Source of the DNA: Streptomyces canus
Lineage (GTDB): Bacteria; Actinomycetota; Actinomycetes; Streptomycetales; Streptomycetaceae
DNA: 64,000 nt
Assembly (NCBI RefSeq): GCF_030816965.1
Contig: NZ_JAUSYQ010000002.1
Span: 6,066,001 to 6,130,000, forward strand
Direction of reading: 5' to 3'
Shown here: one piece after another, positions 1 to 64,000 of the stretch
Layout: each line of letters starts with the position of its first letter
Numbering within the stretch: the first letter of the stretch is position 1
The notes under the pieces: generated by a model
Databases searched by the model: none
What the model was told of the DNA's origin: nothing
Seen by the model: only the letters and a program-made list of their open reading frames with translations
Position numbers and translations under genes: made by a program

Positions 1-202
1 GGTCCCGGAAGGCGAGGCGCGCGTGGTACTCGACGGTGGCCTCGCGCGGCAGCGCGCCGAGTTCCAGCAGCCGCTGGATGAGCGCGTCGTTGTCCTCGGT
101 CACGTAGTGCAGAGCGGCGGCCCAGAAGTCGGCCTGGGCGTGCGGGTCGCCGGCGTCGACGACCAGTTTCCAGTGCAGAGGTGCGGGTGTGGTCTGCGTC
201 AT
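1..202 (-). CDS. VOC (glyoxalase-like) family protein, C-terminus beyond window edge
   Basis: Reads leftward from an ATG at 202 and runs off the window, leaving about 67 residues. The N-terminus has the WKLVVDAGDPHAQADFWAAAL stretch typical of glyoxalase-like VOC proteins of actinobacteria, where it forms the first beta-alpha-beta unit. Substrate and metal ligands lie in the missing part, so no reaction can be assigned. It starts 38 bp downstream of the HxlR gene on the same strand and may be co-transcribed with it. Family call fairly sure, function unknown. Confidence 0.7.
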   Translation of the reverse strand, partial: MTQTTPAPLHWKLVVDAGDPHAQADFWAAALHYVTEDNDALIQRLLELGALPREATVEYHARLAFRD

Positions 203-240
203 GGAGCCACTTATAGCCGCGAATGAGGTCCCGGAGTGTC

Positions 241-693
241 CTAAACGGCTTTCACCGCTCGCCGGTCGTAGGCCTCCCGGGCCACCGCGATCTCCTCCTG
301 GTGCGCCTCGGTCCAGGTCACCAGCGAGCGGATCGTCGCGTGCAGGGTGCCGCCGAGCTCAGTCAGCTCGTACTCCACCCGGGGCGGTACGACCGGATGG
401 ACCGTCCGCTTCACCAGCCCGTCCCGCTCCAGAGAACGCAGCGTCACCGTCAGCATCCGCTGACTGACCCCGTCGATCTCCCGGCGCAGCTCGGTGAAGC
501 GCAGCCGCCGGTTCTCCAGCAGGGCGATGACAAGAAGGGACCACTTGTCGGCGACCCGGTCGAGGATCTGCCGTACCTGGCAGTCCTCGCGGGTGTCCCA
601 CTGGAAGGGGTCGGTGTCCCCTTGGAAGGGGGCGGGGTCGCCGTGGTCGGTACCCGCGCAGTGACTCGGTGACTTCGAAGTGCCTTCTTCCAT
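241..693 (-). CDS. HxlR-family winged-helix transcriptional regulator
   Basis: 150-residue DNA-binding regulator. An extended polar N-terminus (residues 1-35) precedes the HxlR core, which begins at DCQVRQILDRVADKWSLL. Cys38 sits where the redox- or electrophile-sensing cysteine of many HxlR proteins lies. The recognition region FTELRREIDGVSQRMLT and the wing (VPPRVEYELTELG) are intact. It is divergent from the MFS transporter at 783, so it probably controls that gene and itself; an imperfect inverted repeat lies between them. The start at 693 lacks a strong ribosome binding site, and a shorter form is possible. Confidence 0.85.
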   Translation of the reverse strand: MEEGTSKSPSHCAGTDHGDPAPFQGDTDPFQWDTREDCQVRQILDRVADKWSLLVIALLENRRLRFTELRREIDGVSQRMLTVTLRSLERDGLVKRTVHPVVPPRVEYELTELGGTLHATIRSLVTWTEAHQEEIAVAREAYDRRAVKAV

Positions 694-723
694 GTCCGTC
701 GATGCTGCCGGAGGCTGGGGGTG

Positions 724-757
724 GTTACAAGAGGGAACCGACCCTCAGTCGAGTAAC
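724..757. promoter_or_regulatory. Candidate HxlR operator between regulator and MFS gene
   Basis: GTTAC (724-728) mirrors GTAAC (753-757), and GAGGG (731-735) mirrors CCCTC (742-746), giving a nested, slightly asymmetric inverted repeat in the 89-bp divergent intergenic region. Its position just upstream of the transporter start fits a repressor site. This is inference from symmetry only. Confidence 0.35.
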
Positions 758-782
758 TCCCCCCTACCTACGGAGTGTTGCC

Positions 783-2243
783 ATGGGCGCACGCGCCTGG
801 GCGCTGTTGCTCGTCCTCTGCGGAACGATCTTCCTGGAGGGCGCCGACATCGCGATGATGGCCGTCGCGATCCCCTCGATCCGGTCCGATCTGGGACTCG
901 CGACCGACACCGCGGCCTGGGTGATGAGCGCCTACGTGCTCGGCTACGCCGGCTTCACCCTCCTCGGTGGCCGCGCGGCCGACCTGCTGGGCCGCCGCCG
1001 GATGTTACTGCTCTGGCTGACGGTCTTCCTCGCCTTCTCCGGCCTCGGCGGTCTCGCGACCGAGGGCTGGATGCTGGTGGTCGCCCGCTTCGTCACCGGC
1101 GTCTCCGCCGCCTTCATGACCCCGGCCGCGCTGTCCCTGATCACCACGTCGTACGAGGAGGGCCCGCAGCGCAACAAGGCCCTGCTGGTCTTCGCCGGTA
1201 CCGCCGCCGGCGGCTTCTCCCTCGGCCTGGTGATCGGCGGCCTGCTCACCGCGCTCGGCTGGCGCTGGGTGTTCTTCGCGCCGGTGCTGATGGCCGCCGC
1301 CCTGCTCCTCGCGGCCTTCCGGCTGATCCCGCGCCGGCCCGGCCCGCCGCCGACCGGGCACGGCTTCGACCTGCTCGGTGCCCTGACCGCCGCCGGCGCC
1401 ATGCTGCTGGCCGCCTACACCGTCGTACGCCTGGAACACGGCCTGGACGCGTGGCGGTCGACGACGGCGTCCGCTCTCGGGGCGCTGCTGCTCGGGGCCG
1501 CCTTCGTCGGCGTGGAACGCCGGGCCGCGAACCCCCTGGTCCGGCTCGGGATCCTGCGCACGGGACCGGTCGTACGGGCCGACCTCGGGGCGCTGCTGTT
1601 CGTCGGGGCCTTCTTCGGCTTCCAGTTCGTGGTGACGCTCTATCTCCAGGAACTGCGTGGCTGGTCCTCGGTGCAGACCTCGATCGCCCTGGTGATCATG
1701 GGCTGTGACGCGGTGCTCGCGCCCACGCTCACCCCGCGGCTGGTCGCCCGCTTCGGCAACGTCCGCGTGATCGTCGGCGGCTTCCTGCTGGCGGTGCTCG
1801 CCTACGGCCTCTTCCTGCCGGTCGGCATGGACTGGCCCTACCTGGCGATGTTCCCGACGCTGATCATCGCGGGCACCGCCTTCGCGCTGGCGTACGGGCC
1901 GCTGACGATCGCGGCGACGGACGGGGTGGCCGAGTCCGAACAGGGCCTGGCGGGCGGGCTGCTGCACACGGCGACACAGTTCGGCTCGGCGATCGGTATC
2001 TCCGCGGTGACGGCGGTCTACGGCCTGGCGCTGGGCGAGGCCGGCGGCTCCGCACCCGAGGCCAGGCTCTCCGCCTTCCGTACGGCGCTGACGGTGCCCG
2101 TCGTCATGGTGGTGCTGGGCCTCGTGATCTCCCTCCTGAGCGTCCGCGCGGTGCGCAGGGCGTCCCAGGTGAGCAGCGTCAACGCCAGCCAGACCAGGGC
2201 GAATCCGGCCCAGCGCTCGGGCGGCATGGCCTCGCCGAAGTAG
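783..2243 (+). CDS. MFS transporter, DHA2-like multidrug exporter type, with TTA codon
   Basis: 486 residues, many hydrophobic helices, with the motif-A-like loop GGRAADLLGRRRM (about residues 62-74) between helices 2 and 3 and a start (LEGADIAMMAVAIPSIRSDLG) typical of proton-driven drug exporters. I chose the ATG at 783; an in-frame upstream extension to 669 would run through the operator region and is not membrane-like. Codon 75 (1005-1007) is TTA, which in Streptomyces needs the bldA tRNA. The last ~75 codons overlap the convergent RarD gene by 226 bp. The divergent HxlR gene is the likely regulator. Substrate unknown. Confidence 0.88.
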   Translation: MGARAWALLLVLCGTIFLEGADIAMMAVAIPSIRSDLGLATDTAAWVMSAYVLGYAGFTLLGGRAADLLGRRRMLLLWLTVFLAFSGLGGLATEGWMLVVARFVTGVSAAFMTPAALSLITTSYEEGPQRNKALLVFAGTAAGGFSLGLVIGGLLTALGWRWVFFAPVLMAAALLLAAFRLIPRRPGPPPTGHGFDLLGALTAAGAMLLAAYTVVRLEHGLDAWRSTTASALGALLLGAAFVGVERRAANPLVRLGILRTGPVVRADLGALLFVGAFFGFQFVVTLYLQELRGWSSVQTSIALVIMGCDAVLAPTLTPRLVARFGNVRVIVGGFLLAVLAYGLFLPVGMDWPYLAMFPTLIIAGTAFALAYGPLTIAATDGVAESEQGLAGGLLHTATQFGSAIGISAVTAVYGLALGEAGGSAPEARLSAFRTALTVPVVMVVLGLVISLLSVRAVRRASQVSSVNASQTRANPAQRSGGMASPK

Positions 2244-3022
2244 AAGATGCCGAGCACGAACTGGAAGACCGGGGCCAGGTACTGGAGCAGTCCCAGCGTG
2301 GACAGCGGCACGCGGATCGCCGCCGCGCCGAAGCAGACCAGGGGGAGCGCGGTGACGATGCCCGTCGAGGCGAGCAGCGCCGCGTGCCCCGGCCCCTCGG
2401 AGGCGAAGCTGAGGTCGCCGTGCGAGCTCAGCCACAGCAGATAGCCGAGCGCGGGCAGGAACTGGATCGCGGTCTCGGCGGCCAGCGACTCCACGCCGCC
2501 GAGGTTCACCTTCTTCTTGACCAGGCCGTAGGTGGCGAAGGAGAACGCGAGGGTGAGGGAGATCCACGGCGGCCGGCCGTATCCGACGGTGAGGACGAGC
2601 ACGGCGGCGGCGCCCACCCCGACCGCCGTCCACTGCACGGGCCGCAGTCGCTCCTTGAGCAGCAGCACCCCCATCGCGATGGTGACCAGCGGATTGATGA
2701 AGTACCCGAGCGAGGCCTCGACCACGTGACCGCTGTTGACGGCCCAGATGTAGACGCCCCAGTTCACGGTGATGACGGCGGCGGCCACGGTGATCAGCGC
2801 CAGCCTGCGCGGCTGCCGCAGCAGCTCACCGGCCCAGGCCCAGCGCCGTACGAGGACCAGCGCGACGGCGACGAAGACGAGCGACCACACCATCCGGTGG
2901 GCGAGGATCTCCGCGGCGCCGGCGGGCTTGAGCAGCGGCCAGAAGAGGGGGACGAGGCCCCACATTCCATACGCGGCGAAGCCGTTCAGCAGACCTATGT
3001 GCCGCTCGCCCCTCGACTTCAC
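2018..3022 (-). CDS. rarD: EamA/RarD family transporter
   Basis: 334-residue inner-membrane protein of the drug/metabolite transporter superfamily, about ten hydrophobic helices. It opens with GLLNGFAAYGMWGLVPLFWP, the RarD signature, and retains NWGVYIWAVN and EASLGYFINPL. The GTG at 3022 is chosen because GAGGAGAG lies four bases upstream; a longer form to 3055 lacks such a site. The final ~40 residues after RTARTLRR are polar, unlike the family, and lie antisense to the end of the MFS gene. RarD-type proteins are poorly characterised, so substrate is unassigned. Confidence 0.87.
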   Translation of the reverse strand: MKSRGERHIGLLNGFAAYGMWGLVPLFWPLLKPAGAAEILAHRMVWSLVFVAVALVLVRRWAWAGELLRQPRRLALITVAAAVITVNWGVYIWAVNSGHVVEASLGYFINPLVTIAMGVLLLKERLRPVQWTAVGVGAAAVLVLTVGYGRPPWISLTLAFSFATYGLVKKKVNLGGVESLAAETAIQFLPALGYLLWLSSHGDLSFASEGPGHAALLASTGIVTALPLVCFGAAAIRVPLSTLGLLQYLAPVFQFVLGIFYFGEAMPPERWAGFALVWLALTLLTWDALRTARTLRREITRPSTTMTTGTVSAVRKAESLASGAEPPASPSARP

Positions 3023-3148
3023 GGACTCTCCTCCTCGTACCGTCCTCGCCTGCACGAAGGTAACGCCGAGTACCCCCGGCTGTCATGCCCGTATCGCTAT
3101 ACGGTCATGACAGCCGGGGGTGCCGGTCCCGGGGGCCCGCGGGGAGTG

Positions 3149-4003
3149 TCAGCCCTTGAGCGCGACCGCGATCGACTCGGCGATCGGGGTGGCCGGACGG
3201 CCGGTCAGCCGGGCCAGGTCACCGGAGGCGACGACCAGCTCGCCCTTCGCGATGGAGGCGTCGACATCGGCGAGGATCGCGGCGAACGGAGCCGGCACTC
3301 CGGCGCCCGTCAGGATCCCGGTGAAGGCCTCCACGGAGACGGCGTTGTAGGCGATCTCCTTGCCGGTCTGCTTGCTGAGCTCGGCCGCGTACTCGGCAAA
3401 GCTCCAGGCGTCGTCGCCGCCCAGCTCGTACGTGGTGTTCTCGTGCCCCTCGCCGGTCAGCACGGCCACGGCGGCGGCCGCGTAGTCGGCGCGCGAGGCG
3501 GAGGAGACACGACCGTCACCGGCTGCCTGGACGACGGCGCCGTACTCCAGGGCGGGGGCGAGGTTCTCGGTGTAGTTCTCGTTGTACCAGCCGTTGCGCA
3601 GCAGCGAGTAGGTCACGCCGGAGGCGAGGAGGGCCTCCTCGGTGGCCCGGTGGTCGTCCGCGAGCGCGGCCGTGAGGCTGCCCGGTGCGCTGGTGTACGC
3701 GAGGAGCGCCACGTTCGCGGCCTTGGCGGCGTCGATGACGACCTGGTGCTGGGCGGGGCGGCCCTTGTCGAACTCGTTGCCGGAGATCAGCAGCACCTTG
3801 TCGCCGGCCGCGAAGACCTTGTCGAAGGTCTCGGGGCTGTTGTAGTCGGCGACCGCTATCTTCACGCCCTTGGCGGCGAGGTCGGCGGCCTTCTCCGGGG
3901 TGCGCACGACGGCGGTGATCTGTTCGGCCGGGACCTTCTCGAGCAACTGCTCGACGACGTGGCGGCCGAGGTGTCCGGTGGCTCCGGTGACGACGATGCT
4001 CAT
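3149..4003 (-). CDS. qorB: NAD(P)H:quinone oxidoreductase type 2 (QorB-like, NmrA/SDR fold)
   Basis: 284 residues. The N-terminus VVTGATGHLGRHVVEQLL is the Rossmann nucleotide-binding loop. The body follows E. coli QorB closely: LLISGNE, the LLRNGWYNENYTEN segment, SRADYAAAAVAVL and the YELGGDDAWSFAEYAAELSKQTGK block. Such proteins reduce quinones with NADPH in the cytoplasm. The ATG at 4003 has AAGGAG nine bases upstream. The neighbouring divergent HxlR gene and the palindrome between them fit a quinone- or electrophile-induced pair, like the qorR system of other actinobacteria (inferred). Confidence 0.9.
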   Translation of the reverse strand: MSIVVTGATGHLGRHVVEQLLEKVPAEQITAVVRTPEKAADLAAKGVKIAVADYNSPETFDKVFAAGDKVLLISGNEFDKGRPAQHQVVIDAAKAANVALLAYTSAPGSLTAALADDHRATEEALLASGVTYSLLRNGWYNENYTENLAPALEYGAVVQAAGDGRVSSASRADYAAAAVAVLTGEGHENTTYELGGDDAWSFAEYAAELSKQTGKEIAYNAVSVEAFTGILTGAGVPAPFAAILADVDASIAKGELVVASGDLARLTGRPATPIAESIAVALKG

Positions 4004-4066
4004 GATGTGCGATCTCCTTGTGGGGTGCGGTGACACTAACCATAGGTGAAGCGCTAACTCTGCGAA

Positions 4067-4091
4067 AGTACCCACTTTGAAGTAGGGTACT
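4067..4091. promoter_or_regulatory. Palindromic operator between qorB and hxlR
   Basis: A perfect 7-bp inverted repeat, AGTACCC-N11-GGGTACT, ends four bases before the hxlR start and lies 64 bp upstream of qorB. The interior (ACTTTGAAGTA) is also partly symmetric. Size and placement fit HxlR-family autoregulatory operators, so it probably serves both divergent genes. Binding is inferred. Confidence 0.65.
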
Positions 4092-4094
4092 GGC

Positions 4095-4505
4095 ATGGCA
4101 GTAAGTGCTGAGATGAACGCCCCGGTGGTGTCGGGCGAAGCGATGTGCCCCCACCGCCTCGTCCTGGAACATGTGACGAGCCGGTGGGGTGTCCTGGTCC
4201 TGATCCAGCTCCTCGACCGCCCGCACCGCTTCAGCGAACTCCGCCGGGCGATCGGCGGCCTCGGCCGCGACGTCAGCGAGAAGATGCTGACCCAGACGCT
4301 CCAGACCCTGGAGCGGGACGGCCTGGTGCACCGGGATGCCAAGCCGGTGATCCCGCCGAGGGTCGACTATTCGCTGACCGACCTCGGCCGCGAGGCGGCG
4401 GAACAGGTGCGCGGGCTGGCGGAGTGGACCGCGAAGAGGATGGCGGCGGTGCAGGAGGCGCGGGAGGTGTACGACGCGCGGAAGAGGGGCTCTGAGCAGG
4501 TGTGA
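4095..4505 (+). CDS. HxlR-family regulator, probable repressor of qorB
   Basis: 136-residue winged-helix protein: MCPHRLVLEHVTSRWGVLVLIQLL, then recognition helix region FSELRRAIGGLGRDVSEKMLTQTLQTLERDGLV and a VPP-like wing (IPPRVDYSLTDLGREAAEQV). Cys18 is at the conserved HxlR cysteine used by QorR/YodB-type regulators to sense quinones or oxidants. The start lies immediately after a 25-bp palindrome shared with divergent qorB. Probably releases DNA when Cys18 is modified; this is family-based inference. About 45 residues of the DNA-binding core resemble the other HxlR in this window, but they are clearly separate paralogues. Confidence 0.9.
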   Translation: MAVSAEMNAPVVSGEAMCPHRLVLEHVTSRWGVLVLIQLLDRPHRFSELRRAIGGLGRDVSEKMLTQTLQTLERDGLVHRDAKPVIPPRVDYSLTDLGREAAEQVRGLAEWTAKRMAAVQEAREVYDARKRGSEQV

Positions 4506-4531
4506 TACGCCGGACCCGGGCCCGCTGAAGG

Positions 4532-4560
4532 CATGTGTACGGCGCCAGGGGGCACACATG
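4532..4560. repeat. CATGTGT/ACACATG inverted repeat in intergenic region
   Basis: CATGTGT (4532-4538) and ACACATG (4554-4560) form a 7-bp inverted repeat with 15 intervening bases; a third related core, ACATGTGA, follows at about 4579. It lies in the 228-bp space between hxlR and the DUF6082-like gene. Could be a regulator site for the downstream gene or a weak hxlR terminator; no U-tract follows. Confidence 0.35.
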
Positions 4561-4733
4561 TATCAGGGCGTTGGCCGACATGTGAGCCCCGTCCACCCAT
4601 GCGCCCCCTCTCCGCCTCCCGCGCCGACTTGAGTCGACGGGCACGCTGGATGCGGAGTGCCACGCCCACCGTGCACCGACCCGCCGTGCCACTTCTCGGC
4701 GCACGGTCACCGGATCCAGGGGGATGCCTTGAC

Positions 4734-5300
4734 ATGGCCACACAGACTCCGGCCGTCCGCCGCAGCAGGATCGGTTCTGCTGTCGCTTCGGGGCGCGACC
4801 TGATGCGAGCCTTCTTCGCTCGGGGCTCGCGCCGCCGACGTCAGGAGGACGTCCTGCTGGAACTGCTCGGTCAGCTCAGGCTGATGACCGAGGAGATACA
4901 CCGGGCGAATCTGATCCAGCAGTACCGGCTCACTCTGGAGCAGATGGACCGGGCGATCGACGATCCCTCCCTGGCGGACGCGGCGAGCACGCTGACCGGC
5001 CTTTCCGAGGTCAAGCGGCGCCAGATGATCTTCGCCAACCGGGAGTACGGCATATTGCTGATGGCTCACCAGGTCGGAATCTGCGACTGGGAGGAACTCC
5101 TCGGGCATCTGCGGGTCCTGTGCCGCAACCAACTGTTCGCGGAGTACTGGGATCGCACGGACGAGCACCGCAGATCCCTGCCCCCGGATTCACTGGAAGC
5201 GCGGGTCGGGGCGGTCGTCGACGTGATGATCGAGGAGTTGGCCGACGGCCCGGAGGAATGGTGGATCGTCGGACCGAGTGCGGCGGGCCCCGACTCCTGA
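4734..5300 (+). CDS. DUF6082-like conserved Streptomyces protein
   Basis: 188 residues, basic N-terminus (RRSRIGSAVASGRDLMRAFFARGSRRRRQ), then a helical charged body with QYRLTLEQMDRAIDDPSL, FANREYGILLMAHQVGICDWEELLGHLR and NQLFAEYWDRTDEHRRSLP. The pattern matches what I recall of the DUF6082 family, common in multiple copies in Streptomyces and without known biochemical role. No signal peptide or convincing membrane helix. The ATG at 4734 follows a CCAGGGGGA ribosome-binding-like stretch; the ATG 11 bases earlier is followed at once by a stop. Family assignment moderate, function unknown. Confidence 0.75.
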   Translation: MATQTPAVRRSRIGSAVASGRDLMRAFFARGSRRRRQEDVLLELLGQLRLMTEEIHRANLIQQYRLTLEQMDRAIDDPSLADAASTLTGLSEVKRRQMIFANREYGILLMAHQVGICDWEELLGHLRVLCRNQLFAEYWDRTDEHRRSLPPDSLEARVGAVVDVMIEELADGPEEWWIVGPSAAGPDS

Positions 5301-5604
5301 GGTGTGCCACCGCGTCGGCTGTCGACTTGCCGACACAGGTGCGAGCGGGTGGATATGGCGACAAAACTGCCATAACTACCTGAATTACCCGCGGCTATGC
5401 CACACTCTGTGACGGTCGGCCGAGTGAGGTGTGATGCCACGGCGACGCGCAAGGCCCTCCTACGCGTGCCGACACCCCGTCAGTTTCAGTGGTCCTTCCG
5501 CTGCGCGCTGATCCTGCTTTGTTGCTCGGCGGACCTGAGAGTGCTGCTGTTGCCGACATGTCCGGGTGGCTTGGAGCGAGAAGGGGGTGACCAGAGGAGC
5601 ACGT
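5301..5604 (+). other. Intergenic region, no gene seen
   Basis: 304 bases between the DUF6082-like gene and the small conserved protein. It is less G+C-rich than its surroundings around 5350-5410, as expected for a promoter region, but I cannot identify a convincing -35/-10 pair, RNA gene or repeat. Confidence 0.4.
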
Positions 5605-5847
5605 GTGTCTTTGAGTATTGTCCGCCGCCTCGGAGATGCACCCAAGCTGCGGGGCAGCCAAACGATGGAAACCTGCCCGGACATCTTCGAGTTGAGTGAC
5701 GGCACCTTCGCGGTGATAGGGACCGACCGCACCGAAGAGCTGGACGCACTGCTCCCGGCCGATGCCGCTCGTGCCGACTATGAACGGATCGTCGTGATCA
5801 CCCGCGACACCCTCCTACGTGCCAAGCGGGACATCCCTGACGCATAA
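5605..5847 (+). CDS. Small conserved hypothetical protein
   Basis: 80 residues from a GTG at 5605 that has AGAGGAG five bases upstream; a shorter 60-residue form from the ATG at 5665 is possible but has no ribosome binding site. The core CPDIFELSDGTFAVIGTDRTEELDALLPADA followed by YERIVVITRDTLLRAKRDIP resembles short proteins that are widespread in Streptomyces and often sit near regulators. No membrane segment, Cys motif or catalytic signature. I do not know its function. It converges on korB with a shared hairpin between. Confidence 0.7.
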   Translation: MSLSIVRRLGDAPKLRGSQTMETCPDIFELSDGTFAVIGTDRTEELDALLPADAARADYERIVVITRDTLLRAKRDIPDA

Positions 5848-5852
5848 CCGGA

Positions 5853-5885
5853 AGGGGCCCGGATGCCGAGTCGCCCCCGGGCCCT
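5853..5885. terminator. Hairpin between convergent genes (small protein / korB)
   Basis: AGGG-(G)-CCCGG at 5853-5862 pairs with CCGGGCCCT at 5877-5885, a 9-bp stem with one bulged base and a 14-base loop. Lying between two convergent stops it can serve both directions. No U-tract, as is common in Streptomyces. Confidence 0.55.
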
Positions 5886-5903
5886 CCCCGCGTCGTGCGT
5901 CGG

Positions 5904-6983
5904 TCAGCCCACGACCGTCCAGGTGTCACCGCCGGCCAGCAGGGCCCCCAGATCCCCCTTGCCGTACTGCTCGATCGCCGCGTCCAGCTGGTCCGCCATC
6001 TGGGTGTCGTACACCGGCCGGTCCACCGACCGGAAGACCCCGATCGGGGTGTGGTGGAGCGTGTCCGGGTCGGCCAGGCGGGACAGGGCGAAGGCCGTCG
6101 TGGGGGACGAGGAATGCGCGTCGTGGACGAGGATCTGCGCCTCGTTCGACGGGGTCACCGTGACGACCTTCAGGTCACCCGTCGCCGCGTCCCGGACCAC
6201 GCCCTTGGAGAGGTCCGCGCCGAAGCGGATCGGCTTCCCGTGTTCCAGGCGGATCACCGCCTCCTCGGCCTGCTGCTTGTCCTTCAGGGCCTCGAAGGCC
6301 CCGTCGTTGAAGATGTTGCAGTTCTGGTAGATCTCGATCAGCGCGGTACCCGGATGGGCGGCCGCCTCCCGCAGCACCTGCGTCAGGTGCTTGCGGTCCG
6401 AGTCCACCGTCCGTGCCACGAAGGACGCCTCGGCCCCGATGGCGAGGGACACCGGGTTGAAGGGGGCGTCCAGTGAGCCCATCGGCGTCGACTTCGTGAT
6501 CTTGCCGACCTCGGAGGTGGGGGAGTACTGGCCCTTGGTCAGGCCGTAGATCCGGTTGTTGAAGAGCAGGATCTTCAGGTTCACGTTCCGGCGCAGGGCG
6601 TGGATGAGGTGGTTGCCGCCGATGGACAGCGCGTCTCCGTCACCCGTGACCACCCACACCGACAGGTCGCGGCGCGAGGACGCGAGGCCCGTCGCGATCG
6701 CCGGCGCCCGTCCGTGGATCGAGTGCATGCCGTAGGTGTTCATGTAGTACGGGAACCGCGACGAGCAGCCGATGCCGGAGACGAAGACGATGTTCTCCTT
6801 GGCCAGCCCGAGCTCCGGCATGAAGCCCTGGACGGCGGCGAGGATCGCGTAGTCACCGCAGCCGGGGCACCAGCGGACTTCCTGGTCGCTCTTGAAGTCC
6901 TTCATGCTCTGGCGGGCCTCGGCCTTGGGGACCAGCGTGAGCGCCTCGATCGTGCCCGTGCCTTCCGTGGACGTCTCAGCCAT
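5904..6983 (-). CDS. korB: 2-oxoacid:ferredoxin oxidoreductase beta subunit (KorB)
   Basis: 359 residues. Beta subunit of the CoA-dependent 2-oxoacid (probably 2-oxoglutarate) ferredoxin oxidoreductase, which carries thiamine pyrophosphate and an iron-sulfur cluster. Visible: WCPGCGDYAI (Cys39, Cys42), GIGCSSRFPYYMNTYG (Cys73), the TPP/Mg loop GDGDALSIGGNHLIHALRRN and NNRIYGLTKGQYSPTSE, and the later YQNCNIFNDGAF cysteine. Start ATG at 6983 with GGAGG upstream; it overlaps the korA stop by 8 bp, so the two are translationally coupled. With korA it would convert 2-oxoglutarate plus CoA to succinyl-CoA and reduced ferredoxin in the cytoplasm. Confidence 0.93.
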   Translation of the reverse strand: MAETSTEGTGTIEALTLVPKAEARQSMKDFKSDQEVRWCPGCGDYAILAAVQGFMPELGLAKENIVFVSGIGCSSRFPYYMNTYGMHSIHGRAPAIATGLASSRRDLSVWVVTGDGDALSIGGNHLIHALRRNVNLKILLFNNRIYGLTKGQYSPTSEVGKITKSTPMGSLDAPFNPVSLAIGAEASFVARTVDSDRKHLTQVLREAAAHPGTALIEIYQNCNIFNDGAFEALKDKQQAEEAVIRLEHGKPIRFGADLSKGVVRDAATGDLKVVTVTPSNEAQILVHDAHSSSPTTAFALSRLADPDTLHHTPIGVFRSVDRPVYDTQMADQLDAAIEQYGKGDLGALLAGGDTWTVVG

Positions 6984-8904
6984 CGATGGCCTCCTTCAGA
7001 GCCGTGGCGAGCTGTTCGGCCTTGAACGGCATGCCGTTGACCTGGTTGTAGCTGTGCGCGTCGACCAGGTACTTCGCCCGGACGAGCGTCGCGAGCTGTC
7101 CGAGGTTCATCTCCGGGATGACGACCTTGTCGTAACGCGTGAGCACCGCGCCCAGGTTGCGCGGGAAGGGGTTGAGGTGGCGCAGATGGGCCTGCGCGAT
7201 CGACTCACCGGCCGTGCGCAGCCGGCGGACGGCGGCGGTGATCGGTCCGTACGTCGATCCCCAGCCCAGCACCAGGGTGCGCGCCTCATGCGGATCGTCG
7301 ACGTCCAGATCCGGTACGTCGATCCCGTCGATCTTGGCCTGGCGGATACGGACCATGAAGTCGTGGTTGGCCGGGGCGTAGGAGATGTTGCCCGACCCGT
7401 CCTCCTTCTCGATCCCGCCGATGCGGTGTTCGAGACCGGGTGTGCCGGGCACGGCCCAGGGGCGGGCCAGGGTCTGCGGATCGCGCTTGTAGGGCCAGAA
7501 GACCTCGGTGCCGTCGTCCAGGGTGTGGTTCGGGCCCTGCGCGAACTGCACGCTCAGGTCCGGGAGTTCGTCCAGCTCGGGGATGCGCCAGGGCTCGGAG
7601 CCGTTGGCCAGGTAGCCGTCCGAGAGCAGCATCACCGGCGTGCGGTAGGTCAGCGCGATCCGGGCCGCCTCCAGCGCCGCGTCGAAGCAGTCGGCCGGGG
7701 TGCAGGGGGCGACGATCGGCACCGGCGCCTCGCCGTTGCGCCCGAACATCGCCTGCAGTAGGTCCGCCTGCTCGGTCTTGGTCGGCAGACCGGTGGACGG
7801 GCCGCCTCTCTGGATGTCGATGACGAGGAGCGGCAGCTCCAGGGAGACCGCGAGACCGATGGTCTCCGACTTCAGGGCCACGCCCGGCCCGGAGGTCGTC
7901 GTCACCGCCAGTGAGCCACCGAAGGCCGCGCCCAGCGCCGCGCCGATGCCCGCGATCTCGTCCTCGGCCTGGAAGGTCCGTACCCCGAAGTTCTTGTGCT
8001 TGCTCAGCTCGTGCAGGATGTCCGAGGCCGGCGTGATCGGGTACGAGCCCAGGAACAACGGCAGGTCCGCCTGGCGAGACGCGGCGACCAGCCCGTAGGA
8101 CAGTGCGAGGTTCCCGGAGATGTTGCGGTAGGTGCCGACCGGGAAAGCCTTCGTCGCCGGGGCGATCTCGTAGGAGACGGCGAAGTCCTCGGTGGTCTCG
8201 CCGAAGTTCCAGCCCGCCCGGAAGGCGGCCAGGTTCGCCTCGGCGATCTCCGGCTTCCTCGCGAACTTCGTCCGCAGGAACTTCTCCGTGCCCTCGGTGG
8301 GCCGGTGGTACATCCACGACAAGAGGCCGAGCGCGAACATGTTCTTGCTGCGCTCGGCCTCTTTGCGACTGAGGTCGAAATCCTTGAGGGCCTCGACGGT
8401 CAGCGTGGTCAGGGGGACCGGATGAAGGCTGTAACCGTCGAGCGATCCATCCTCCAGCGGCGAGGCCGCGTACCCCACTTTCTGCATCGACCGTTTGGTG
8501 AATTCGTCCGTGTTGACGATGATCTCCGCTCCGCGCGGCAGATCGGCGATGTTGGCTTTGAGGGCGGCGGGGTTCATGGCCACCAGGACGTTGGGCGCGT
8601 CACCCGGCGTGAGGATGTCGTGGTCGGCGAAGTGCAGCTGGAAGGAGGAGACGCCCGGCAGGGTTCCGGCAGGGGCCCGGATCTCGGCGGGGAAGTTGGG
8701 AAGCGTGGACAGGTCGTTGCCGAAGGACGCGGTCTCCGAGGTGAAACGGTCCCCGGTGAGCTGCATCCCGTCACCGGAGTCGCCCGCGAAACGAATGATC
8801 ACCCGGTCGAGGCGGCGGACGTCCTTCACGCCGGCCTCTTTGCGCTGCTCTCCCACGACGGCTTCGTCGGCCTGCTCCGCTGGGCTGCTGACCTGACTGG
8901 TCAC
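6976..8904 (-). CDS. korA: 2-oxoacid:acceptor oxidoreductase alpha subunit, gamma-alpha fusion (KorA)
   Basis: 642 residues from a GTG with GGGAGGT upstream. The N-terminal ~200 residues are the gamma domain (RFAGDSGDGMQLTGDRFT; FPAEIRAPAG); the C-terminal part is the alpha/pyrimidine-binding domain with GSYPITPASDILHELSKH, FQAEDEIAGIGAALGAAFGG and TTSGPGVALKSETIGLA. This fused layout is the aerobic actinobacterial Kor type, as in Mycobacterium. No separate ferredoxin or delta subunit gene is adjacent. It leads a two-gene operon; a symmetrical 19-bp palindrome lies about 255 bp upstream. Confidence 0.93.
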   Translation of the reverse strand: MTSQVSSPAEQADEAVVGEQRKEAGVKDVRRLDRVIIRFAGDSGDGMQLTGDRFTSETASFGNDLSTLPNFPAEIRAPAGTLPGVSSFQLHFADHDILTPGDAPNVLVAMNPAALKANIADLPRGAEIIVNTDEFTKRSMQKVGYAASPLEDGSLDGYSLHPVPLTTLTVEALKDFDLSRKEAERSKNMFALGLLSWMYHRPTEGTEKFLRTKFARKPEIAEANLAAFRAGWNFGETTEDFAVSYEIAPATKAFPVGTYRNISGNLALSYGLVAASRQADLPLFLGSYPITPASDILHELSKHKNFGVRTFQAEDEIAGIGAALGAAFGGSLAVTTTSGPGVALKSETIGLAVSLELPLLVIDIQRGGPSTGLPTKTEQADLLQAMFGRNGEAPVPIVAPCTPADCFDAALEAARIALTYRTPVMLLSDGYLANGSEPWRIPELDELPDLSVQFAQGPNHTLDDGTEVFWPYKRDPQTLARPWAVPGTPGLEHRIGGIEKEDGSGNISYAPANHDFMVRIRQAKIDGIDVPDLDVDDPHEARTLVLGWGSTYGPITAAVRRLRTAGESIAQAHLRHLNPFPRNLGAVLTRYDKVVIPEMNLGQLATLVRAKYLVDAHSYNQVNGMPFKAEQLATALKEAIDG

Positions 8905-9158
8905 TGAACTGGACCTCCCTCTGGGCGGCTGTTCGGGAGCGGCCTTCCCGCAGGCCTTCCCAGGATCAACCCTACGACCGCAGGGGTCGCCTTCCCTCGG
9001 CCATTCGCATGATGGACGTGCTTTTGAGACGGCGCGACGCCCTGAATTGTCATGATTTACTCACCCCCCGGCGCTTTCCTTGAAGACGCTCCCTCATCGT
9101 CCTTTGGTTCTCGGTCCCGGGCGGCCCCTCCGTCCCGCTGGCTGGCCGCCACTGCGAT

Positions 9159-9177
9159 ATCTGACACGGTGTCAGAT
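9159..9177. promoter_or_regulatory. 19-bp palindrome between response regulator stop and korA
   Basis: ATCTGACAC-G-GTGTCAGAT is a perfect 9-bp inverted repeat about a single base, lying 2 bp beyond the end of the response-regulator gene. It looks like an operator for a dimeric helix-turn-helix protein of TetR or GntR type, but could also form a terminator hairpin for the response regulator, although it has a 1-nt centre and no U-tract. Target protein unknown. Confidence 0.5.
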
Positions 9178-9179
9178 CG

Positions 9180-9839
9180 TCAGGAGTTCAGATAGGTCAG
9201 CACCGCCAGCACCCGCCGGTGGTCCCCGTCGCTCGGGGACAGCCCGAGTTTCAGGAAGATGTTGCTGACATGCTTCTCCACGGCCCCGTCGCTCACGACG
9301 AGCTGCCGCGCGATCGCCGAGTTGGTGCGCCCCTCGGCCATGAGTCCTAGGACCTCCCGCTCCCGGGGCGTGAGATTGGCGAGCACGTCCTGCTTACGGC
9401 TGCGTCCCAGCAGCTGAGCGACCACCTCGGGGTCGAGGGCGGTACCTCCCTCGGCCACCCGCACCACCGCGTCCACGAACTCACGCACCTCCGCGACCCG
9501 GTCCTTGAGCAGGTACCCCACCCCGCGACTGGACCCGGCCAGCAACTCGGTGGCGTACCGCTCCTCCACGTACTGCGACAGTACGAGTACCCCGAGTCCG
9601 GGATGTGCCTTGCGCAGTTGTACGGCGGCTCGCACGCCCTCGTCCGTATGCGTCGGAGGCATCCGCACGTCGGCGACGACGACGTCGGGCAGCTCGCCCT
9701 GAGCGTCCAGCTCACCGATGGTCTTGATCAGCGCCTCCCCGTCACCCACACCGGCCACGACGTCGTGCCCGCGGTCGGTCAGCAACCGGGTCAGGCCCTC
9801 CCTCAGCAGCACTGAATCCTCGGCGATGACCACCCGCAC
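9180..9839 (-). CDS. NarL/LuxR-type response regulator
   Basis: 219 residues. Receiver domain first (VRVVIAEDSVLLREGL; phosphoacceptor Asp57 in PDVVVADVRMPP; switch LVLSQYVEERYA; Lys in GYLLKDRV), then a LuxR/GerE helix-turn-helix domain (LTPREREVLGLMAEGRTNSAIA, EKHVSNIFLKLGL). The GTG at 9839 is chosen because GGAGG lies five bases upstream; longer forms lack this. It is on the same strand as the two HisKA_3 kinases 1.4 kb away, the kinase class that partners NarL regulators, and is the only response regulator in the window. Confidence 0.9.
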   Translation of the reverse strand: MRVVIAEDSVLLREGLTRLLTDRGHDVVAGVGDGEALIKTIGELDAQGELPDVVVADVRMPPTHTDEGVRAAVQLRKAHPGLGVLVLSQYVEERYATELLAGSSRGVGYLLKDRVAEVREFVDAVVRVAEGGTALDPEVVAQLLGRSRKQDVLANLTPREREVLGLMAEGRTNSAIARQLVVSDGAVEKHVSNIFLKLGLSPSDGDHRRVLAVLTYLNS

Positions 9840-10058
9840 CCTGTCCTCCACGACTCTCGGCCCCCCAGCCCACTCCCTGTCCACCCGCTGGACCGGTCCA
9901 GCATTCCAGCATTCGGATCCGGGCGGGCGCGGGCAACGGGATTAGGACCCAGGAATACGAACAAGGACCCGATAACACGGGGTCACACTCGAAATCCGGC
10001 CATCTTCGCCACGGGGGACCGCCCGGGGCCGGGGGACGCCGGTGCCTTGGGGAGGGTG

Positions 10059-10460
10059 GGGCGTCGGGTTGTGCGGGGGTTGGGCGCCACGTAGGGCGGC
10101 GGGTTGTGCGGGGGCAGGTGCCTCGCGGGGCGCCGGGTTTTAGGGGGCTCGGGCGCCGCGCAGGGCGGGTCGGGTTGTGCGGGGGCAGGTGCCTCGCACG
10201 GCGCCGGTTTGGGGGGATCGGGCGCTTCGCGGGGCGTCGGGTTGTGCGGGGGCAGGTGCCTTGCAGGGCGCCGGGTTTTCCGGGGCTCGGGCGCCGCGCA
10301 GGGCGGGTCGGGTTGTGCGGGGGCAGGTGCCTCGCGGGGCGCCGGGTTTTCCGGGTACGGGCACCTCGTAGGGGGCCGAGTCTTGTGGGGACGGGTACTT
10401 CGCAGGGTGGCGCGTTTTGCGGTGGCCGGGCACGTCGCAGGGCGCCGGGTCCTTGCAGGC
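10059..10460. repeat. GC-rich ~35-bp degenerate tandem repeat array (about 11-12 units)
   Basis: About twelve imperfect units of 33-36 bp. Two sub-types alternate: one carries GGGTTGTGCGGGGGCAGGTGC (near 10101, 10172, 10239, 10309), the other GGGCGCCGGGTTTT followed by GGGCGCC-like half sites, so the effective period is about 70 bp. Units end in variants of CTCGCG/CGCGCA. No unique spacers separate the units. The array degrades toward 10380-10460. Many GGCGCC cores are self-complementary, so hairpins are possible. Function unknown. Confidence 0.75.
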
Positions 10461-11218
10461 CGTGCCGACAGATCACCCAGGGTCCCCAGGGCCGAGCAGG
10501 CCTCTCCGCTGGGGCCCACCCACCCTCGAGACGCCACACCGGGGGCAATGCAGCGGTCAGAGCATCGCACCTCCCAGCCCGCTGACCTGCGCCCTTGTAG
10601 CCACCGGAGCTCCGCCCCGGCCCCTGCGAGGCTTCTTCTGCGCCCCGCCGGCTCCGCCCTCTACCGTTCCTGTGGACTGAGCGGGAGTGAGTCCGTTCAG
10701 CCGCGCGCCCCGAACGGTCTTGGGCGAGCTGGTCCCCGGCGTGCTCGACCCCGGGGCGGCGACACGCATCCTGTGCGCGGTCCGGGCCCGGGAGGCCCCC
10801 GCGGCCGGAGGCCGCTGTTGGACGCCGCCCTCACGACCTGGCAGGTCGGTACGGCCAGAGGCGACGGGGAGGCCCTGAACCATCCTCTGGTGGAGCAGGG
10901 GCCCCGCACGCTGACGCCGTACCCGGTGTTCCAGGCCGCACGAGCACGCTGGCCCAAACAGCCCAGTGCGCCGCAAGCCCGTAAGCGGACGATCACACGA
11001 TCGAGCTCATGCGGCCTTGTGCGCACTCCGTGGCCGGGGCCACCTGGTGAGCAGCACCAACCCCCTGCCGGGCTCCCCCGGGGCTTCCCCCGCGCCCCGC
11101 CCAGGTCCGCACCTCAGCCCACGGGAGCCCCGTCCGGGACCGCCTGCGGGGGGGCAGACCCGCAGAGCCCCTCCGCGGGGGCGAAGGGGCGGCCAGCCCC
11201 TGGGGAGGGAAATGGGTA

Positions 11219-11254
11219 AGGGCGGCGGGGGCGAAAAGCAACCCCCACCGCCCT
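11219..11254 (-). terminator. Terminator of sensor kinase gene
   Basis: On the minus strand a 13-bp stem (AGGGCGGTGGGGG / CCCCCGCCGCCCT, one G-U pair) closes a loop containing TTGCTTTTCG. It lies 15 bp beyond the stop of the kinase gene ending at 11270. The stem is followed by TT and then purines, so it is a Streptomyces-type hairpin with a minimal U-tract. Confidence 0.65.
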
Positions 11255-11269
11255 CTCACGCGGTGCCCG

Positions 11270-12613
11270 TCACACCCGCTCGCCCCGCCACGGCAACTCC
11301 GCCGTCACCCGAGTGGGCCCCCCGACCGGCGAATCCACCACCAGGATCCCGTCCACCGCGTCCAGCCGCTCCGCCAACCCCGCGAGCCCGGACCCGGAGG
11401 ACACATCGGCCCCACCCACCCCGTTGTCCACGACCTGCAGCATCAACCGGTTCTCCACCTGCCACACATCCACCGCGGCGAACGTCGCCCGAGAGTGCTT
11501 GCTGATGTTCTGCAGCAACTCCGACACCGTGAAGTACGCGATCCCTTCGATCGCCGGCGCAGGCCGGGCCGACAGATCCACCTCCACCTGCACCGGAACC
11601 GTGCACCGAGAAGCCACCGCCGACAGCGCGGCATCCAGCCCCCGGTCGGTCAGTACCGCCGGATGAATCCCCCGCGCCAGATCCCGCAGCTCCTGAAGCG
11701 CCGTCTTCACCTCACCGTGCGCCTCGTCCACCATCCGCGCCGCCGCGGCAGGATCCTCCGTGAGCTTCTCCTTCGCCAGCCCCAGATCCATGGCCAGCGC
11801 CACCAGCCGAGCCTGCGCACCATCGTGCAGATCCCGCTCGATCCGACGCAGATCCGCGGCCGCCGTGTCCACCACGACCCCCCGGTCGGACTCCAGCTCC
11901 ACCACCCGAGCCGACAGCCGGGTCGGCCCGAGCAGCCCGTGCACCATCACCCGGTCCACCATCGTCAGCGCCCGCACGATCCACGGCGTGGCCAGCGTGA
12001 ACAGCAGTCCCACCAGCGCGGTCACCCCGATCTCGAACGGGTTGTCCAGGTAGATGTGGTGGGTCTTGTCGCCGTAGAGCTGAAGCCCGTCCTGACCGAC
12101 GTACGCCGGAAAAACCCAGAACCACAGCGGATACGTCAGCAGCGCCCAGCCGTACACCCAGAAGTTCACCGCGACGACGAACGAGAACGTCGCCCACGGC
12201 AGGTGCAGCACCGAGTACAGCAGCGTCCGCCACGACGTCCCGCTCTTGAGCACCGCCCCCACCCACGCCATGAACCCGGACTTCCGCATCCTGAGCGGTT
12301 CCGGATCCCCGACCTCCAGATCCAGCAGCCCCCGTGCCCGCGCCCGCTCCAGCGCCCCGAGCCCACGGCATCCGGCGAGCCCGGCCGCGAAGACCGGAAT
12401 CCCGAGGAAGGTCACGAGGAGGCCCGCGCCGAGCGAGATCATCGTGATGGCGTACGTGAACATCACGATGCTGATCGGCAGGCTCAGCAGCACATAGCCG
12501 AACTCCCGCCAGGTCCGCCCCTCGAACGGCGCCCGCAGCCCGGCCGGCACCCGGTGCCGCCGTACCGTCTCGGGGAACCCGAGCCCACTGTCGTACCCGT
12601 AGTCCGTGGCCAT
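11270..12613 (-). CDS. Sensor histidine kinase, HisKA_3 type (paralogue 1)
   Basis: 447 residues. N-terminal membrane sensor region (about residues 35-215): two hydrophobic hairpins flanking a cytoplasmic stretch, the putative-sensor layout common in actinobacterial kinases. Then the dimerisation/phosphoacceptor motif RIERDLHDGAQARLVALAMDLG with His263, and an HATPase domain: LLQNISKHSRAT, VVDNGVGGADVSSGSGLAGLAERL. It lies 112 bp downstream of paralogue 2, with which it shares the whole architecture, including the ELESDRGVVVD linker and ARGIHPAVLTDRGLDAALSAVASRCTVPV. Likely partner is the response regulator at 9180-9839, though 1.4 kb of repeats intervene. Confidence 0.9.
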   Translation of the reverse strand: MATDYGYDSGLGFPETVRRHRVPAGLRAPFEGRTWREFGYVLLSLPISIVMFTYAITMISLGAGLLVTFLGIPVFAAGLAGCRGLGALERARARGLLDLEVGDPEPLRMRKSGFMAWVGAVLKSGTSWRTLLYSVLHLPWATFSFVVAVNFWVYGWALLTYPLWFWVFPAYVGQDGLQLYGDKTHHIYLDNPFEIGVTALVGLLFTLATPWIVRALTMVDRVMVHGLLGPTRLSARVVELESDRGVVVDTAAADLRRIERDLHDGAQARLVALAMDLGLAKEKLTEDPAAAARMVDEAHGEVKTALQELRDLARGIHPAVLTDRGLDAALSAVASRCTVPVQVEVDLSARPAPAIEGIAYFTVSELLQNISKHSRATFAAVDVWQVENRLMLQVVDNGVGGADVSSGSGLAGLAERLDAVDGILVVDSPVGGPTRVTAELPWRGERV

Positions 12614-12725
12614 CGACGTCGTCCTTCTTCTCTCGTCCCGCGCCTGTGGTGTCGTATCTCCACCCTGCTGGGCCGCAGCTCAACGGACCATGGAGTCCGT
12701 CGGCCTCTTGAAAGGGGGGTTTTCC

Positions 12726-13949
12726 CTACCCCTTGTCCAGACCACGGTCCCGCCACGGCAGCTCCGCCGTGACGACCGTCGGCCCGCCCGGCGGCGAGTC
12801 GATGACGAACAGCCCGTCGACCGCGTCGAGGCGCTCCGCGAGCCCGCGCATGCCGGTGCCGCCGTCGAGCCGGGCTCCGCCGCGGCCGTCGTCCCACACC
12901 TGGATGAGCAGCCGGTTCTCCGAACGCCACACGTCGACCGACGCCGACCGGGCCCCGCTGTGCTTGCTGACGTTCTGGAGCAGCTCGGAGACGGTGAAGT
13001 AGGCGATCCCCTCGATCGCCTGGACCGGGCGCGCGTCGAGGTCGGCGGTCACCTTCACCGGGACCGTGCAGCGCGAGGCGACGCTCGACAGCGCCGCGTC
13101 GAGGCCTCGGTCGGTCAGTACGGCCGGATGGATGCCCCGCGCCAGATCCCGCAGCTCCTGAAGCGCCAGCTTCACCTCGCCGTGTGCCTCCTCGACCATC
13201 GCCTGCGCGTACTCGGGGTCCTCCAGGAGCTTCTCCTTCGCGAGGCCGAGACCCATGGCCAGGTTGACCAGCCGGGCCTGCGCCCCGTCGTGCAGATCGC
13301 GCTCGATGCGCCGCAGGTCGGACGCGGCCGCGTCCACCACGACCCCCCGGTCCGACTCCAGTTCGGCGATACGGCGTTCCAGCTCGTCGGAGGGCGACAG
13401 CAGGCCGCGCACCATCACCCGGTCCACGTTGGCGAGGCCCCGCGCGATGAACGGCAGCACCGGCCACAGCACGAACAACGAGGTCAGCGTGATGGTGAAG
13501 GTGAGCACCCCCCAGGGCAGCCGGATGAAGTCGTACAACACCGTCCGCCAGCCCACGGGGTCCTTCACCCCCATCCACAGCTGGGCGAAGAAGCCGTTGC
13601 CGCCGTTCTTGGCGCGCCACGGCAGACGGCTCGGTTCGTCCACCCGCACGCCGAGCAGCGCCCGGGCCCGCGCCCGCTCCAGCTTGCCCAGCTGCCGTGC
13701 GCCCAGCAGACCCGCCGCGAGCAACGGGAATCCGATCACCGTGACGGTCAGCCAGAAACCGGTGAAGAGCACCGTCACGACGTAGGTGAAGCCGAGGATC
13801 GACACCGGAAGGTTCGCCAGGAGATGCGCGATCTCCTTCCAGGTGTGTGCGTCGTAGGCGAAGCGGGCCGGCGGCGGCCGGCCGTCGTCGGTTCCGTCGT
13901 GTCTGCCGGTGGTCACGGCGCGGCTCGGGGACGAGAGGCGTTCGGTCAT
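12726..13949 (-). CDS. Sensor histidine kinase, HisKA_3 type (paralogue 2)
   Basis: 407 residues from the ATG at 13949 (a longer frame to 14006 exists but adds only a non-conserved Arg-rich stretch; neither has a strong ribosome binding site). A cytoplasmic N-terminus of about 35 residues precedes the membrane sensor region (residues 45-175), then RIERDLHDGAQARLVNLAMGLG with phospho-His220, LLQNVSKHSGAR and WDDGRGGARLDGGTGMRGLAERL of the ATPase domain. It is a tandem paralogue of the next gene. It diverges from nuoA, with about 220 bp between, so its promoter region adjoins that of the complex I operon. Confidence 0.9.
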   Translation of the reverse strand: MTERLSSPSRAVTTGRHDGTDDGRPPPARFAYDAHTWKEIAHLLANLPVSILGFTYVVTVLFTGFWLTVTVIGFPLLAAGLLGARQLGKLERARARALLGVRVDEPSRLPWRAKNGGNGFFAQLWMGVKDPVGWRTVLYDFIRLPWGVLTFTITLTSLFVLWPVLPFIARGLANVDRVMVRGLLSPSDELERRIAELESDRGVVVDAAASDLRRIERDLHDGAQARLVNLAMGLGLAKEKLLEDPEYAQAMVEEAHGEVKLALQELRDLARGIHPAVLTDRGLDAALSSVASRCTVPVKVTADLDARPVQAIEGIAYFTVSELLQNVSKHSGARSASVDVWRSENRLLIQVWDDGRGGARLDGGTGMRGLAERLDAVDGLFVIDSPPGGPTVVTAELPWRDRGLDKG

Positions 13950-14061
13950 ATGGGCTAGCGTGCCGCCCCGGACCGCCGCGCGCCATGAGGCGGACCGCCG
14001 CGGCATACGGGGGAAAACCCCACCCCGGCCTTTCGGACGGCTTTCGGGGGTGACGGGCTGC

Positions 14062-14089
14062 TTACCGTCCCTTTATCAGGGCCTAGACT
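14062..14089 (+). promoter_or_regulatory. Candidate promoter of the nuo operon
   Basis: TTACCG (14062-14067) and TAGACT (14084-14089) are spaced 16 bp. The -10 match to the TAnnnT vegetative consensus is good, the -35 match partial. Transcription would begin near 14096, leaving a ~75-nt leader that contains the direct and inverted repeats at 14111-14146. Confidence 0.4.
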
Positions 14090-14110
14090 CCCGTGCGTAC
14101 AGATCGTCGA

Positions 14111-14146
14111 ACAGTGGTGTTCAGCGTGACCACTGTGTTCAGCGTG
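14111..14146. repeat. Direct and inverted repeats in the nuo leader
   Basis: GTGTTCAGCGTG occurs twice exactly 18 bp apart (14117-14128 and 14135-14146). The first copy is also embedded in a 7-bp inverted repeat, ACAGTGG (14111-14117) and CCACTGT (14130-14136). Placement between the candidate promoter and the nuoA start suggests a regulator or RNA-level site; the sequence shows the repeats, the role is inferred. Confidence 0.5.
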
Positions 14147-14169
14147 CTCACAGGGAGTGAGGGGCGGAC

Positions 14170-14592
14170 GTGCCGGAACCGACCGTCGTCGATGCAACCG
14201 TCGTCGATCCGACCGTCGTCGCGGCGGACTACTTCCAGTCGTACTCGGTCGTCGGGCTGCTCGCCGTCGTCGGCGTGCTGTTCGTCGCGGTCGCCTTCGG
14301 CGCCGGCCGCCTGCTGCGACCCGTGGTGCCCACCCCCGAGAAGCTCCTGACGTACGAGTGCGGAGTCGACCCCGTCGGCGAGGGCTGGGCCCACACCCAG
14401 GTCCGCTATTACGTCTATGCCTTCCTCTACGTCATCTTCGCCGTCGACTCGATCTTCCTGTTCCCGTGGGCGACGGTCTTCGCGGCTCCCGGCTACGGCG
14501 CGACGACCCTCGTCGAGATGTTCATCTTCCTCGGCTTCCTCGCCGTGGGCTTGCTGTACGCGTACAAGAAGGGTGTCCTGACATGGACGTGA
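14170..14592 (+). CDS. nuoA: NADH-quinone oxidoreductase subunit A
   Basis: 140 residues, GTG start with AGGGAGTGAGGGG upstream. Three membrane helices, preceded by a ~22-residue Val/Asp/Thr-rich N-terminal extension. Family landmarks: [15 protein letters not shown] in the first loop and [20 protein letters not shown] in helix 2. The normally conserved FDVE reads FAVD (Ala91, Asp93), so one of two acidic residues thought to matter for coupling is lost. First gene of a ten-gene operon; overlaps nuoB by 10 bp. Confidence 0.93.
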
Positions 14593-15251
14593 ACCCTGCG
14601 GTCGACTCCGCTGCCACGGAGCCCGTTCTGCTTCCGGAGCCGAAACGGCTGGGCGCCCTTGCCCGCCTCGCCCCCGAGCCGATGAAGGTGATCCTCAACT
14701 GGGGCCGCCGGTACTCCCTCTGGGTCTTCAACTTCGGTCTCGCCTGCTGCGCCATCGAGTTCATCGCCGCGTCGATGGCCCGCCACGACTTCATCCGCCT
14801 CGGCGTCATCCCCTTCGCGCCGGGCCCGCGCCAGGCCGACCTGATGGTCGTCTCCGGCACGGTCACGGACAAGATGGCACCGGCGGTGAAGCGTCTGTAC
14901 GAGCAGATGCCCGAGCCCAAGTACGTCATCTCCTTCGGCGCCTGTTCCAACTGCGGCGGCCCGTACTGGGACTCGTACGCCGTGACGAAGGGTGTCGACC
15001 AGATCATCCCCGTCGACGTCTACGTCCCCGGCTGCCCGCCCCGCCCCGAGGCGCTGCTCCAGGGAATTTTGAAGCTCCAGGAGAAGATCGCCCGGGAGTC
15101 GCTGGAGGAGCGGTACGGGTCGTCCGCGGCGCGTCCGTCGGCGGCTGCGCTGCAGAGCGGGTTGGTGAAGCCACCTGCGCCTGGAGCTGGGCCTGGACCT
15201 GGGCCTGCACCGACTTCGACTTCGACTTCGGGCGAGGGGGAGTCACAGTGA
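14583..15251 (+). CDS. nuoB: NADH-quinone oxidoreductase subunit B (N2 cluster)
   Basis: 222 residues. Holds the terminal 4Fe-4S cluster N2; the ligands are visible as Cys55-Cys56 ([10 protein letters not shown]), Cys121 ([14 protein letters not shown]) and Cys151 ([13 protein letters not shown]). After residue ~185 comes a low-complexity tail rich in Pro, Gly and Ser ([16 protein letters not shown]), not part of the fold and reminiscent of the much longer tail on the next protein. Starts within nuoA and ends in a GTGA overlap with nuoC, implying translational coupling. Confidence 0.94.
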
Positions 15252-17191
15252 CCGCCGTCGGTTGGCTCCCCGCGCCCGCCGAGGAACTCTTCGGTCCCGA
15301 GGCCACCGCCGAGGAGTCGTACGAGGTCCTGACCGTGGACGTCCCGCCCACGTCCTGGCTCACGGCACTGCGCGTCGCCCGCGATGACCTGGGTTGCACC
15401 TACTTCGACTGGCTCAGCGCCGTCGACGAACCGGGCATCGGCTTCCGCGTGGCGGCCCACGTGGCGGCCCTCTCCCCGGTACGACGCCTGCTCCTGCGTA
15501 CGACGATCTCCCACGAGACCCCGGTGCTGCCCACCGCCGTCGACATCTACGCGGGTGCCTCCTGGCACGAGCGCGAGACCCACGAGATGTTCGGCGTCAC
15601 CTTCGAGGGCCATCCCTCCCTGAACCACCTCCTGCTGCCGGAAACCTTCGAGGGCCACCCCCTCCGCAAGGACTTCGTCCTGGCCGCCCGCGTCGCCAAG
15701 GCCTGGCCCGGAGCCAAGGAACCGGGCGAGTCCGAACACGGCGGCCCCAAACGCCGCCAGATGCTCCCCCCAGGAGTCCCCGACCCGAACGAATGGGGCC
15801 CCCTGAAGGGCCAACTCCCCCCGGCCCCGACCCGCCCCACCCGCACGGCAGGCCGCCCCCCGACCGAACGCCCGGCCCGCCCCACGGCCGACCGCCCGGC
15901 CCGCCGGGCACGTTCGGCGGCGGAGGGTTCGGCGAGTCAGGCGGAGGTGTCCGGGACGTCGGATGCGGCGGGCGCATCGGGGGCCGGGCCGCGTAGGGCG
16001 CGTACGTCGGCCGAGGGCTCGGCGAGCCAGGCCACGCCCGGGGCGACGGAGGGGGCTCCCCCCGCCTCGCCGACAGGCGTGGCCCGGCACCCACGTACCG
16101 CTGCGCAGGGCTCGGCCGGCCAGGCGGCACCGGATGCCGACGACACCGGTGCCGGTTCCGCAGCCCCAGCCGGCAGCGCACCCGAGTCGGAAGCTCCAGC
16201 AACCGGCTTGCCCGCGTCCACGTCGGACGCCCAGGGGAAGGGCTCGCCCGCACCCGCTTCGGACTCCCCGGCGTCGCCTGCCCCCGCCCCTGAGCATCCG
16301 GGAGCGACGGGCGGTGCGCCGGCCGGACCTCGCCGGGCGCGTACCGCCTCGAGCGGTTCCGCGAGTCAGCGCGCCGCGGCGGCCAAGACCGACCCGTCGA
16401 CCGACGACGCGAGCACGAACCCCGCCCCGCCGAAGTCCCCCACCACCCCTCGCAGCCCGGACGCACCGTGGCACCACGCCCGTCCGGCCTTCGACGACCC
16501 GGAACCGAAGCGGCCTCCCACACCCGGGGAGCCTGGAGTCTCCGAGCGGCCACCTTCGTCCGGGGACGGCGGAGTCTCCGAGCGGCCACCCTCGTCCGGG
16601 GACGGCGGAGTCTCCGAGCGGCCTTCCACAACTGGGGACAGCGGAGTCTCCGAGCATCCCGAGGAGCCCGGGATCTCCGAACGCCCCGAGGGGCCCGAGG
16701 GACCCGAGGTGCACAAGGCCTCCCAGAGGCCGCCGGCTTCGGAAGCCTCCACGGCCCCAGGAGATGAGGACACGCCCGTAGCTTCCGAAGGCTTCGAGGT
16801 TCCGGAGGAGCTGTCGGCTGCCGGTGGTCGCGGGGTTGCGGAGGAGCCGTCGGCTGCCGTAGGTCGAGAGGTTCCGAAAGAGCTGCCAGCTTCCGGTGCT
16901 CCCAAGGCTCCGGAGAAGCCGCCGGTTTCCGAAGAGCCGACCTCCGAGGAGTCCACGACCTCCGAGGAACCCAAGGGCTCCGAGCAGCCCGGGACTTCTG
17001 GGCGTCCCCCGACTTCCGAGGTTCCCGAGGCTCCCGAGGAGTCCCAGGACCCGGAACGCCCAGATGGCACCGACCCGAGCCCCGACCGCACCGCCCAGGC
17101 CTCCGAGGAGCCGGCCCCCGACGAGCCCTCCACCCCCGACACCCCCAGCTCCACCCCCACTCACGACAAGCCCGCAGGAGGCCCGCAGTGA
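15248..17191 (+). CDS. nuoC: NADH-quinone oxidoreductase subunit C with very long repetitive C-terminal tail
   Basis: 647 residues where a free-standing NuoC is normally about 170-250. Residues ~1-165 are the NuoC domain ([52 protein letters not shown]). Everything after ~190 is low-complexity, Pro/Glu/Ser/Ala-rich and predicted disordered, with four imperfect [17 protein letters not shown] repeats (near residues 220, 250, 282, 363) and three 12-residue [12 protein letters not shown] repeats (residues 430-465) encoded by 36-bp direct repeats. It is not a NuoCD fusion: no NuoD-like sequence is present. GTGA overlaps with nuoB and nuoH. Confidence 0.92.
16535..16660 (+). repeat. 36-bp direct repeats inside nuoC
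   Basis: Three consecutive 36-bp units (16535-16570, 16571-16606, 16607-16642) beginning GGAGTCTCCGAGCGGCC and a partial fourth from 16643. The first two differ at a single base, the third diverges in its second half. They encode [16 protein letters not shown] 12-mers in phase, so unit gain or loss would leave the reading frame intact. Confidence 0.88.
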
Positions 17192-18156
17192 ACGGCGCTC
17201 TCGACGTCGCCCTGCGACTCCTGATCGTCTTCGTCGTCTTCCTCACCTTCCCCCTGATCATCGGCCAGACCGAGCACAAGGTGATGGCCCACATGCAGGG
17301 CCGCCTGGGCCCGATGTACGCCGGCGGCTTCCACGGCTGGGCCCAACTCGTCGCGGACGGCGTGAAGTTCGCCCAGAAGGAAGACGTCGTACCGGCGAGC
17401 GCGGACCGCCGTATCTTCCAACTCGCCCCCGCCGTCGCCCTCCTGCCCTACCTCCTGGTCCTCCTCGCCATCCCGATCGGCCCCGGCGAGGGAGCCGTCG
17501 GCGAGGTCGTCGACGCGGGCGTGTTCTTCGTGCTCGCCGTGATGGGCGTGGGCGTCCTCGGCTCCCTCATGGCCGGCTGGGCCTCCGCCAACAAGTTCTC
17601 CCTCCTCGGCGGCCTGCGCACCGCTGCACAGCTCCTCGCCTACGAACTCCCGATGCTGCTCACCGCCGCCTCGGTGGCGATGGCGGCCGGAACCGTCTCC
17701 CTCCCCGGCATCCTCGACGCCTTCGAGTGGTGGTGGTTGCCCTGGCAGATCGTCGGCGCGATCGTCTTCTTCGTCGCCGGCCTCGCCGAACTCCAGCGCC
17801 CTCCCTTCGACATGCCGGTCGCCGACTCGGAGATCATTTTCGGCGCCTACACCGAGTACACCGGCCTGCGTTTCGCCCTGTTCCTCCTTGCCGAGTACGC
17901 CGGAATCGTCGTCCTGTGCGGCCTGACCACCGTCCTCTTCCTGGGCGGCTGGCACGGCCCCTGGGGCGCCGACGGGCTCGGCTGGGTCTGGACCCTCCTC
18001 AAGACGGCCGTGCTCGCCTTCGTCGTCATCTGGCTCCGCGTGACCTATCCCCGTCTGCGCGAGGACCAGCTCCAGAAACTCTCCTGGACCCTCCTCGTCC
18101 CCCTCTCCCTCGCCCAGATCGCCCTCACCGGCATCGTCAAGGTGGTGATCCAGTAA
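17188..18156 (+). CDS. nuoH: NADH-quinone oxidoreductase subunit H
   Basis: 322 residues, about eight membrane helices. This subunit links the hydrophilic and membrane arms and shapes the quinone pocket. The characteristic [38 protein letters not shown] loop is complete, as are the [16 protein letters not shown] start and [12 protein letters not shown] near the end. Start GTG overlaps the nuoC stop. The quinone pocket normally requires NuoD as well, which this operon does not encode. Confidence 0.95.
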
Positions 18157-18158
18157 CC

Positions 18159-18728
18159 ATGGCCCCCATTCCTGGCTCGGGTCTGGCCAAGGGCCTGGCC
18201 GTCACCCTGCGCACGATGACGAAGAAGACCGTCACCGAGCAGTACCCCGACGCCCAGCCCGACCTCCCGCCCCGCACCCGCGGGGTGATCGGCCTGTTCG
18301 AGGAGAACTGCACGGTGTGCATGCTGTGCGCCCGTGAGTGCCCCGACTGGTGCATCTACATCGACTCCCACAAGGAGACGGTCCCGGCGGCGGCCCCTGG
18401 TGGCCGCGAACGCAGCCGCAACGTCCTCGACCGCTTCGCCATCGACTTCTCCCTCTGCATGTACTGCGGTATCTGCATCGAGGTGTGTCCTTTCGACGCC
18501 CTGTTCTGGTCCCCGGAGTTCGAGTACGCCGAGACCGACATCCGCGAGCTCACCCACGAGCGGGACAAGCTCCGCGAGTGGATGTGGACCGTCCCGGCCC
18601 CACCGGCCCTCGACCCCGGCGCGGAGGAACCGAAGGAAATCGCCACCGCCCGCAAGACCGCCGAGAAGCTGGCAGCGGCCCAGGCCGAGCCGGCCCCGTC
18701 GGCCGATCCCCAGGGGGAGGAGTCGTGA
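18159..18728 (+). CDS. nuoI: NADH-quinone oxidoreductase subunit I (two 4Fe-4S clusters)
   Basis: 189 residues, ATG two bases after the nuoH stop. Two classical ferredoxin motifs, [12 protein letters not shown] (Cys51, 54, 57, 61) and [12 protein letters not shown] (Cys100, 103, 106, 110), carry electrons toward NuoB. A charged Ala/Glu/Pro tail of about 45 residues follows the fold. As the entry subunit of the connecting module, it could take electrons from ferredoxin when the NADH module (NuoEFG) is absent; this is inference from complexes of cyanobacteria and some archaea. Confidence 0.95.
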
Positions 18729-19417
18729 CCCTCGCCCAGGCAGCGCACGGTTTCCTCTCCCCGACCGGCGTCGAGATCGCCTTTCTGCTCGTCGGCCTCG
18801 TCACCTTCGGAGCAGCGATCATCACCGTCACCACCAAGCAGCTGGTACACGCCGCCCTGTGGCTGGTGGTGGCCCTCGGCGGCCTCGCCGTCGAATACCT
18901 CCTGCTCACCGCCGAGTTCATCGCGTGGGTGCAGGTCCTCATCTACGTCGGCTCCGTCGTCGTCCTCCTTCTGTTCGGTCTGATGCTCACCAGGGCCCCC
19001 ATCGGCCGCTCCCCGGACGCCGACTCCGGCAACCGCTGGGCCGCCCTCGTCGTGGCCCTTGCGGCGGCGGCCGCTCTGGTCTGGGTGGTCGTCGACGCCT
19101 TCCGCACCACCTGGATCGACCTGGACGGCCCAGCCGCCGGCTCCACCGAGGCAACCGGCGCGAGCCTCTTCCAGAACTGGGTCCTCCCCTTCGAGGCCCT
19201 CTCCGTCCTGCTCCTCGCGGCGCTGGTCGGCGCGATCGTCCTGTCCCGCAAGGCGAAGGCGGAGTCGAGCTCTCCCCCTGTGAACTCCCGAGCCGCGACC
19301 GGTAGTTCCCCATCCGCCGCTGATTCCCGTAATCACACGATCGGGCGAAATGGGCCGGATGCGGGAACCGCGTCGGCCAGGGGAACCGAATCGACTGAGC
19401 AGGAAGGCGCCCGCTGA
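18725..19417 (+). CDS. nuoJ: NADH-quinone oxidoreductase subunit J
   Basis: 230 residues from a GTG that overlaps the nuoI stop. Five membrane helices: [62 protein letters not shown], and two later ones ending near residue 180. The [19 protein letters not shown] block is the NuoJ signature. The last ~50 residues are polar and Ser/Ala-rich, longer than usual. Antiporter-like coupling component of the membrane arm. Confidence 0.93.
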
Positions 19418-19824
19418 TGCACCTCGCCTATCCCGCCGTACTCTCCGCCCTCCTCTTCTGCACCGGCCTCTACGGCGTCCTGGCCCGCCGCAACGCGATC
19501 CTCGTCCTGATGTCGGTCGAGCTGATGCTCAACGCCGTCAACCTGAACCTGGTCGCCTTCGACGTCTGGCTCAGCAGGGCCGCCGAGGAGACCCTGCACT
19601 CCGGCCAGGCCCTGACCCTGTTCACCATCGCCATCGCCGCCGCCGAGATCGGCATCGGCCTCGCGATCGTCCTCGCCGTCCACCGCAACCGCGGCACCGC
19701 CGACATCGACAAGCTCCGCGACACGGCCGAGGGCCACGACCCCGACACCTCCGACGACGACGCCCGCACGGCCGAACAGGCCGCAGAGTCCGGGCGGACC
19801 GGGAAGGCTGAGGCCACCGCGTGA
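19417..19824 (+). CDS. nuoK: NADH-quinone oxidoreductase subunit K
   Basis: 135 residues; the family is normally about 100. Three helices, with both buried glutamates used in proton coupling visible in [19 protein letters not shown] and [19 protein letters not shown]. The final ~40 residues are acidic and Ala/Thr-rich ([18 protein letters not shown]), again an unusual soluble tail. Starts on the last base of the nuoJ stop (TGATG). Confidence 0.94.
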
Positions 19825-21815
19825 CCACGACCACCCTCGCCGTCCTCGTCCCCCTCCTTCCCTTCCTGGGCGCCGCGGCCGGCCTGCTCCTGGGCCGCAC
19901 CGCCCCCGGCTTCGTCCGCCCGCTCGCCGTACTGCCGCTCCTGGTCGCCCTTGCGCTCGCCGCGGTGGTCGCCGTAAGGCAGGGCGGCGGCCAGACGGTG
20001 AACGCCGCCACCGAACTCACCCCGACCGGCTCGGTCCCGATCGAACTCGCCCTGTACATCGACGGCTTCGCCGCCCTCGTCGCCATCCTGGTCGCGTTCG
20101 TCGCCACCTGTGTGCAGATCTACTCGACCGGCTATCTGCGCGACGACCCGCGCTACCCCTCGTACGCCGCTCTCGTCTCCCTCTTCACCTCCGCGATGCT
20201 GCTCGTCGTCTACTCCGGCGACCTGATCGTGCTGCTGGTCGGCTGGGAGGTCATGGGCATCTGCTCGTACTTCCTGGTCGGCCACTACTGGGAGACCCCG
20301 GAGGCCCGCGCCGCCTCCCTCAAGGCATTCCTGGTGACCAAGCTCGGTGACGTCCCCTTCCTGATCGGCCTGTTCGCCATGGCCACCGACGCCGGCTCCT
20401 TCCGGATCACGAAGGTCCTCGACGCCGTCGCGCACGGCGGGCTCGACCACCCGACCCTGATCGCCCTGCTCCTCCTCGCGGGCGTGGCGGGCAAGTCGGC
20501 GCAGTTCCCGCTGCACACCTGGCTCCCCGACGCGATGGCGGGCCCCACGCCCGTCTCCGCGCTGATCCACGCCGCGACGATGGTTGCCGCCGGTGTCTAC
20601 TTCATCGCCCGTCTCCTCCCGGTCTTCGAGGCCTCCCAGGCCGCGATGGTTGTCCTCGCCGTCATGGCCGCCGTCACGATGACCGGTTCGGGTCTCGCCG
20701 CACTCGCCCAGGACGACATCAAGCGTGTCCTCGCCTACTCGACGATCGGCCAGCTCGGTTACATGACCGGCGCCCTCGCCGTCGGCGACCGCGGTGCCGC
20801 CGTTTTCCACCTCCTGTCCCACGGCGCCTTCAAGGCGCTGCTGTTCCTCGCGGCCGGCGTGGTCATCCACGCCGCCGGAACCAACTCCCTGGCCGCCATG
20901 TCCCGTATGAAGGACCTGAGCGCCCGCGTCCCCGACGCCTACTGGACGATGACCGTGGCGCTCCTCGCGCTCGCCGCGATCCCGCCCTTCAGCGGCTTCT
21001 TCTCCAAGGAGTCCGTCCTCGGCGCGGCCGAGCACGTCGCCACCGGCCACACTGAACACGCCCCCGGCGCCGCAGGCTGGATCACCCTCGTCGCCGGCCT
21101 CCTCACGGCCCTGCTCACAGCCGCCTACGCGACACGGCTGTGGCTGCTGGCCTTCCGCGGGCGGGGCACCGAAGCCCCCGACCACGGACGTCAGCCGCTG
21201 ACGATGACCGTGGTCCTCTGGGTCCTCGCGGCCCCGTCCCTCGCCCTCGGCGCGTTCTCCTACCGCGTGCTGCCCGACTGGTTCGACGGCCGCGACCTCA
21301 CCCCGACCCTCACCACCTCCGTCGCCGGCACGGGCGTGGCCCTGATCGGCGGCATCGTCACCTACGCGGCCTGGCGGCACACCAGTACGGTCACGGGCCG
21401 CGTCCCGATGGGTGCGGTCGCCGCCCACCCCGAGGGCGACGCCGGCCTGGTCGAGGCCGAAGCCATCGCCACCCACGAGCCCGCATACGGAGACGTGGCC
21501 TACGCGCCCGACCCCGCGGACCCCGGACGGTTGCTGCTCGGCCCACTGCACCGCCACGCGGCCGTCGGTTTCCACCTGGACGCGCTATACACGGCCCTCT
21601 TCGTCCGCCCGGTCCAGGCCGGAGCCACCCTCGTCCGGTTCCTGGACCGCGAAGTCGTCGAGACCTACGTACGCGGCGCGGGAACACTGCCCCGCTGGCT
21701 CGGCAGCGCCGTACGACGGGCCCAGACCGGCAATCTGCAGACCTATGTGAGCGCGCTGCTCGCCGGCACCGTCGTCCTCGCGGTCGCCGTCGTCCTCGTC
21801 GCCACGGGAGCGTGA
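19821..21815 (+). CDS. nuoL: NADH-quinone oxidoreductase subunit L
   Basis: 664 residues, about 15-16 membrane helices, Mrp-antiporter homologue at the far end of the membrane arm. Visible: [18 protein letters not shown] with the coupling Glu, [38 protein letters not shown] with the channel Lys and His, and [17 protein letters not shown]. The C-terminal part includes the amphipathic lateral helix region and a final hydrophobic helix. GTGA overlap with nuoK, six bases from nuoM. Confidence 0.95.
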
Positions 21816-21821
21816 GCAGGC

Positions 21822-23396
21822 GTGATCGATATCAACGAGTCCGTGATGCAGTTCCTTCTGGCGTTCGTCGTGGCCGGCCCGCTCCTCGGCGCCGTCACGG
21901 CTCTGCTGCCGGCGCCGCCCGGACTGAAGGGGAAGTCGCCGGACCAGGCCGTACTGCGGCACGGGGTGACGGTCACCGGCGTGATCCTCATCGCCGCGAT
22001 CGTCCTGGCACTCGGCTTCGACCACGACCATCCGTCGAAGATGCAGGCCACGACCGACATCAGCTGGATCCCCGCACTCGACGTGCGCATCCACCTCGGC
22101 CTCGACGGCATCTCCCTCCCCCTTCTGGTCCTGACCGCGCTGCTGACCTTCCTCTGCGCGCTCTACTCGTACTTCAAAATGCCCGCGGGCCCCACCCCGA
22201 AGGCCTTCGTCGCACTGCTGCTCATGCTTGAGTCCGGCACCCTCGCGACGTTCGCCGTCCTTGATCTGCTGCTGTTCTTCCTCGCGTTCGAGATGGTGCT
22301 CGTCCCGATGTACTTCCTCATCGCCCGCTGGGGCGGCGAGGAGCGCCAGGCCGCCGCCTGGCGCTTCATCCTCTACACACTGCTCGGCTCGGTCGTGATG
22401 CTGCTCGGCCTGCTCCTGATCGGGATCAAGGCGGGCACATTCGACATGGTGGCACTCGCCACTGACAACGGCCGGTCGCTGTCCGCATCCGTGCAGGTCA
22501 TCGCCGTTCTGGCGATCGGGATCGGGCTCGCGGTCAAGACCCCGATGTGGCCGCTGCACAGTTGGCTGCCCGACGCCCACACCGCCGCGCCGACCGTCGG
22601 CTCGGTCCTGCTGGCCGGCGTCCTGCTGAAGATGGGTACGTACGGGTTCGTCCGGATTCTGCTGCCGATCGCCCCCGACGGCTTCCGCGAGTTCGCGCCC
22701 TACCTCGCCGCCTTCGCCGTGGTCGGGATCATCTACGGATCCCTGGCCTGCCTCGCCCTCGCCAAGCGTGGCGCGAAGGGCGATCTCAAGCGGCTCATCG
22801 CCTACTCCTCCGTCGGCCACATGGGTTTCGTCCTGCTCGGTATCGCCACCATGACCCCGACCGGCGTGAACGGCGCCCTGTTCGCCAACATCGCGCACGG
22901 CCTCATCACCGGCCTCCTGTTCTTCCTGGTCGGAGCCCTGAAGGACCGCACCGGCACCACCGACCTCGACACCCTGGCCGAGGAGACCGGCGCCGCCCTG
23001 TACGGCAAGGCCCCGCGCCTCGGCGGCCTGCTGGCCTTCGGTGCGGTCGCCTCGCTCGGCCTGCCCGGCCTCGCCGGATTCTGGGGCGAGATGCTGGCCC
23101 TGTTCGGCGCCTTCAAGCCCGCCGACGACCTCAGCCGCCCCGCCTTCCTCACCTTCATGGCGATCGGCGCGTTCGGCACCCTCCTGACGGCCGCGTACAT
23201 GCTCGTCGTGGTCCGCCGCGTCTGCATGGGCGCCGTACCCCAGGACGCCCCCCAGCTCGCCGACGTCCACACGTACGAGTTCGCGGCCTGGACGCCGCTC
23301 GTCGCCCTCACCGTCGCGGCGGGCCTGTGGCCGAAGGCCCTCCTCGGCCTCACCGACCCGGCCGTCCAGCAGCTCCTCGCAGGAGGCACCCGATGA
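21822..23396 (+). CDS. nuoM: NADH-quinone oxidoreductase subunit M
   Basis: 524 residues, GTG start, about 14 helices. Antiporter-like subunit: LLFFLAFEMVLVPMYFLIARWGG with the key Glu, VKTPMWPLHSWLPDAHTAAPTVGSVLLAGVLLKMGTYG with Lys, and LKRLIAYSSVGHMGFVLLG. Full length and without frame damage. ATGA overlap with nuoN. Confidence 0.95.
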   Translation: MIDINESVMQFLLAFVVAGPLLGAVTALLPAPPGLKGKSPDQAVLRHGVTVTGVILIAAIVLALGFDHDHPSKMQATTDISWIPALDVRIHLGLDGISLPLLVLTALLTFLCALYSYFKMPAGPTPKAFVALLLMLESGTLATFAVLDLLLFFLAFEMVLVPMYFLIARWGGEERQAAAWRFILYTLLGSVVMLLGLLLIGIKAGTFDMVALATDNGRSLSASVQVIAVLAIGIGLAVKTPMWPLHSWLPDAHTAAPTVGSVLLAGVLLKMGTYGFVRILLPIAPDGFREFAPYLAAFAVVGIIYGSLACLALAKRGAKGDLKRLIAYSSVGHMGFVLLGIATMTPTGVNGALFANIAHGLITGLLFFLVGALKDRTGTTDLDTLAEETGAALYGKAPRLGGLLAFGAVASLGLPGLAGFWGEMLALFGAFKPADDLSRPAFLTFMAIGAFGTLLTAAYMLVVVRRVCMGAVPQDAPQLADVHTYEFAAWTPLVALTVAAGLWPKALLGLTDPAVQQLLAGGTR

Positions 23397-24946
23397 GCAC
23401 CCTGGTCGCCATCGCTCAGCCATTGGCTTCTTCGGCCGAGCCCCTGGCCGCGAACCTCGTGCAGTCCGTCGACTGGCTCGCGATCGCGCCACCCACCCTC
23501 ACGGCGGTCGTCGGACTCGTTGTTCTCGTCGCAGACCTTTTCGTCGGCGAGCAGAAGAAAGCCCTGCTCGGGTGGTTCTCGGTCGCGGGCCTGGCAGCCT
23601 CCGTGCTCCTGCTGCTCCCCCTCCTGGACGGCGACCGCAGCACCTTCTGCCTGACCGGCGACGCCGACGTGTGCAGCTATGCGGCCGACCGCTTCACGCT
23701 CGTCATCCAGTTCCTCGTCCTTGGCGGCGCCCTCCTGGCGGCCCTCCTGTCGGTCACCACCCTCAAGGACGCCGACAAGAGACTCCCCGAAGGGGAGTAC
23801 TGGTTCCTGCTGCTCTCCTCGGCCGCCGGCGCCGCACTCCTGCCCGCCTCCCGAGACCTGGCGACCCTCGTCGTCGCCCTGGAAGTCGCCTCCCTGCCCG
23901 CCTTCGCCCTCGTCGGCATCCGGCACGGCGACAGGAAGTCCTCCGAAGCGGCCCTGAAGTTCTTCCTTTCCTCGGTCACCGCGACCGCGGTCAGCCTCAT
24001 GGGCATCAGCTTCGTGTACGCCTCCACGGGCACCCTCTACCTCACACAGGTCGCCGACCGCATCCAGAACGTCGACGGACAGCTCCACACCCTCGCCCAG
24101 ACCGGCGTCGTCCTCACCCTCGTCGGCTTCGCCTTCAAGACGGCCGCCGTCCCCTTCCACTTCTGGGTGCCCGACACCTACGTAGGCGCACCCCTCCCGA
24201 TCGCCGCCTACTTGTCGGTCGTGGGCAAGGCCGTTGGCTTCTCCGGCCTGATCCTCGTCACCGTCGTCGCCCTGCCGTCGTACGCCGACGTCTGGGGCCC
24301 GGCGCTCGCCGCGCTCGCCGCGCTCACCATGACCGTCGGCAACGTCGGCGCCCTCCGACAGCAGGCCACGCGCGCGTACAGCGCCGTACGGCTGCTCGCC
24401 TGGTCCTCCATCGGCCAGGCCGGCTACCTCCTCGTCCCGATCGCCGCCGCCGCGTACTCCGACGACGCCGAGCGATCCGTCGGCTCCACCGTCGCCTACG
24501 CCCTCATGTACGCCGCCGTGAACCTCGGCGCCTTCGCGGTGGCCGCGCTGGTGGGCCGCACGAGGGCCGCGAACCGCATCACCGACTACCGCGGCCTCTA
24601 CGCGACCAACCCGCTCGCCGCCCTCCTCCTGGCCTTCTTCCTGCTCTGCCTGGCCGGGCTGCCGCCAGGCATCATCGGCCTGTTCGCCAAGGTCACCGTC
24701 TTCTCGGCGGCCGTGGACGCGGGCCTCGGATGGCTCGCCGTGGTCATGGCCGTCAATGTCGTGATCGCGCTCTTCTACTACCTCCAGTGGACGACGCTGC
24801 TGTTCAGGGCCCCCGAGGGCGAACCCGCCGCGCACCGCGTCCCCGCCCCCCTCACGGCCGCGCTCGCCCTGACCGGCGTCCTCGGTGTCGCCCTCTCGGG
24901 CGCGCCCCAGCTCGTGTTGCGCTTCACCGACACCGGACTCTTCTGA
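23393..24946 (+). CDS. nuoN: NADH-quinone oxidoreductase subunit N
   Basis: 517 residues from the ATG at 23393 overlapping the nuoM stop. About 14 helices; LVVALEVASLPAFALVGIRHGDRKSSEAALKFFL, AFKTAAVPFHFWVPDTYVGAPLPIAAYLSVVGKA and SAVRLLAWSSIGQAGYLL are the NuoN landmarks with Glu and Lys channel residues. Last gene of the operon; no nuoD, E, F or G follows, and the next gene (htpX) is 213 bp away. Confidence 0.95.
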   Translation: MSTLVAIAQPLASSAEPLAANLVQSVDWLAIAPPTLTAVVGLVVLVADLFVGEQKKALLGWFSVAGLAASVLLLLPLLDGDRSTFCLTGDADVCSYAADRFTLVIQFLVLGGALLAALLSVTTLKDADKRLPEGEYWFLLLSSAAGAALLPASRDLATLVVALEVASLPAFALVGIRHGDRKSSEAALKFFLSSVTATAVSLMGISFVYASTGTLYLTQVADRIQNVDGQLHTLAQTGVVLTLVGFAFKTAAVPFHFWVPDTYVGAPLPIAAYLSVVGKAVGFSGLILVTVVALPSYADVWGPALAALAALTMTVGNVGALRQQATRAYSAVRLLAWSSIGQAGYLLVPIAAAAYSDDAERSVGSTVAYALMYAAVNLGAFAVAALVGRTRAANRITDYRGLYATNPLAALLLAFFLLCLAGLPPGIIGLFAKVTVFSAAVDAGLGWLAVVMAVNVVIALFYYLQWTTLLFRAPEGEPAAHRVPAPLTAALALTGVLGVALSGAPQLVLRFTDTGLF

Positions 24947-25021
24947 ACCGGCCCTCCCGAACCTGAACAGTCGCCCTTGACCCATCACCCGGACGGCCCA
25001 CCTGGGCCTCCGCGCGCACAA

Positions 25022-25048
25022 GGGAACTAGTGACCCTCGCCTGGCGTT
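25022..25048 (+). promoter_or_regulatory. Candidate ECF-sigma (SigR-like) promoter of htpX
   Basis: GGGAAC (25022-25027) and GTT (25046-25048) are separated by 18 bp, the geometry of the Streptomyces SigR thiol-stress promoter (GGGAAT-N18-GTT), with the last -35 base differing. It precedes the htpX start by about 110 bp. HtpX is a membrane-stress protease, so stress-sigma control is plausible but unproven. Confidence 0.4.
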
Positions 25049-25159
25049 GAGCAAAACGGGAGGGTCCACTGGACGTGACATCACGGACCGGTGGCATCGG
25101 AAGACATCGGAGATCAGCAAGCAAAGGGTTCCTCTGCTGCACCACTTGGAGGGCGTACC

Positions 25160-26023
25160 GTGCACCGCCGGCACAACGGGCTCAGGACCGCAGTCCTCCT
25201 TGGGGGACTGTCCGCACTCATCATCGTCATCGGCAGTTTCTTCGGCCGCATGGGGCTGGTGGTGGCCGTCCTGATCGCGCTGGGCACCAACGCGTACGCG
25301 TACTGGAACAGCGACAAGCTGGCTCTACGCGCGATGCGTGCCCGCCCGGTGAGCGAGTTCGAGGCACCGGCCCTGTACCGCATGGTCCGCGAGCTCTCCA
25401 CCCAGGCCCGTCAGCCCATGCCGCGCCTGTACATCTCGCCGACCGAGGCACCCAACGCCTTCGCGACCGGCCGCAATCCGCGCAACGCCGCCGTGTGCTG
25501 CACCGACGGCATCCTGCGCATCTTGGACGAGCGCGAACTGCGCGGTGTCATCGGCCACGAACTCAGCCATGTCTACAACCGCGACATCCTGATTTCGTCG
25601 GTCGCCGGCGCCCTCGCCTCCGTGATCATGTTCCTGGTCAACTTCGCCTTGCTGATCCCGATCGGCCGCTCCGACGACGATGACGGCCCGGGCATCCTCG
25701 GCATGCTGATGATCATGATCCTCGGACCGCTCGCGGCCAGCCTCATCCAGATGGCCATCAGCCGCTCCAGGGAGTACGAGGCGGACGCGTCCGGAGCCCA
25801 GCTCACCGGCGACCCCCTCGCGCTCGCCAGCGCGCTGCACAAGCTCGAAGTGGGCACCAAGCAACTGCCGTTGCCCCCCGAACCGCGCATCGAGACGGCG
25901 AGCCACATGATGATCGCGAATCCCTTCCGCCCTGGCCAGGGACTGTCCAAGATGTTCTCGACGCACCCGCCGATGGCGGAGCGCATCGCCCGGCTCGAGA
26001 AGATGGCAGGTCGACCCCGATGA
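25160..26023 (+). CDS. htpX: HtpX-type membrane zinc metalloprotease
   Basis: 287 residues from a GTG with GGAGG nine bases upstream; a 23-residue longer frame to 25091 lacks such a site. M48 family: [11 protein letters not shown] gives zinc ligands His133 and His137 and catalytic Glu134; [11 protein letters not shown] supplies the third ligand Glu205. Hydrophobic hairpins near residues 12-45 and 150-200 anchor it in the membrane. It degrades misfolded membrane proteins under stress (family knowledge). ATGA overlap with the YccF-type gene shows co-translation. Confidence 0.93.
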
Positions 26024-26412
26024 AAACCATCCTGAACGTCATTTGGCTCGTCCTGAGCGGCTTCTGGCTGTTCCTCGCCTACCTGGCCGCGGGCGCGCTG
26101 CTCTGCATCACCATCATCGGCATCCCGTTCGGCCTAGCGGCCTTCCGCATCGGCGTCTACGCCCTGTGGCCCTTCGGGTACACCACGGTCGAGCGCCGCG
26201 ACGCGGGCGCACCCTCCTGCGTCGGCAACGTCCTGTGGCTGGTCCTCGCCGGCTGGTGGCTGGCCCTGGGCCACATCGCGACGGGCCTCGTCCTCTGCAT
26301 CACGATCATCGGTATCCCCTTCGGCATCGCCAACTTCAAGCTGATCCCCGTGTCCCTGTTCCCCCTGGGCCGCGAAATCGTCCCCACGGACGAGCCGTTC
26401 GCGACCCGCTGA
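26020..26412 (+). CDS. YccF-domain membrane protein
   Basis: 130 residues made of two tandem repeats of one hydrophobic unit: [38 protein letters not shown] and [38 protein letters not shown]. The repeated [10 protein letters not shown] signature identifies the YccF/DUF307 family of inner-membrane proteins, whose function is not established. Overlaps the htpX stop by four bases, so both products are made together; a role alongside the protease in membrane quality control is only a guess. Confidence 0.9.
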
Positions 26413-26511
26413 CGGACGGGCCGGGGGAGTGGGGGCGCCGAAGTACGTCCTGCTGTCGTACGACCGGGAAGCCGAGTTCGAGGCGAGGAGGGCTACGAGG
26501 AGACGTGGGCG

Positions 26512-27528
26512 TTGTGCGAGGACGCCGAGGATCTCTTCGCCGACCCGACTCCTCCACCCCGGGGCGTCTACGAACTTCTCGGCTGCGCTCCCGAGGGCCG
26601 CCTGAGCGAAGCCCTCACACGGGCACCTACCGAGGGATCGGCGCCTCTCGGGACTCTCACCCTGGAGATTCTCGACAAGACCGGCGCGGCGGTCGGTGAG
26701 TGGCATCTGGAAGAGGCGTGCCTCCTCGGCGACCGCCCCTGTGCCCGCGACCTGACACTGCGGGACGTCACGATCGCCGGAACGGAAGCCGACCACAACA
26801 CCTACGACTGCCCGCGGCGTCCGCCGCTGTCCCCGGGCTACCGCCTGCTGGGTGCCCACGGTGAACCGCACGGCACCTGCCGCGATCTGGCCTGCGTACG
26901 CGAGGTCCCGGACGAAACCATGGAACCCCCGCTGCGCCTGTTGGGCTGCTCTCCACTGGGCGCCCTGCGGACCGCGCTGGACATGGGGGAGGAGGACCTC
27001 GGTCATGCCAAGGTCCTGCGCATCGACACCTCCGGTCGGCCCCTGCAGTCCGCAGCCGAGGGTGAGCTGCGAGCCTGGATCCCGTCAGCGCGCGGTCCCG
27101 GTCTGGTGGACCTCACCCTGGACCTGTGGTCGGAGCGACCGCCCTTCGCGGCCGACGAGGTGTGGGAACTGTGGTTCGAGGGACGACCCACGGAGTCCAA
27201 CCGCTGGGCTCGATGCGGCAACGAGGGACGGCAGTTCTGGCTTCGCACGGCGCTCGACAATCACGTCTACGGCGGCCAGGACCGGCCGCCCGGCACGACG
27301 TACCACCTCGACGGCCGCCACGTCACCGACCTGCCCGGCTTCTTCTGCGCCCTGGGTGAGGCGGTGAACGACCCCGGCGGCTACTTCGGCTGGGGCCTGG
27401 ACGCCCTGGACGACTGTCTGATGGGCCGCTGGGGCGCCACCCCGCAGGCCCTCCACAGACCGCCGGCCTTCGAGGAACTCCTCGCCTTTCTCGCCGAGGG
27501 CGATCGCGTCGACGTCCACCTCGCCTGA
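26512..27528 (+). CDS. Barstar-family (RNase-inhibitor-like) protein, probable frameshift near its start
   Basis: 338 residues from a TTG with AGGAG eight bases upstream. The C-terminal ~75 residues carry the barstar fold signature (TYHLDGRHVTDLPGFFCALGEAV, GPGGYFGWGLDALDDCL-like). The larger N-terminal part, with the repeated ELLGC(A/S)P motif, is conserved in Streptomyces barstar-like proteins but has no known role. Upstream, a different frame starting at a GTG at 26429 encodes PKYVLLSYDREAEFE, which looks like the missing N-terminus; the frames would join near 26480. The end also looks slightly short. Either a frameshifted gene, a sequencing error, or a natural TTG start. Confidence 0.7.
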   Translation: MCEDAEDLFADPTPPPRGVYELLGCAPEGRLSEALTRAPTEGSAPLGTLTLEILDKTGAAVGEWHLEEACLLGDRPCARDLTLRDVTIAGTEADHNTYDCPRRPPLSPGYRLLGAHGEPHGTCRDLACVREVPDETMEPPLRLLGCSPLGALRTALDMGEEDLGHAKVLRIDTSGRPLQSAAEGELRAWIPSARGPGLVDLTLDLWSERPPFAADEVWELWFEGRPTESNRWARCGNEGRQFWLRTALDNHVYGGQDRPPGTTYHLDGRHVTDLPGFFCALGEAVNDPGGYFGWGLDALDDCLMGRWGATPQALHRPPAFEELLAFLAEGDRVDVHLA

Positions 27529-27546
27529 GCCGAGGTTCACTCGAGG

Positions 27547-27573
27547 TTTTCCACAACCCGGAGGTTGTCCACA
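27547..27573 (+). promoter_or_regulatory. Two DnaA-box matches
   Basis: TTTTCCACA (27547-27555) and TTGTCCACA (27565-27573), same orientation, start 18 bp apart. The second equals the preferred Streptomyces DnaA box. They fill the short gap between the barstar-like and SMI1-like genes. Could titrate DnaA or regulate the downstream gene; two sites alone are not an origin. Confidence 0.45.
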
Positions 27574-27613
27574 GGTCTGCCCGGCTGTCAGTGCCGCCCT
27601 GCATCATGGATGC

Positions 27614-28183
27614 ATGACCGAGAGCGAGCAGTTGCTGGCACGGGTGGCGGACAAGGCCCGCAACACCCGGCCGTGGGGCTGGGCTTCCCTCCCCGAGCCG
27701 GTGGAAGCGGACACCCTCTCTCGCGCCGAGGCAGCGCTGGGCTTCCACCTGCCCCCGCTGCTCGCCGACCTCTACCTGCGTATAGGAGACGGCGGATTCG
27801 GCCCGGAGTACGGCCTGTTGCCCCTGCTCGACAGCCCTCCGTCCGGCGAGCCCGCGGCCGTCGTGCAATACCTGGCCAACCGCAAGAGCAGCCGTAAGGA
27901 CCCCGACTGGCCCTGGCCCGAGGGCGTCCTGCCGATATCCCACTGGGGCTGTGCGATGTACGCGTGCGTGGACTGCCACAGCCCGGAAGCCCCCGTTCTC
28001 CTCTTCGAGCCGAACGCCGGTGACTGCGACCACTCCTGGTTCGTGGACGCCCCCACCCTCACGGACTGGCTGCAAACCTGGGTCGACGGCACCGGCTGGT
28101 ACGAGGAGATGAACGAGGAGTTGGAGATGACTCCCTGGGCACAGTTCCGAATACGCACGGCACCGCCGGCCCACGCATCCTGA
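27614..28183 (+). CDS. SMI1/KNR4-family protein
   Basis: 189 residues. The N-terminal half has the SUKH pattern: LSRAEAALGFHLPPLLADLYLRIGDGGFGPEYGLLPL, followed by WPEGVLPISHWGCAMYACVDC and LLFEPNAGDCDHSWFVDAPTLTDWLQTWV. Bacterial SUKH proteins are widely immunity factors against polymorphic nuclease toxins, but many are orphans. No toxin gene is near. Its neighbour is a barstar-like protein, another immunity-type fold. Cytoplasmic, no signal peptide. Function otherwise unknown. Confidence 0.85.
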   Translation: MTESEQLLARVADKARNTRPWGWASLPEPVEADTLSRAEAALGFHLPPLLADLYLRIGDGGFGPEYGLLPLLDSPPSGEPAAVVQYLANRKSSRKDPDWPWPEGVLPISHWGCAMYACVDCHSPEAPVLLFEPNAGDCDHSWFVDAPTLTDWLQTWVDGTGWYEEMNEELEMTPWAQFRIRTAPPAHAS

Positions 28184-28213
28184 CGCTCCCTCGAGGGAGA
28201 CGTGGCTGCCGAC

Positions 28214-29458
28214 CTACCGCCCCGCCCACCACTTCCGCATGCCATACGCCCCTGCCCCGACCGCCAGTACCCCCGCGCCCGCGATCACCGAAATCCCGGG
28301 CAGCGCGAACGCCACCACCACACACCCGAGCAGCCCCACCACCGGTACCACCCGGGCCGCCGGCGCCGAACCGAGTGTCCACGCCGACGCGTTGGCCACC
28401 GCGTAGTACGCGAGCACACCGAAGGAGGAGAAACCGATCGCGCCCCGCACGTCGACCGTGGCGGCGAGGATCGCGACCACCGCACCCACGGCCAGCTCGG
28501 CCCGGTGCGGCACCTGGAAGCGAGGGTGGACGGCCGACAGCGCGCCCGGAAGATGCCGGTCCCGGGCCATGGCCAGCGTCGTTCGCGACACGCCGAGAAT
28601 CAGGGCGAGCAGCGAACCCAGCGCGGCCACGACGGCACCCACCCGCACCACCGGCACGAGATCCGGCACCCCGGCCGCTCGCACCGCCTCGACCAGCGGC
28701 GCGTCAGCACGACCCAGAGCGGCAGCACCCAGTACGGAAAGGACAGCCACCGCCACAACCGCGTACACCACCAGCGTGATGCCCAAGGCCAGGGGGATCG
28801 CGCGAGGGATGGTGCGCGAGGGATCCCGTACCTCCTCACCGAGGGTCGCGATGCGCGCGTACCCCGCGAACGCGAAGAACAGCAGACCGGCCGCCTGCAG
28901 CACCCCGCTCACACCGCCGGAGACCCCGGTGTCCAGCTGCCCGGCATCCGAGGCCCCGGACCCAAGACACACGACCACCACGGAAGCGAGGACAGCGAGG
29001 ACCACCGCCACGATCGCCCGGGTCAGCCAGGCGGACTTCTGGATCCCGCCGTAGTTCACCGCCGTCAGCGCCACCACGGCAGTGACGGCCACGGCATGGG
29101 CCTGCCCCGGCCAGACGTACGCACCCACCGTCAGCGCCATCGCCGCACAGGAGGCCGTCTTTCCGACCACGAACGACCAGCCCGCGAGATAACCCCAGAA
29201 CGGCCCGAGCCGCTCCCGCCCGTACACATAGGTGCCGCCCGAGGCCGGGTACAGGGCGGCCAGCCGTGCCGAGGACGTGGCGTTGCAGTAGGCGACCACG
29301 GCGGCGACCGCGAGCCCGAGCAGCAGCCCGGACCCGGCCGCGCGCGCCGCGGGGCCGAGGGCGGCGAAGATGCCGGCACCGATCATCGAGCCGAGACCGA
29401 TGACCACGGCGTCGCCTGTGCCCAGCGTGCGCCGCAGTTCGGCACCGGAACCAGTCAT
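28214..29458 (-). CDS. APC-family amino acid permease
   Basis: 414 residues from the ATG at 29458; an in-frame extension to 29623 is less membrane-like and rejected. About twelve helices. The start GTGDAVVIGLGSMIGAGIFAALGPA is the helix-1 substrate-binding unwound segment of APC transporters (GSMIGAGIF), and LLFFAFAGYARIATLGEEVRDPSRTIPRAI is the helix-6/7 signature with the conserved Glu. Imports an amino acid or related compound; substrate not predictable. Converges with the SMI1-like gene, 30 bp apart. Confidence 0.9.
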   Translation of the reverse strand: MTGSGAELRRTLGTGDAVVIGLGSMIGAGIFAALGPAARAAGSGLLLGLAVAAVVAYCNATSSARLAALYPASGGTYVYGRERLGPFWGYLAGWSFVVGKTASCAAMALTVGAYVWPGQAHAVAVTAVVALTAVNYGGIQKSAWLTRAIVAVVLAVLASVVVVCLGSGASDAGQLDTGVSGGVSGVLQAAGLLFFAFAGYARIATLGEEVRDPSRTIPRAIPLALGITLVVYAVVAVAVLSVLGAAALGRADAPLVEAVRAAGVPDLVPVVRVGAVVAALGSLLALILGVSRTTLAMARDRHLPGALSAVHPRFQVPHRAELAVGAVVAILAATVDVRGAIGFSSFGVLAYYAVANASAWTLGSAPAARVVPVVGLLGCVVVAFALPGISVIAGAGVLAVGAGAYGMRKWWAGR

Positions 29459-29669
29459 GCGCCGCACCCTACTGATCTCTGCAACCGCAGGGTGCACTAC
29501 GGACGTCTTCTTCATCAACGGGACACGAACACCCGCACGAAGAGCGCCACGCGCGAGTCGCAAGAGCACGTCGTCCAACCCAAGCGCTCCAGCACATGCC
29601 CAGTGGGCCGGGACGTAGATCACAGGCCACGGACAGTGCGGGCACAGCGCGGAAGGGCAGGTTCAGGGC

Positions 29670-29936
29670 ATGAGCATCATCGGCTGGATCATCCTGGGGC
29701 TGTTGGCCGGAGCCATCGCCAAGTTCCTGCTGCCGGGCCGGGACCCGGGCGGCTTCATCGGGACGACCCTCATCGGCATCGCGGGCGCGTTCATCGGTGG
29801 CTGGATATCGGCCCGTTGGCTGGACCACCCGGTCACCAAGAGCTTCTACGACGGGACCACCTGGGCCGCAGCGATCGGCGGCTCCCTCGTGCTCCTGATC
29901 GCCTACCGTCTCCTCTTCGGCAACTCGCGCGACTGA
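29670..29936 (+). CDS. GlsB/YeaQ/YmgE-family small membrane protein
   Basis: 88 residues, three hydrophobic helices: IIGWIILGLLAGAIAKFLLPG, GTTLIGIAGAFIGGWI and AAAIGGSLVLLIAYRLLFG. The GxxAGxIA and IGxxGAxxGG glycine patterns mark the transglycosylase-associated (GlsB) family, induced by stress in several bacteria but of unknown mechanism. Single gene, divergent from the permease, and ended by a strong hairpin shared with the convergent YajQ gene. Confidence 0.9.
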   Translation: MSIIGWIILGLLAGAIAKFLLPGRDPGGFIGTTLIGIAGAFIGGWISARWLDHPVTKSFYDGTTWAAAIGGSLVLLIAYRLLFGNSRD

Positions 29937-29963
29937 CACCCCGAACCGCAGCCAGCAGGCGAG

Positions 29964-29994
29964 AAGGGTGGGCACCGGCCAGGTGCCCACCCTT
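29964..29994. terminator. Bidirectional terminator between GlsB-like and YajQ genes
   Basis: A perfect 13-bp stem, AAGGGTGGGCACC (29964-29976) with GGTGCCCACCCTT (29982-29994), closes a five-base loop. It lies between two convergent stop codons and has A/T pairs at its base on both sides, so it can act in both directions. Confidence 0.85.
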
Positions 29995-30019
29995 CCTCGT
30001 GCATCGCTGGATCAGCGGC

Positions 30020-30508
30020 TCACCGGTAGTTCACGAACTGGATCGCGAAGTCGAAGTCCTTGCCCTTCAGCAGGGCGATGATGGACTGCAGGTCGTCACG
30101 GCTCTTCGAGCTGACCCGCAGCTCGTCGCCCTGGACCTGGGCCTTCACGCCCTTCGGGCCCTCGTCACGGATGATCTTCGCGACCTTCTTCGCGTTCTCC
30201 TGGGAGATGCCCTCCTCGATCGACGCGAAGATCTTGTACTCCTTGCCGGAGAGCTGCGGCTCGCCCGCGTCGAGCGCCTTCAGGGAGATCCCACGCTTGA
30301 TCAGCTTGGACTGGAAGACGTCGAGGACGGCATTGACCCGGTCCTCGGAGTTCGCCTCCATCAGGATCTTGTCACCGGACCACGAGATCGAGGCACCCAC
30401 GCCCTTGAAGTCGTAGCGCTGAGAGATCTCCTTGGCGGCCTGGTTGAGGGCGTTGTCGACCTCCTGCCGCTCGACCTTCGAGACGATGTCGAAACTGGAG
30501 TCGGCCAT
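30020..30508 (-). CDS. YajQ-family nucleotide-binding protein
   Basis: 162 residues. Starts [36 protein letters not shown], the YajQ hallmark, and continues [31 protein letters not shown] and the closing [12 protein letters not shown]. Two ferredoxin-like domains in known structures; some homologues bind cyclic di-GMP and regulate transcription, others act as phage-transcription cofactors, so the role here is open. ATG at 30508 chosen over a longer Arg-rich extension. Reads away from tRNA-Tyr. Confidence 0.93.
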
Positions 30509-30742
30509 GTCCTGTGGCTCCTTGTATCGGGATGTGTCTGCGTGCGTACGGATGCGTATCGGCGTACGTGGGGGCGGGCGCCGAGCCCGGCGTGGACCCG
30601 GGCCGCATCCGCCCAAGCCTAGTCACCACATGCCCTCCGGGCGCAGATCAATCGGGTGGCGAAGCACCCCTCGGCATCGGGTATTGTTTACGTCGTTGCC
30701 ACGGAGCACCGCCGAAAGACGGTTCGAAGGGCAGCAAACCCC

Positions 30743-30824
30743 GGCGGTGTGCCCGAGCGGCCAAAGGGAGCAGACTGTAAATCTGCCGGCTCAGCCTTCC
30801 CAGGTTCGAATCCTGGCGCCGCCA
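30743..30824 (+). tRNA. tRNA-Tyr (anticodon GTA)
   Basis: 82-nt type II tRNA. Acceptor stem GGCGGTG (30743-30749) pairs with CGCCGCC (30817-30823), discriminator A at 30824, CCA not encoded. Anticodon GTA at 30777-30779 in loop CTGTAAA; T-loop GGTTCGAATCC is standard and the long variable arm is present. In S. coelicolor and S. lividans the tRNA-Tyr gene is the attachment site of the integrative element SLP1; no integrase or second att copy is seen in this window, so the site seems empty. Confidence 0.97.
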
Positions 30825-30836
30825 CGCTGAGAAAGA

Positions 30837-30876
30837 CCCCCTCCGAACTGCGGAAACGCAGAGCGGAGGGGGTTTC
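30837..30876 (+). terminator. Terminator after tRNA-Tyr
   Basis: CCCCCTCCG (30837-30845) pairs with CGGAGGGGG (30864-30872); inside it CTGCG and CGCAG close a GAAA tetraloop, with a small internal bulge. TTTC follows. A clear intrinsic terminator 12 bp after the tRNA. Confidence 0.88.
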
Positions 30877-31287
30877 TTCATTCGGGATGCTTCAGGTGCC
30901 CCATCGGGCGACGGGGCCGGGTGATGTGTCTCACCGGTGGGCCGGTGGACCGGTGGAGTCAGGACACGCGTTCCTGCCGCGCATGCAGCGCTGAGCGCAT
31001 CGGTGTCTGCCGCACGGCTCGCCCTGCCACGTTGCACGGCCAGGATCGTGATGGTGACGGCGGTGTACAACAGACTGCGCGGCGGAGGGATTCTCAGACG
31101 CGGCACCTCCCCTACCCCTCGGACGCAACTCCTTCCGTCGGCACCCGGAAGCCGACCCGCCCTTGAGCTCCGCCCGCTCTCAACAGCCGCCCGCCCTCGA
31201 GCCCTGCCGCCCTTCACACGCGCCTGGGCAGGCCCAGCCGCTCACTCGGGACGCACAAACGTCGACCGCCCGGGGCACACTGACTGC
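30877..31287. other. Intergenic region without recognisable gene
   Basis: About 410 bases between the tRNA-Tyr terminator and the small CPEC protein. Open frames here give no family-like translation. It contains a short run of CCGGTGG-type direct repeats near 30940-30960. If the SLP1-type attachment region extends past the tRNA, it would reach into this stretch. Confidence 0.4.
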
Positions 31288-31500
31288 ATGTCCAGTCGTC
31301 GCAGGCTCTGCCCCGAATGCCGTCGTGAGATCGCCGTCGTCGCCGGCCGCTTCGCCCGGCACGACCCGCCCGGAGCACGCGCGAGAGGTCAGCTGGTCTC
31401 CTGCCCGGGCTCCCGCAAGCAGGCGGAACTCGGAGCGGCGCAGCCGTCGTTGGATGGGTACGCACTGCCCGTCCTCCCCGGCCAGCTGCCCCTGTTCTGA
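31288..31500 (+). CDS. Small conserved hypothetical protein with CxxC motif
   Basis: 70 residues: RLCPECRREIAVVAGRFARHDPPGAR, then GQLVSCPGSRKQAELG and SLDGYALPVLPGQLPLF. The CPEC pair plus the later His and SCPGS could form a small zinc-ribbon-like site. Similar short proteins with a PGQLPLF-like end are, as I recall, common in Streptomyces, but no function is known to me. The ATG has no strong ribosome binding site. Confidence 0.6.
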   Translation: MSSRRRLCPECRREIAVVAGRFARHDPPGARARGQLVSCPGSRKQAELGAAQPSLDGYALPVLPGQLPLF

Positions 31501-31553
31501 GCGTACGGCTGCCCTACGATCGGTCAGACACCCGGCACCGGCGTTCAGCCGTC

Positions 31554-31958
31554 CTACGCCCCCGATCCAGACCCGGACCCCGATCCCTCCCGCACGTCCA
31601 TCCGCACCACGAGCCCGTCCTCCCCGAACCGGTACACGTGCTCGACCGTCTCCCCGGCCCACCGCTCGCCCGACGCATCGCGCACCCCGAGCCGTACGGT
31701 CACCACCACCGCCCCGGCGAGCCCGTCCGACTCCAGCCCCTCCAGCCGTACGAGGGGATGCCCTGCCGCGAACTGCCGTGCCCAGTACGCCCGTACCGCC
31801 TCACGTCCGCGCAGTCGGCCGCCGTCCAGCATGTTCGGCCAGTCCACGTCCGAGGCCAGACAATGCGGTACGAAGGCGTCCCGCTCGTCCGTCGCGAAGA
31901 TCTCGTACATCCGCCGCAGCAACGCCTCTTGCGCGGCCGGCACCCCCGCTGCGGCCAT
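31554..31958 (-). CDS. NTF2-like (SnoaL-type) protein
   Basis: 134 residues: ALLRRMYEIFATDERDAFVPHCLASDVDWPNMLDGGRLRGREAVRAYWARQF is the NTF2-like cone fold start, ending with VEHVYRFGEDGLVVRMDVRE and a Gly-Ser tail (SGSGSGSGA). Proteins of this fold include isomerases, cyclases and inert binding proteins, so no reaction can be assigned. Begins 2 bp after the stop of the upstream NAD(P)-binding protein gene, making a two-gene operon. Confidence 0.82.
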   Translation of the reverse strand: MAAAGVPAAQEALLRRMYEIFATDERDAFVPHCLASDVDWPNMLDGGRLRGREAVRAYWARQFAAGHPLVRLEGLESDGLAGAVVVTVRLGVRDASGERWAGETVEHVYRFGEDGLVVRMDVREGSGSGSGSGA

Positions 31959-31960
31959 CC

Positions 31961-32617
31961 TCAGTTGCCCGCCACCGACTTCACCGCGACCGAGACCGGC
32001 GTGGAACCGCTGATCAGCTCCAGCGTCAGCCCTGCCGTCGCCGGCGTGTCCAGCAACTCCGCCAGTACGGCGGCCACGTCGTCGCGCGGGATCGGGCCCC
32101 GACCGGTGTGCGCCTCCAGGCGTACGAGGCCGTTGCCCGCGTCGTCCGTAAGCGCGCCGGGACGCAGAACCGTCCAGTCCAGGGCGTCCAAGCCGCTCAC
32201 ATGGACGTCGGCTTCGCCCTTGGCGCGCAGGTACACATCGAAGATCTCGTCACCCTCGTGCCGTGGGTCCGCGCCCATGGACGACACGATCACGAAGCGC
32301 CGTACGCCCGCCAGGACCGCCGCGTCCGCGAACAGCACCGCCGCGGCCTTGTCCACCGTGTCCTTGCGGGCCGCGCCGCTTCCCGGACCCGCGCCCGCCG
32401 CGAAGACCGCCGCGTCCGCGCCCCGCAACTGGGCGGCAACCTCCTCGACCGAGGCCGACTCCAGGTCCAGCAGGACCGGTTCGGCACCGACGTCCCGCAG
32501 GTCGTCGCCCTGCTCGGCGCGACGGATGATCCCCGCGACCTCGTCCCCGCGCGCGGCGAGCAGTCGCTCCAGCCGCAGCGCGATCTGACCATGACCACCA
32601 GCGATGACAATGCGCAT
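31961..32617 (-). CDS. NAD(P)H-binding SDR-type (atypical short-chain dehydrogenase) protein
   Basis: 218 residues, starting MRIVIAGGHGQIALRLERLLAARG, the Rossmann loop of atypical SDRs (GGHGQIA). Further: AVFAAGAGPGSG, RRFVIVSSMGADP and LDWTVLRPGALTDDAG. Resembles the YwnB/NmrA-like epimerase group; these may reduce flavin-like or quinone substrates or act as redox sensors. The ATG at 32617 was preferred over an extension to 32647. A run of 11-bp tandem repeats begins 70 bp upstream. Operon with the NTF2-like gene. Confidence 0.85.
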   Translation of the reverse strand: MRIVIAGGHGQIALRLERLLAARGDEVAGIIRRAEQGDDLRDVGAEPVLLDLESASVEEVAAQLRGADAAVFAAGAGPGSGAARKDTVDKAAAVLFADAAVLAGVRRFVIVSSMGADPRHEGDEIFDVYLRAKGEADVHVSGLDALDWTVLRPGALTDDAGNGLVRLEAHTGRGPIPRDDVAAVLAELLDTPATAGLTLELISGSTPVSVAVKSVAGN

Positions 32618-32686
32618 GTCTTCGACCGTACGCCCGTCCAGGCGCATCTGCCGCGTCGGTCCGGCGACGCCTCAGGAGCGCAGGGG

Positions 32687-32758
32687 GAGGTCAGGGTGAG
32701 GTCAGGGTGAGGTCAGGGTGAGGTCAGGGTGAGGTCAGGGTGAGGTCAGGGTGAGGTC
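32687..32758. repeat. 11-bp perfect tandem repeats (six and a half copies)
   Basis: GAGGTCAGGGT repeats exactly six times from 32687 to 32752 and is followed by a partial GAGGTC. The period of 11 bp is about one helical turn, so every copy faces the same side of the DNA. It lies upstream of the SDR gene and downstream of nothing coding. Copy number of such perfect arrays can change by slippage. Whether it is a protein-binding array is unknown. Confidence 0.93.
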
Positions 32759-32766
32759 GAGGAGCG

Positions 32767-32810
32767 GCTGCGGGTACGTCGTGGCTGGCCGCGCGGTTCC
32801 CCGCCCCCCG
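32767..32810. repeat. Dispersed Streptomyces intergenic repeat, copy 1 (diverged)
   Basis: GGCTGGCCGCGCGGTTCCCCGCCCCCC matches, with a few changes, the GGCTGGTCGCGCAGTTCCCCGCGCCCCT element found again at 38220 and inverted near 38620. Such GC-rich elements recur between genes in Streptomyces chromosomes. Confidence 0.6.
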
Positions 32811-32887
32811 CAGGGGGTTGCACACAGCGGCGCGCGCCACAACGCACCGCGCCCCACCGAACCCTCAGAGACGTCGCAAGCGCTCGC

Positions 32888-34159
32888 CTACGACACACCC
32901 CCCCGCCCCTGCCGAGGCAGCCCCGACTCCACGCCCGCCGCCGAGTTGCAGTACTCCCGTACCGCGCTCGTCCGTGCCACCACGCGCCCCCGGTGCACCA
33001 CGATCCGGCTATACGCCAGGGAGAGCGCGCCGGCGAGGCGGTCGCCGCGTACCGCGAGCAACTCGGCCGGGAAACCCGCCTCCACGCGGACTTCGGGCAG
33101 CCCGAGCACGGTCCGCGCCGAGGTGCTCACCGCGTCGTAGGCGTCCTCCGGTCGCAGCCCGTACCGGGAGGCGAGCAGGTACGCGGCCTCCAGGGGGTCG
33201 CCGCGGCCCACCGGGTTGCAGGCGTCCCGTAGTGCGCCGCTGCCGGCGGCCACCCGGACTCCGGCCGCGCGCAGCAGCCGTACCGGAGCCGTGCCCCGCC
33301 GGTCGACACCCGCGCAGCCGCCCTGCGGCAGGCACACCACGGCGACTCCGGCCGCCCCGAGCTGGTCGGCGGTGCGGGAGACCACCTCGGCGGGGAGGCG
33401 GTCGAGGCCCGCGCAGGGGCCGAGGGTGACGCCGGGCCGCAGGCCGCCGGCCATGGCGGCGAGCCGGGCGAGCCGGGCCGGGTCGGTGGCGTCCGTGTGC
33501 AGGTCGACGGGGCAGTCGTGCTCCGAGGCGACCTCCAGGACCGCCTCCGCATAACCCGTGGGATCGGGGTCGAGATCCGGACAGCCGCCCACCACCGAGG
33601 CACCCATCTTCAGCGCGTCCCGCAACATGGCGAGCCCCTCGGCCCCGGCCACCCCGGTCAACACCCTGGGCATCGCCACGGCCGTCAACTCGGTGAGCCC
33701 GTGCAGCGACCGCCGCGCCTGCAGTACGGCGGCCAGCGCGCCCAGCCCCTGGACGTCCCCCACGCGCACGTGTGCTCTGAGCGCGGTCGCCCCGTGCCCG
33801 AGTTGGAGCAGGGCGGCCTCCGTGGCCCGGCGCTGGACGTCGTGGGGGTCGGGGGAGACCGGTCCCTCGGCGTCGGCGGACAGCGCGGTGTCGCCGTGGG
33901 CGTGCGGCTCGGCCGGGGCCGGCAGGAGCAGATAGCCGCTGAGGTCCACGCGCGCACCGCACGCGCGCGTGCCGCCCACGGCCAGACTGCCGGCCGTACC
34001 GACCGCCTCGATGCGCCCGCCGCCCAGCCGTACGTCCACGGTCCTGCCGTCGGTGAGCCGCGCCCCGCACAACAGGAGACCGGCCCCCTCGGACCGGCCC
34101 GACGACGAGCCACCCGACGAGGACGAGGAGTGGGGCGGCTGCGGCTGGCTGTCGGGCAT
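32888..34159 (-). CDS. Amidohydrolase, cytosine-deaminase-like
   Basis: 423 residues with a Ser/Gly-rich N-terminal stretch (SSSSSGGSSSGRSEG) unlike the family. The metallohydrolase core has PAEPHAHGDTALS (His-x-His metal site), VDLHTDATDPA, and GSGALRDACNPVGRGDPLEAAYLLAS, the cytosine deaminase/isoguanine deaminase layout. The usual metal-site Asp after GS is replaced here by the GSGALRD arrangement, so activity should not be assumed. Likely hydrolyses a ring amine or amide in nucleobase catabolism, exact substrate unknown. Reads away from the tRNA-Thr gene. Confidence 0.82.
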   Translation of the reverse strand: MPDSQPQPPHSSSSSGGSSSGRSEGAGLLLCGARLTDGRTVDVRLGGGRIEAVGTAGSLAVGGTRACGARVDLSGYLLLPAPAEPHAHGDTALSADAEGPVSPDPHDVQRRATEAALLQLGHGATALRAHVRVGDVQGLGALAAVLQARRSLHGLTELTAVAMPRVLTGVAGAEGLAMLRDALKMGASVVGGCPDLDPDPTGYAEAVLEVASEHDCPVDLHTDATDPARLARLAAMAGGLRPGVTLGPCAGLDRLPAEVVSRTADQLGAAGVAVVCLPQGGCAGVDRRGTAPVRLLRAAGVRVAAGSGALRDACNPVGRGDPLEAAYLLASRYGLRPEDAYDAVSTSARTVLGLPEVRVEAGFPAELLAVRGDRLAGALSLAYSRIVVHRGRVVARTSAVREYCNSAAGVESGLPRQGRGGVS

Positions 34160-34380
34160 CGCGCTCCAGGGGCTCGGAACTACGCAAGCTCAGGACTGCG
34201 CGAACCCGGACTGCGCAAGGGGACGCAAGATCACGCAGAGTGAGTCGAGCCTAGGGTGGCCGCGCACCCGTGACGGGGAGGAGGGCAATAGTCGTACCGG
34301 TGTGGTCTGCCGTACCGCAGAGGCAGTTGAGGCCTCCGGGAACCCCGTGGATCAAGGCGTACAGGGCGCCGCGAAACGGA

Positions 34381-34409
34381 TTTGGGCGAACGGCGGCGGA
34401 GCGTGTAAT
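34381..34409 (+). promoter_or_regulatory. Candidate promoter of tRNA-Thr/tRNA-Met
   Basis: TGTAAT (34404-34409) is a good -10 hexamer, 13 bp before the mature tRNA-Thr 5' end; TTTGGG lies 17 bp upstream as a weak -35. Spacing and distance fit a tRNA promoter. Confidence 0.45.
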
Positions 34410-34422
34410 GTCTTCATCGCTC

Positions 34423-34495
34423 GCCCCAATAGCTCAGTCGGCAGAGCGTCTCCATGGTAAGGAGAAGGTCTACGGTTCGATTCCGTATTGGGGCT
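34423..34495 (+). tRNA. tRNA-Thr (anticodon GGT)
   Basis: 73 nt. Acceptor GCCCCAA (34423-34429) pairs with TTGGGGC (34488-34494), discriminator T at 34495. D-arm AGCTCAGTCGGCAGAGC, anticodon stem TCTCC/GGAGA with loop ATGGTAA giving GGT, T-arm ACGGTTCGATTCCGT. CCA not encoded. Followed 46 bp later by tRNA-Met, probably one transcript. Confidence 0.97.
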
Positions 34496-34541
34496 CTGGT
34501 GTGTGAGGTTCCCGTCGCAAGGCGGGAACGGATCGCATCTC

Positions 34542-34614
34542 AGCGGTGTAGCTCAGTCGGTAGAGCAAGCGGCTCATAATCGCTGTGTCACCGGTTCAAG
34601 TCCGGTCACCGCTA
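34542..34614 (+). tRNA. tRNA-Met (anticodon CAT)
   Basis: 73 nt. Acceptor AGCGGTG (34542-34548) pairs with CACCGCT (34607-34613), discriminator A. Loop CTCATAA gives anticodon CAT; T-arm CCGGTTCAAGTCCGG. The 5' end is a regular A-T pair, so this is an elongator-type Met tRNA (or a CAT tRNA with modified C) and not the initiator. A GTTCCCG/CGGGAAC hairpin (34508-34529) lies just before it. Confidence 0.95.
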
Positions 34615-34619
34615 CTGAC

Positions 34620-34657
34620 AGTAGCCGATTGCGGGGTCGGTCCTTCGATCGGCTACT
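34620..34657 (+). terminator. Hairpin after tRNA-Met
   Basis: AGTAGCCGAT (34620-34629) pairs perfectly with ATCGGCTACT (34648-34657), leaving an 18-base loop; CTTCT follows. Probably ends the tRNA transcript. The same stretch holds TTGCGG and TACTCT, 19 bp apart, a possible weak rpmG promoter. Confidence 0.6.
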
Positions 34658-34704
34658 CTTCTATGCGTTGAACCCGTCCTATCCGTTCGTCAAGGAGCAC
34701 TCAC

Positions 34705-34869
34705 GTGGCTGCCACCGACGTCCGCCCGAAGATCACGCTGGCCTGCGTGGAGTGCAAGGAGCGGAACTACATCACCAAGAAGAACCGGCGTAACAACCCG
34801 GACCGACTGGAGATGAAGAAGCACTGCCCGCGTTGCAATGCGCACACCGCGCACCGCGAAACGCGATAA
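34705..34869 (+). CDS. rpmG: 50S ribosomal protein L33 (zinc-binding, C+ form)
   Basis: 54 residues from a GTG with AAGGAG upstream. Cys14, Cys17 (CVEC) and Cys41, Cys44 (CPRC) form the zinc ribbon, so this is the zinc-containing paralogue; Streptomyces also make a cysteine-free L33 under zinc limitation. Sits directly after tRNA-Thr and tRNA-Met, as in other actinobacteria, and is closed by a strong hairpin. Confidence 0.97.
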
Positions 34870-34883
34870 ATCAGGCTCGTACA

Positions 34884-34917
34884 CGAGGCCGTCCCCGAGA
34901 GATCGGGGGCGGCCTCG
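34884..34917 (+). terminator. Terminator after rpmG
   Basis: CGAGGCCG-CCCCGA pairs with TCGGGG-CGGCCTCG around a GAGA loop (34884-34917), a stem of about 14 bp with one mismatch. No U-tract. Confidence 0.75.
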
Positions 34918-34971
34918 CGTCGTTGAGAGACCCGATACCGGTCAGTAGAGCAACCAGGAGGTGCCGAGCCC

Positions 34972-35424
34972 ATGGCGCTCGACCAGTCCTTCGTGGGGCG
35001 GACCTATCCGCCCACCGACCCCTATGAGGTGGGCCGGGAGAAGATCCGCGAGTTCGCCGAGGCCGTGGGGGACTCCAACCCCGCGTACACAGACCCGGAG
35101 GCCGCCAAGGCACTCGGCCACCCCGACGTCGTCGCCCCGCCGACCTTCGTGTTCTCGATCACCTTCAAGGCCGCGGGACAGGTCGTGCAGGACCCGCAGC
35201 TCGGCCTGGACTACAGCCGCGTGGTGCACGGCGACCAGAAGTTCGCCTACGTCCGCCCCGTGCGCGCCGGTGACCGTCTGACCGTCACCTCCACCATCGA
35301 GGCGATCAGGTCCATGGCCGGCAACGACATCCTGGACATCCGCGGCGAGGTCCACGACGAGGCCGGCGAGCACGTCGTGACCGCCTGGACCAAGCTCGTC
35401 GCGCGCGCGACCGAGGAGGCGTGA
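34972..35424 (+). CDS. MaoC-type dehydratase N-terminal domain protein (UPF0336/HadA-like)
   Basis: 150 residues of the hot-dog fold: MALDQSFVGRTYPPTDPYEVGREKIREFAEAVGDSNPAYTD, then HPDVVAPPTFVFSITF and RVVHGDQKFAYVRPVRAGDRLTV. In mycobacteria the matching HadA/HadC subunits are the non-catalytic, substrate-binding half of a (3R)-hydroxyacyl-ACP dehydratase. The next gene supplies the catalytic half. Streptomyces lack mycolic acids, so the acyl substrate is unknown. Good ribosome binding site AGGAGG. Confidence 0.9.
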   Translation: MALDQSFVGRTYPPTDPYEVGREKIREFAEAVGDSNPAYTDPEAAKALGHPDVVAPPTFVFSITFKAAGQVVQDPQLGLDYSRVVHGDQKFAYVRPVRAGDRLTVTSTIEAIRSMAGNDILDIRGEVHDEAGEHVVTAWTKLVARATEEA

Positions 35425-35432
35425 GGAAGAAG

Positions 35433-35861
35433 ATGACGGCGAAGATCGCATACGGCGACGTCGAGGTCGGCACCGAGCTGCCGGCCCAGACCTTCCCCGT
35501 GACCCGCGCCACCCTCGTCCAGTACGCGGGCGCATCCGGGGACTTCAACCCCATCCACTGGAACGAGAAGTTCGCCAAGGAGGTCGGGCTGCCGGACGTC
35601 ATCGCCCACGGCATGTTCACCATGGCCGAGGCGATCCGCGTGGTGACGGACTGGGTCGGCGACCCGGCGGCCGTCGCCGAGTACGGCGTCCGCTTCACCA
35701 AGCCCGTCGTCGTGCCCAACGACGACCAGGGCGCCACGATCGAGGTCAGTGCCAAGGTCGCCGCCAAGCTCGACGACAACACGGTCCGCGTGGACCTCAC
35801 GGCGACCAGTGCGGGGCAGAAGGTGCTGGGAATGTCGCGGGCGGTCGTACGACTGGCCTGA
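35433..35861 (+). CDS. MaoC-family hydratase/dehydratase (HadB-like, catalytic subunit)
   Basis: 142 residues. The hydratase-2 motif with the catalytic Asp/His pair is seen in YAGASGDFNPIHWNEKFAKEVGLPDVIAHGMFTMA. Start ATG at 35433, with GAGGAA upstream; a GTG at 35421 that overlaps the previous stop would add four residues. Expected to pair with the preceding protein as a heterodimer that dehydrates or hydrates enoyl thioesters in the cytoplasm. Confidence 0.9.
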   Translation: MTAKIAYGDVEVGTELPAQTFPVTRATLVQYAGASGDFNPIHWNEKFAKEVGLPDVIAHGMFTMAEAIRVVTDWVGDPAAVAEYGVRFTKPVVVPNDDQGATIEVSAKVAAKLDDNTVRVDLTATSAGQKVLGMSRAVVRLA

Positions 35862-36008
35862 GGGCCGGGTACGGCTGCTGAGGTAAGGGGTGCTCTCCAT
35901 GGTGGGGCGCCCCTTACGGTGGTCTGGCCCCCTGCCTGCGACAACGTTCGGGGGTGGTGGTGGGGTTCCGGCGAGCGCTGCCGGTAGGCGGATCCGGCGT
36001 CTTGCCAG

Positions 36009-36028
36009 GTTAGTGATTGAGCACTAAC
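36009..36028. promoter_or_regulatory. TetR operator 1 (autoregulation)
   Basis: GTTAGTG (36009-36015) and CACTAAC (36022-36028) form a perfect 7-bp inverted repeat with a 6-bp centre, ending 8 bp before the TetR start codon. A second site with the same half-site geometry precedes the following MFS gene. Confidence 0.75.
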
Positions 36029-36036
36029 TTAGGCGC

Positions 36037-36606
36037 ATGGCCAGGATGAGTGCAGAAGAGCGGCGCGAGAGCGTCATCCGTGCGGCGACGGCCGAGTTCG
36101 CCCGCGGTGGCTACCACGGCACGTCGACCGAGGCGATCGCCAAGCGGGTCGGAGTGTCGCAGCCGTACCTCTTCCGGCTCTTCCCGGGCAAGAAGGCGAT
36201 CTTTCTGGCGGCTGCCGAGCGCTGTGTGGAGGACACCATCCACACCTTCGGGGAAGCCTCGAAGGGGCTGGAGGGCGAGGAGGCCCTGCGCGCCATGGCG
36301 GACGCGTACACCCGCGTCATCACGGAGCGGCCCGAGTGGCTGATGATGCAGATGCAGATGTACGTCGCGGTGGGGGCTGCCGAGCAGGACGGGGATGCCG
36401 AGTTCGGAGAGGCGGTGCGGGCCGGCTGGATGCGGCTGTGGGACACCGTCCACCTGCCGCTCGGCGCCGACGTCAACGAGACGACGACCTTCCTGGCGTA
36501 CGGGATGCTCATCAACTGCCTGGTGGCAATGGGCTTTCCGCCCGGGCACCGGGTCTGGGAGGGCATGGACCCGTCGGCGCGAATCAAGGGCCGACTGGAG
36601 CACTGA
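36037..36606 (+). CDS. TetR-family regulator, probable repressor of adjacent MFS exporter
   Basis: 189 residues. N-terminal DNA-binding domain: RRESVIRAATAEFARGGYHGTSTEAIAKRVGVSQPYLFRLFPGKKAIFLAA, the full TetR helix-turn-helix. The rest is the ligand-binding core, with aromatic and Met-rich stretches (EWLMMQMQMY). The operator overlaps its start region, and a related site precedes the exporter at 36692, so drug-induced release is likely (inferred). The two genes lie in the same direction, 85 bp apart. Confidence 0.92.
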   Translation: MARMSAEERRESVIRAATAEFARGGYHGTSTEAIAKRVGVSQPYLFRLFPGKKAIFLAAAERCVEDTIHTFGEASKGLEGEEALRAMADAYTRVITERPEWLMMQMQMYVAVGAAEQDGDAEFGEAVRAGWMRLWDTVHLPLGADVNETTTFLAYGMLINCLVAMGFPPGHRVWEGMDPSARIKGRLEH

Positions 36607-36648
36607 GCACAACGAGGCGTCGTGGGCGCCATTTCATGATCGAGAAAC

Positions 36649-36666
36649 TTAGTAATCAATAACTAA
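36649..36666. promoter_or_regulatory. TetR operator 2 (upstream of MFS exporter)
   Basis: TTAGT (36649-36653) and ACTAA (36662-36666) have the same 18-bp span as the TTAGT/ACTAA halves within operator 1, with centre AATCAATA instead of GATTGAGC. It is 25 bp upstream of the exporter start. The match in spacing to operator 1 supports one regulator for both. Confidence 0.65.
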
Positions 36667-36691
36667 TCACCGATTACCCGCTGGGGGAGCG

Positions 36692-38140
36692 ATGTCACGG
36701 CAAAAGCAAGCCGCACCGACCGAAGGCCGCGGGGGAACCGTCTGGGCCCTCGTCATCACCAGCGTCGCCGGATTCATGGCGGCCCTCGACAACCTCGTCG
36801 TCACCACCGCCCTGCCGTCCATCCGCGAGGACCTCGGCGGGGGGCTGCACGACCTGGAGTGGACGGTGAGCGCGTACACGCTCACCTTCGCCGTCCTGCT
36901 CATGACCGGCGCGGCGCTCGGGGACCGCTTCGGCCGGCGACGCCTCTTCCTGACCGGCCTCACGGTCTTCACCGGTGCGTCGGCCGCCGCGGCACTGGCC
37001 CCGGGCATCGACTCCCTCATCGCCGCCCGCGCGGTCCAGGGCGTAGGGGCGGCGATCATGATGCCCCTCACGCTCACCCTCCTCACAGCGGCCGTGCCCG
37101 CCGCCAAGCGCGGGATGGCGTACGGCATCTGGGGCGCCGTCAACGGACTCGCGGTCGCCTCCGGGCCACTGATCGGCGGCAGCCTCACCGAACACATCTC
37201 CTGGCAGTGGATCTTCTGGCTGAACGTCCCGCTCGGTGTCGCCCTTCTGCCCCTCACCCGCCTGCGCCTCGCCGAGTCCCACGGCACCGGCGCGCGCCTC
37301 GACATCCCCGGCACACTGCTCGCCAGCGGCGGTCTCTTCGGCATCGTCTACGGCCTGGTCCGCGGCCCGTCCGACGGCTGGACCGACTCCGTGGTCCTGA
37401 TGGCCCTGTTCGCCGGGGCCGCGCTGCTCGCCGGGTTCGTCCTCTACAGCACACGGGCCAAGAACCCCATGCTCCCCATGCGGCTGTTCCGCTCCCGGGC
37501 CTTCTCCGGGATCAACGCGGCGGGCCTGCTGATGTTCCTCGGGATGTTCGGCTCGATCTTCCTGCTCAGCCAGTACATGCAGGGTGTGCTCGGCTACTCG
37601 CCCACCGAGGCGGGGCTGCGGATGCTCCCCTGGACCGGCATGCCGATGCTCGTCGCGCCGATCGCCGGGATCCTCTCCGACCGCATCGGGGGCCGGCCGG
37701 TCGTGGCCACGGGTCTCTTCTTCCAGGCCGCGGGTCTCGCGTACATGGCGTCCGTGGTCACGGTCGACGCGTCCTACGCCGCGCAGCTCCCCGGGCTCAT
37801 CCTCAGCGGCATCGGCATGGCACTGTTCTTCGCCCCCGCCTCCAACCTGGTCATGTCCAGTGTTCGATCCGAAGAGCAGGGGATCGCTTCCGGGGCGAAC
37901 AACGCGCTGCGTGAGGTGGGTGGAGCGCTGGGGATCGCGGTCATGGCGTCGATCTTCTCCTCGCAGGGTGGATACGAGAGCGGGCAGTCCTTTGTGGACG
38001 GTCTGCGGCCGGCGCTGGTCACGGGCGCGGCGGTGGTGGCGGTCGCCGGGGTTGCGGCTCTGCTGATCCCTTCGGGGAAGAGGGGCGCGGTGGTGACGTC
38101 TTCCGAGCGGGCGCGGTCACCGGAGACGGTGGCCGGCTGA
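36692..38140 (+). CDS. MFS multidrug exporter, DHA2 (14-helix) type
   Basis: 482 residues, about 14 helices. Starts with AGFMAALDNLVVTTALPSI (motif D1 with the membrane Asp), has loop motif A TGAALGDRFGRRRLF and motif C ASGPLIGGSLTEHISWQWIFWLNVPLG, all of the QacA/EmrB subfamily. Exports toxic compounds with proton gradient. Ribosome binding site GGGGGAG. Control by the upstream TetR protein through the operator at 36649-36666 is inferred. Confidence 0.93.
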   Translation: MSRQKQAAPTEGRGGTVWALVITSVAGFMAALDNLVVTTALPSIREDLGGGLHDLEWTVSAYTLTFAVLLMTGAALGDRFGRRRLFLTGLTVFTGASAAAALAPGIDSLIAARAVQGVGAAIMMPLTLTLLTAAVPAAKRGMAYGIWGAVNGLAVASGPLIGGSLTEHISWQWIFWLNVPLGVALLPLTRLRLAESHGTGARLDIPGTLLASGGLFGIVYGLVRGPSDGWTDSVVLMALFAGAALLAGFVLYSTRAKNPMLPMRLFRSRAFSGINAAGLLMFLGMFGSIFLLSQYMQGVLGYSPTEAGLRMLPWTGMPMLVAPIAGILSDRIGGRPVVATGLFFQAAGLAYMASVVTVDASYAAQLPGLILSGIGMALFFAPASNLVMSSVRSEEQGIASGANNALREVGGALGIAVMASIFSSQGGYESGQSFVDGLRPALVTGAAVVAVAGVAALLIPSGKRGAVVTSSERARSPETVAG

Positions 38141-38204
38141 ACCAATCGCGTGCGCTGGGCTTGGGCGGGGCGCCTATGGGGGTGCCTCGCTGGGTCCTCG
38201 CGCG

Positions 38205-38250
38205 TGTGCAGGCCGGTGGGGGCTGGTCGCGCAGTTCCCCGCGCCCCTGG
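38205..38250. repeat. Dispersed Streptomyces intergenic repeat, copy 2
   Basis: CAGGCCGGTGGGGGCTGG followed by TCGCGCAGTTCCCCGCG and CCCCT. It is close to the consensus I recall for this common Streptomyces element. An inverted copy is at 38618-38690. Confidence 0.7.
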
Positions 38251-38261
38251 GGAGTCGCAGT

Positions 38262-38440
38262 CACCGGCGCCACGACGGACTGATCCCTGTCTCGCCCGCG
38301 ACGACGGACCGCTCGCCGCACCCCGTGCCCCGACGGACCGATCCCCACCTCGCCCACCACGACGGACCGCTCGCCACCCGCGCCACGACGGACCCATCCC
38401 CCTCTCGCGCGCCACGACGGGCCGTTGGCCGCGTACGGCG
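38262..38440. repeat. Alternating ~30-bp tandem units upstream of murB
   Basis: Six degenerate units of 28-32 bp, each containing CGACGGAC or CGACGGGC. Odd units continue TGATCCC/CGATCCCC/CCATCCCC with a CTCGC end, even units continue CGCTCGCC. Like the 10-kb array, two sub-types alternate, doubling the period. Confidence 0.65.
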
Positions 38441-38617
38441 GGAAGGGGACGGGGTGGGGGTGTCCGCCCGCAGCGGCCGGCGTCCGTTATCCAGTACAGC
38501 CGAGGCGACAGCAACCGCCGGACCGAGGACGGGCACCCCCACCCCGGCCCCGACCCACCCACCAGACCGCACGCGCTACACCCGCCCCCACCGAGCCGAA
38601 ACAGGCCGCCGCAGGCA

Positions 38618-38690
38618 TCAGGGGCGCGGGGAACTGCGCAAAACGCCCGCCCCCACCGAGCCGTGCAGGCCGCCGCAGGCACCCCCGCCG
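38618..38690. repeat. Dispersed Streptomyces intergenic repeat, inverted copy 3
   Basis: AGGGGCGCGGGGAACTGCGC is the exact reverse complement of the core in copy 2, followed by GCCCCCACCGAGCCGTGCAGG, reverse complement of its left part. Copies 2 and 3 thus face each other about 400 bp apart and could pair as a long hairpin or recombine to invert the interval. Confidence 0.7.
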
Positions 38691-38724
38691 AAGCCGCGCA
38701 GGCCGCCGCAGGCACCCCCGCCCC
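38664..38724. repeat. 34-bp direct duplication just before murB
   Basis: GCAGGCCGCCGCAGGCACCC followed by CCGCC occurs at 38664 and again 34 bp later (38698). The second copy ends 30 bp before the murB start. Confidence 0.8.
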
Positions 38725-38754
38725 ACCGCCGAAGGCCCCCGTAGGCTGTACCGC

Positions 38755-39810
38755 GTGCAGGAACGACACGACGCCCCCCTCGCCCCCCTGACCACCTTCC
38801 GTCTCGGCGGCTCCGCCACCCGGCTCGTCACCGCGACGACCGATGCCGAGGTGATCGAGGTCGTCCGCGACGCCGACGCCGCCGGCACGCCGCTTCTCCT
38901 GATCGGCGGCGGGTCCAACCTCGTCATCGGGGACAAGGGGTTCGAGGGCACCGCACTCGTCATCGCCACCAAGGGGTTCGAGCTCACCGGCACCCACCTG
39001 GAACTTGCCGCCGGCGAAGTGTGGACCGACGCCGTCGCCCGCACCGTGACCGCCGGACTCGCCGGTGTCGAGTGCCTCGCCGGCATCCCCGGTTCCGCGG
39101 GCGCCACTCCCATCCAGAACGTCGGCGCCTACGGCCAGGAGGTGTCCTCCACCATCACCGAGGTCATCGCCTACGACCGCCGCACCGGAGCAACCGTCAC
39201 CCTCACCGACGAAGACTGCGCCTTCTCCTACCGCCACAGCCGCTTCAAGGAAGACCCTGCCCGCTACGTCGTCCTGCGCGTCCACTTCGATCTGGAAGAC
39301 GCCGACGGCCTCTCCGCGCCGATCAAGTACGCCGAAACCGCCCGCGCCCTGGGCGTGGAACCCGGCGACCGCGTCCCCCTCGCCGACGCCCGCGCAACCG
39401 TCCTGAAGCTGCGCGCGGGAAAGGGCATGGTCCTGGACCCCGACGACCACGACACCTGGTCGGCAGGCTCCTTCTTCACCAACCCCATCCTCACGGCCGC
39501 CCAGTTCGCGGAGTTCCACGCGCGCGTGAAGCACCGCCTCGGCGAAGACGCCGAACCCCCCGCCTATCCCGCGGGCGACGGTCACACCAAGACCTCCGCG
39601 GCCTGGCTGATCGACAAGGCCGGCTTCACCAAGGGCTACGGCACCGGCCCCGCCCGCATCTCCACCAAGCACACCCTGGCCCTCACCAACCGGGGCGACG
39701 CCACCACCGAGGACCTCCTCGCACTGGCCCGCGAGGTCGTGGCGGGCGTACGGGACACCTTCGGGATCACGCTGGTCAACGAGCCGGTGACGGTGGGCGT
39801 AAGCCTGTAG
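38755..39810 (+). CDS. murB: UDP-N-acetylenolpyruvoylglucosamine reductase
   Basis: 351 residues from the GTG at 38755; longer frames run through intergenic repeats. Reduces UDP-GlcNAc-enolpyruvate to UDP-MurNAc with NADPH and FAD in peptidoglycan synthesis. FAD-binding segments GGGSNLVI and GIPGSAGATPIQNVGAYGQE are present; the catalytic serine is in WSAGSFFTNPI and the proton-relay Glu in NEPVTVGVSL at the end. Type I MurB length. The adjacent adenosine deaminase and aminotransferase order matches other Streptomyces. Confidence 0.95.
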   Translation: MQERHDAPLAPLTTFRLGGSATRLVTATTDAEVIEVVRDADAAGTPLLLIGGGSNLVIGDKGFEGTALVIATKGFELTGTHLELAAGEVWTDAVARTVTAGLAGVECLAGIPGSAGATPIQNVGAYGQEVSSTITEVIAYDRRTGATVTLTDEDCAFSYRHSRFKEDPARYVVLRVHFDLEDADGLSAPIKYAETARALGVEPGDRVPLADARATVLKLRAGKGMVLDPDDHDTWSAGSFFTNPILTAAQFAEFHARVKHRLGEDAEPPAYPAGDGHTKTSAAWLIDKAGFTKGYGTGPARISTKHTLALTNRGDATTEDLLALAREVVAGVRDTFGITLVNEPVTVGVSL

Positions 39811-39849
39811 CCGGCCAGGTCCGAAGGCGCGTCAGTACCGTCAGAGCCG

Positions 39850-40482
39850 TCAGTACGCCACCCCCACCCCCTGCTTCACCACCGCCGCATCCCCGACCAT
39901 CCCCAGCATCGCGTGCGCCACATCCGCCCGCGAGATGAACCGCCCCCGAACCGGGAACCCCCCGGCCACCACCCGGTACACGCCGGTCACCGGCTTGTTC
40001 TGAAGACGTGGCGGGCGCACGACCGTCCAGTCCGTACCGCTCGCCGCCAGTTCCGCCTCCATCTCGCTCAGGTCGGCGTAGACGTCCTTCAGTACGGCGG
40101 ACACGAGCCCCCGCATCCACCGGTCCACCGCTCCCTCGTCCACCGGAGCCGGCCCGACCGGTCCCGCGCTGACCGCAAGCACCCGGCGGACCTGCTCCGC
40201 CTCCATCGCGGCCAGCACCACGCGGGTCAGCCGCGCCGCGATCCCGGCGTCCTTCCGGGCGCGCGGACCGAGCCCGGACAGCACCGCGTCCCGCCCGGCC
40301 ACGGCGGGTCGCAGCACCTCCGGGTCGGTGAGGTCCGCACGGACCACCTCCAGCCGTGCGCCCGTGACGGTCAGCCGGGCCGGATCCCGTACGACCGCCG
40401 TGACCTCATGGCCCGCCGCCAGGCCCTGCCGGACGAGCTCGCGCCCTATGCCCCCGGTGGCACCGAAAACCGTGAGTTTCAT
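39850..40482 (-). CDS. NAD(P)-binding SDR-like protein
   Basis: 210 residues: MKLTVFGATGGIGRELVRQGLAAGHEVTAVVRDPARL is the Rossmann start of the NmrA/YwnB group; TDWTVVRPPRLQNKPVTGVYR and SRADVAHAMLGMV complete the pattern. Probably a reductase acting on a small electrophile, or a redox-responsive protein. Divergent from the TetR gene at 40602, with two palindromes in the 119-bp gap, so almost certainly repressed by that protein (inferred). Third such SDR-like gene in this window. Confidence 0.87.
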   Translation of the reverse strand: MKLTVFGATGGIGRELVRQGLAAGHEVTAVVRDPARLTVTGARLEVVRADLTDPEVLRPAVAGRDAVLSGLGPRARKDAGIAARLTRVVLAAMEAEQVRRVLAVSAGPVGPAPVDEGAVDRWMRGLVSAVLKDVYADLSEMEAELAASGTDWTVVRPPRLQNKPVTGVYRVVAGGFPVRGRFISRADVAHAMLGMVGDAAVVKQGVGVAY

Positions 40483-40507
40483 GGGTACTCCCGTACTCGA
40501 AGGAGGT

Positions 40508-40562
40508 GGGTGAGTATTCACTCACCCCTGCCTCCCTCTAGAGTGGGTAAGTACTCACCCAC
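40508..40562. promoter_or_regulatory. Two TetR-type operators between SDR gene and tetR
   Basis: Site 1: GGGTGAGT-ATTC-ACTCACCC, 40508-40527, an 8-bp perfect inverted repeat. Site 2: GTGGGT-N8-ACCCAC, 40543-40562, with inner AAGTACT continuing the symmetry. Both share the GGGTnAGT half. The pair covers the divergent promoter region, allowing cooperative repression of both genes. Confidence 0.72.
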
Positions 40563-40601
40563 CCGTCAAGCCCGCCAACCGACCCAAGGGGACCGAACAG
40601 C

Positions 40602-41219
40602 ATGGAGCCCAAGCCCGGCCCGGCCCGCGTCCGCATCCTCGACGCCGCCCATGAGCTGATGCTCACCGTCGGGCTGGCGCGTGCCACCACCAAGGAGATC
40701 GCGAAGGCGGCCGGCTGCTCCGAGGCGGCGCTGTACAAGTACTTCGCCGGCAAGGAGGAGGTGTTCATCCGCGTCCTCGCGGAACGCCTCCCGAGACTGG
40801 CCCCCCTGCTGCACGCCCTTGCCGCCGAGCCGGGCCGCCACACCCTGGAGGAGAACCTCACCGAGATCGCCCGCCAGGCCGCCCTCTTCTACGAGCAGAG
40901 CTTCCCGATCGCCGCCTCGCTGTACGCCGAGACCCAGCTCAAGCGGCGCCACGACGACGCGATGCGCGAGATGGAGTCCGGCCCGCACAAGCCGATCGAG
41001 TGGCTCGACGCCTACCTCAGGGCCGAACAGTCCATCGGCCGGGTCGCCCCCACCGCCGACACCTTCGCCGCGGCCTCCCTGCTCCTGGGCGCCTGCGCGC
41101 AACGGGCGTTCGCCTACGACGCCACACCGGACGGCGTACGGCCGCCGGTGGAGGAGTTCGCCGCCCGGCTGTCCCGGACCCTGCTGGGCGGAATCTCGGT
41201 AGCCGGGGAATCGGCGTGA
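40602..41219 (+). CDS. TetR/AcrR-family regulator
   Basis: 205 residues. DNA-binding domain RVRILDAAHELMLTVGLARATTKEIAKAAGCSEAALYKYFAGKEEVFIRVL is canonical. The C-terminal ligand domain (TLEENLTEIARQAALFYEQSFPIAASLYAE) is of the all-helical TetR type. Divergent from the SDR-like gene with two palindromes between. Distinct from the TetR at 36037. Ligand unknown. Confidence 0.92.
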   Translation: MEPKPGPARVRILDAAHELMLTVGLARATTKEIAKAAGCSEAALYKYFAGKEEVFIRVLAERLPRLAPLLHALAAEPGRHTLEENLTEIARQAALFYEQSFPIAASLYAETQLKRRHDDAMREMESGPHKPIEWLDAYLRAEQSIGRVAPTADTFAAASLLLGACAQRAFAYDATPDGVRPPVEEFAARLSRTLLGGISVAGESA

Positions 41220-41255
41220 CCGTCACGCTGGGTCCATGACGTCCAGGACCCCCGC

Positions 41256-41924
41256 ATGCGGCTGAGGCTCACGGAGTTCAGACCCCGCACCGGCCCCCGT
41301 GAACACCGCGTCGTCCAGCCCCGCCACACCCTGCGCCACACGTCGCTGACCGCACCGGAACCGATCGGCCTGCTCCTCGGCGACCACGACGGACTGAACC
41401 GGCTCGCGGGCCTGTTCTCCTTCGCCGCCTGCTCACGTCACACGATCGTCCACGTACCGCTGCGGGACGGGATCCCGCCGGACGAGGGCTGGGGGGAGCG
41501 CGTCGACCTCGTCCTCGCCCACCACTCGTACGGGCTGCGCCCCAGCAAGTGGCCCGAGCTGCGGCGCACACTCAAGGCCGGCACCCCGCTGTCCGTACGC
41601 ACCGACGAGGCACGTACGCACAAGGACGCCGACGCCTGGAGGCAACGACACACGCGCGCGGACTTCCGGGACGAACTGCGGCACGCCACGCACGCGCGCA
41701 CGTTCTTCCTGTTCGGCAGCCGGGACGCCTTCGCCCGGGCGGCGGTGAACTTCGCCTACGCCGCGGGCTGGGGACCACGCCAGAAGGGCGTCGGCGAAGG
41801 GCGCTCGGCCATGGTGACGGGCATCTGGCTGAAGGACCAGCCCGGCGGCGGGCATCCCCGCGAGGTCCTGATCTGCTTCAAGCCCTACCCGCCCTACGCC
41901 CACTTCAAGAGGCCGGGTGGCTGA
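41256..41924 (+). CDS. Unrecognised conserved-looking protein
   Basis: 222 residues; I do not recognise the family. It is basic, with many His and Arg, no signal peptide or membrane helix. Features: RPRTGPREHRVVQPRHTLRHTSL near the start, IGLLLGDHDGLNRLAGLFSFAACSRHTIVHVPL in the first half, VDLVLAHHSYGLRPSKWPELRRTL centrally, and an end GHPREVLICFKPYPPYAHFKRPG. Coding is supported by G/C third-position bias in this frame over its length. It starts 36 bp after tetR and its last 20 bp overlap the convergent adenosine deaminase gene. Possibly co-transcribed with tetR. Confidence 0.75.
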   Translation: MRLRLTEFRPRTGPREHRVVQPRHTLRHTSLTAPEPIGLLLGDHDGLNRLAGLFSFAACSRHTIVHVPLRDGIPPDEGWGERVDLVLAHHSYGLRPSKWPELRRTLKAGTPLSVRTDEARTHKDADAWRQRHTRADFRDELRHATHARTFFLFGSRDAFARAAVNFAYAAGWGPRQKGVGEGRSAMVTGIWLKDQPGGGHPREVLICFKPYPPYAHFKRPGG

Positions 41925-42945
41925 GCCAGTCGTCCACTCCGGACAGCAGCTTGGCCTTCACGTCCTCCGGCGCCGCCGAGGCCCGTACCGACTGCCGGGC
42001 CAGTTCCGCGAGCTCCGCGTCCGAGAAGTCGTGATACTGCCGGGCGATCTCGTACTGCGCGGCCAGCCGGGACCCGAACAGCAGCGGGTCGTCGGCGCCC
42101 AGCGCCATCGGCACCCCGGCCTCGAACAGCTTCCGCAGCGGCACGTCCTCATGCTTCTCATACACACCGAGCGCCACATTGGACGCCGGGCACACCTCGC
42201 ATGTCACCTGCCGGTCCGCCAGCCGCTTCAGCAGCCGCGGGTCGTCTGCCGCGCGCACCCCGTGCCCGATCCGGTTCGCCTCCAGGTCGTCGAGACAGTC
42301 CCGTACCGACGACGGTCCGGCCAGCTCGCCACCGTGCGGCGCCGACAGCAGCCCGCCCTCGCGCGCGATGTTGAAGGCCCGGTCGAAGTCCCGTGCCATG
42401 CCCCGGCGTTCGTCGTTCGAGAGTCCGAAGCCGACCACGCCCTTGTCCGCGTACCGCACCGCCAGCCGGGCCAGCGTGCGGGCGTCCAGGGGATGCTTCA
42501 TCCGGTTCGCGGCGACCAGCACCCGCATCCCGAGCCCGGTTTCGCGCGAGGTCGTCTCCACCGCGTCCAGGATGATCTCCAGTGCCGGGATCAGCCCGCC
42601 GAGCAGGGGTGCGTACGACGTCGGGTCGACCTGGATCTCCAGCCACCCCGAGCCGTCGCGCACATCCTCCTCCGCGGCCTCCCGCACCAGCCGCCGGATG
42701 TCCTCGGGCTCGCGCAGACACGAGCGGGCCGCGTCGTACAGCCGCTGGAAACGGAACCAGCCCCGCTCGTCCGTCGCCCGCAGCTTCGGCGGTTCCCCGC
42801 TGGTCAGTGCTTCGGTCAGCGCCTCGGGCAGCCGTACCCCGTACTTGTCGGCCAGCTCCAGAACCGTCGCCGGGCGCATCGACCCGGTGAAGTGCAGGTG
42901 CAGATGGGCTTTCGGCAGCTCAGAGACATCACGTACACGCTCCAT
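41905..42945 (-). CDS. add: Adenosine deaminase family protein
   Basis: 346 residues. LPKAHLHLHFTGSMRPATVLELADKYG gives the first zinc motif (His16, His18); GLSNDERR, SAPHGGELAGPSSV, RIGHGVRAADDP and MALGADDPLLFGSRLAAQYE are the later adenosine deaminase motifs with the catalytic Glu, His and Asp. Deaminates adenosine (or a related nucleoside) to inosine for purine salvage. The HLHFTGSM variant of the usual ELHxHLxG marks a distinct subgroup, so the substrate could differ. Convergent overlap with the previous gene. Confidence 0.9.
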   Translation of the reverse strand: MERVRDVSELPKAHLHLHFTGSMRPATVLELADKYGVRLPEALTEALTSGEPPKLRATDERGWFRFQRLYDAARSCLREPEDIRRLVREAAEEDVRDGSGWLEIQVDPTSYAPLLGGLIPALEIILDAVETTSRETGLGMRVLVAANRMKHPLDARTLARLAVRYADKGVVGFGLSNDERRGMARDFDRAFNIAREGGLLSAPHGGELAGPSSVRDCLDDLEANRIGHGVRAADDPRLLKRLADRQVTCEVCPASNVALGVYEKHEDVPLRKLFEAGVPMALGADDPLLFGSRLAAQYEIARQYHDFSDAELAELARQSVRASAAPEDVKAKLLSGVDDWLSHPAS

Positions 42946-43012
42946 TCCAGGATCCTGCCGTACGTCACTGGTGTCCCGGTAGCACTTTCCCCTTTAGTGG
43001 TCTTGCTCGCAC

Positions 43013-43042
43013 AAAAAAGCACCCCCTCACGTGAGGGGGTGC
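43013..43042 (-). terminator. Intrinsic terminator of the aminotransferase gene
   Basis: GCACCCCCTCAC/GTGAGGGGGTGC (43019-43042) is a perfect 12-bp palindromic stem; on the minus strand it is followed by TTTTTT (43018-43013), a textbook U-tract. Lies 15 bp after the aminotransferase stop. Confidence 0.92.
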
Positions 43043-43057
43043 CATTTCACGGCGGGC

Positions 43058-44284
43058 TCAGTCCTGCGCCTCCGCCAGCAGCTTCTGGATCCGCGAGACG
43101 CCCTCGACGAGATCCTCGTCACCCAGGGCGTACGACAGCCGCAGATAGCCCGGCGTGCCGAAGGCCTCGCCCGGGACGACCGCGACCTCGGCCTCCTCCA
43201 GGATCAGCGCGGCCAGCTCGACCGTGTCCTGCGGGCGCTTGCCGCGGATCTCCTTGCCGAGCAGGGCCTTGACCGACGGGTAGGCGTAGAAGGCGCCCTC
43301 GGGCTCCGGGCAGAGCACGCCGTCGATCTCGTTGAGCATCCGCACGATGGTCTTGCGGCGCCGATCGAAGGCCGTGCGCATCTCCGCCACCGCGTCGAGG
43401 TTGCCGGAGACCGCGGCGAGGGCCGCGACCTGGGCGACGTTCGACACGTTGGACGTGGCGTGCGACTGGAGGTTGGTCGCGGCCTTGACGACGTCCTTCG
43501 GGCCGATGATCCAGCCCACGCGCCAGCCCGTCATGGCGTACGTCTTCGCGACACCGTTGACGACGATGCACTTGTCGCGCAGCTCGGGCAGGAGCGCGGG
43601 CAGCGAGGTGAACTTCGCGTCGCCGTAGACGAGGTGCTCGTAGATCTCGTCGGTCAGCACCCACAGGCCGTGCTCGACCGCCCAGCGGCCGATCGCCTCG
43701 GCGTCGGTCTCGCTGTAGACGGCACCGGTCGGGTTGGAGGGGGAGACGAAGAGCACGACCTTCGTCTTCTCGGTGCGAGCCGCCTCCAGCTGCTCGACGG
43801 AGACCCGGTAGCCGGTCGTCTCGTCGGCGACGACCTCCACCGGGACACCGCCGGCCAGCCGGATGGACTCCGGGTACGTCGTCCAGTACGGCGCCGGGAC
43901 GATGACCTCGTCGCCCGGGTCGAGGATCGCGGCGAAGGCCTCGTAGATCGCCTGCTTGCCGCCGTTGGTCACCAGGATCTGGGACGCGTCGACCTCGTAG
44001 CGGGAGTCACGCAGCGTCTTCGCGGCGATCGCGGCCTTCAGCTCGGGAAGGCCGCCGGCCGGGGTGTAGCGGTGGTACTTGGGGTTCGAACAGGCCTCGA
44101 TGGCGGCCTGGACGATGTAGTCCGGGGTCGGGAAGTCGGGCTCGCCGGCGCCGAAGCCGATCACCGGACGCCCGGCGGCCTTGAGGGCCTTGGCCTTGGC
44201 GTCCACGGCGAGAGTGGCGGACTCGGAGATCGCGCCGACTCGGGCGGAGACCCGGCGCTCGGTGGGAGGGGTTGCAGCGCTCAT
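43058..44284 (-). CDS. aspC: Pyridoxal-phosphate aminotransferase (aspartate aminotransferase, class I)
   Basis: 408 residues. Visible: [67 protein letters not shown] and [17 protein letters not shown] with the PLP lysine; an Arg near the end (YLRLSYAL) binds the substrate carboxylate. The subgroup 1b layout fits aspartate/prephenate aminotransferases of actinobacteria. The start [11 protein letters not shown] at 44284 is preferred; an ATG three codons upstream is equally possible and neither has a clear ribosome binding site. Ends in a strong terminator; faces away from tRNA-Trp. Confidence 0.92.
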
Positions 44285-44419
44285 GGGGCCCATCGTTTCA
44301 GACCGGAAACTCCCCCGGCACGCGGGTTTCACAGACTGAACAACTGCTGAACAACCGTCCGGATTCGCCTCGCACGCTGGGTGATCTTCCGTTCCCAAGG
44401 CCCGTACGGGCGCTTTCTG

Positions 44420-44449
44420 TTCGACGAGGGCCCGCGGACCACGTACACT
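44420..44449 (+). promoter_or_regulatory. Candidate promoter upstream of tRNA-Trp
   Basis: TTCGAC (44420-44425) and TACACT (44444-44449) with 18 bp between, about 84 bp before the mature tRNA. A vegetative promoter for tRNA-Trp and perhaps secE is plausible. Confidence 0.45.
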
Positions 44450-44532
44450 CTCACCTCGTTGGCCTTCAGCAGCCCACCCAGCTGGTGCACACCGAGCACC
44501 CGGTCGGATGCGGTACGTTGGGGGACGCACAA

Positions 44533-44605
44533 AGGGTCGTAGCTCAATTGGTAGAGCACCGGTCTCCAAAACCGGCGGTTGGGGGTTCAAGTCCCTCCGG
44601 CCCTG
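44533..44605 (+). tRNA. tRNA-Trp (anticodon CCA)
   Basis: 73 nt. Acceptor AGGGTCG (44533-44539) pairs with CGGCCCT (44598-44604) with one T-G pair, discriminator G. Stem CCGGT/ACCGG with loop CTCCAAA gives CCA. T-arm GGGGGTTCAAGTCCCTC. Located directly upstream of secE, the order seen in most actinobacteria, where tRNA-Trp leads the secE-nusG transcript. Confidence 0.97.
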
Positions 44606-44713
44606 CTACACACACCTTCGCCAGGATGTGTGCGCATGTACGTACAGCAATGCACCGCCGTGCGGCTCCAACCGGGCGCGGCACGGCCACGACCCGGGAA
44701 CAGGTGAGGACGA

Positions 44714-44998
44714 ATGGCGGACGCCGTGGGCTCCATTGATACGCCTGATGCCCAGGATGAGGCGCCGGAGTCCAAGAAGACCCGCAAGGGCGGCAAGCGT
44801 GCCAAGAAGGGCCCGCTGAAGCGCCTCGCGCTCTTTTACCGGCAGATCGTCGCAGAGCTCCGCAAGGTCGTCTGGCCGTCGCGGAACCAACTGACGACGT
44901 ACACGACCGTGGTGATCGTCTTCGTCCTCGTCATGATCGGCCTGGTGACCGTGATTGACTATGGACTCAACCACGCCGCCAAGTACGTATTCGGCTGA
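44714..44998 (+). CDS. secE: Preprotein translocase subunit SecE
   Basis: 94 residues. A charged, Lys-rich cytoplasmic N-terminus (KKTRKGGKRAKKG) leads to the conserved amphipathic helix LFYRQIVAELRKVVWPSRNQL and a single membrane helix TVVIVFVLVMIGLVTVIDYGL. This is the short Gram-positive SecE that clamps SecY. Start ATG follows GGTGAGGACGA. A short loop and hairpin-like GGCGCCGAGGTTACCGGCGCC stretch lies between it and nusG at 45012-45032. Confidence 0.96.
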   Translation: MADAVGSIDTPDAQDEAPESKKTRKGGKRAKKGPLKRLALFYRQIVAELRKVVWPSRNQLTTYTTVVIVFVLVMIGLVTVIDYGLNHAAKYVFG

Positions 44999-45079
44999 GC
45001 ACAGAGCGAAGGGCGCCGAGGTTACCGGCGCCCCTTTTCGCATGTTCCACCCCAAAGTATCCAGGAAGAAGCAGCCACC

Positions 45080-45928
45080 GTGTCTGACCAGAACCTGAAC
45101 GACGCCATCGAGCCCGACGAGTCTGTCGACGACGAGCTCGACATCGTCGAGGGCGCGGACGAGGACCTGGACGAGGTCGAGGCTGCCGACGCCGAGGCGG
45201 GCGAGCCCGCCGAGGAATCCGCCCTCCACGTCGAGGACGAGTCCGGCGGTGACGTCGAGGCCGTCGAGGACGAGGACGAAGAAGACGTCGAGGAAGAGCC
45301 GGCCGAGCCGGTCGACCCCGTCGCCGCCCTGCGCGAGGAACTGCGGACCCTTCCCGGCGAGTGGTACGTCATCCACACCTACGCCGGTTACGAGAACCGC
45401 GTGAAGACCAACCTCGAACAGCGTGCCGTCTCGCTGAACGTCGAGGACTTCATCTTCCAGGCCGAGGTGCCGCAGGAAGAGGTCGCGCAGATCAAGAACG
45501 GCGAGCGCAAGACCATCCGCCAGAACAAGCTCCCCGGCTACGTGCTGGTGCGCATGGACCTGACGAACGAGTCCTGGGGCGTCGTCCGCAACACCCCCGG
45601 CGTCACCGGCTTCGTGGGCAACGCCTACGACCCGTACCCGCTGACCCTGGACGAGATCGTCAAGATGCTCGCCCCGGAGGCCGAGGAGAAGGCCGCCCGC
45701 GAGGCCGCCGAGGCCGAGGGCAAGCCGGCTCCGGCCCGCAAGGTCGAGGTCCAGGTACTGGACTTCGAGGTCGGCGACTCGGTCACCGTCACCGACGGCC
45801 CCTTCGCCACCCTCCAGGCCACGATCAACGAGATCAACGCCGACTCGAAGAAGGTCAAGGGCCTCGTTGAGATCTTCGGCCGCGAGACCCCGGTCGAGCT
45901 GAGCTTCGACCAGATCCAGAAGAACTGA
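45080..45928 (+). CDS. nusG: Transcription termination/antitermination factor NusG
   Basis: 282 residues against ~180 in E. coli. Residues 1-88 are an acidic extension (about half Glu/Asp: [19 protein letters not shown] and [11 protein letters not shown]), then the NGN domain from [21 protein letters not shown] to [15 protein letters not shown] [13 protein letters not shown], an Ala/Glu-rich linker, and the KOW domain [19 protein letters not shown] with [19 protein letters not shown]. The long acidic N-terminus is typical of Streptomyces NusG. GTG start; closed by a long terminator. Confidence 0.96.
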
Positions 45929-45949
45929 GGTTCTGCGGACCGCATGCTT

Positions 45950-46022
45950 CCGAGCAGGTCAGACGGGCTTTCGCTGGGGGCACCGCCCGCTTGCGGGGGA
46001 CTGTCTGACCTGCTCGGTTTTT
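45950..46022 (+). terminator. Strong branched terminator between nusG and rplK
   Basis: CCGAGCAGGTCAGAC (45950-45964) pairs perfectly over 15 bp with GTCTGACCTGCTCGG (46003-46017) and TTTTT follows. The 38-nt interior can form a further hairpin (GCGGG/CCCGC type). It should end most secE-nusG transcription and make rplK depend on its own promoter. Confidence 0.9.
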
Positions 46023-46048
46023 GGCCGCGCATCTATACCCGCTATCGT
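46021..46048 (+). promoter_or_regulatory. Candidate rplK promoter
   Basis: TTGGCC (46021-46026) and TATCGT (46043-46048) spaced 16 bp, immediately after the nusG terminator. Leaves a ~65-nt leader before rplK. Confidence 0.45.
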
Positions 46049-46119
46049 TGTGCGGTATGCCTGCGTCCAGAGGAGCAATCTGGGCCCGGGTAGGACCCGA
46101 AGAGAGGAACCGGAGAGCT

Positions 46120-46554
46120 ATGCCTCCCAAGAAGAAGAAGGTCACGGGGCTCATCAAGCTCCAGATCCAGGCCGGTGCCGCCAACCCGGCTCCGCCGGTC
46201 GGCCCCGCGCTGGGTCAGCACGGCGTCAACATCATGGAGTTCTGCAAGGCGTACAACGCCGCGACCGAGTCGCAGCGTGGCTGGGTGATCCCGGTGGAGA
46301 TCACGGTCTACGAGGACCGCTCCTTCACCTTCATCACCAAGACGCCGCCGGCCGCCAAGATGATCCTCAAGGCCGCGGGCGTGGAGAAGGGCTCCGGCGA
46401 GCCGCACAAGACCAAGGTCGCCAAGATCACCCAGGCGCAGGTCCGCGAGATCGCCACCACCAAGATGCCCGACCTCAACGCCAACGACCTGGACGCCGCC
46501 GCGAAGATCATCGCCGGTACCGCGCGTTCCATGGGCGTCACGGTCGAGGGCTGA
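46120..46554 (+). CDS. rplK: 50S ribosomal protein L11
   Basis: 144 residues, [46 protein letters not shown], the universal L11 N-terminus that interacts with RelA and binds thiostrepton with 23S rRNA; the C-terminal RNA-binding domain runs from about residue 75 ([13 protein letters not shown]) to [11 protein letters not shown]. Start ATG with CGGAG upstream. Forms the rplK-rplA operon. Confidence 0.97.
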
Positions 46555-46637
46555 GCCCCAACCCCCGTACACAAGTAGAAGTGGCAGGGCCTGCTCGGCC
46601 CGTACCACGACTCCTTTCAGAACACACAGGAGCAGTT

Positions 46638-47363
46638 GTGAGCAAGCGCAGCAAGGCCCTTCGCGCTGCGGACGAGAAGATCGACCGGGAGAAGCTGTAC
46701 GCCCCGCTCGAGGCCGTCCGTCTCGCCAAGGAGACCTCCACGTCCAAGTTCGACGGCACCGTCGAGGTCGCCTTCCGTCTGGGTGTCGACCCGCGCAAGG
46801 CCGACCAGATGGTCCGTGGCACCGTGAACCTCCCGCACGGCACCGGTAAGACCGCCCGGGTCCTGGTCTTCGCGACCGGTGACCGTGCCGAGGCCGCTCG
46901 TGCCGCGGGCGCCGACATCGTCGGCGCCGACGAGCTCATCGACGAGGTGTCGAAGGGCCGTCTGGACTTCGACGCCGTCGTCGCCACCCCGGACCTCATG
47001 GGCAAGGTCGGCCGCCTCGGCCGCGTGCTCGGTCCCCGTGGTCTCATGCCGAACCCCAAGACCGGCACCGTCACCCCCGATGTCACCAAGGCTGTCAACG
47101 ACATCAAGGGCGGCAAGATCGAGTTCCGCGTCGACAAGCACTCGAACCTGCACTTCATCATCGGCAAGACGTCGTTCGACGACACCAAGCTGGTGGAGAA
47201 CTACGGCGCGGCGCTGGAGGAGATCCTCCGTCTGAAGCCGTCCGCCGCCAAGGGGCGCTACATCAGGAAGGCCGCCATCAGCACCACGATGGGCCCCGGC
47301 ATTCCGCTCGACTCCAACCGCACCCGCAACCTCCTCGTCGAGGAGGACCCGGCCGCGGTCTGA
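46638..47363 (+). CDS. rplA: 50S ribosomal protein L1
   Basis: 241 residues from a GTG with AGGAG upstream. Visible: [61 protein letters not shown], and the RNA-binding [26 protein letters not shown]1 binds the stalk of 23S rRNA and in many bacteria represses its own operon through a leader mimic; such a mimic is not evident here. Followed by a perfect terminator hairpin. Confidence 0.97.
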
Positions 47364-47377
47364 GACACCGGCAGGTT

Positions 47378-47409
47378 CCCGGGCCCCGCACCTTTCCAGG
47401 TGCGGGGCC
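47378..47409 (+). terminator. Terminator after rplA
   Basis: CGGGCCCCGCACCT (47378-47391) pairs perfectly with AGGTGCGGGGCCCG (47396-47409) around TTCC, a 14-bp GC-rich stem. Followed by TTCCC only. Confidence 0.85.
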
Positions 47410-47476
47410 CGTTCCCATGTGCGGGCGCTGTGCTCTGGGTTAGCGTGCGAGCAGGGCACTTGCACCAGGGGGACGC

Positions 47477-48316
47477 ATGAAGAGGACGACGGTCTGGGTC
47501 ACGACGGCCGCCGCGCTGACGGGACTGGCCGCCTGCACGTCCTCGGCCTCCTCCGAGGAGCCGGAGGACAAACGCCCCGCCTCTGCCCCCGCCGCCCTCC
47601 CGGCCCTGCGCACCGCCGAGCGCTCCACCGAGCGGGCCGAGACGGCCCGGGTGAGGTCCACCACCGTGATGGGCACCCAGCTGTCCCTCAGCGCCGACGG
47701 CGTCCTCGCCTGGCGCGACGGCCTCTCCGGCAACCTCACCATCGACTACACCGGCGGCACCGCGGCCGAGACGATGCGCGGCCTCGGCGTCACCTCCATG
47801 GAGGCCCGCTACCTCTCCGACGCCTACTACGCGCGCATGGGCGACACGTTCGCCGCGAAAATGGGCGGCAAGCACTGGCTCAGGTACGCCTACGACGACC
47901 TGAAGACCCTCGGCGGCGGCGCCGACCTCGCCGACCAGATGCGCTCCACCACCCCCAATCAGTCGGTGCGACTGCTGCTGGACTCCGGGGACGTGCGCGC
48001 GCTCGGCCGGGAGACCGTGGACGGCCAGGCCGCCACGCACTACTCCGGCACCGTGCGGGTCGAGGACGTCACCGACACCGAGCTCCGGCGGCGCCTCCAG
48101 GACGCCGACGTCACCGCCGAGACCGTCGACATCTGGATCAACGAGAAGAACCTCCTGGTCAAGAAGGTCGAGAAGACCAGCACGACGAACGGCCGGGTGA
48201 CCCAGACCGCCCACTACAGCGACTACGGCGTCAAGGTCGCCGTACAGAAGCCGCCGGCCGCCGACACCGAGGACTTCAAGGCCCTCCTGTCACAGTCGAG
48301 CACCAACCCCACCTGA
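47477..48316 (+). CDS. LppX/LprG-like lipoprotein (first of pair)
   Basis: 279 residues. Signal peptide MKRTTVWVTTAAALTGLAAC with lipobox LAAC, Cys20 lipidated, so an exported membrane-anchored protein. The rest is the antiparallel-sheet fold of LppX/LprAFG-like proteins: VRSTTVMGTQLSLSADGVLAWRDGLSGNLTIDY, GRETVDGQAATHYSGTVRVED and VDIWINEKNLLVKKVEK. Such proteins in mycobacteria carry lipids between membrane and wall. It lies between rplA and rplJ, an arrangement peculiar to Streptomyces; the role is unknown. Confidence 0.85.
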   Translation: MKRTTVWVTTAAALTGLAACTSSASSEEPEDKRPASAPAALPALRTAERSTERAETARVRSTTVMGTQLSLSADGVLAWRDGLSGNLTIDYTGGTAAETMRGLGVTSMEARYLSDAYYARMGDTFAAKMGGKHWLRYAYDDLKTLGGGADLADQMRSTTPNQSVRLLLDSGDVRALGRETVDGQAATHYSGTVRVEDVTDTELRRRLQDADVTAETVDIWINEKNLLVKKVEKTSTTNGRVTQTAHYSDYGVKVAVQKPPAADTEDFKALLSQSSTNPT

Positions 48317-48406
48317 GCCGCAGGGAATTCGCGGATCCCTGGCGCCCCTCTCGGATAGGCTCGCGGTCTTGCTGTGAATCGACCATGTGTTCCTTGGGGG
48401 GAATCA

Positions 48407-49255
48407 ATGGCTACTTCTGTACGACGTTCCGCGCACCGCCGGACCATCGGCGCGGGGCTCGCCGTGGCCCTCGCCGCGGGTGCGGTGAGCTGTTCCAAGG
48501 GGGGCGAGGAATCGCCCGAGATGACGCCCGCGGCGGCGGTCGCCAAGGCGGCGAAGAACACGGAGGAGATCACCTCCTTCCGTTACCGCATGAAGGGCGA
48601 GATGCCCGAGCAGGGGCAGGTGGTGGCCGAGGCCTCCATGCGGACCAAGCCCGACCTCGCGATGAGCATGAAGATGACCGCGCCCAAGCAGGGTTCCGCT
48701 GAGATCCGGCTCGTCGACAAGGCCATGTACATCGGCGGCAACGCCGAGCTGGCCAAGGAGATGGACGGCAAGAAGTGGATGAAGTTCGACCTGTCCGGGC
48801 TCGACAAGGACGGCGGCCTCGGCGCCACCGCGCCCGGCGCCGGCCAGGCCGACCAGAACCCGGCCTCCATGTCCTCCTTCCTCAACGGGGCCAAGGACGT
48901 GAAGAAGGTCGGCACCGAGACGGTCGACGGGGTCGAGACGACCCACTACGCGGGCGACGTCACGCTGGCCGAGCTCAAGGCCTCCTACAAGGACGCCGAC
49001 AAGTCGGTCCGCGAGCAGCGCGAGAAGAGCACCGAGCAGCTGGAGAAGCTGGGCCTGGACAAGTTCACGATGGACATGTGGGTCGACGGTGAGGACCACG
49101 CCAAGCAGTTCCGTATGCAGGGTGACGCGGACAAGGGCAAGTTCGACATGACCTTCACCTTCCTCGACTACAACAAGCCCGTGACCGTCGAGGCGCCGCC
49201 CGCGAAGGACACCGCTGACCTGGCCGAGATGATGAAGGAACTCCAGAACAGCTGA
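48407..49255 (+). CDS. LppX/LprG-like lipoprotein (second of pair)
   Basis: 282 residues. Signal peptide with tandem Arg near the start ([26 protein letters not shown]), lipobox AVSC with Cys29 (position -3 Ala rather than Leu). The mature part repeats the layout of the previous protein: [58 protein letters not shown] and [20 protein letters not shown]. The ATG at 48407 follows GGGGGG. A tandem paralogue pair located between ribosomal operons. Confidence 0.85.
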
Positions 49256-49272
49256 GCGTCGTAGGACCGGAT

Positions 49273-49302
49273 TTGCTTGACAGGGATCCGGTCACGTACG
49301 CT
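49273..49302 (+). promoter_or_regulatory. Candidate rplJ promoter
   Basis: TTGCTT (49273-49278) with overlapping TTGACA (49277-49282), and TACGCT (49297-49302). TTGCTT-N18-TACGCT has proper spacing. It leaves a leader of about 230 nt before rplJ, in which the attenuator lies. Confidence 0.5.
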
Positions 49303-49319
49303 CCTACAGAAGCCAAAGA

Positions 49320-49488
49320 CCGCTGGTCGTTGCTGTGTCCTCGCCGAGAGGGTGCAGTGGCCGAAGGATCCGCTGAAACCGCGGACGACCCGCGCAGGTG
49401 AATGTGGAAGTCGCTCCTGGACCACATGCATTGCGTATGTGATGCCGGTCGAGCTACGCCCCGTGCGCCTGCGCCGGGGCGTTTCGTT
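49320..49488 (+). ncRNA. Ribosomal protein L10 leader with attenuator
   Basis: The long, structured 5' region before rplJ carries several stem-forming stretches and ends in the hairpin CGCCCCG (49457-49463) / CGGGGCG (49475-49481) followed by TTTCGTTTG, which looks like a terminator within the leader. The layout fits the L10 leader, where the L10-L12 complex binds mRNA and lowers rplJL expression. Exact L10 kink-turn pairing was not verified. Confidence 0.6.
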
Positions 49489-49540
49489 TGTTCAGCCCCT
49501 TCTGAGCGGTCCTCATCACCCGGAAGGAGGCCGACGCTCT

Positions 49541-50071
49541 ATGGCAAGGCCCGACAAGGCTGCCGCGGTAGCCGAGCTGACGGAGCAGTTCCGCAGCTCG
49601 AACGCCGCCGTGCTGACCGAGTACCGGGGTCTCACCGTGGCGCAGCTCAAGACGCTGCGTCGTTCGCTCGGTGAGAACGCCCAGTACGCCGTGGTGAAGA
49701 ACACGCTGACCAAGATTGCGGCCAACGAGGCCGGGATCACGACGCTCGACGACCTGTTCAACGGTCCGACGGCGGTCGCCTTCGTCACCGGTGACCCGGT
49801 GGAGTCGGCGAAGGGTCTTCGTGACTTCGCCAAGGACAACCCGAACCTCGTCATCAAGGGCGGTGTCCTTGACGGCAAGGCGCTGTCCGCCGACGAGATC
49901 AAGAAGCTTGCGGACCTCGAGTCCCGCGAGGTTCTGCTCGCCAAGCTGGCGGGTGCCTTCAAGGGCAAGCAGACTCAGGCTGCTCAGGTCTTCCAGGCGC
50001 TCCCGTCGAAGCTCGTCCGCACCGTGGACGCGCTTCGTGCCAAGCAGGACGAGCAGGGCGGTGCCGAGTAA
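49541..50071 (+). CDS. rplJ: 50S ribosomal protein L10
   Basis: 176 residues: [61 protein letters not shown], the L10 rRNA-binding domain, then a C-terminal helix ([23 protein letters not shown]) that docks L12 dimers. Ribosome binding site AAGGAGG. Preceded by the leader attenuator, followed by rplL after 126 bp. Confidence 0.97.
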
Positions 50072-50197
50072 TTCGGCTCCCGAAATGATCGCTGCCTGAG
50101 GCTTCCCGCCTGAGGTGACGATCGTCGCGGGCCGAACGTACGCCCGCCAGACATGTACATACCGGCACCAGCCGAATTAGTGGAAGGATCGCCCATC

Positions 50198-50581
50198 ATG
50201 GCGAAGCTCAGCCAGGAAGACCTGCTCGCGCAGTTCGAGGAGATGACCCTCATCGAGCTCTCCGAGTTCGTGAAGGCCTTCGAGGAGAAGTTCGACGTCA
50301 CCGCTGCCGCCGCGGTCGCCGTCGCCGGCCCCGCCGGCCCGGCCGCTGCCGCCGAGGTCGCCGAGGAGCAGGACGAGTTCGACGTCATCCTCACGGGTGC
50401 CGGCGAGAAGAAGATCCAGGTCATCAAGGTCGTGCGTGAGCTGACCTCCCTGGGTCTGAAGGAGGCCAAGGACCTCGTGGACGGCGCCCCCAAGCCCGTT
50501 CTCGAGAAGGTCGCCAAGGACGCCGCCGAGAAGGCCGCCGAGTCCCTCAAGGGCGCCGGCGCCTCCGTCGAGGTCAAGTAA
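50198..50581 (+). CDS. rplL: 50S ribosomal protein L7/L12
   Basis: 127 residues: N-terminal dimerisation part ([29 protein letters not shown]), Ala/Gly hinge ([19 protein letters not shown]) and the C-terminal factor-binding domain [42 protein letters not shown]. Recruits elongation factors to the ribosome. Ends before a 17-bp hairpin that separates it from rpoB. Confidence 0.97.
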
Positions 50582-50621
50582 CACCTCTCACAGGTCCCGC
50601 TGGACCTGTAACGCGTAAGCA

Positions 50622-50659
50622 CCGAAGAGCGATCATCCATCTGGGTGGTCGCTCTTCGG
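50622..50659 (+). terminator. Hairpin after rplL
   Basis: CCGAAGAGCGATCATCC (50622-50638) pairs with GGGTGGTCGCTCTTCGG (50643-50659), 17 bp with two G-U pairs and a four-base loop. It may only partly terminate, since rplJL-rpoBC read-through is usual in bacteria. Confidence 0.82.
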
Positions 50660-50933
50660 CGTTCCTGGGGGCGCGGCCACGGTTACCGTGCCGCCTCCTG
50701 GGCGGAGGGTATGGTGATCTTCGTCGTGTCTCCCGAACGTCCTGGTTCGGGCTGGGGGGCCTTGACGAACCGCACGCAGCGCGCAATTCTCAGGACGCGT
50801 CGCCAGAAAGAACGGTCCGAATCCGAGGCATGGATCGGTGACGAAGAGGGCAGTATCAACGTGCGTTGAGGGCGGCAGGCCGAGGACGTTGAGGGCAGCG
50901 AGAGTTTTTGAAGACTGGGCAGAAAAGCAGGGC

Positions 50934-50962
50934 TGGACATCAGTGCGCCAAGTGGCTACACT
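50934..50962 (+). promoter_or_regulatory. rpoB promoter, vegetative type
   Basis: TGGACA (50934-50939), 17-bp spacer, TACACT (50957-50962). Near-consensus HrdB-type promoter, the best match in this region. Transcription would begin near 50969, giving a ~175-nt rpoB leader. Confidence 0.7.
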
Positions 50963-51145
50963 GACCCTTTGCGCTGCCTGTTAGTTGCCCCCTGCCCGTC
51001 ACCAGGGGTCTACCCTCGCCTGAGCATCGATGATCGGACCATTTCTGACCTGGCCTTTCGGCCGAATCGGAGATACCTGTCTCTGTGCCGTGGATGAGGG
51101 TCCGGGGAGCGCGTAGTGAGTCCGAGCCCTCGGAAGGACCCCCTC

Positions 51146-54100
51146 TTGGCCGCCTCGCGCACTGCCTCGACCGCGAATACGAACAACGCCGCCAGCACCG
51201 CCCCGCTGCGCATCTCTTTTGCAAAGATCAAGGAGCCTCTCGAGGTTCCCAACCTGCTCGCGCTGCAGACCGAGAGCTTTGACTGGCTGCTCGGGAACAC
51301 CGCTTGGCAGAGTCGGGTCGAGGAGGCTCTGGAGTCAGGTCAGGACGTCCCCACCAAGTCCGGTCTGGAGGAGATCTTCGAGGAGATCTCCCCGATCGAG
51401 GACTTCTCCGGGTCGATGTCGCTGACGTTCCGTGACCACCGTTTCGAGCCGCCGAAGAACAGCATCGACGAGTGCAAGGACCGCGACTTCACGTACGCGG
51501 CCCCGCTCTTCGTGACGGCCGAGTTCACCAACAACGAGACCGGCGAGATCAAGTCCCAGACGGTCTTCATGGGCGACTTCCCGCTCATGACCCACAAGGG
51601 CACCTTCGTCATCAACGGCACCGAGCGTGTCGTGGTGTCGCAGCTGGTCCGCTCGCCGGGCGTCTACTTCGACTCCTCCATCGACAAGACGTCCGACAAG
51701 GACATCTTCTCGGCCAAGATCATCCCCTCCCGGGGTGCCTGGCTGGAGATGGAGATCGACAAGCGCGACATGGTCGGTGTCCGTATCGACCGCAAGCGCA
51801 AGCAGTCCGTCACCGTGCTCCTGAAGGCTCTCGGCTGGACCACCGAGCAGATCCTCGAGGAGTTCGGCGAGTACGAGTCGATGCGCGCCACCCTGGAGAA
51901 GGACCACACCCAGGGCCAGGACGACGCGCTGCTCGACATCTACCGCAAGCTGCGTCCGGGCGAGCCCCCGACCCGTGAGGCCGCGCAGACGCTGCTCGAG
52001 AACCTCTACTTCAACCCGAAGCGCTACGACCTCGCCAAGGTCGGCCGTTACAAGGTCAACAAGAAGCTGGGTGCGGAGGCTCCGCTCGACGCGGGCATCC
52101 TGACCGTCGAGGACATCATCTCGACGATCAAGTACCTGGTGAAGCTGCACGCGGGCGAGACCGAGACGGTCGGCGACAGCGGCACGAACATCGTCGTCGA
52201 GACCGACGACATCGACCACTTCGGCAACCGTCGTCTGCGCAGCGTCGGCGAGCTCATCCAGAACCAGGTCCGCACGGGTCTGGCTCGTATGGAGCGCGTC
52301 GTGCGTGAGCGCATGACGACCCAGGACGTCGAGGCGATCACGCCGCAGACCCTGATCAACATCCGGCCGGTCGTCGCCTCCATCAAGGAGTTCTTCGGCA
52401 CCAGCCAGCTGTCGCAGTTCATGGACCAGAACAACCCGCTGTCGGGTCTCACCCACAAGCGCCGTCTGTCGGCTCTTGGCCCGGGTGGTCTCTCCCGTGA
52501 GCGGGCCGGCTTCGAGGTCCGCGACGTGCACCCGTCCCACTACGGGCGCATGTGTCCGATCGAGACGCCCGAAGGCCCGAACATCGGTCTGATCGGTTCG
52601 CTCGCCTCCTACGGCCGCGTCAACGCGTTCGGCTTTGTGGAGACGCCGTACCGCAAGGTCGTCGAGGGCATCGTCACCGACGACGTCGACTACCTGACGG
52701 CCGACGAGGAGGACCGCTTCGTCATCGCGCAGGCCAACGCCACGCTCGACGACGACATGCGCTTCACCGAGAACCGCGTCCTGGTCCGCCGTCGTGGCGG
52801 CGAGGTCGACTACGTCCCCGGTGACGACGTGGACTACATGGACGTCTCGCCGCGCCAGATGGTGTCGGTCGCGACCGCCATGATCCCGTTCCTCGAGCAC
52901 GACGACGCCAACCGTGCCCTCATGGGCGCGAACATGATGCGCCAGGCCGTGCCGCTGATCAAGTCCGAGGCCCCGCTCGTCGGCACCGGCATGGAGTACC
53001 GCTCCGCCGTCGACGCCGGTGACGTGGTCAAGGCCGAGAAGGCGGGTGTGGTCCAGGAGGTCTCCGCGGACTACATCACCACCGCCAACGACGACGGCAC
53101 GTACATCACGTACCGCCTGGCCAAGTTCGCCCGCTCCAACCAGGGCACCTCGGTCAACCAGAAGGTCATCATCGACGAGGGCGACCGCGTCATCGAGGGC
53201 CAGGTCCTCGCCGACGGCGCGGCCACCGAGAACGGCGAGATGGCGCTCGGCAAGAACCTGCTCGTGGCGTTCATGCCGTGGGAGGGTCACAACTACGAGG
53301 ACGCGATCATCCTGTCGCAGCGCCTCGTGCAGGACGACGTCCTCTCCTCGATCCACATCGAGGAGCACGAGGTCGACGCCCGTGACACCAAGCTCGGCCC
53401 CGAGGAGATCACCCGGGACATCCCGAACGTCTCCGAGGAGGTCCTCGCCGACCTCGACGAGCGCGGCATCATCCGCATCGGTGCCGAGGTCATCGCCGGT
53501 GACATCCTCGTCGGCAAGGTCACGCCCAAGGGCGAGACCGAGCTGACGCCGGAGGAGCGCCTGCTGCGCGCGATCTTCGGTGAGAAGGCCCGTGAGGTCC
53601 GTGACACCTCGCTGAAGGTGCCGCACGGCGAGACCGGCAAGGTCATCGGTGTGCGCGTCTTCGACCGCGAGGAGGGCGACGAGCTTCCCCCCGGTGTGAA
53701 CCAGCTGGTGCGCGTGTACGTGGCGCAGAAGCGCAAGATCACCGACGGTGACAAGCTCGCCGGCCGTCACGGCAACAAGGGTGTCATCTCGAAGATCCTG
53801 CCCATCGAGGACATGCCGTTCCTCGAGGACGGGACCCCGGTCGATATCATCCTCAACCCGCTCGGTGTGCCGTCCCGAATGAACCCGGGACAGGTTCTGG
53901 AGATCCACCTCGGCTGGCTCGCCAGCCGCGGCTGGGACGTCTCCGGGCTCGCCGAGGACTGGGCGCAGCGGCTCCAGGTGATCGGCGCCGACCGGGTCGA
54001 CCCGGGCACCAACGTCGCCACCCCGGTGTTCGACGGTGCGCGTGAGGACGAGCTCGCGGGTCTGCTCAACCACACCATCCCGAACCGCGACGGCGAGCGC

Positions 54101-54631
54101 ATGGTGCAGCCGACCGGTAAGGCGAGGCTGTTCGACGGCCGCTCCGGCGAGCCGTTCCCGGAGCCGATCTCGGTCGGCTACATGTACATCCTCAAGCTCC
54201 ACCACCTGGTCGACGACAAGCTGCACGCCCGTTCGACCGGCCCGTACTCGATGATCACCCAGCAGCCGCTGGGTGGTAAGGCCCAGTTCGGTGGCCAGCG
54301 CTTCGGTGAGATGGAGGTGTGGGCGCTGGAGGCATACGGCGCCGCCTACGCCCTCCAGGAGCTGCTGACCATCAAGTCCGACGACGTCACCGGCCGCGTG
54401 AAGGTCTACGAGGCCATCGTCAAGGGCGAGAACATCCCCGAGCCCGGCATCCCCGAGTCCTTCAAGGTGCTCATCAAGGAGATGCAGTCCCTGTGCCTCA
54501 ACGTGGAGGTGCTGTCCTCGGACGGCATGTCCATCGAGATGCGCGACACCGACGAGGACGTCTTCCGCGCTGCCGAAGAGCTCGGCATCGACCTGTCCCG
54601 GCGCGAGCCGAGCAGCGTCGAAGAGGTCTGA
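51146..54631 (+). CDS. rpoB: DNA-directed RNA polymerase subunit beta
   Basis: 1161 residues from a TTG at 51146 with GGAAGGA seven bases upstream; this gives [24 protein letters not shown], the length and start I know from S. coelicolor RpoB. A GTG at 51116 would add ten residues and also has a ribosome-binding-like GGGGAG. The rifampicin region reads [32 protein letters not shown], with the wild-type Asp, His and Ser at the resistance positions, so a rifampicin-sensitive form is expected. [15 protein letters not shown] and the C-terminal [20 protein letters not shown] are intact. 100 bp before rpoC. Confidence 0.97.
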
Positions 54632-54731
54632 CGGGAGTCCGGCCGGAGGACCTGGTGAGGAACCTCCGGCCGGCCCCTGGACCCCCGTTTCAGACCCCAA
54701 GACTTACAACCCTGAGAGGGATTGACGCATA

Positions 54732-58631
<3,900 letters not shown>

Positions 58632-58650
58632 GGCCTGCGTCTGAACGACT

Positions 58651-58691
58651 GAAGGGCGGTCACTCCGTTGCGTACGGGGTGGCCGCCCTTC
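58651..58691 (+). terminator. Terminator after rpoC
   Basis: GAAGGGCGGTCACTCCGT (58651-58668) pairs with ACGGGGTGGCCGCCCTTC (58674-58691): an 18-bp stem with G-U pairs and a five-base loop, 20 bp after the rpoC stop. Confidence 0.88.
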
Positions 58692-58924
58692 GGCGTTCCG
58701 ACGGCAACAGCGAGGCCCTGGGCCGGCCAGGAGCACGCACCACTCCTCGTGGGCCGTCACGAGGGCTCTGAGAGCGCCTTGAAGGCCCCGCCGGTCGCCC
58801 GGGAGCCCCGTGGGGGCGCCGGCGTCCGCAGCGTGGCGTACCGGTCGAGGAGGAGGGTGGTCCGTCCGGGCGTTTCCCGTTGGGGATGCGGGAACCTGTC
58901 CCGGTATCGGAGCGTTGGAGCATC

Positions 58925-59584
58925 ATGGAGGCATTCGACCGCCCAGGGGGTGCTCCTGTGTCGCAACCGTCGTGGCAAGCATGGCAGGGCAAGGACGAGT
59001 CGCCGTCAGGACCGGGCAGGGACGGTCCGGCCGCCCGGCCCTGGACCGGCGCGCACGCACCTGTCGCGCGCCCCTGGCCCGCGTACCCCGTCCCGCAGGC
59101 ACCGCCGAGTGCCTCCGCCATGCTCGCCTCGCACGCCGACCGTGAGCGTGCCGTCGATGTGCTTCGGGCCGGCTACGGGGAGGGGCGGCTGGAGAAGGAC
59201 GAGTTCGACAAGCGGGTGGAGCGGGCGTACGGCGCCCGTACGGTCGGGGAGCTGGCGCTGCTCGTGTCCGATCTGCCGCTCGGCCCCATGCCCCAGCCGG
59301 CGCCCGTCACCGCCGTACCGCGGACCTTTCTGCCCGCCCCGCGGCCGCGGGCGAACGGGAAGGCGGTCGGAGCCGCGGTGTGCGGGCTGCTGTGTGTGCC
59401 GACCTTCGGGTTCACCGGGATCCCGGCGGTGATTCTCGGGCACGCGGCGCGCGCGGAGATCGACCGGACGGGAGAGGGCGGCGACGGGCTCGCGCTGACC
59501 GGCCTGGTGTTCGGCTGGCTGTCGATCGCCGCGTGGTCGATCGTGATGACGCTGCTGATCGCCGTGGGGCTCGCCTCCGGGTGA
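58925..59584 (+). CDS. DUF1707 and DUF4190 domain membrane protein
   Basis: 219 residues. After a Pro/Ala/Trp-rich N-terminal stretch (residues 1-62), the DUF1707 domain appears: SHADRERAVDVLRAGYGEGRLEKDEFDKRVERAYGARTVGELALLVSDLP. C-terminal DUF4190: two membrane helices, AVGAAVCGLLCVPTFGFTGIPAVILGHAAR and LALTGLVFGWLSIAAWSIVMTLLIAVGL. Widespread in actinobacteria, function unknown, often cell-envelope related. Start ATG with GGAG four bases upstream. Sits between rpoC and rpsL as in other Streptomyces. Confidence 0.87.
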   Translation: MEAFDRPGGAPVSQPSWQAWQGKDESPSGPGRDGPAARPWTGAHAPVARPWPAYPVPQAPPSASAMLASHADRERAVDVLRAGYGEGRLEKDEFDKRVERAYGARTVGELALLVSDLPLGPMPQPAPVTAVPRTFLPAPRPRANGKAVGAAVCGLLCVPTFGFTGIPAVILGHAARAEIDRTGEGGDGLALTGLVFGWLSIAAWSIVMTLLIAVGLASG

Positions 59585-59939
59585 GTCTCGTGGGCGGAGG
59601 GCCGGTCGGCGTCCGAGGGGTCGGCTTTCGCGTGTGCGGAGTGTGAAATCGAAGATCATCCACGGCGTAGGGGCTTGACACCGGTCGCCCCGAGAGGTTG
59701 CCGCCGTCCATGTGTTTTGACCGGAGCGAATCAGCTGGGTACGCTCAGACCTTGTGCCTGGGGTGTGCCCTGGCTCTCGTGCGTGCCTTCAACCGCACTA
59801 GGGGAGCCTCGAGCGGCCACCGCAATCTGCGCCCTTTTCGCCTCGCGGCGGGAGTCCGCCGGATTCGACACACCCGACCGCGTGGGTCGGCGACGTTCCA
59901 GGTTAGCTTCACCATCGGCACACAGAAACCGGAGAAGTA
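59585..59939 (+). other. rpsL upstream region
   Basis: 355 bases without a gene. Contains the promoter at 59717-59745, a further TTGACA at 59675-59680 without a convincing -10, and a ~190-nt leader that may carry regulatory structure. Confidence 0.55.
59717..59745 (+). promoter_or_regulatory. rpsL (str operon) promoter
   Basis: TTGACC (59717-59722), 17-bp spacer, TACGCT (59740-59745): a near-consensus vegetative promoter, start near 59752. Confidence 0.72.
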
Positions 59940-60311
59940 GTGCCTACGATCCAGCAGCTGGTCCGGAAGGGCCGGCAGGACAAGGTCGAGAAGAACAAGA
60001 CGCCCGCACTCGAGGGTTCCCCTCAGCGTCGTGGCGTCTGCACGCGTGTGTTCACGACCACCCCGAAGAAGCCGAACTCGGCCCTGCGTAAGGTCGCGCG
60101 TGTGCGTCTGACCAGCGGGATCGAAGTCACCGCTTACATTCCGGGTGAGGGACACAACCTGCAGGAGCACTCCATCGTGCTCGTGCGTGGCGGTCGTGTG
60201 AAGGACCTGCCCGGTGTTCGCTACAAGATCATCCGCGGTTCGCTCGACACCCAGGGTGTCAAGAACCGCAAGCAGGCCCGCAGCCGCTACGGCGCCAAGA
60301 AGGAGAAGTAG
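59940..60311 (+). CDS. rpsL: 30S ribosomal protein S12
   Basis: 123 residues, GTG start with CGGAG upstream. [11 protein letters not shown], then [21 protein letters not shown] with Lys43 and [12 protein letters not shown] with Lys88, the positions where substitutions give streptomycin resistance; both are wild type. First gene of the str operon rpsL-rpsG-fusA-tuf. Confidence 0.98.
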
Positions 60312-60313
60312 AA

Positions 60314-60784
60314 ATGCCTCGTAAGGGCCCCGCCCCGAAGCGCCCGGTCATCATCGACCCGGTCTACGGTTCTCCTCTGGTGACCTCCCTCATCAACAAG
60401 GTGCTGCTGAACGGCAAGCGCTCCACCGCCGAGCGCATCGTGTACGGCGCCATGGAGGGCCTGCGCGAGAAGACCAGCAATGACCCGGTCATCACGCTGA
60501 AGCGCGCGCTGGAGAACATCAAGCCGACCCTCGAGGTCAAGTCCCGCCGTGTCGGTGGCGCGACCTACCAGGTCCCGATCGAGGTCAAGCCGGGCCGTGC
60601 GAACACGCTCGCCCTGCGCTGGCTGGTCGGTTACTCCCGCGCCCGTCGCGAGAAGACGATGACCGAGCGTCTGCTCAACGAGCTTCTCGACGCTTCGAAC
60701 GGCCTCGGTGCGGCCGTCAAGAAGCGTGAGGACACCCACAAGATGGCCGAGTCCAACAAGGCCTTCGCGCACTACCGCTGGTAG
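60314..60784 (+). CDS. rpsG: 30S ribosomal protein S7
   Basis: 156 residues, two bases after rps[55 protein letters not shown] is the S7 start; ends [17 protein letters not shown] as in other actinobacteria. Assembly-initiating protein of the 30S head. AGGAG-like GAAGGAGAA precedes the ATG. Confidence 0.98.
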
Positions 60785-60823
60785 TCGCAGACCCCCTCGA
60801 GACCGAGAGAAGACCGAAGCCTT

Positions 60824-62950
60824 ATGGCTACCACTTCACTTGACCTGGCCAAGGTCCGCAACATCGGGATCATGGCCCACATCGACGCGGGCAAGACGAC
60901 CACCACCGAGCGGATCCTCTTCTACACCGGCGTCAGCTACAAGATCGGTGAGGTCCACGACGGCGCCGCCACCATGGACTGGATGGAGCAGGAGCAGGAG
61001 CGTGGCATCACGATCACCTCTGCTGCCACCACCTGTCACTGGCCGCTCGAGGACAACGACTACACGATCAACATCATCGACACCCCGGGGCACGTCGACT
61101 TCACGGTCGAGGTGGAGCGTTCGCTCCGCGTGCTCGACGGTGCCGTCACGGTGTTCGACGGTGTCGCCGGTGTCGAGCCGCAGTCCGAGACCGTGTGGCG
61201 TCAGGCCGACCGTTACGGCGTGCCGCGCATCTGCTTCGTGAACAAGCTGGACCGTACCGGCGCCGAGTTCCACCGCTGTGTGGACATGATCTCGGACCGT
61301 CTGGGCGCCGTCCCGCTCGTCATGCAGCTGCCGATCGGCGCCGAGATGGACTTCAAGGGCGTTGTGGACCTGGTCCGCATGAAGGCGCTCGTGTGGTCCG
61401 CCGAGGCGGCGAAGGGCGAGATGTACGACGTCGTCGACATCCCGGCCACGCACACCGAGGCCGCCGAGGAGTACCGCGGCAAGCTGGTCGAGGCCGTCGC
61501 GGAGAACGACGACGAGATCATGGAGCTGTTCCTGGAGGGCCAGGAGCCCACCGAGGAGCAGCTGTACGCCGCGATCCGTCGCATCACCATCGCGTCCGGC
61601 AAGTCCGACGGCGTCACGGTCACCCCGGTGTTCTGTGGCACCGCGTTCAAGAACAAGGGCGTCCAGCCCCTGCTCGACGCGGTCGTGCGCTACCTGCCGA
61701 CCCCGCTCGACGTCGAGGCCATCGAGGGCCACGACGTGAAGGACCCCGAGCTGGTCGTCAAGCGCAAGCCGTCCGACGACGAGCCGCTGTCCGCGCTGGC
61801 GTTCAAGATCATGAGCGACCCGCACCTCGGCAAGCTCACCTTCGTCCGGATCTACTCCGGTCGCCTGGAGTCCGGCACCGCGGTGCTGAACTCCGTCAAG
61901 GGCAAGAAGGAGCGCATCGGCAAGATCTACCGCATGCACGCGAACAAGCGTGAGGAGATCGAGTCGGTGGGCGCCGGCGACATCGTCGCCGTCATGGGCC
62001 TGAAGCAGACCACCACCGGTGAGACGCTGTCCGACGACAAGAACCCGGTGATCCTGGAGTCCATGGACTTCCCGGCGCCGGTCATCCAGGTCGCCATCGA
62101 GCCCAAGTCCAAGGGTGACCAGGAGAAGCTGGGTGTCGCCATCCAGCGTCTCGCGGAGGAGGACCCCTCCTTCCAGGTCCACTCGGACGAGGAGACCGGC
62201 CAGACCATCATCGGTGGTATGGGCGAGCTGCACCTCGAGGTGCTGGTCGACCGTATGCGCCGTGAGTTCAAGGTCGAGGCCAACGTCGGTAAGCCGCAGG
62301 TCGCCTACCGTGAGACGATCCGCAAGGCCGTCGAGCGCGTCGACTACACGCACAAGAAGCAGACTGGTGGTACCGGCCAGTTCGCCAAGGTGCAGATCGC
62401 GATCGAGCCGATCGAGGGCGGCGACGCCTCGTACGAGTTCGTGAACAAGGTGACCGGTGGTCGTATCCCGAAGGAGTACATCCCTTCGGTCGACGCCGGT
62501 GCGCAGGAGGCCATGCAGTTCGGCATCCTCGCCGGGTACGAGATGACGGGCGTCCGCGTCACGCTTCTCGACGGTGCCTACCACGAGGTCGACTCCTCCG
62601 AGCTCGCGTTCAAGATCGCAGGCTCGCAGGCCTTCAAGGAGGCCGCGCGCAAGGCCAGCCCCGTGCTGCTCGAGCCGATGATGGCCGTCGAGGTCACCAC
62701 GCCCGAGGACTACATGGGTGAGGTCATCGGCGACATCAACTCCCGCCGTGGCCAGATCCAGGCCATGGAGGAGCGGGCCGGTGCCCGCGTCGTGAAGGGC
62801 CTCGTGCCCCTCTCGGAGATGTTCGGCTACGTCGGAGACCTCCGCAGCAAGACGTCGGGTCGCGCAAGCTACTCGATGCAGTTCGACTCCTACGCCGAGG
62901 TTCCGCGGAACGTCGCCGAGGAGATCATCGCGAAGGCCAAGGGCGAGTAA
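60824..62950 (+). CDS. fusA: Elongation factor G
   Basis: 708 residues. GTPase domain: [21 protein letters not shown] (G1), [14 protein letters not shown] (G2), DTPGHVDF (G3), NKLDRTGA (G4). Domains II-V follow, ending [42 protein letters not shown]. Drives tRNA/mRNA translocation and ribosome recycling. Third gene of the str operon, 39 bp after rpsG. Confidence 0.98.
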
Positions 62951-62975
62951 CGCACCGCGTTCGCACGCTTTAGGC

Positions 62976-63030
62976 TTGACTCCGGAGCCCGGAGGGGCAT
63001 TCACCCGCATTTGCGGGGGGAGTGCCCCCG
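62976..63030 (+). promoter_or_regulatory. fusA-tuf intergenic hairpin and possible tuf promoter
   Basis: GGGGCATTC (62994-63002) pairs with GGAGTGCCCC (63019-63028), enclosing CCCGC/GCGGG: a strong hairpin in the 155-bp gap. TTGACT (62976-62981) lies upstream and CATTCA is a weak -10 at 16-bp spacing. It may be a partial terminator, a promoter region, or both; tuf is known to have its own promoter in Streptomyces. Confidence 0.5.
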
Positions 63031-63105
63031 GGCCGAGGCTTTCCAGCAAAGATCACCTGGCGCCGATGAAGCAAGGCGTTCAGAACCACTCCACAGGAGG
63101 ACCCC

Positions 63106-64000
<895 letters not shown>

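Follow-up and report, generated by a model that had tools for sequence, protein, structure and literature searches.

A distant NuoD paralogue probably completes the second, NADH-module-free complex I of Streptomyces

The window analysed here is a stretch of 64,000 nucleotides of Streptomyces canus DNA, and it carries ten complex I genes in an operon (14170-24946) in which no gene for NuoD, NuoE, NuoF or NuoG is found. The question raised by this locus is whether its products work without NuoD, share the NuoD of the main complex I, or are joined by a NuoD encoded elsewhere. The operon corresponds to the nuo2 cluster already described in streptomycetes (SCO4599-SCO4608 together with a separate nuoD2), and statements attributed below to published sources refer to the available portions of those sources. 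Two papers list nuoA2, B2, D2 and H2-N2 with nuoD2 set apart (PMC3765725, and PMC8388888 with another spelling of nuoJ), and thus nuoD2 and its separate position are already named in print. In the portions available, both lists are without NuoC2, which is present here. A third source states that nuo2 lacks NuoC and NuoL and calls its function unclear (PMC9239103); contrary to this, both genes are present in the operon described here. Expression of nuo2 as a single operon has been reported, with conserved antisense RNAs over nuoL2/nuoM2 (PMC3765725). A higher abundance of Nuo2 in S. coelicolor compared with S. lividans is reported as well (PMC9739823), and the available portion of the source of that statement, PMC8981147, names only SCO4562-75.

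Gene content of nuo2 and the position of nuoD2

The genes are arranged in the order nuoA2-B2-C2-H2-I2-J2-K2-L2-M2-N2, all in frame (Table 1). Seven of the nine junctions overlap by 1-10 bp, and the H/I and L/M pairs are separated by 2 bp and 6 bp, respectively. Each protein matches its own Pfam family above the curated cut-off, NuoI2 through the 4Fe-4S models; for this subunit the NuoI models score below their cut-offs and Fer4 scores above. The coordinates and Pfam matches bear out the earlier note in its account of ten contiguous, in-frame and mostly overlapping genes, and of an operon without nuoD, E, F and G. The N2-cluster cysteines of NuoB2 are recognized by alignment to solved NuoB homologues. 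In NuoH2, Val211 aligns with a glutamate of NuoH1 (E. coli E216) and His30 with an arginine (E. coli R37). NuoC2 has a true NuoC domain followed by a long low-complexity, repeat-rich tail. Past residue 165 this tail comprises 482 amino acids in the present gene, whereas the median over 87 loci is 35. Other actinobacterial families show the ten genes in the same order, again with no D, and the arrangement is therefore not an assembly accident. Some lineages have genes inserted within nuo2, many of them single inserts (e.g., L061, L062, L066, and L146), and no redox module was seen in the representatives of recurring clusters, which were read by eye. A promoter consensus scan of 13900-25200 gave nothing, and such a scan says little in Streptomyces.

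Table 1. Features of the nuo2 region and of the NuoD genes of the same genome; plain coordinates refer to the window, those preceded by C2 to the contig
Feature	Coordinates	Strand	Length	Matches and residues
KorB, 2-oxoacid:ferredoxin oxidoreductase beta	5904..6983	-		TIGR02177, 247.6 bits, below cut-off 261.9
KorA, 2-oxoacid:ferredoxin oxidoreductase alpha	6976..8904	-		TIGR03710, 646.1 bits, cut-off 482.75
nuoA2	14170..14592	+	140 aa	PF00507; Ala91 where NuoA1 has Asp
nuoB2	14583..15251	+	222 aa	PF01058; four N2-cluster cysteines kept
nuoC2	15248..17191	+		PF00329, 115 bits (cut-off 22.5); NuoC domain at residues 30-148
nuoH2	17188..18156	+	322 aa	PF00146; Val211, His30
nuoI2	18159..18728	+	189 aa	Eight cysteines for two 4Fe-4S clusters
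nuoJ2	18725..19417	+		PF00499
nuoK2	19417..19824	+		PF00420; both membrane glutamates kept (E35, E77)
nuoL2	19821..21815	+		PF00361/PF00662
nuoM2	21822..23396	+		TIGR01972, 555.6 bits, cut-off 263.8
nuoN2	23393..24946	+		PF00361; TIGR01770, 305.8 bits, below cut-off 332.6
nuoD2	C2:5826204-5827352		383 aa	PF00346; about 253 kb upstream of nuo2
nuoD1	C2:6015573-6016430			PF00346; in 14-gene operon
nuo1 operon	about C2:6013422-6029494			Fuller 14-gene nuo operon
nuoF (nuo1)	C2:6017464			PF01512

A count of nuoD genes over the whole genome, the check proposed in the earlier note, gives two PF00346 genes, both outside the window. One is nuoD1, within the main operon nuo1 of this 10.66 Mb genome (nuoA-D and nuoH-N of nuo1 were named by comparison with nuo2, and nuoF by its Pfam match). 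The other is nuoD2, and with it NuoA, B, C, D and H-N are all encoded in the genome. The reading that the enzyme itself lacks NuoD is thus rejected; the detachment of nuoD from the operon is a matter of gene layout, not of enzyme make-up. NuoD2 is 36% identical to NuoD1 and can be aligned along its length with solved NuoD chains. Its closest relatives are from Streptomyces, the nearest among the matches listed being from S. canus at 98%. The bit score of NuoD2 is 284 against T. thermophilus NuoD, compared with 143 for Mbh, 173 for the 6u8y chain and 153 for formate hydrogenlyase. By these scores it is not closer to the large subunit of a hydrogenase, such as membrane-bound hydrogenase or formate hydrogenlyase, than to NuoD.

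The proteins of nuo2 and nuo1 share just 28-52% identity, and nuo2 is therefore an old paralogue rather than a recent copy. The two complexes have homologous subunits and most pump residues in common. Two further candidates for partners were rejected. An additional NuoF was set aside on the second PF01512 match of genome G000, which sits in a formate-dehydrogenase-like cluster, presumably one for an NAD-dependent formate dehydrogenase; a third match is locus L086. A third PF01058 gene reads like the small subunit of a hydrogenase, which we take to be of the NiFe type, and not like a NuoB.

Co-occurrence of nuoD2 with nuo2 and its persistence without nuo1

The co-occurrence of the two loci was surveyed in 296 genomes of the class. 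NuoH2 was called at 61% identity or more, or from two fragments (G021), and NuoD2 at 59% identity or more, or as a long fragment. NuoD2 is present in 70 of the 72 genomes with NuoH2, and the two others are 72% and 80% complete. The Fisher P value of the association is 1e-46, and 3e-31 outside the genus of the window, with lineages that are not independent of one another. Within that genus, all 28 genomes carry both proteins. In the 18 cases where nuoD2 and nuoH2 share a contig they lie 88-745 kb apart, and never within 87 kb of each other.

A hybrid complex, in which the nuo2 products borrow NuoD, E, F and G from the 14-gene operon, was put forward for S. coelicolor (PMC9239103). It agrees with the presence of at least two NuoH genes in all 28 genomes of the same genus, and the opposite shifts of nuo and nuo2 expression in a mutant (PMC9239103) are also in its favor. 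The carriage of nuoD2 by nearly all nuo2 genomes speaks against such borrowing, as does the separation of NuoD1 and NuoD2 into classes at several quinone-site positions. Moreover, nuo2 is whole in two genomes in which neither nuoD1 nor nuoF was found, and the hybrid is therefore considered unlikely. These are the genomes of genus g77, G128 in 60 contigs and G304 in two, each with a completeness rating of 100%. Both have all ten nuo2 genes and a single NuoH, and NuoD2 is their only PF00346 gene. NuoF (PF01512) was found in neither, and the same applies to nuoD1 and a second nuoH. Consequently, nuo2 plus nuoD2 is the only complex I of this genus, and there is no NuoD1 or NuoF for Nuo2 to draw on; its gene set is self-sufficient by sequence there, and the NADH module, judged by NuoF, is dispensable for nuo2. 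The suggestion in the earlier note that NuoD comes from the housekeeping operon is thus improbable, NuoD2 being the sole NuoD in g77 and accompanying NuoH2 nearly everywhere. A nuoD specific to the cluster and located elsewhere, which the same note set against its own reading, is what was found in kind; the match is not exclusive, since nuoD2 also occurs without nuo2. Its alternative of a different machine stands in part, as the complex looks distinct and free of the NADH module, and fails in part, as NuoD is not absent.

The exchange of isoforms, in which NuoL2, NuoM2 and similar subunits would be swapped into the main complex, has also been proposed, by Moody et al. (PMC3765725). The antisense RNAs over nuoL2/nuoM2 are in line with such an exchange. 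On the other hand, a full Q module (B2, C2, I2, and H2) together with D2 would be superfluous for this purpose, and nuo2 persists in g77 without nuoD1 and nuoF, which makes the exchange highly improbable. We take g77 as the strongest evidence that Nuo2 and NuoD2 would form a complete 11-subunit enzyme rather than a hybrid. Together with the remote nuoD2, the ten genes of nuo2 thus probably encode one dedicated and self-sufficient 11-subunit complex I without an NADH module, whose subunits would assemble physically.

NuoD2 is also found, at 59% identity or more, in 20 genomes without NuoH2, and hence it has, or had, another use. A further 25 genomes have NuoD2-like proteins of 38-54% identity, which were left out of the co-occurrence table; more divergent forms of NuoD2 occur in small genomes. 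It could be argued from these cases, and from MidA lying near nuoD2 in most of the loci read among the 20, that NuoD2 mainly serves something else, for example as an alternative D of the main complex, and that nuo2 takes whichever NuoD is present. This reading is quite improbable, as no other NuoD was found in g77 and, taken against NuoD1, NuoD2 shows weaker conservation in genomes that lack nuo2. The median difference in identity is +3.3 points in eight genomes with nuo2 outside the genus and -3.4 in nine genomes without nuo2 (P=0.0037). When five genomes of the same genus are added, the median of the nuo2 set falls to -0.2 (P=0.019). The set behind these values is small, was chosen by us among genomes with a known NuoD1 position, and consists of genomes that are not independent; G024 and G119 were dropped for having no NuoD2 and no NuoD1 stretch, respectively. 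Two nuo2-free genomes (G016 and G030), as well as G013, show no loss of NuoD2 conservation. Residue 164 of NuoD2 varies in those nuo2-free cases that are more divergent, which is a further point against a main role outside nuo2. The distances of NuoD2, NuoB2 and NuoH2 correlate over 14 genomes (r 0.63-0.82, with 0.82 for NuoD2 and NuoH2), and shared species history alone could give these correlations.

Replaced coupling residues and the methyltransferase beside nuoD2

The way in which quinone reduction drives the distant pumps of complex I is debated, and important parts have been given to a NuoD tyrosine, NuoH carboxylates and NuoA Asp79 (PMC8119997, PMC13324432). The quinone tyrosine of NuoD, Tyr87 in T. 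thermophilus, is called strictly conserved (PMC8119997). It is tryptophan in all 57 NuoD2 loci and tyrosine in all 19 NuoD1, and the same tryptophan is present in the six NuoD2-like proteins that were read out of the 25. The accompanying histidine (His38 in T. thermophilus numbering) is kept in 56 of 57 NuoD2, so that NuoD2 departs from the canonical His and Tyr quinone site by its Tyr to Trp change. Glu216 of E. coli NuoH is placed near quinone site 2 (PMC13324432). This position is aliphatic in 99/99 NuoH2 (Val in 57, Ile in 36, Leu in 5, and Met in 1) and glutamate in 17/17 NuoH1, and the position of NuoH Arg37 is occupied by histidine in 99/99 NuoH2. NuoA Asp79 is described as a carboxylate switch point (PMC13324432). 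It is replaced by alanine in 72 of 73 NuoA2 and is aspartate in 19 of 19 NuoA1; the only exception is in G034, whose NuoH2 and NuoD2 carry the other two replacements. The number D79 for E. coli NuoA is our own and follows from a constant offset of 12 at two residues that we take to be Lys46 and Glu51. The counts correspond to 51 distinct sequences for the 57 NuoD2 loci, 97 for the 99 NuoH2 and 71 for the 73 NuoA2. Both genomes of g77 likewise have Trp in NuoD2, Ala in NuoA2 and Val in NuoH2. The nuo1 complex, unlike Nuo2, has the canonical NuoD tyrosine, NuoH Glu216 and NuoA Asp79 in addition to a NuoF. The chloroplast and cyanobacterial relatives are taken to use ferredoxin, and they keep the NuoA aspartate in the four alignments examined; loss of the NADH module alone thus does not explain the change at Asp79.

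The residues of the proton pump are nearly all retained where checked in NuoK2, L2, M2 and N2. Both glutamates of NuoK2 are kept in 77/77 sequences, and the glutamates and lysines checked in NuoL2 and NuoM2 in 87/87 and 84/84, respectively. In NuoN2, Glu164, Lys249 and Lys433 are kept in 81/81, and the exceptions are Lys279, kept in 78/81, and position 332, where the lysine of NuoN1 gives way to Val, Leu, Ile or Thr in 81/81. The equivalents of NuoH Glu157, 228 and 241 are kept in 99/99 NuoH2. In addition, the Fe-S cysteines are invariant, four in 84/84 NuoB2 and eight in 96/96 NuoI2. With most pump residues kept and three residues replaced, the pump mostly looks intact and the link from the quinone site to the pump looks changed.

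The recurring neighborhood of nuoD2 consists of folate and pantothenate genes. Over 21 loci, FtsH is found in 9, FolB/FolK in 9, DUF3180 in 7, DUF2520 in 12 and PanC in 9, and by the same gene calling a PF02636 methyltransferase lies beside nuoD2 in 12. In the genome of the window, this gene stands tail to tail with nuoD2 (62 bits, cut-off 23) and matches COG1565 structures and an NDUFAF7 homologue with weak similarity (E 6e-7 to 2e-4). Of 23 loci examined, 21 have a MidA homologue no more than 5 kb from nuoD2, the exceptions being L046 and L052, and in seven of the 23 the two open frames abut or overlap. In mitochondria, NDUFAF7 adds two methyl groups to Arg85 of the NuoD homologue, and assembly depends on this enzyme (PMC3829151). 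The corresponding residue is threonine in T. thermophilus, and in E. coli it is an arginine that is not modified (PMC3750175). As in the pair of NDUFAF7/MidA and NDUFS2, the neighbor of nuoD2 belongs to PF02636 and NuoD2 has the arginine of the HRG motif (Arg58; 57/57 loci), while NuoD1 has threonine (19/19), as in T. thermophilus. We infer that MidA serves NuoD2, which would probably be readied for assembly by arginine methylation. It is tentatively suggested, with the chances a little short of even, that Nuo2-NuoD2 is a natural complex I without the three supposed linking residues (NuoD Tyr, NuoH Glu216, and NuoA Asp79), with another proton route or another electron acceptor and with a NuoD2 matured by the MidA arginine methyltransferase.

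Electron donor and relation to other complexes

The genes korA and korB are located upstream of nuo2 and divergent from it, with a two-component system in between, and this context makes KorAB a candidate source of ferredoxin. The position of KorA is known in 56 of the 72 NuoH2 genomes, in 46 on the contig of NuoH2 and in 10 on another contig; in 45 of the 46 it lies within 15 kb of NuoH2. Among the neighbors identified, no recurring redox gene other than KorAB was seen next to nuo2. As a proven donor KorAB is rejected, since in some nuo2-free genomes (e.g., G154) KorA is found beside nuo1 and PF01855 has no match in the nuo2 genomes G128, G304 and G246; for these reasons KorAB is not an obligate donor. 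Ferredoxin has been proposed or described as the donor for other complexes that lack the NADH module (PMC11238625).

Ferredoxin is our best guess for the donor of Nuo2, at a chance of about one half. In the proposed mechanism, the two 4Fe-4S clusters of NuoI2 would be fed by a soluble donor of low potential, for which reduced ferredoxin is the likeliest candidate. From there, electrons would travel to cluster N2 of NuoB2 and on to a quinone-type site made up of NuoD2, NuoB2 and NuoH2, where the acceptor may be menaquinone, and the chemistry at this site would drive proton pumping by NuoL2, M2 and N2. The same 11-subunit complex could also have a different donor, such as F420H2 or NADPH acting via an unlinked reductase, or run in reverse and use the proton force to make reduced ferredoxin. 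The lack of PF01855 matches in the three genomes above and the altered quinone-site residues favor this possibility. Against it are the place of KorAB as the sole recurring redox neighbor among those identified, and the donor role of ferredoxin proposed or described for other complexes without the NADH module; overall, it is possible though rather doubtful. It overlaps with the ferredoxin-fed 11-subunit complex, from which it differs in the donor only.

The 11-subunit complex I encoded by nuoABCDHIJKLMN, as in Desulfitobacterium hafniense (PMC11238625), has the same subunits and the same gene order once nuoD2 is added, and it likewise has no NADH module. Nuo2 differs from this type in that its nuoD is at a distant site and that it usually occurs beside a 14-subunit enzyme in the genome. 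The actinobacteria that carry nuo2 are probably aerobic. In the available portions of the literature on the second streptomycete complex I, 11-subunit enzymes and actinobacterial MidA/NuoD, nothing was found that describes this set of residue changes, the connection with MidA or a genus free of nuo1. The present analysis locates the missing NuoD and proposes a function for a cluster whose function is called unclear in PMC9239103. Moreover, a widespread and conserved enzyme with three residues replaced and most pump residues kept would offer a ready test of coupling models.

Features of the ten-gene nuo2 operon and related loci

The upstream region of nuo2 carries a G-rich repeat array between response regulator and histidine kinase genes. 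NuoC2 has a repeat tail rich in Pro, Ser and Glu; it is very long, exceeding those at all other loci in a comparison of 87. In each of the 81 aligned NuoN2 proteins, position 332 (window protein numbering) holds an aliphatic residue or Thr, where NuoN1 has the Lys of a Lys-Arg pair. Elsewhere in the S. canus genome (G000), a further complex I-like group (L206) comprises NuoA-, NuoH-, NuoL-, NuoM-, and NuoN-like genes and is perhaps an energy-converting-hydrogenase-related complex. A second gene for KorA, the 2-oxoacid:ferredoxin oxidoreductase alpha subunit, lies distant from nuo2.

Coordinates of the repeat features and of the additional genes in S. canus
Feature	Location	Detail
G-rich repeat array	window 10058-10444	unit 69-71 bp, ~4-6 copies
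NuoC2 repeat tail	window 15743-17191	
Complex I-like gene group (L206)	G000:C2:331000-350999	
Second KorA gene	G000:C2:8687215-8689074	88% identity to KorA query from L077

NuoD2 in genomes without NuoH2

NuoD2 is retained by 20 genomes that lack NuoH2, including G016, G161, G030, G013, and G064 (loci L041-L054). These proteins have both the Trp and the Arg, and the MidA methyltransferase gene is usually close by. Small genomes keep NuoD2 in a more divergent form.

Residue set of G034 and gene order

Genome G034 (L080, L185) retains the canonical Asp in NuoA2 despite nuo2-type changes in both NuoH2 and NuoD2, and is possibly an intermediate. Another contig of this genome holds a further copy of NuoH2. 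KorA is flanked by the nuo1 operon (14 genes in S. canus) and nuo2 in G024 (L069), G006 (L070), and G068 (L071), and nuo1 adjoins nuo2 in G246 (L063) and G034 (L080). These arrangements suggest a joint cluster in an ancestor.
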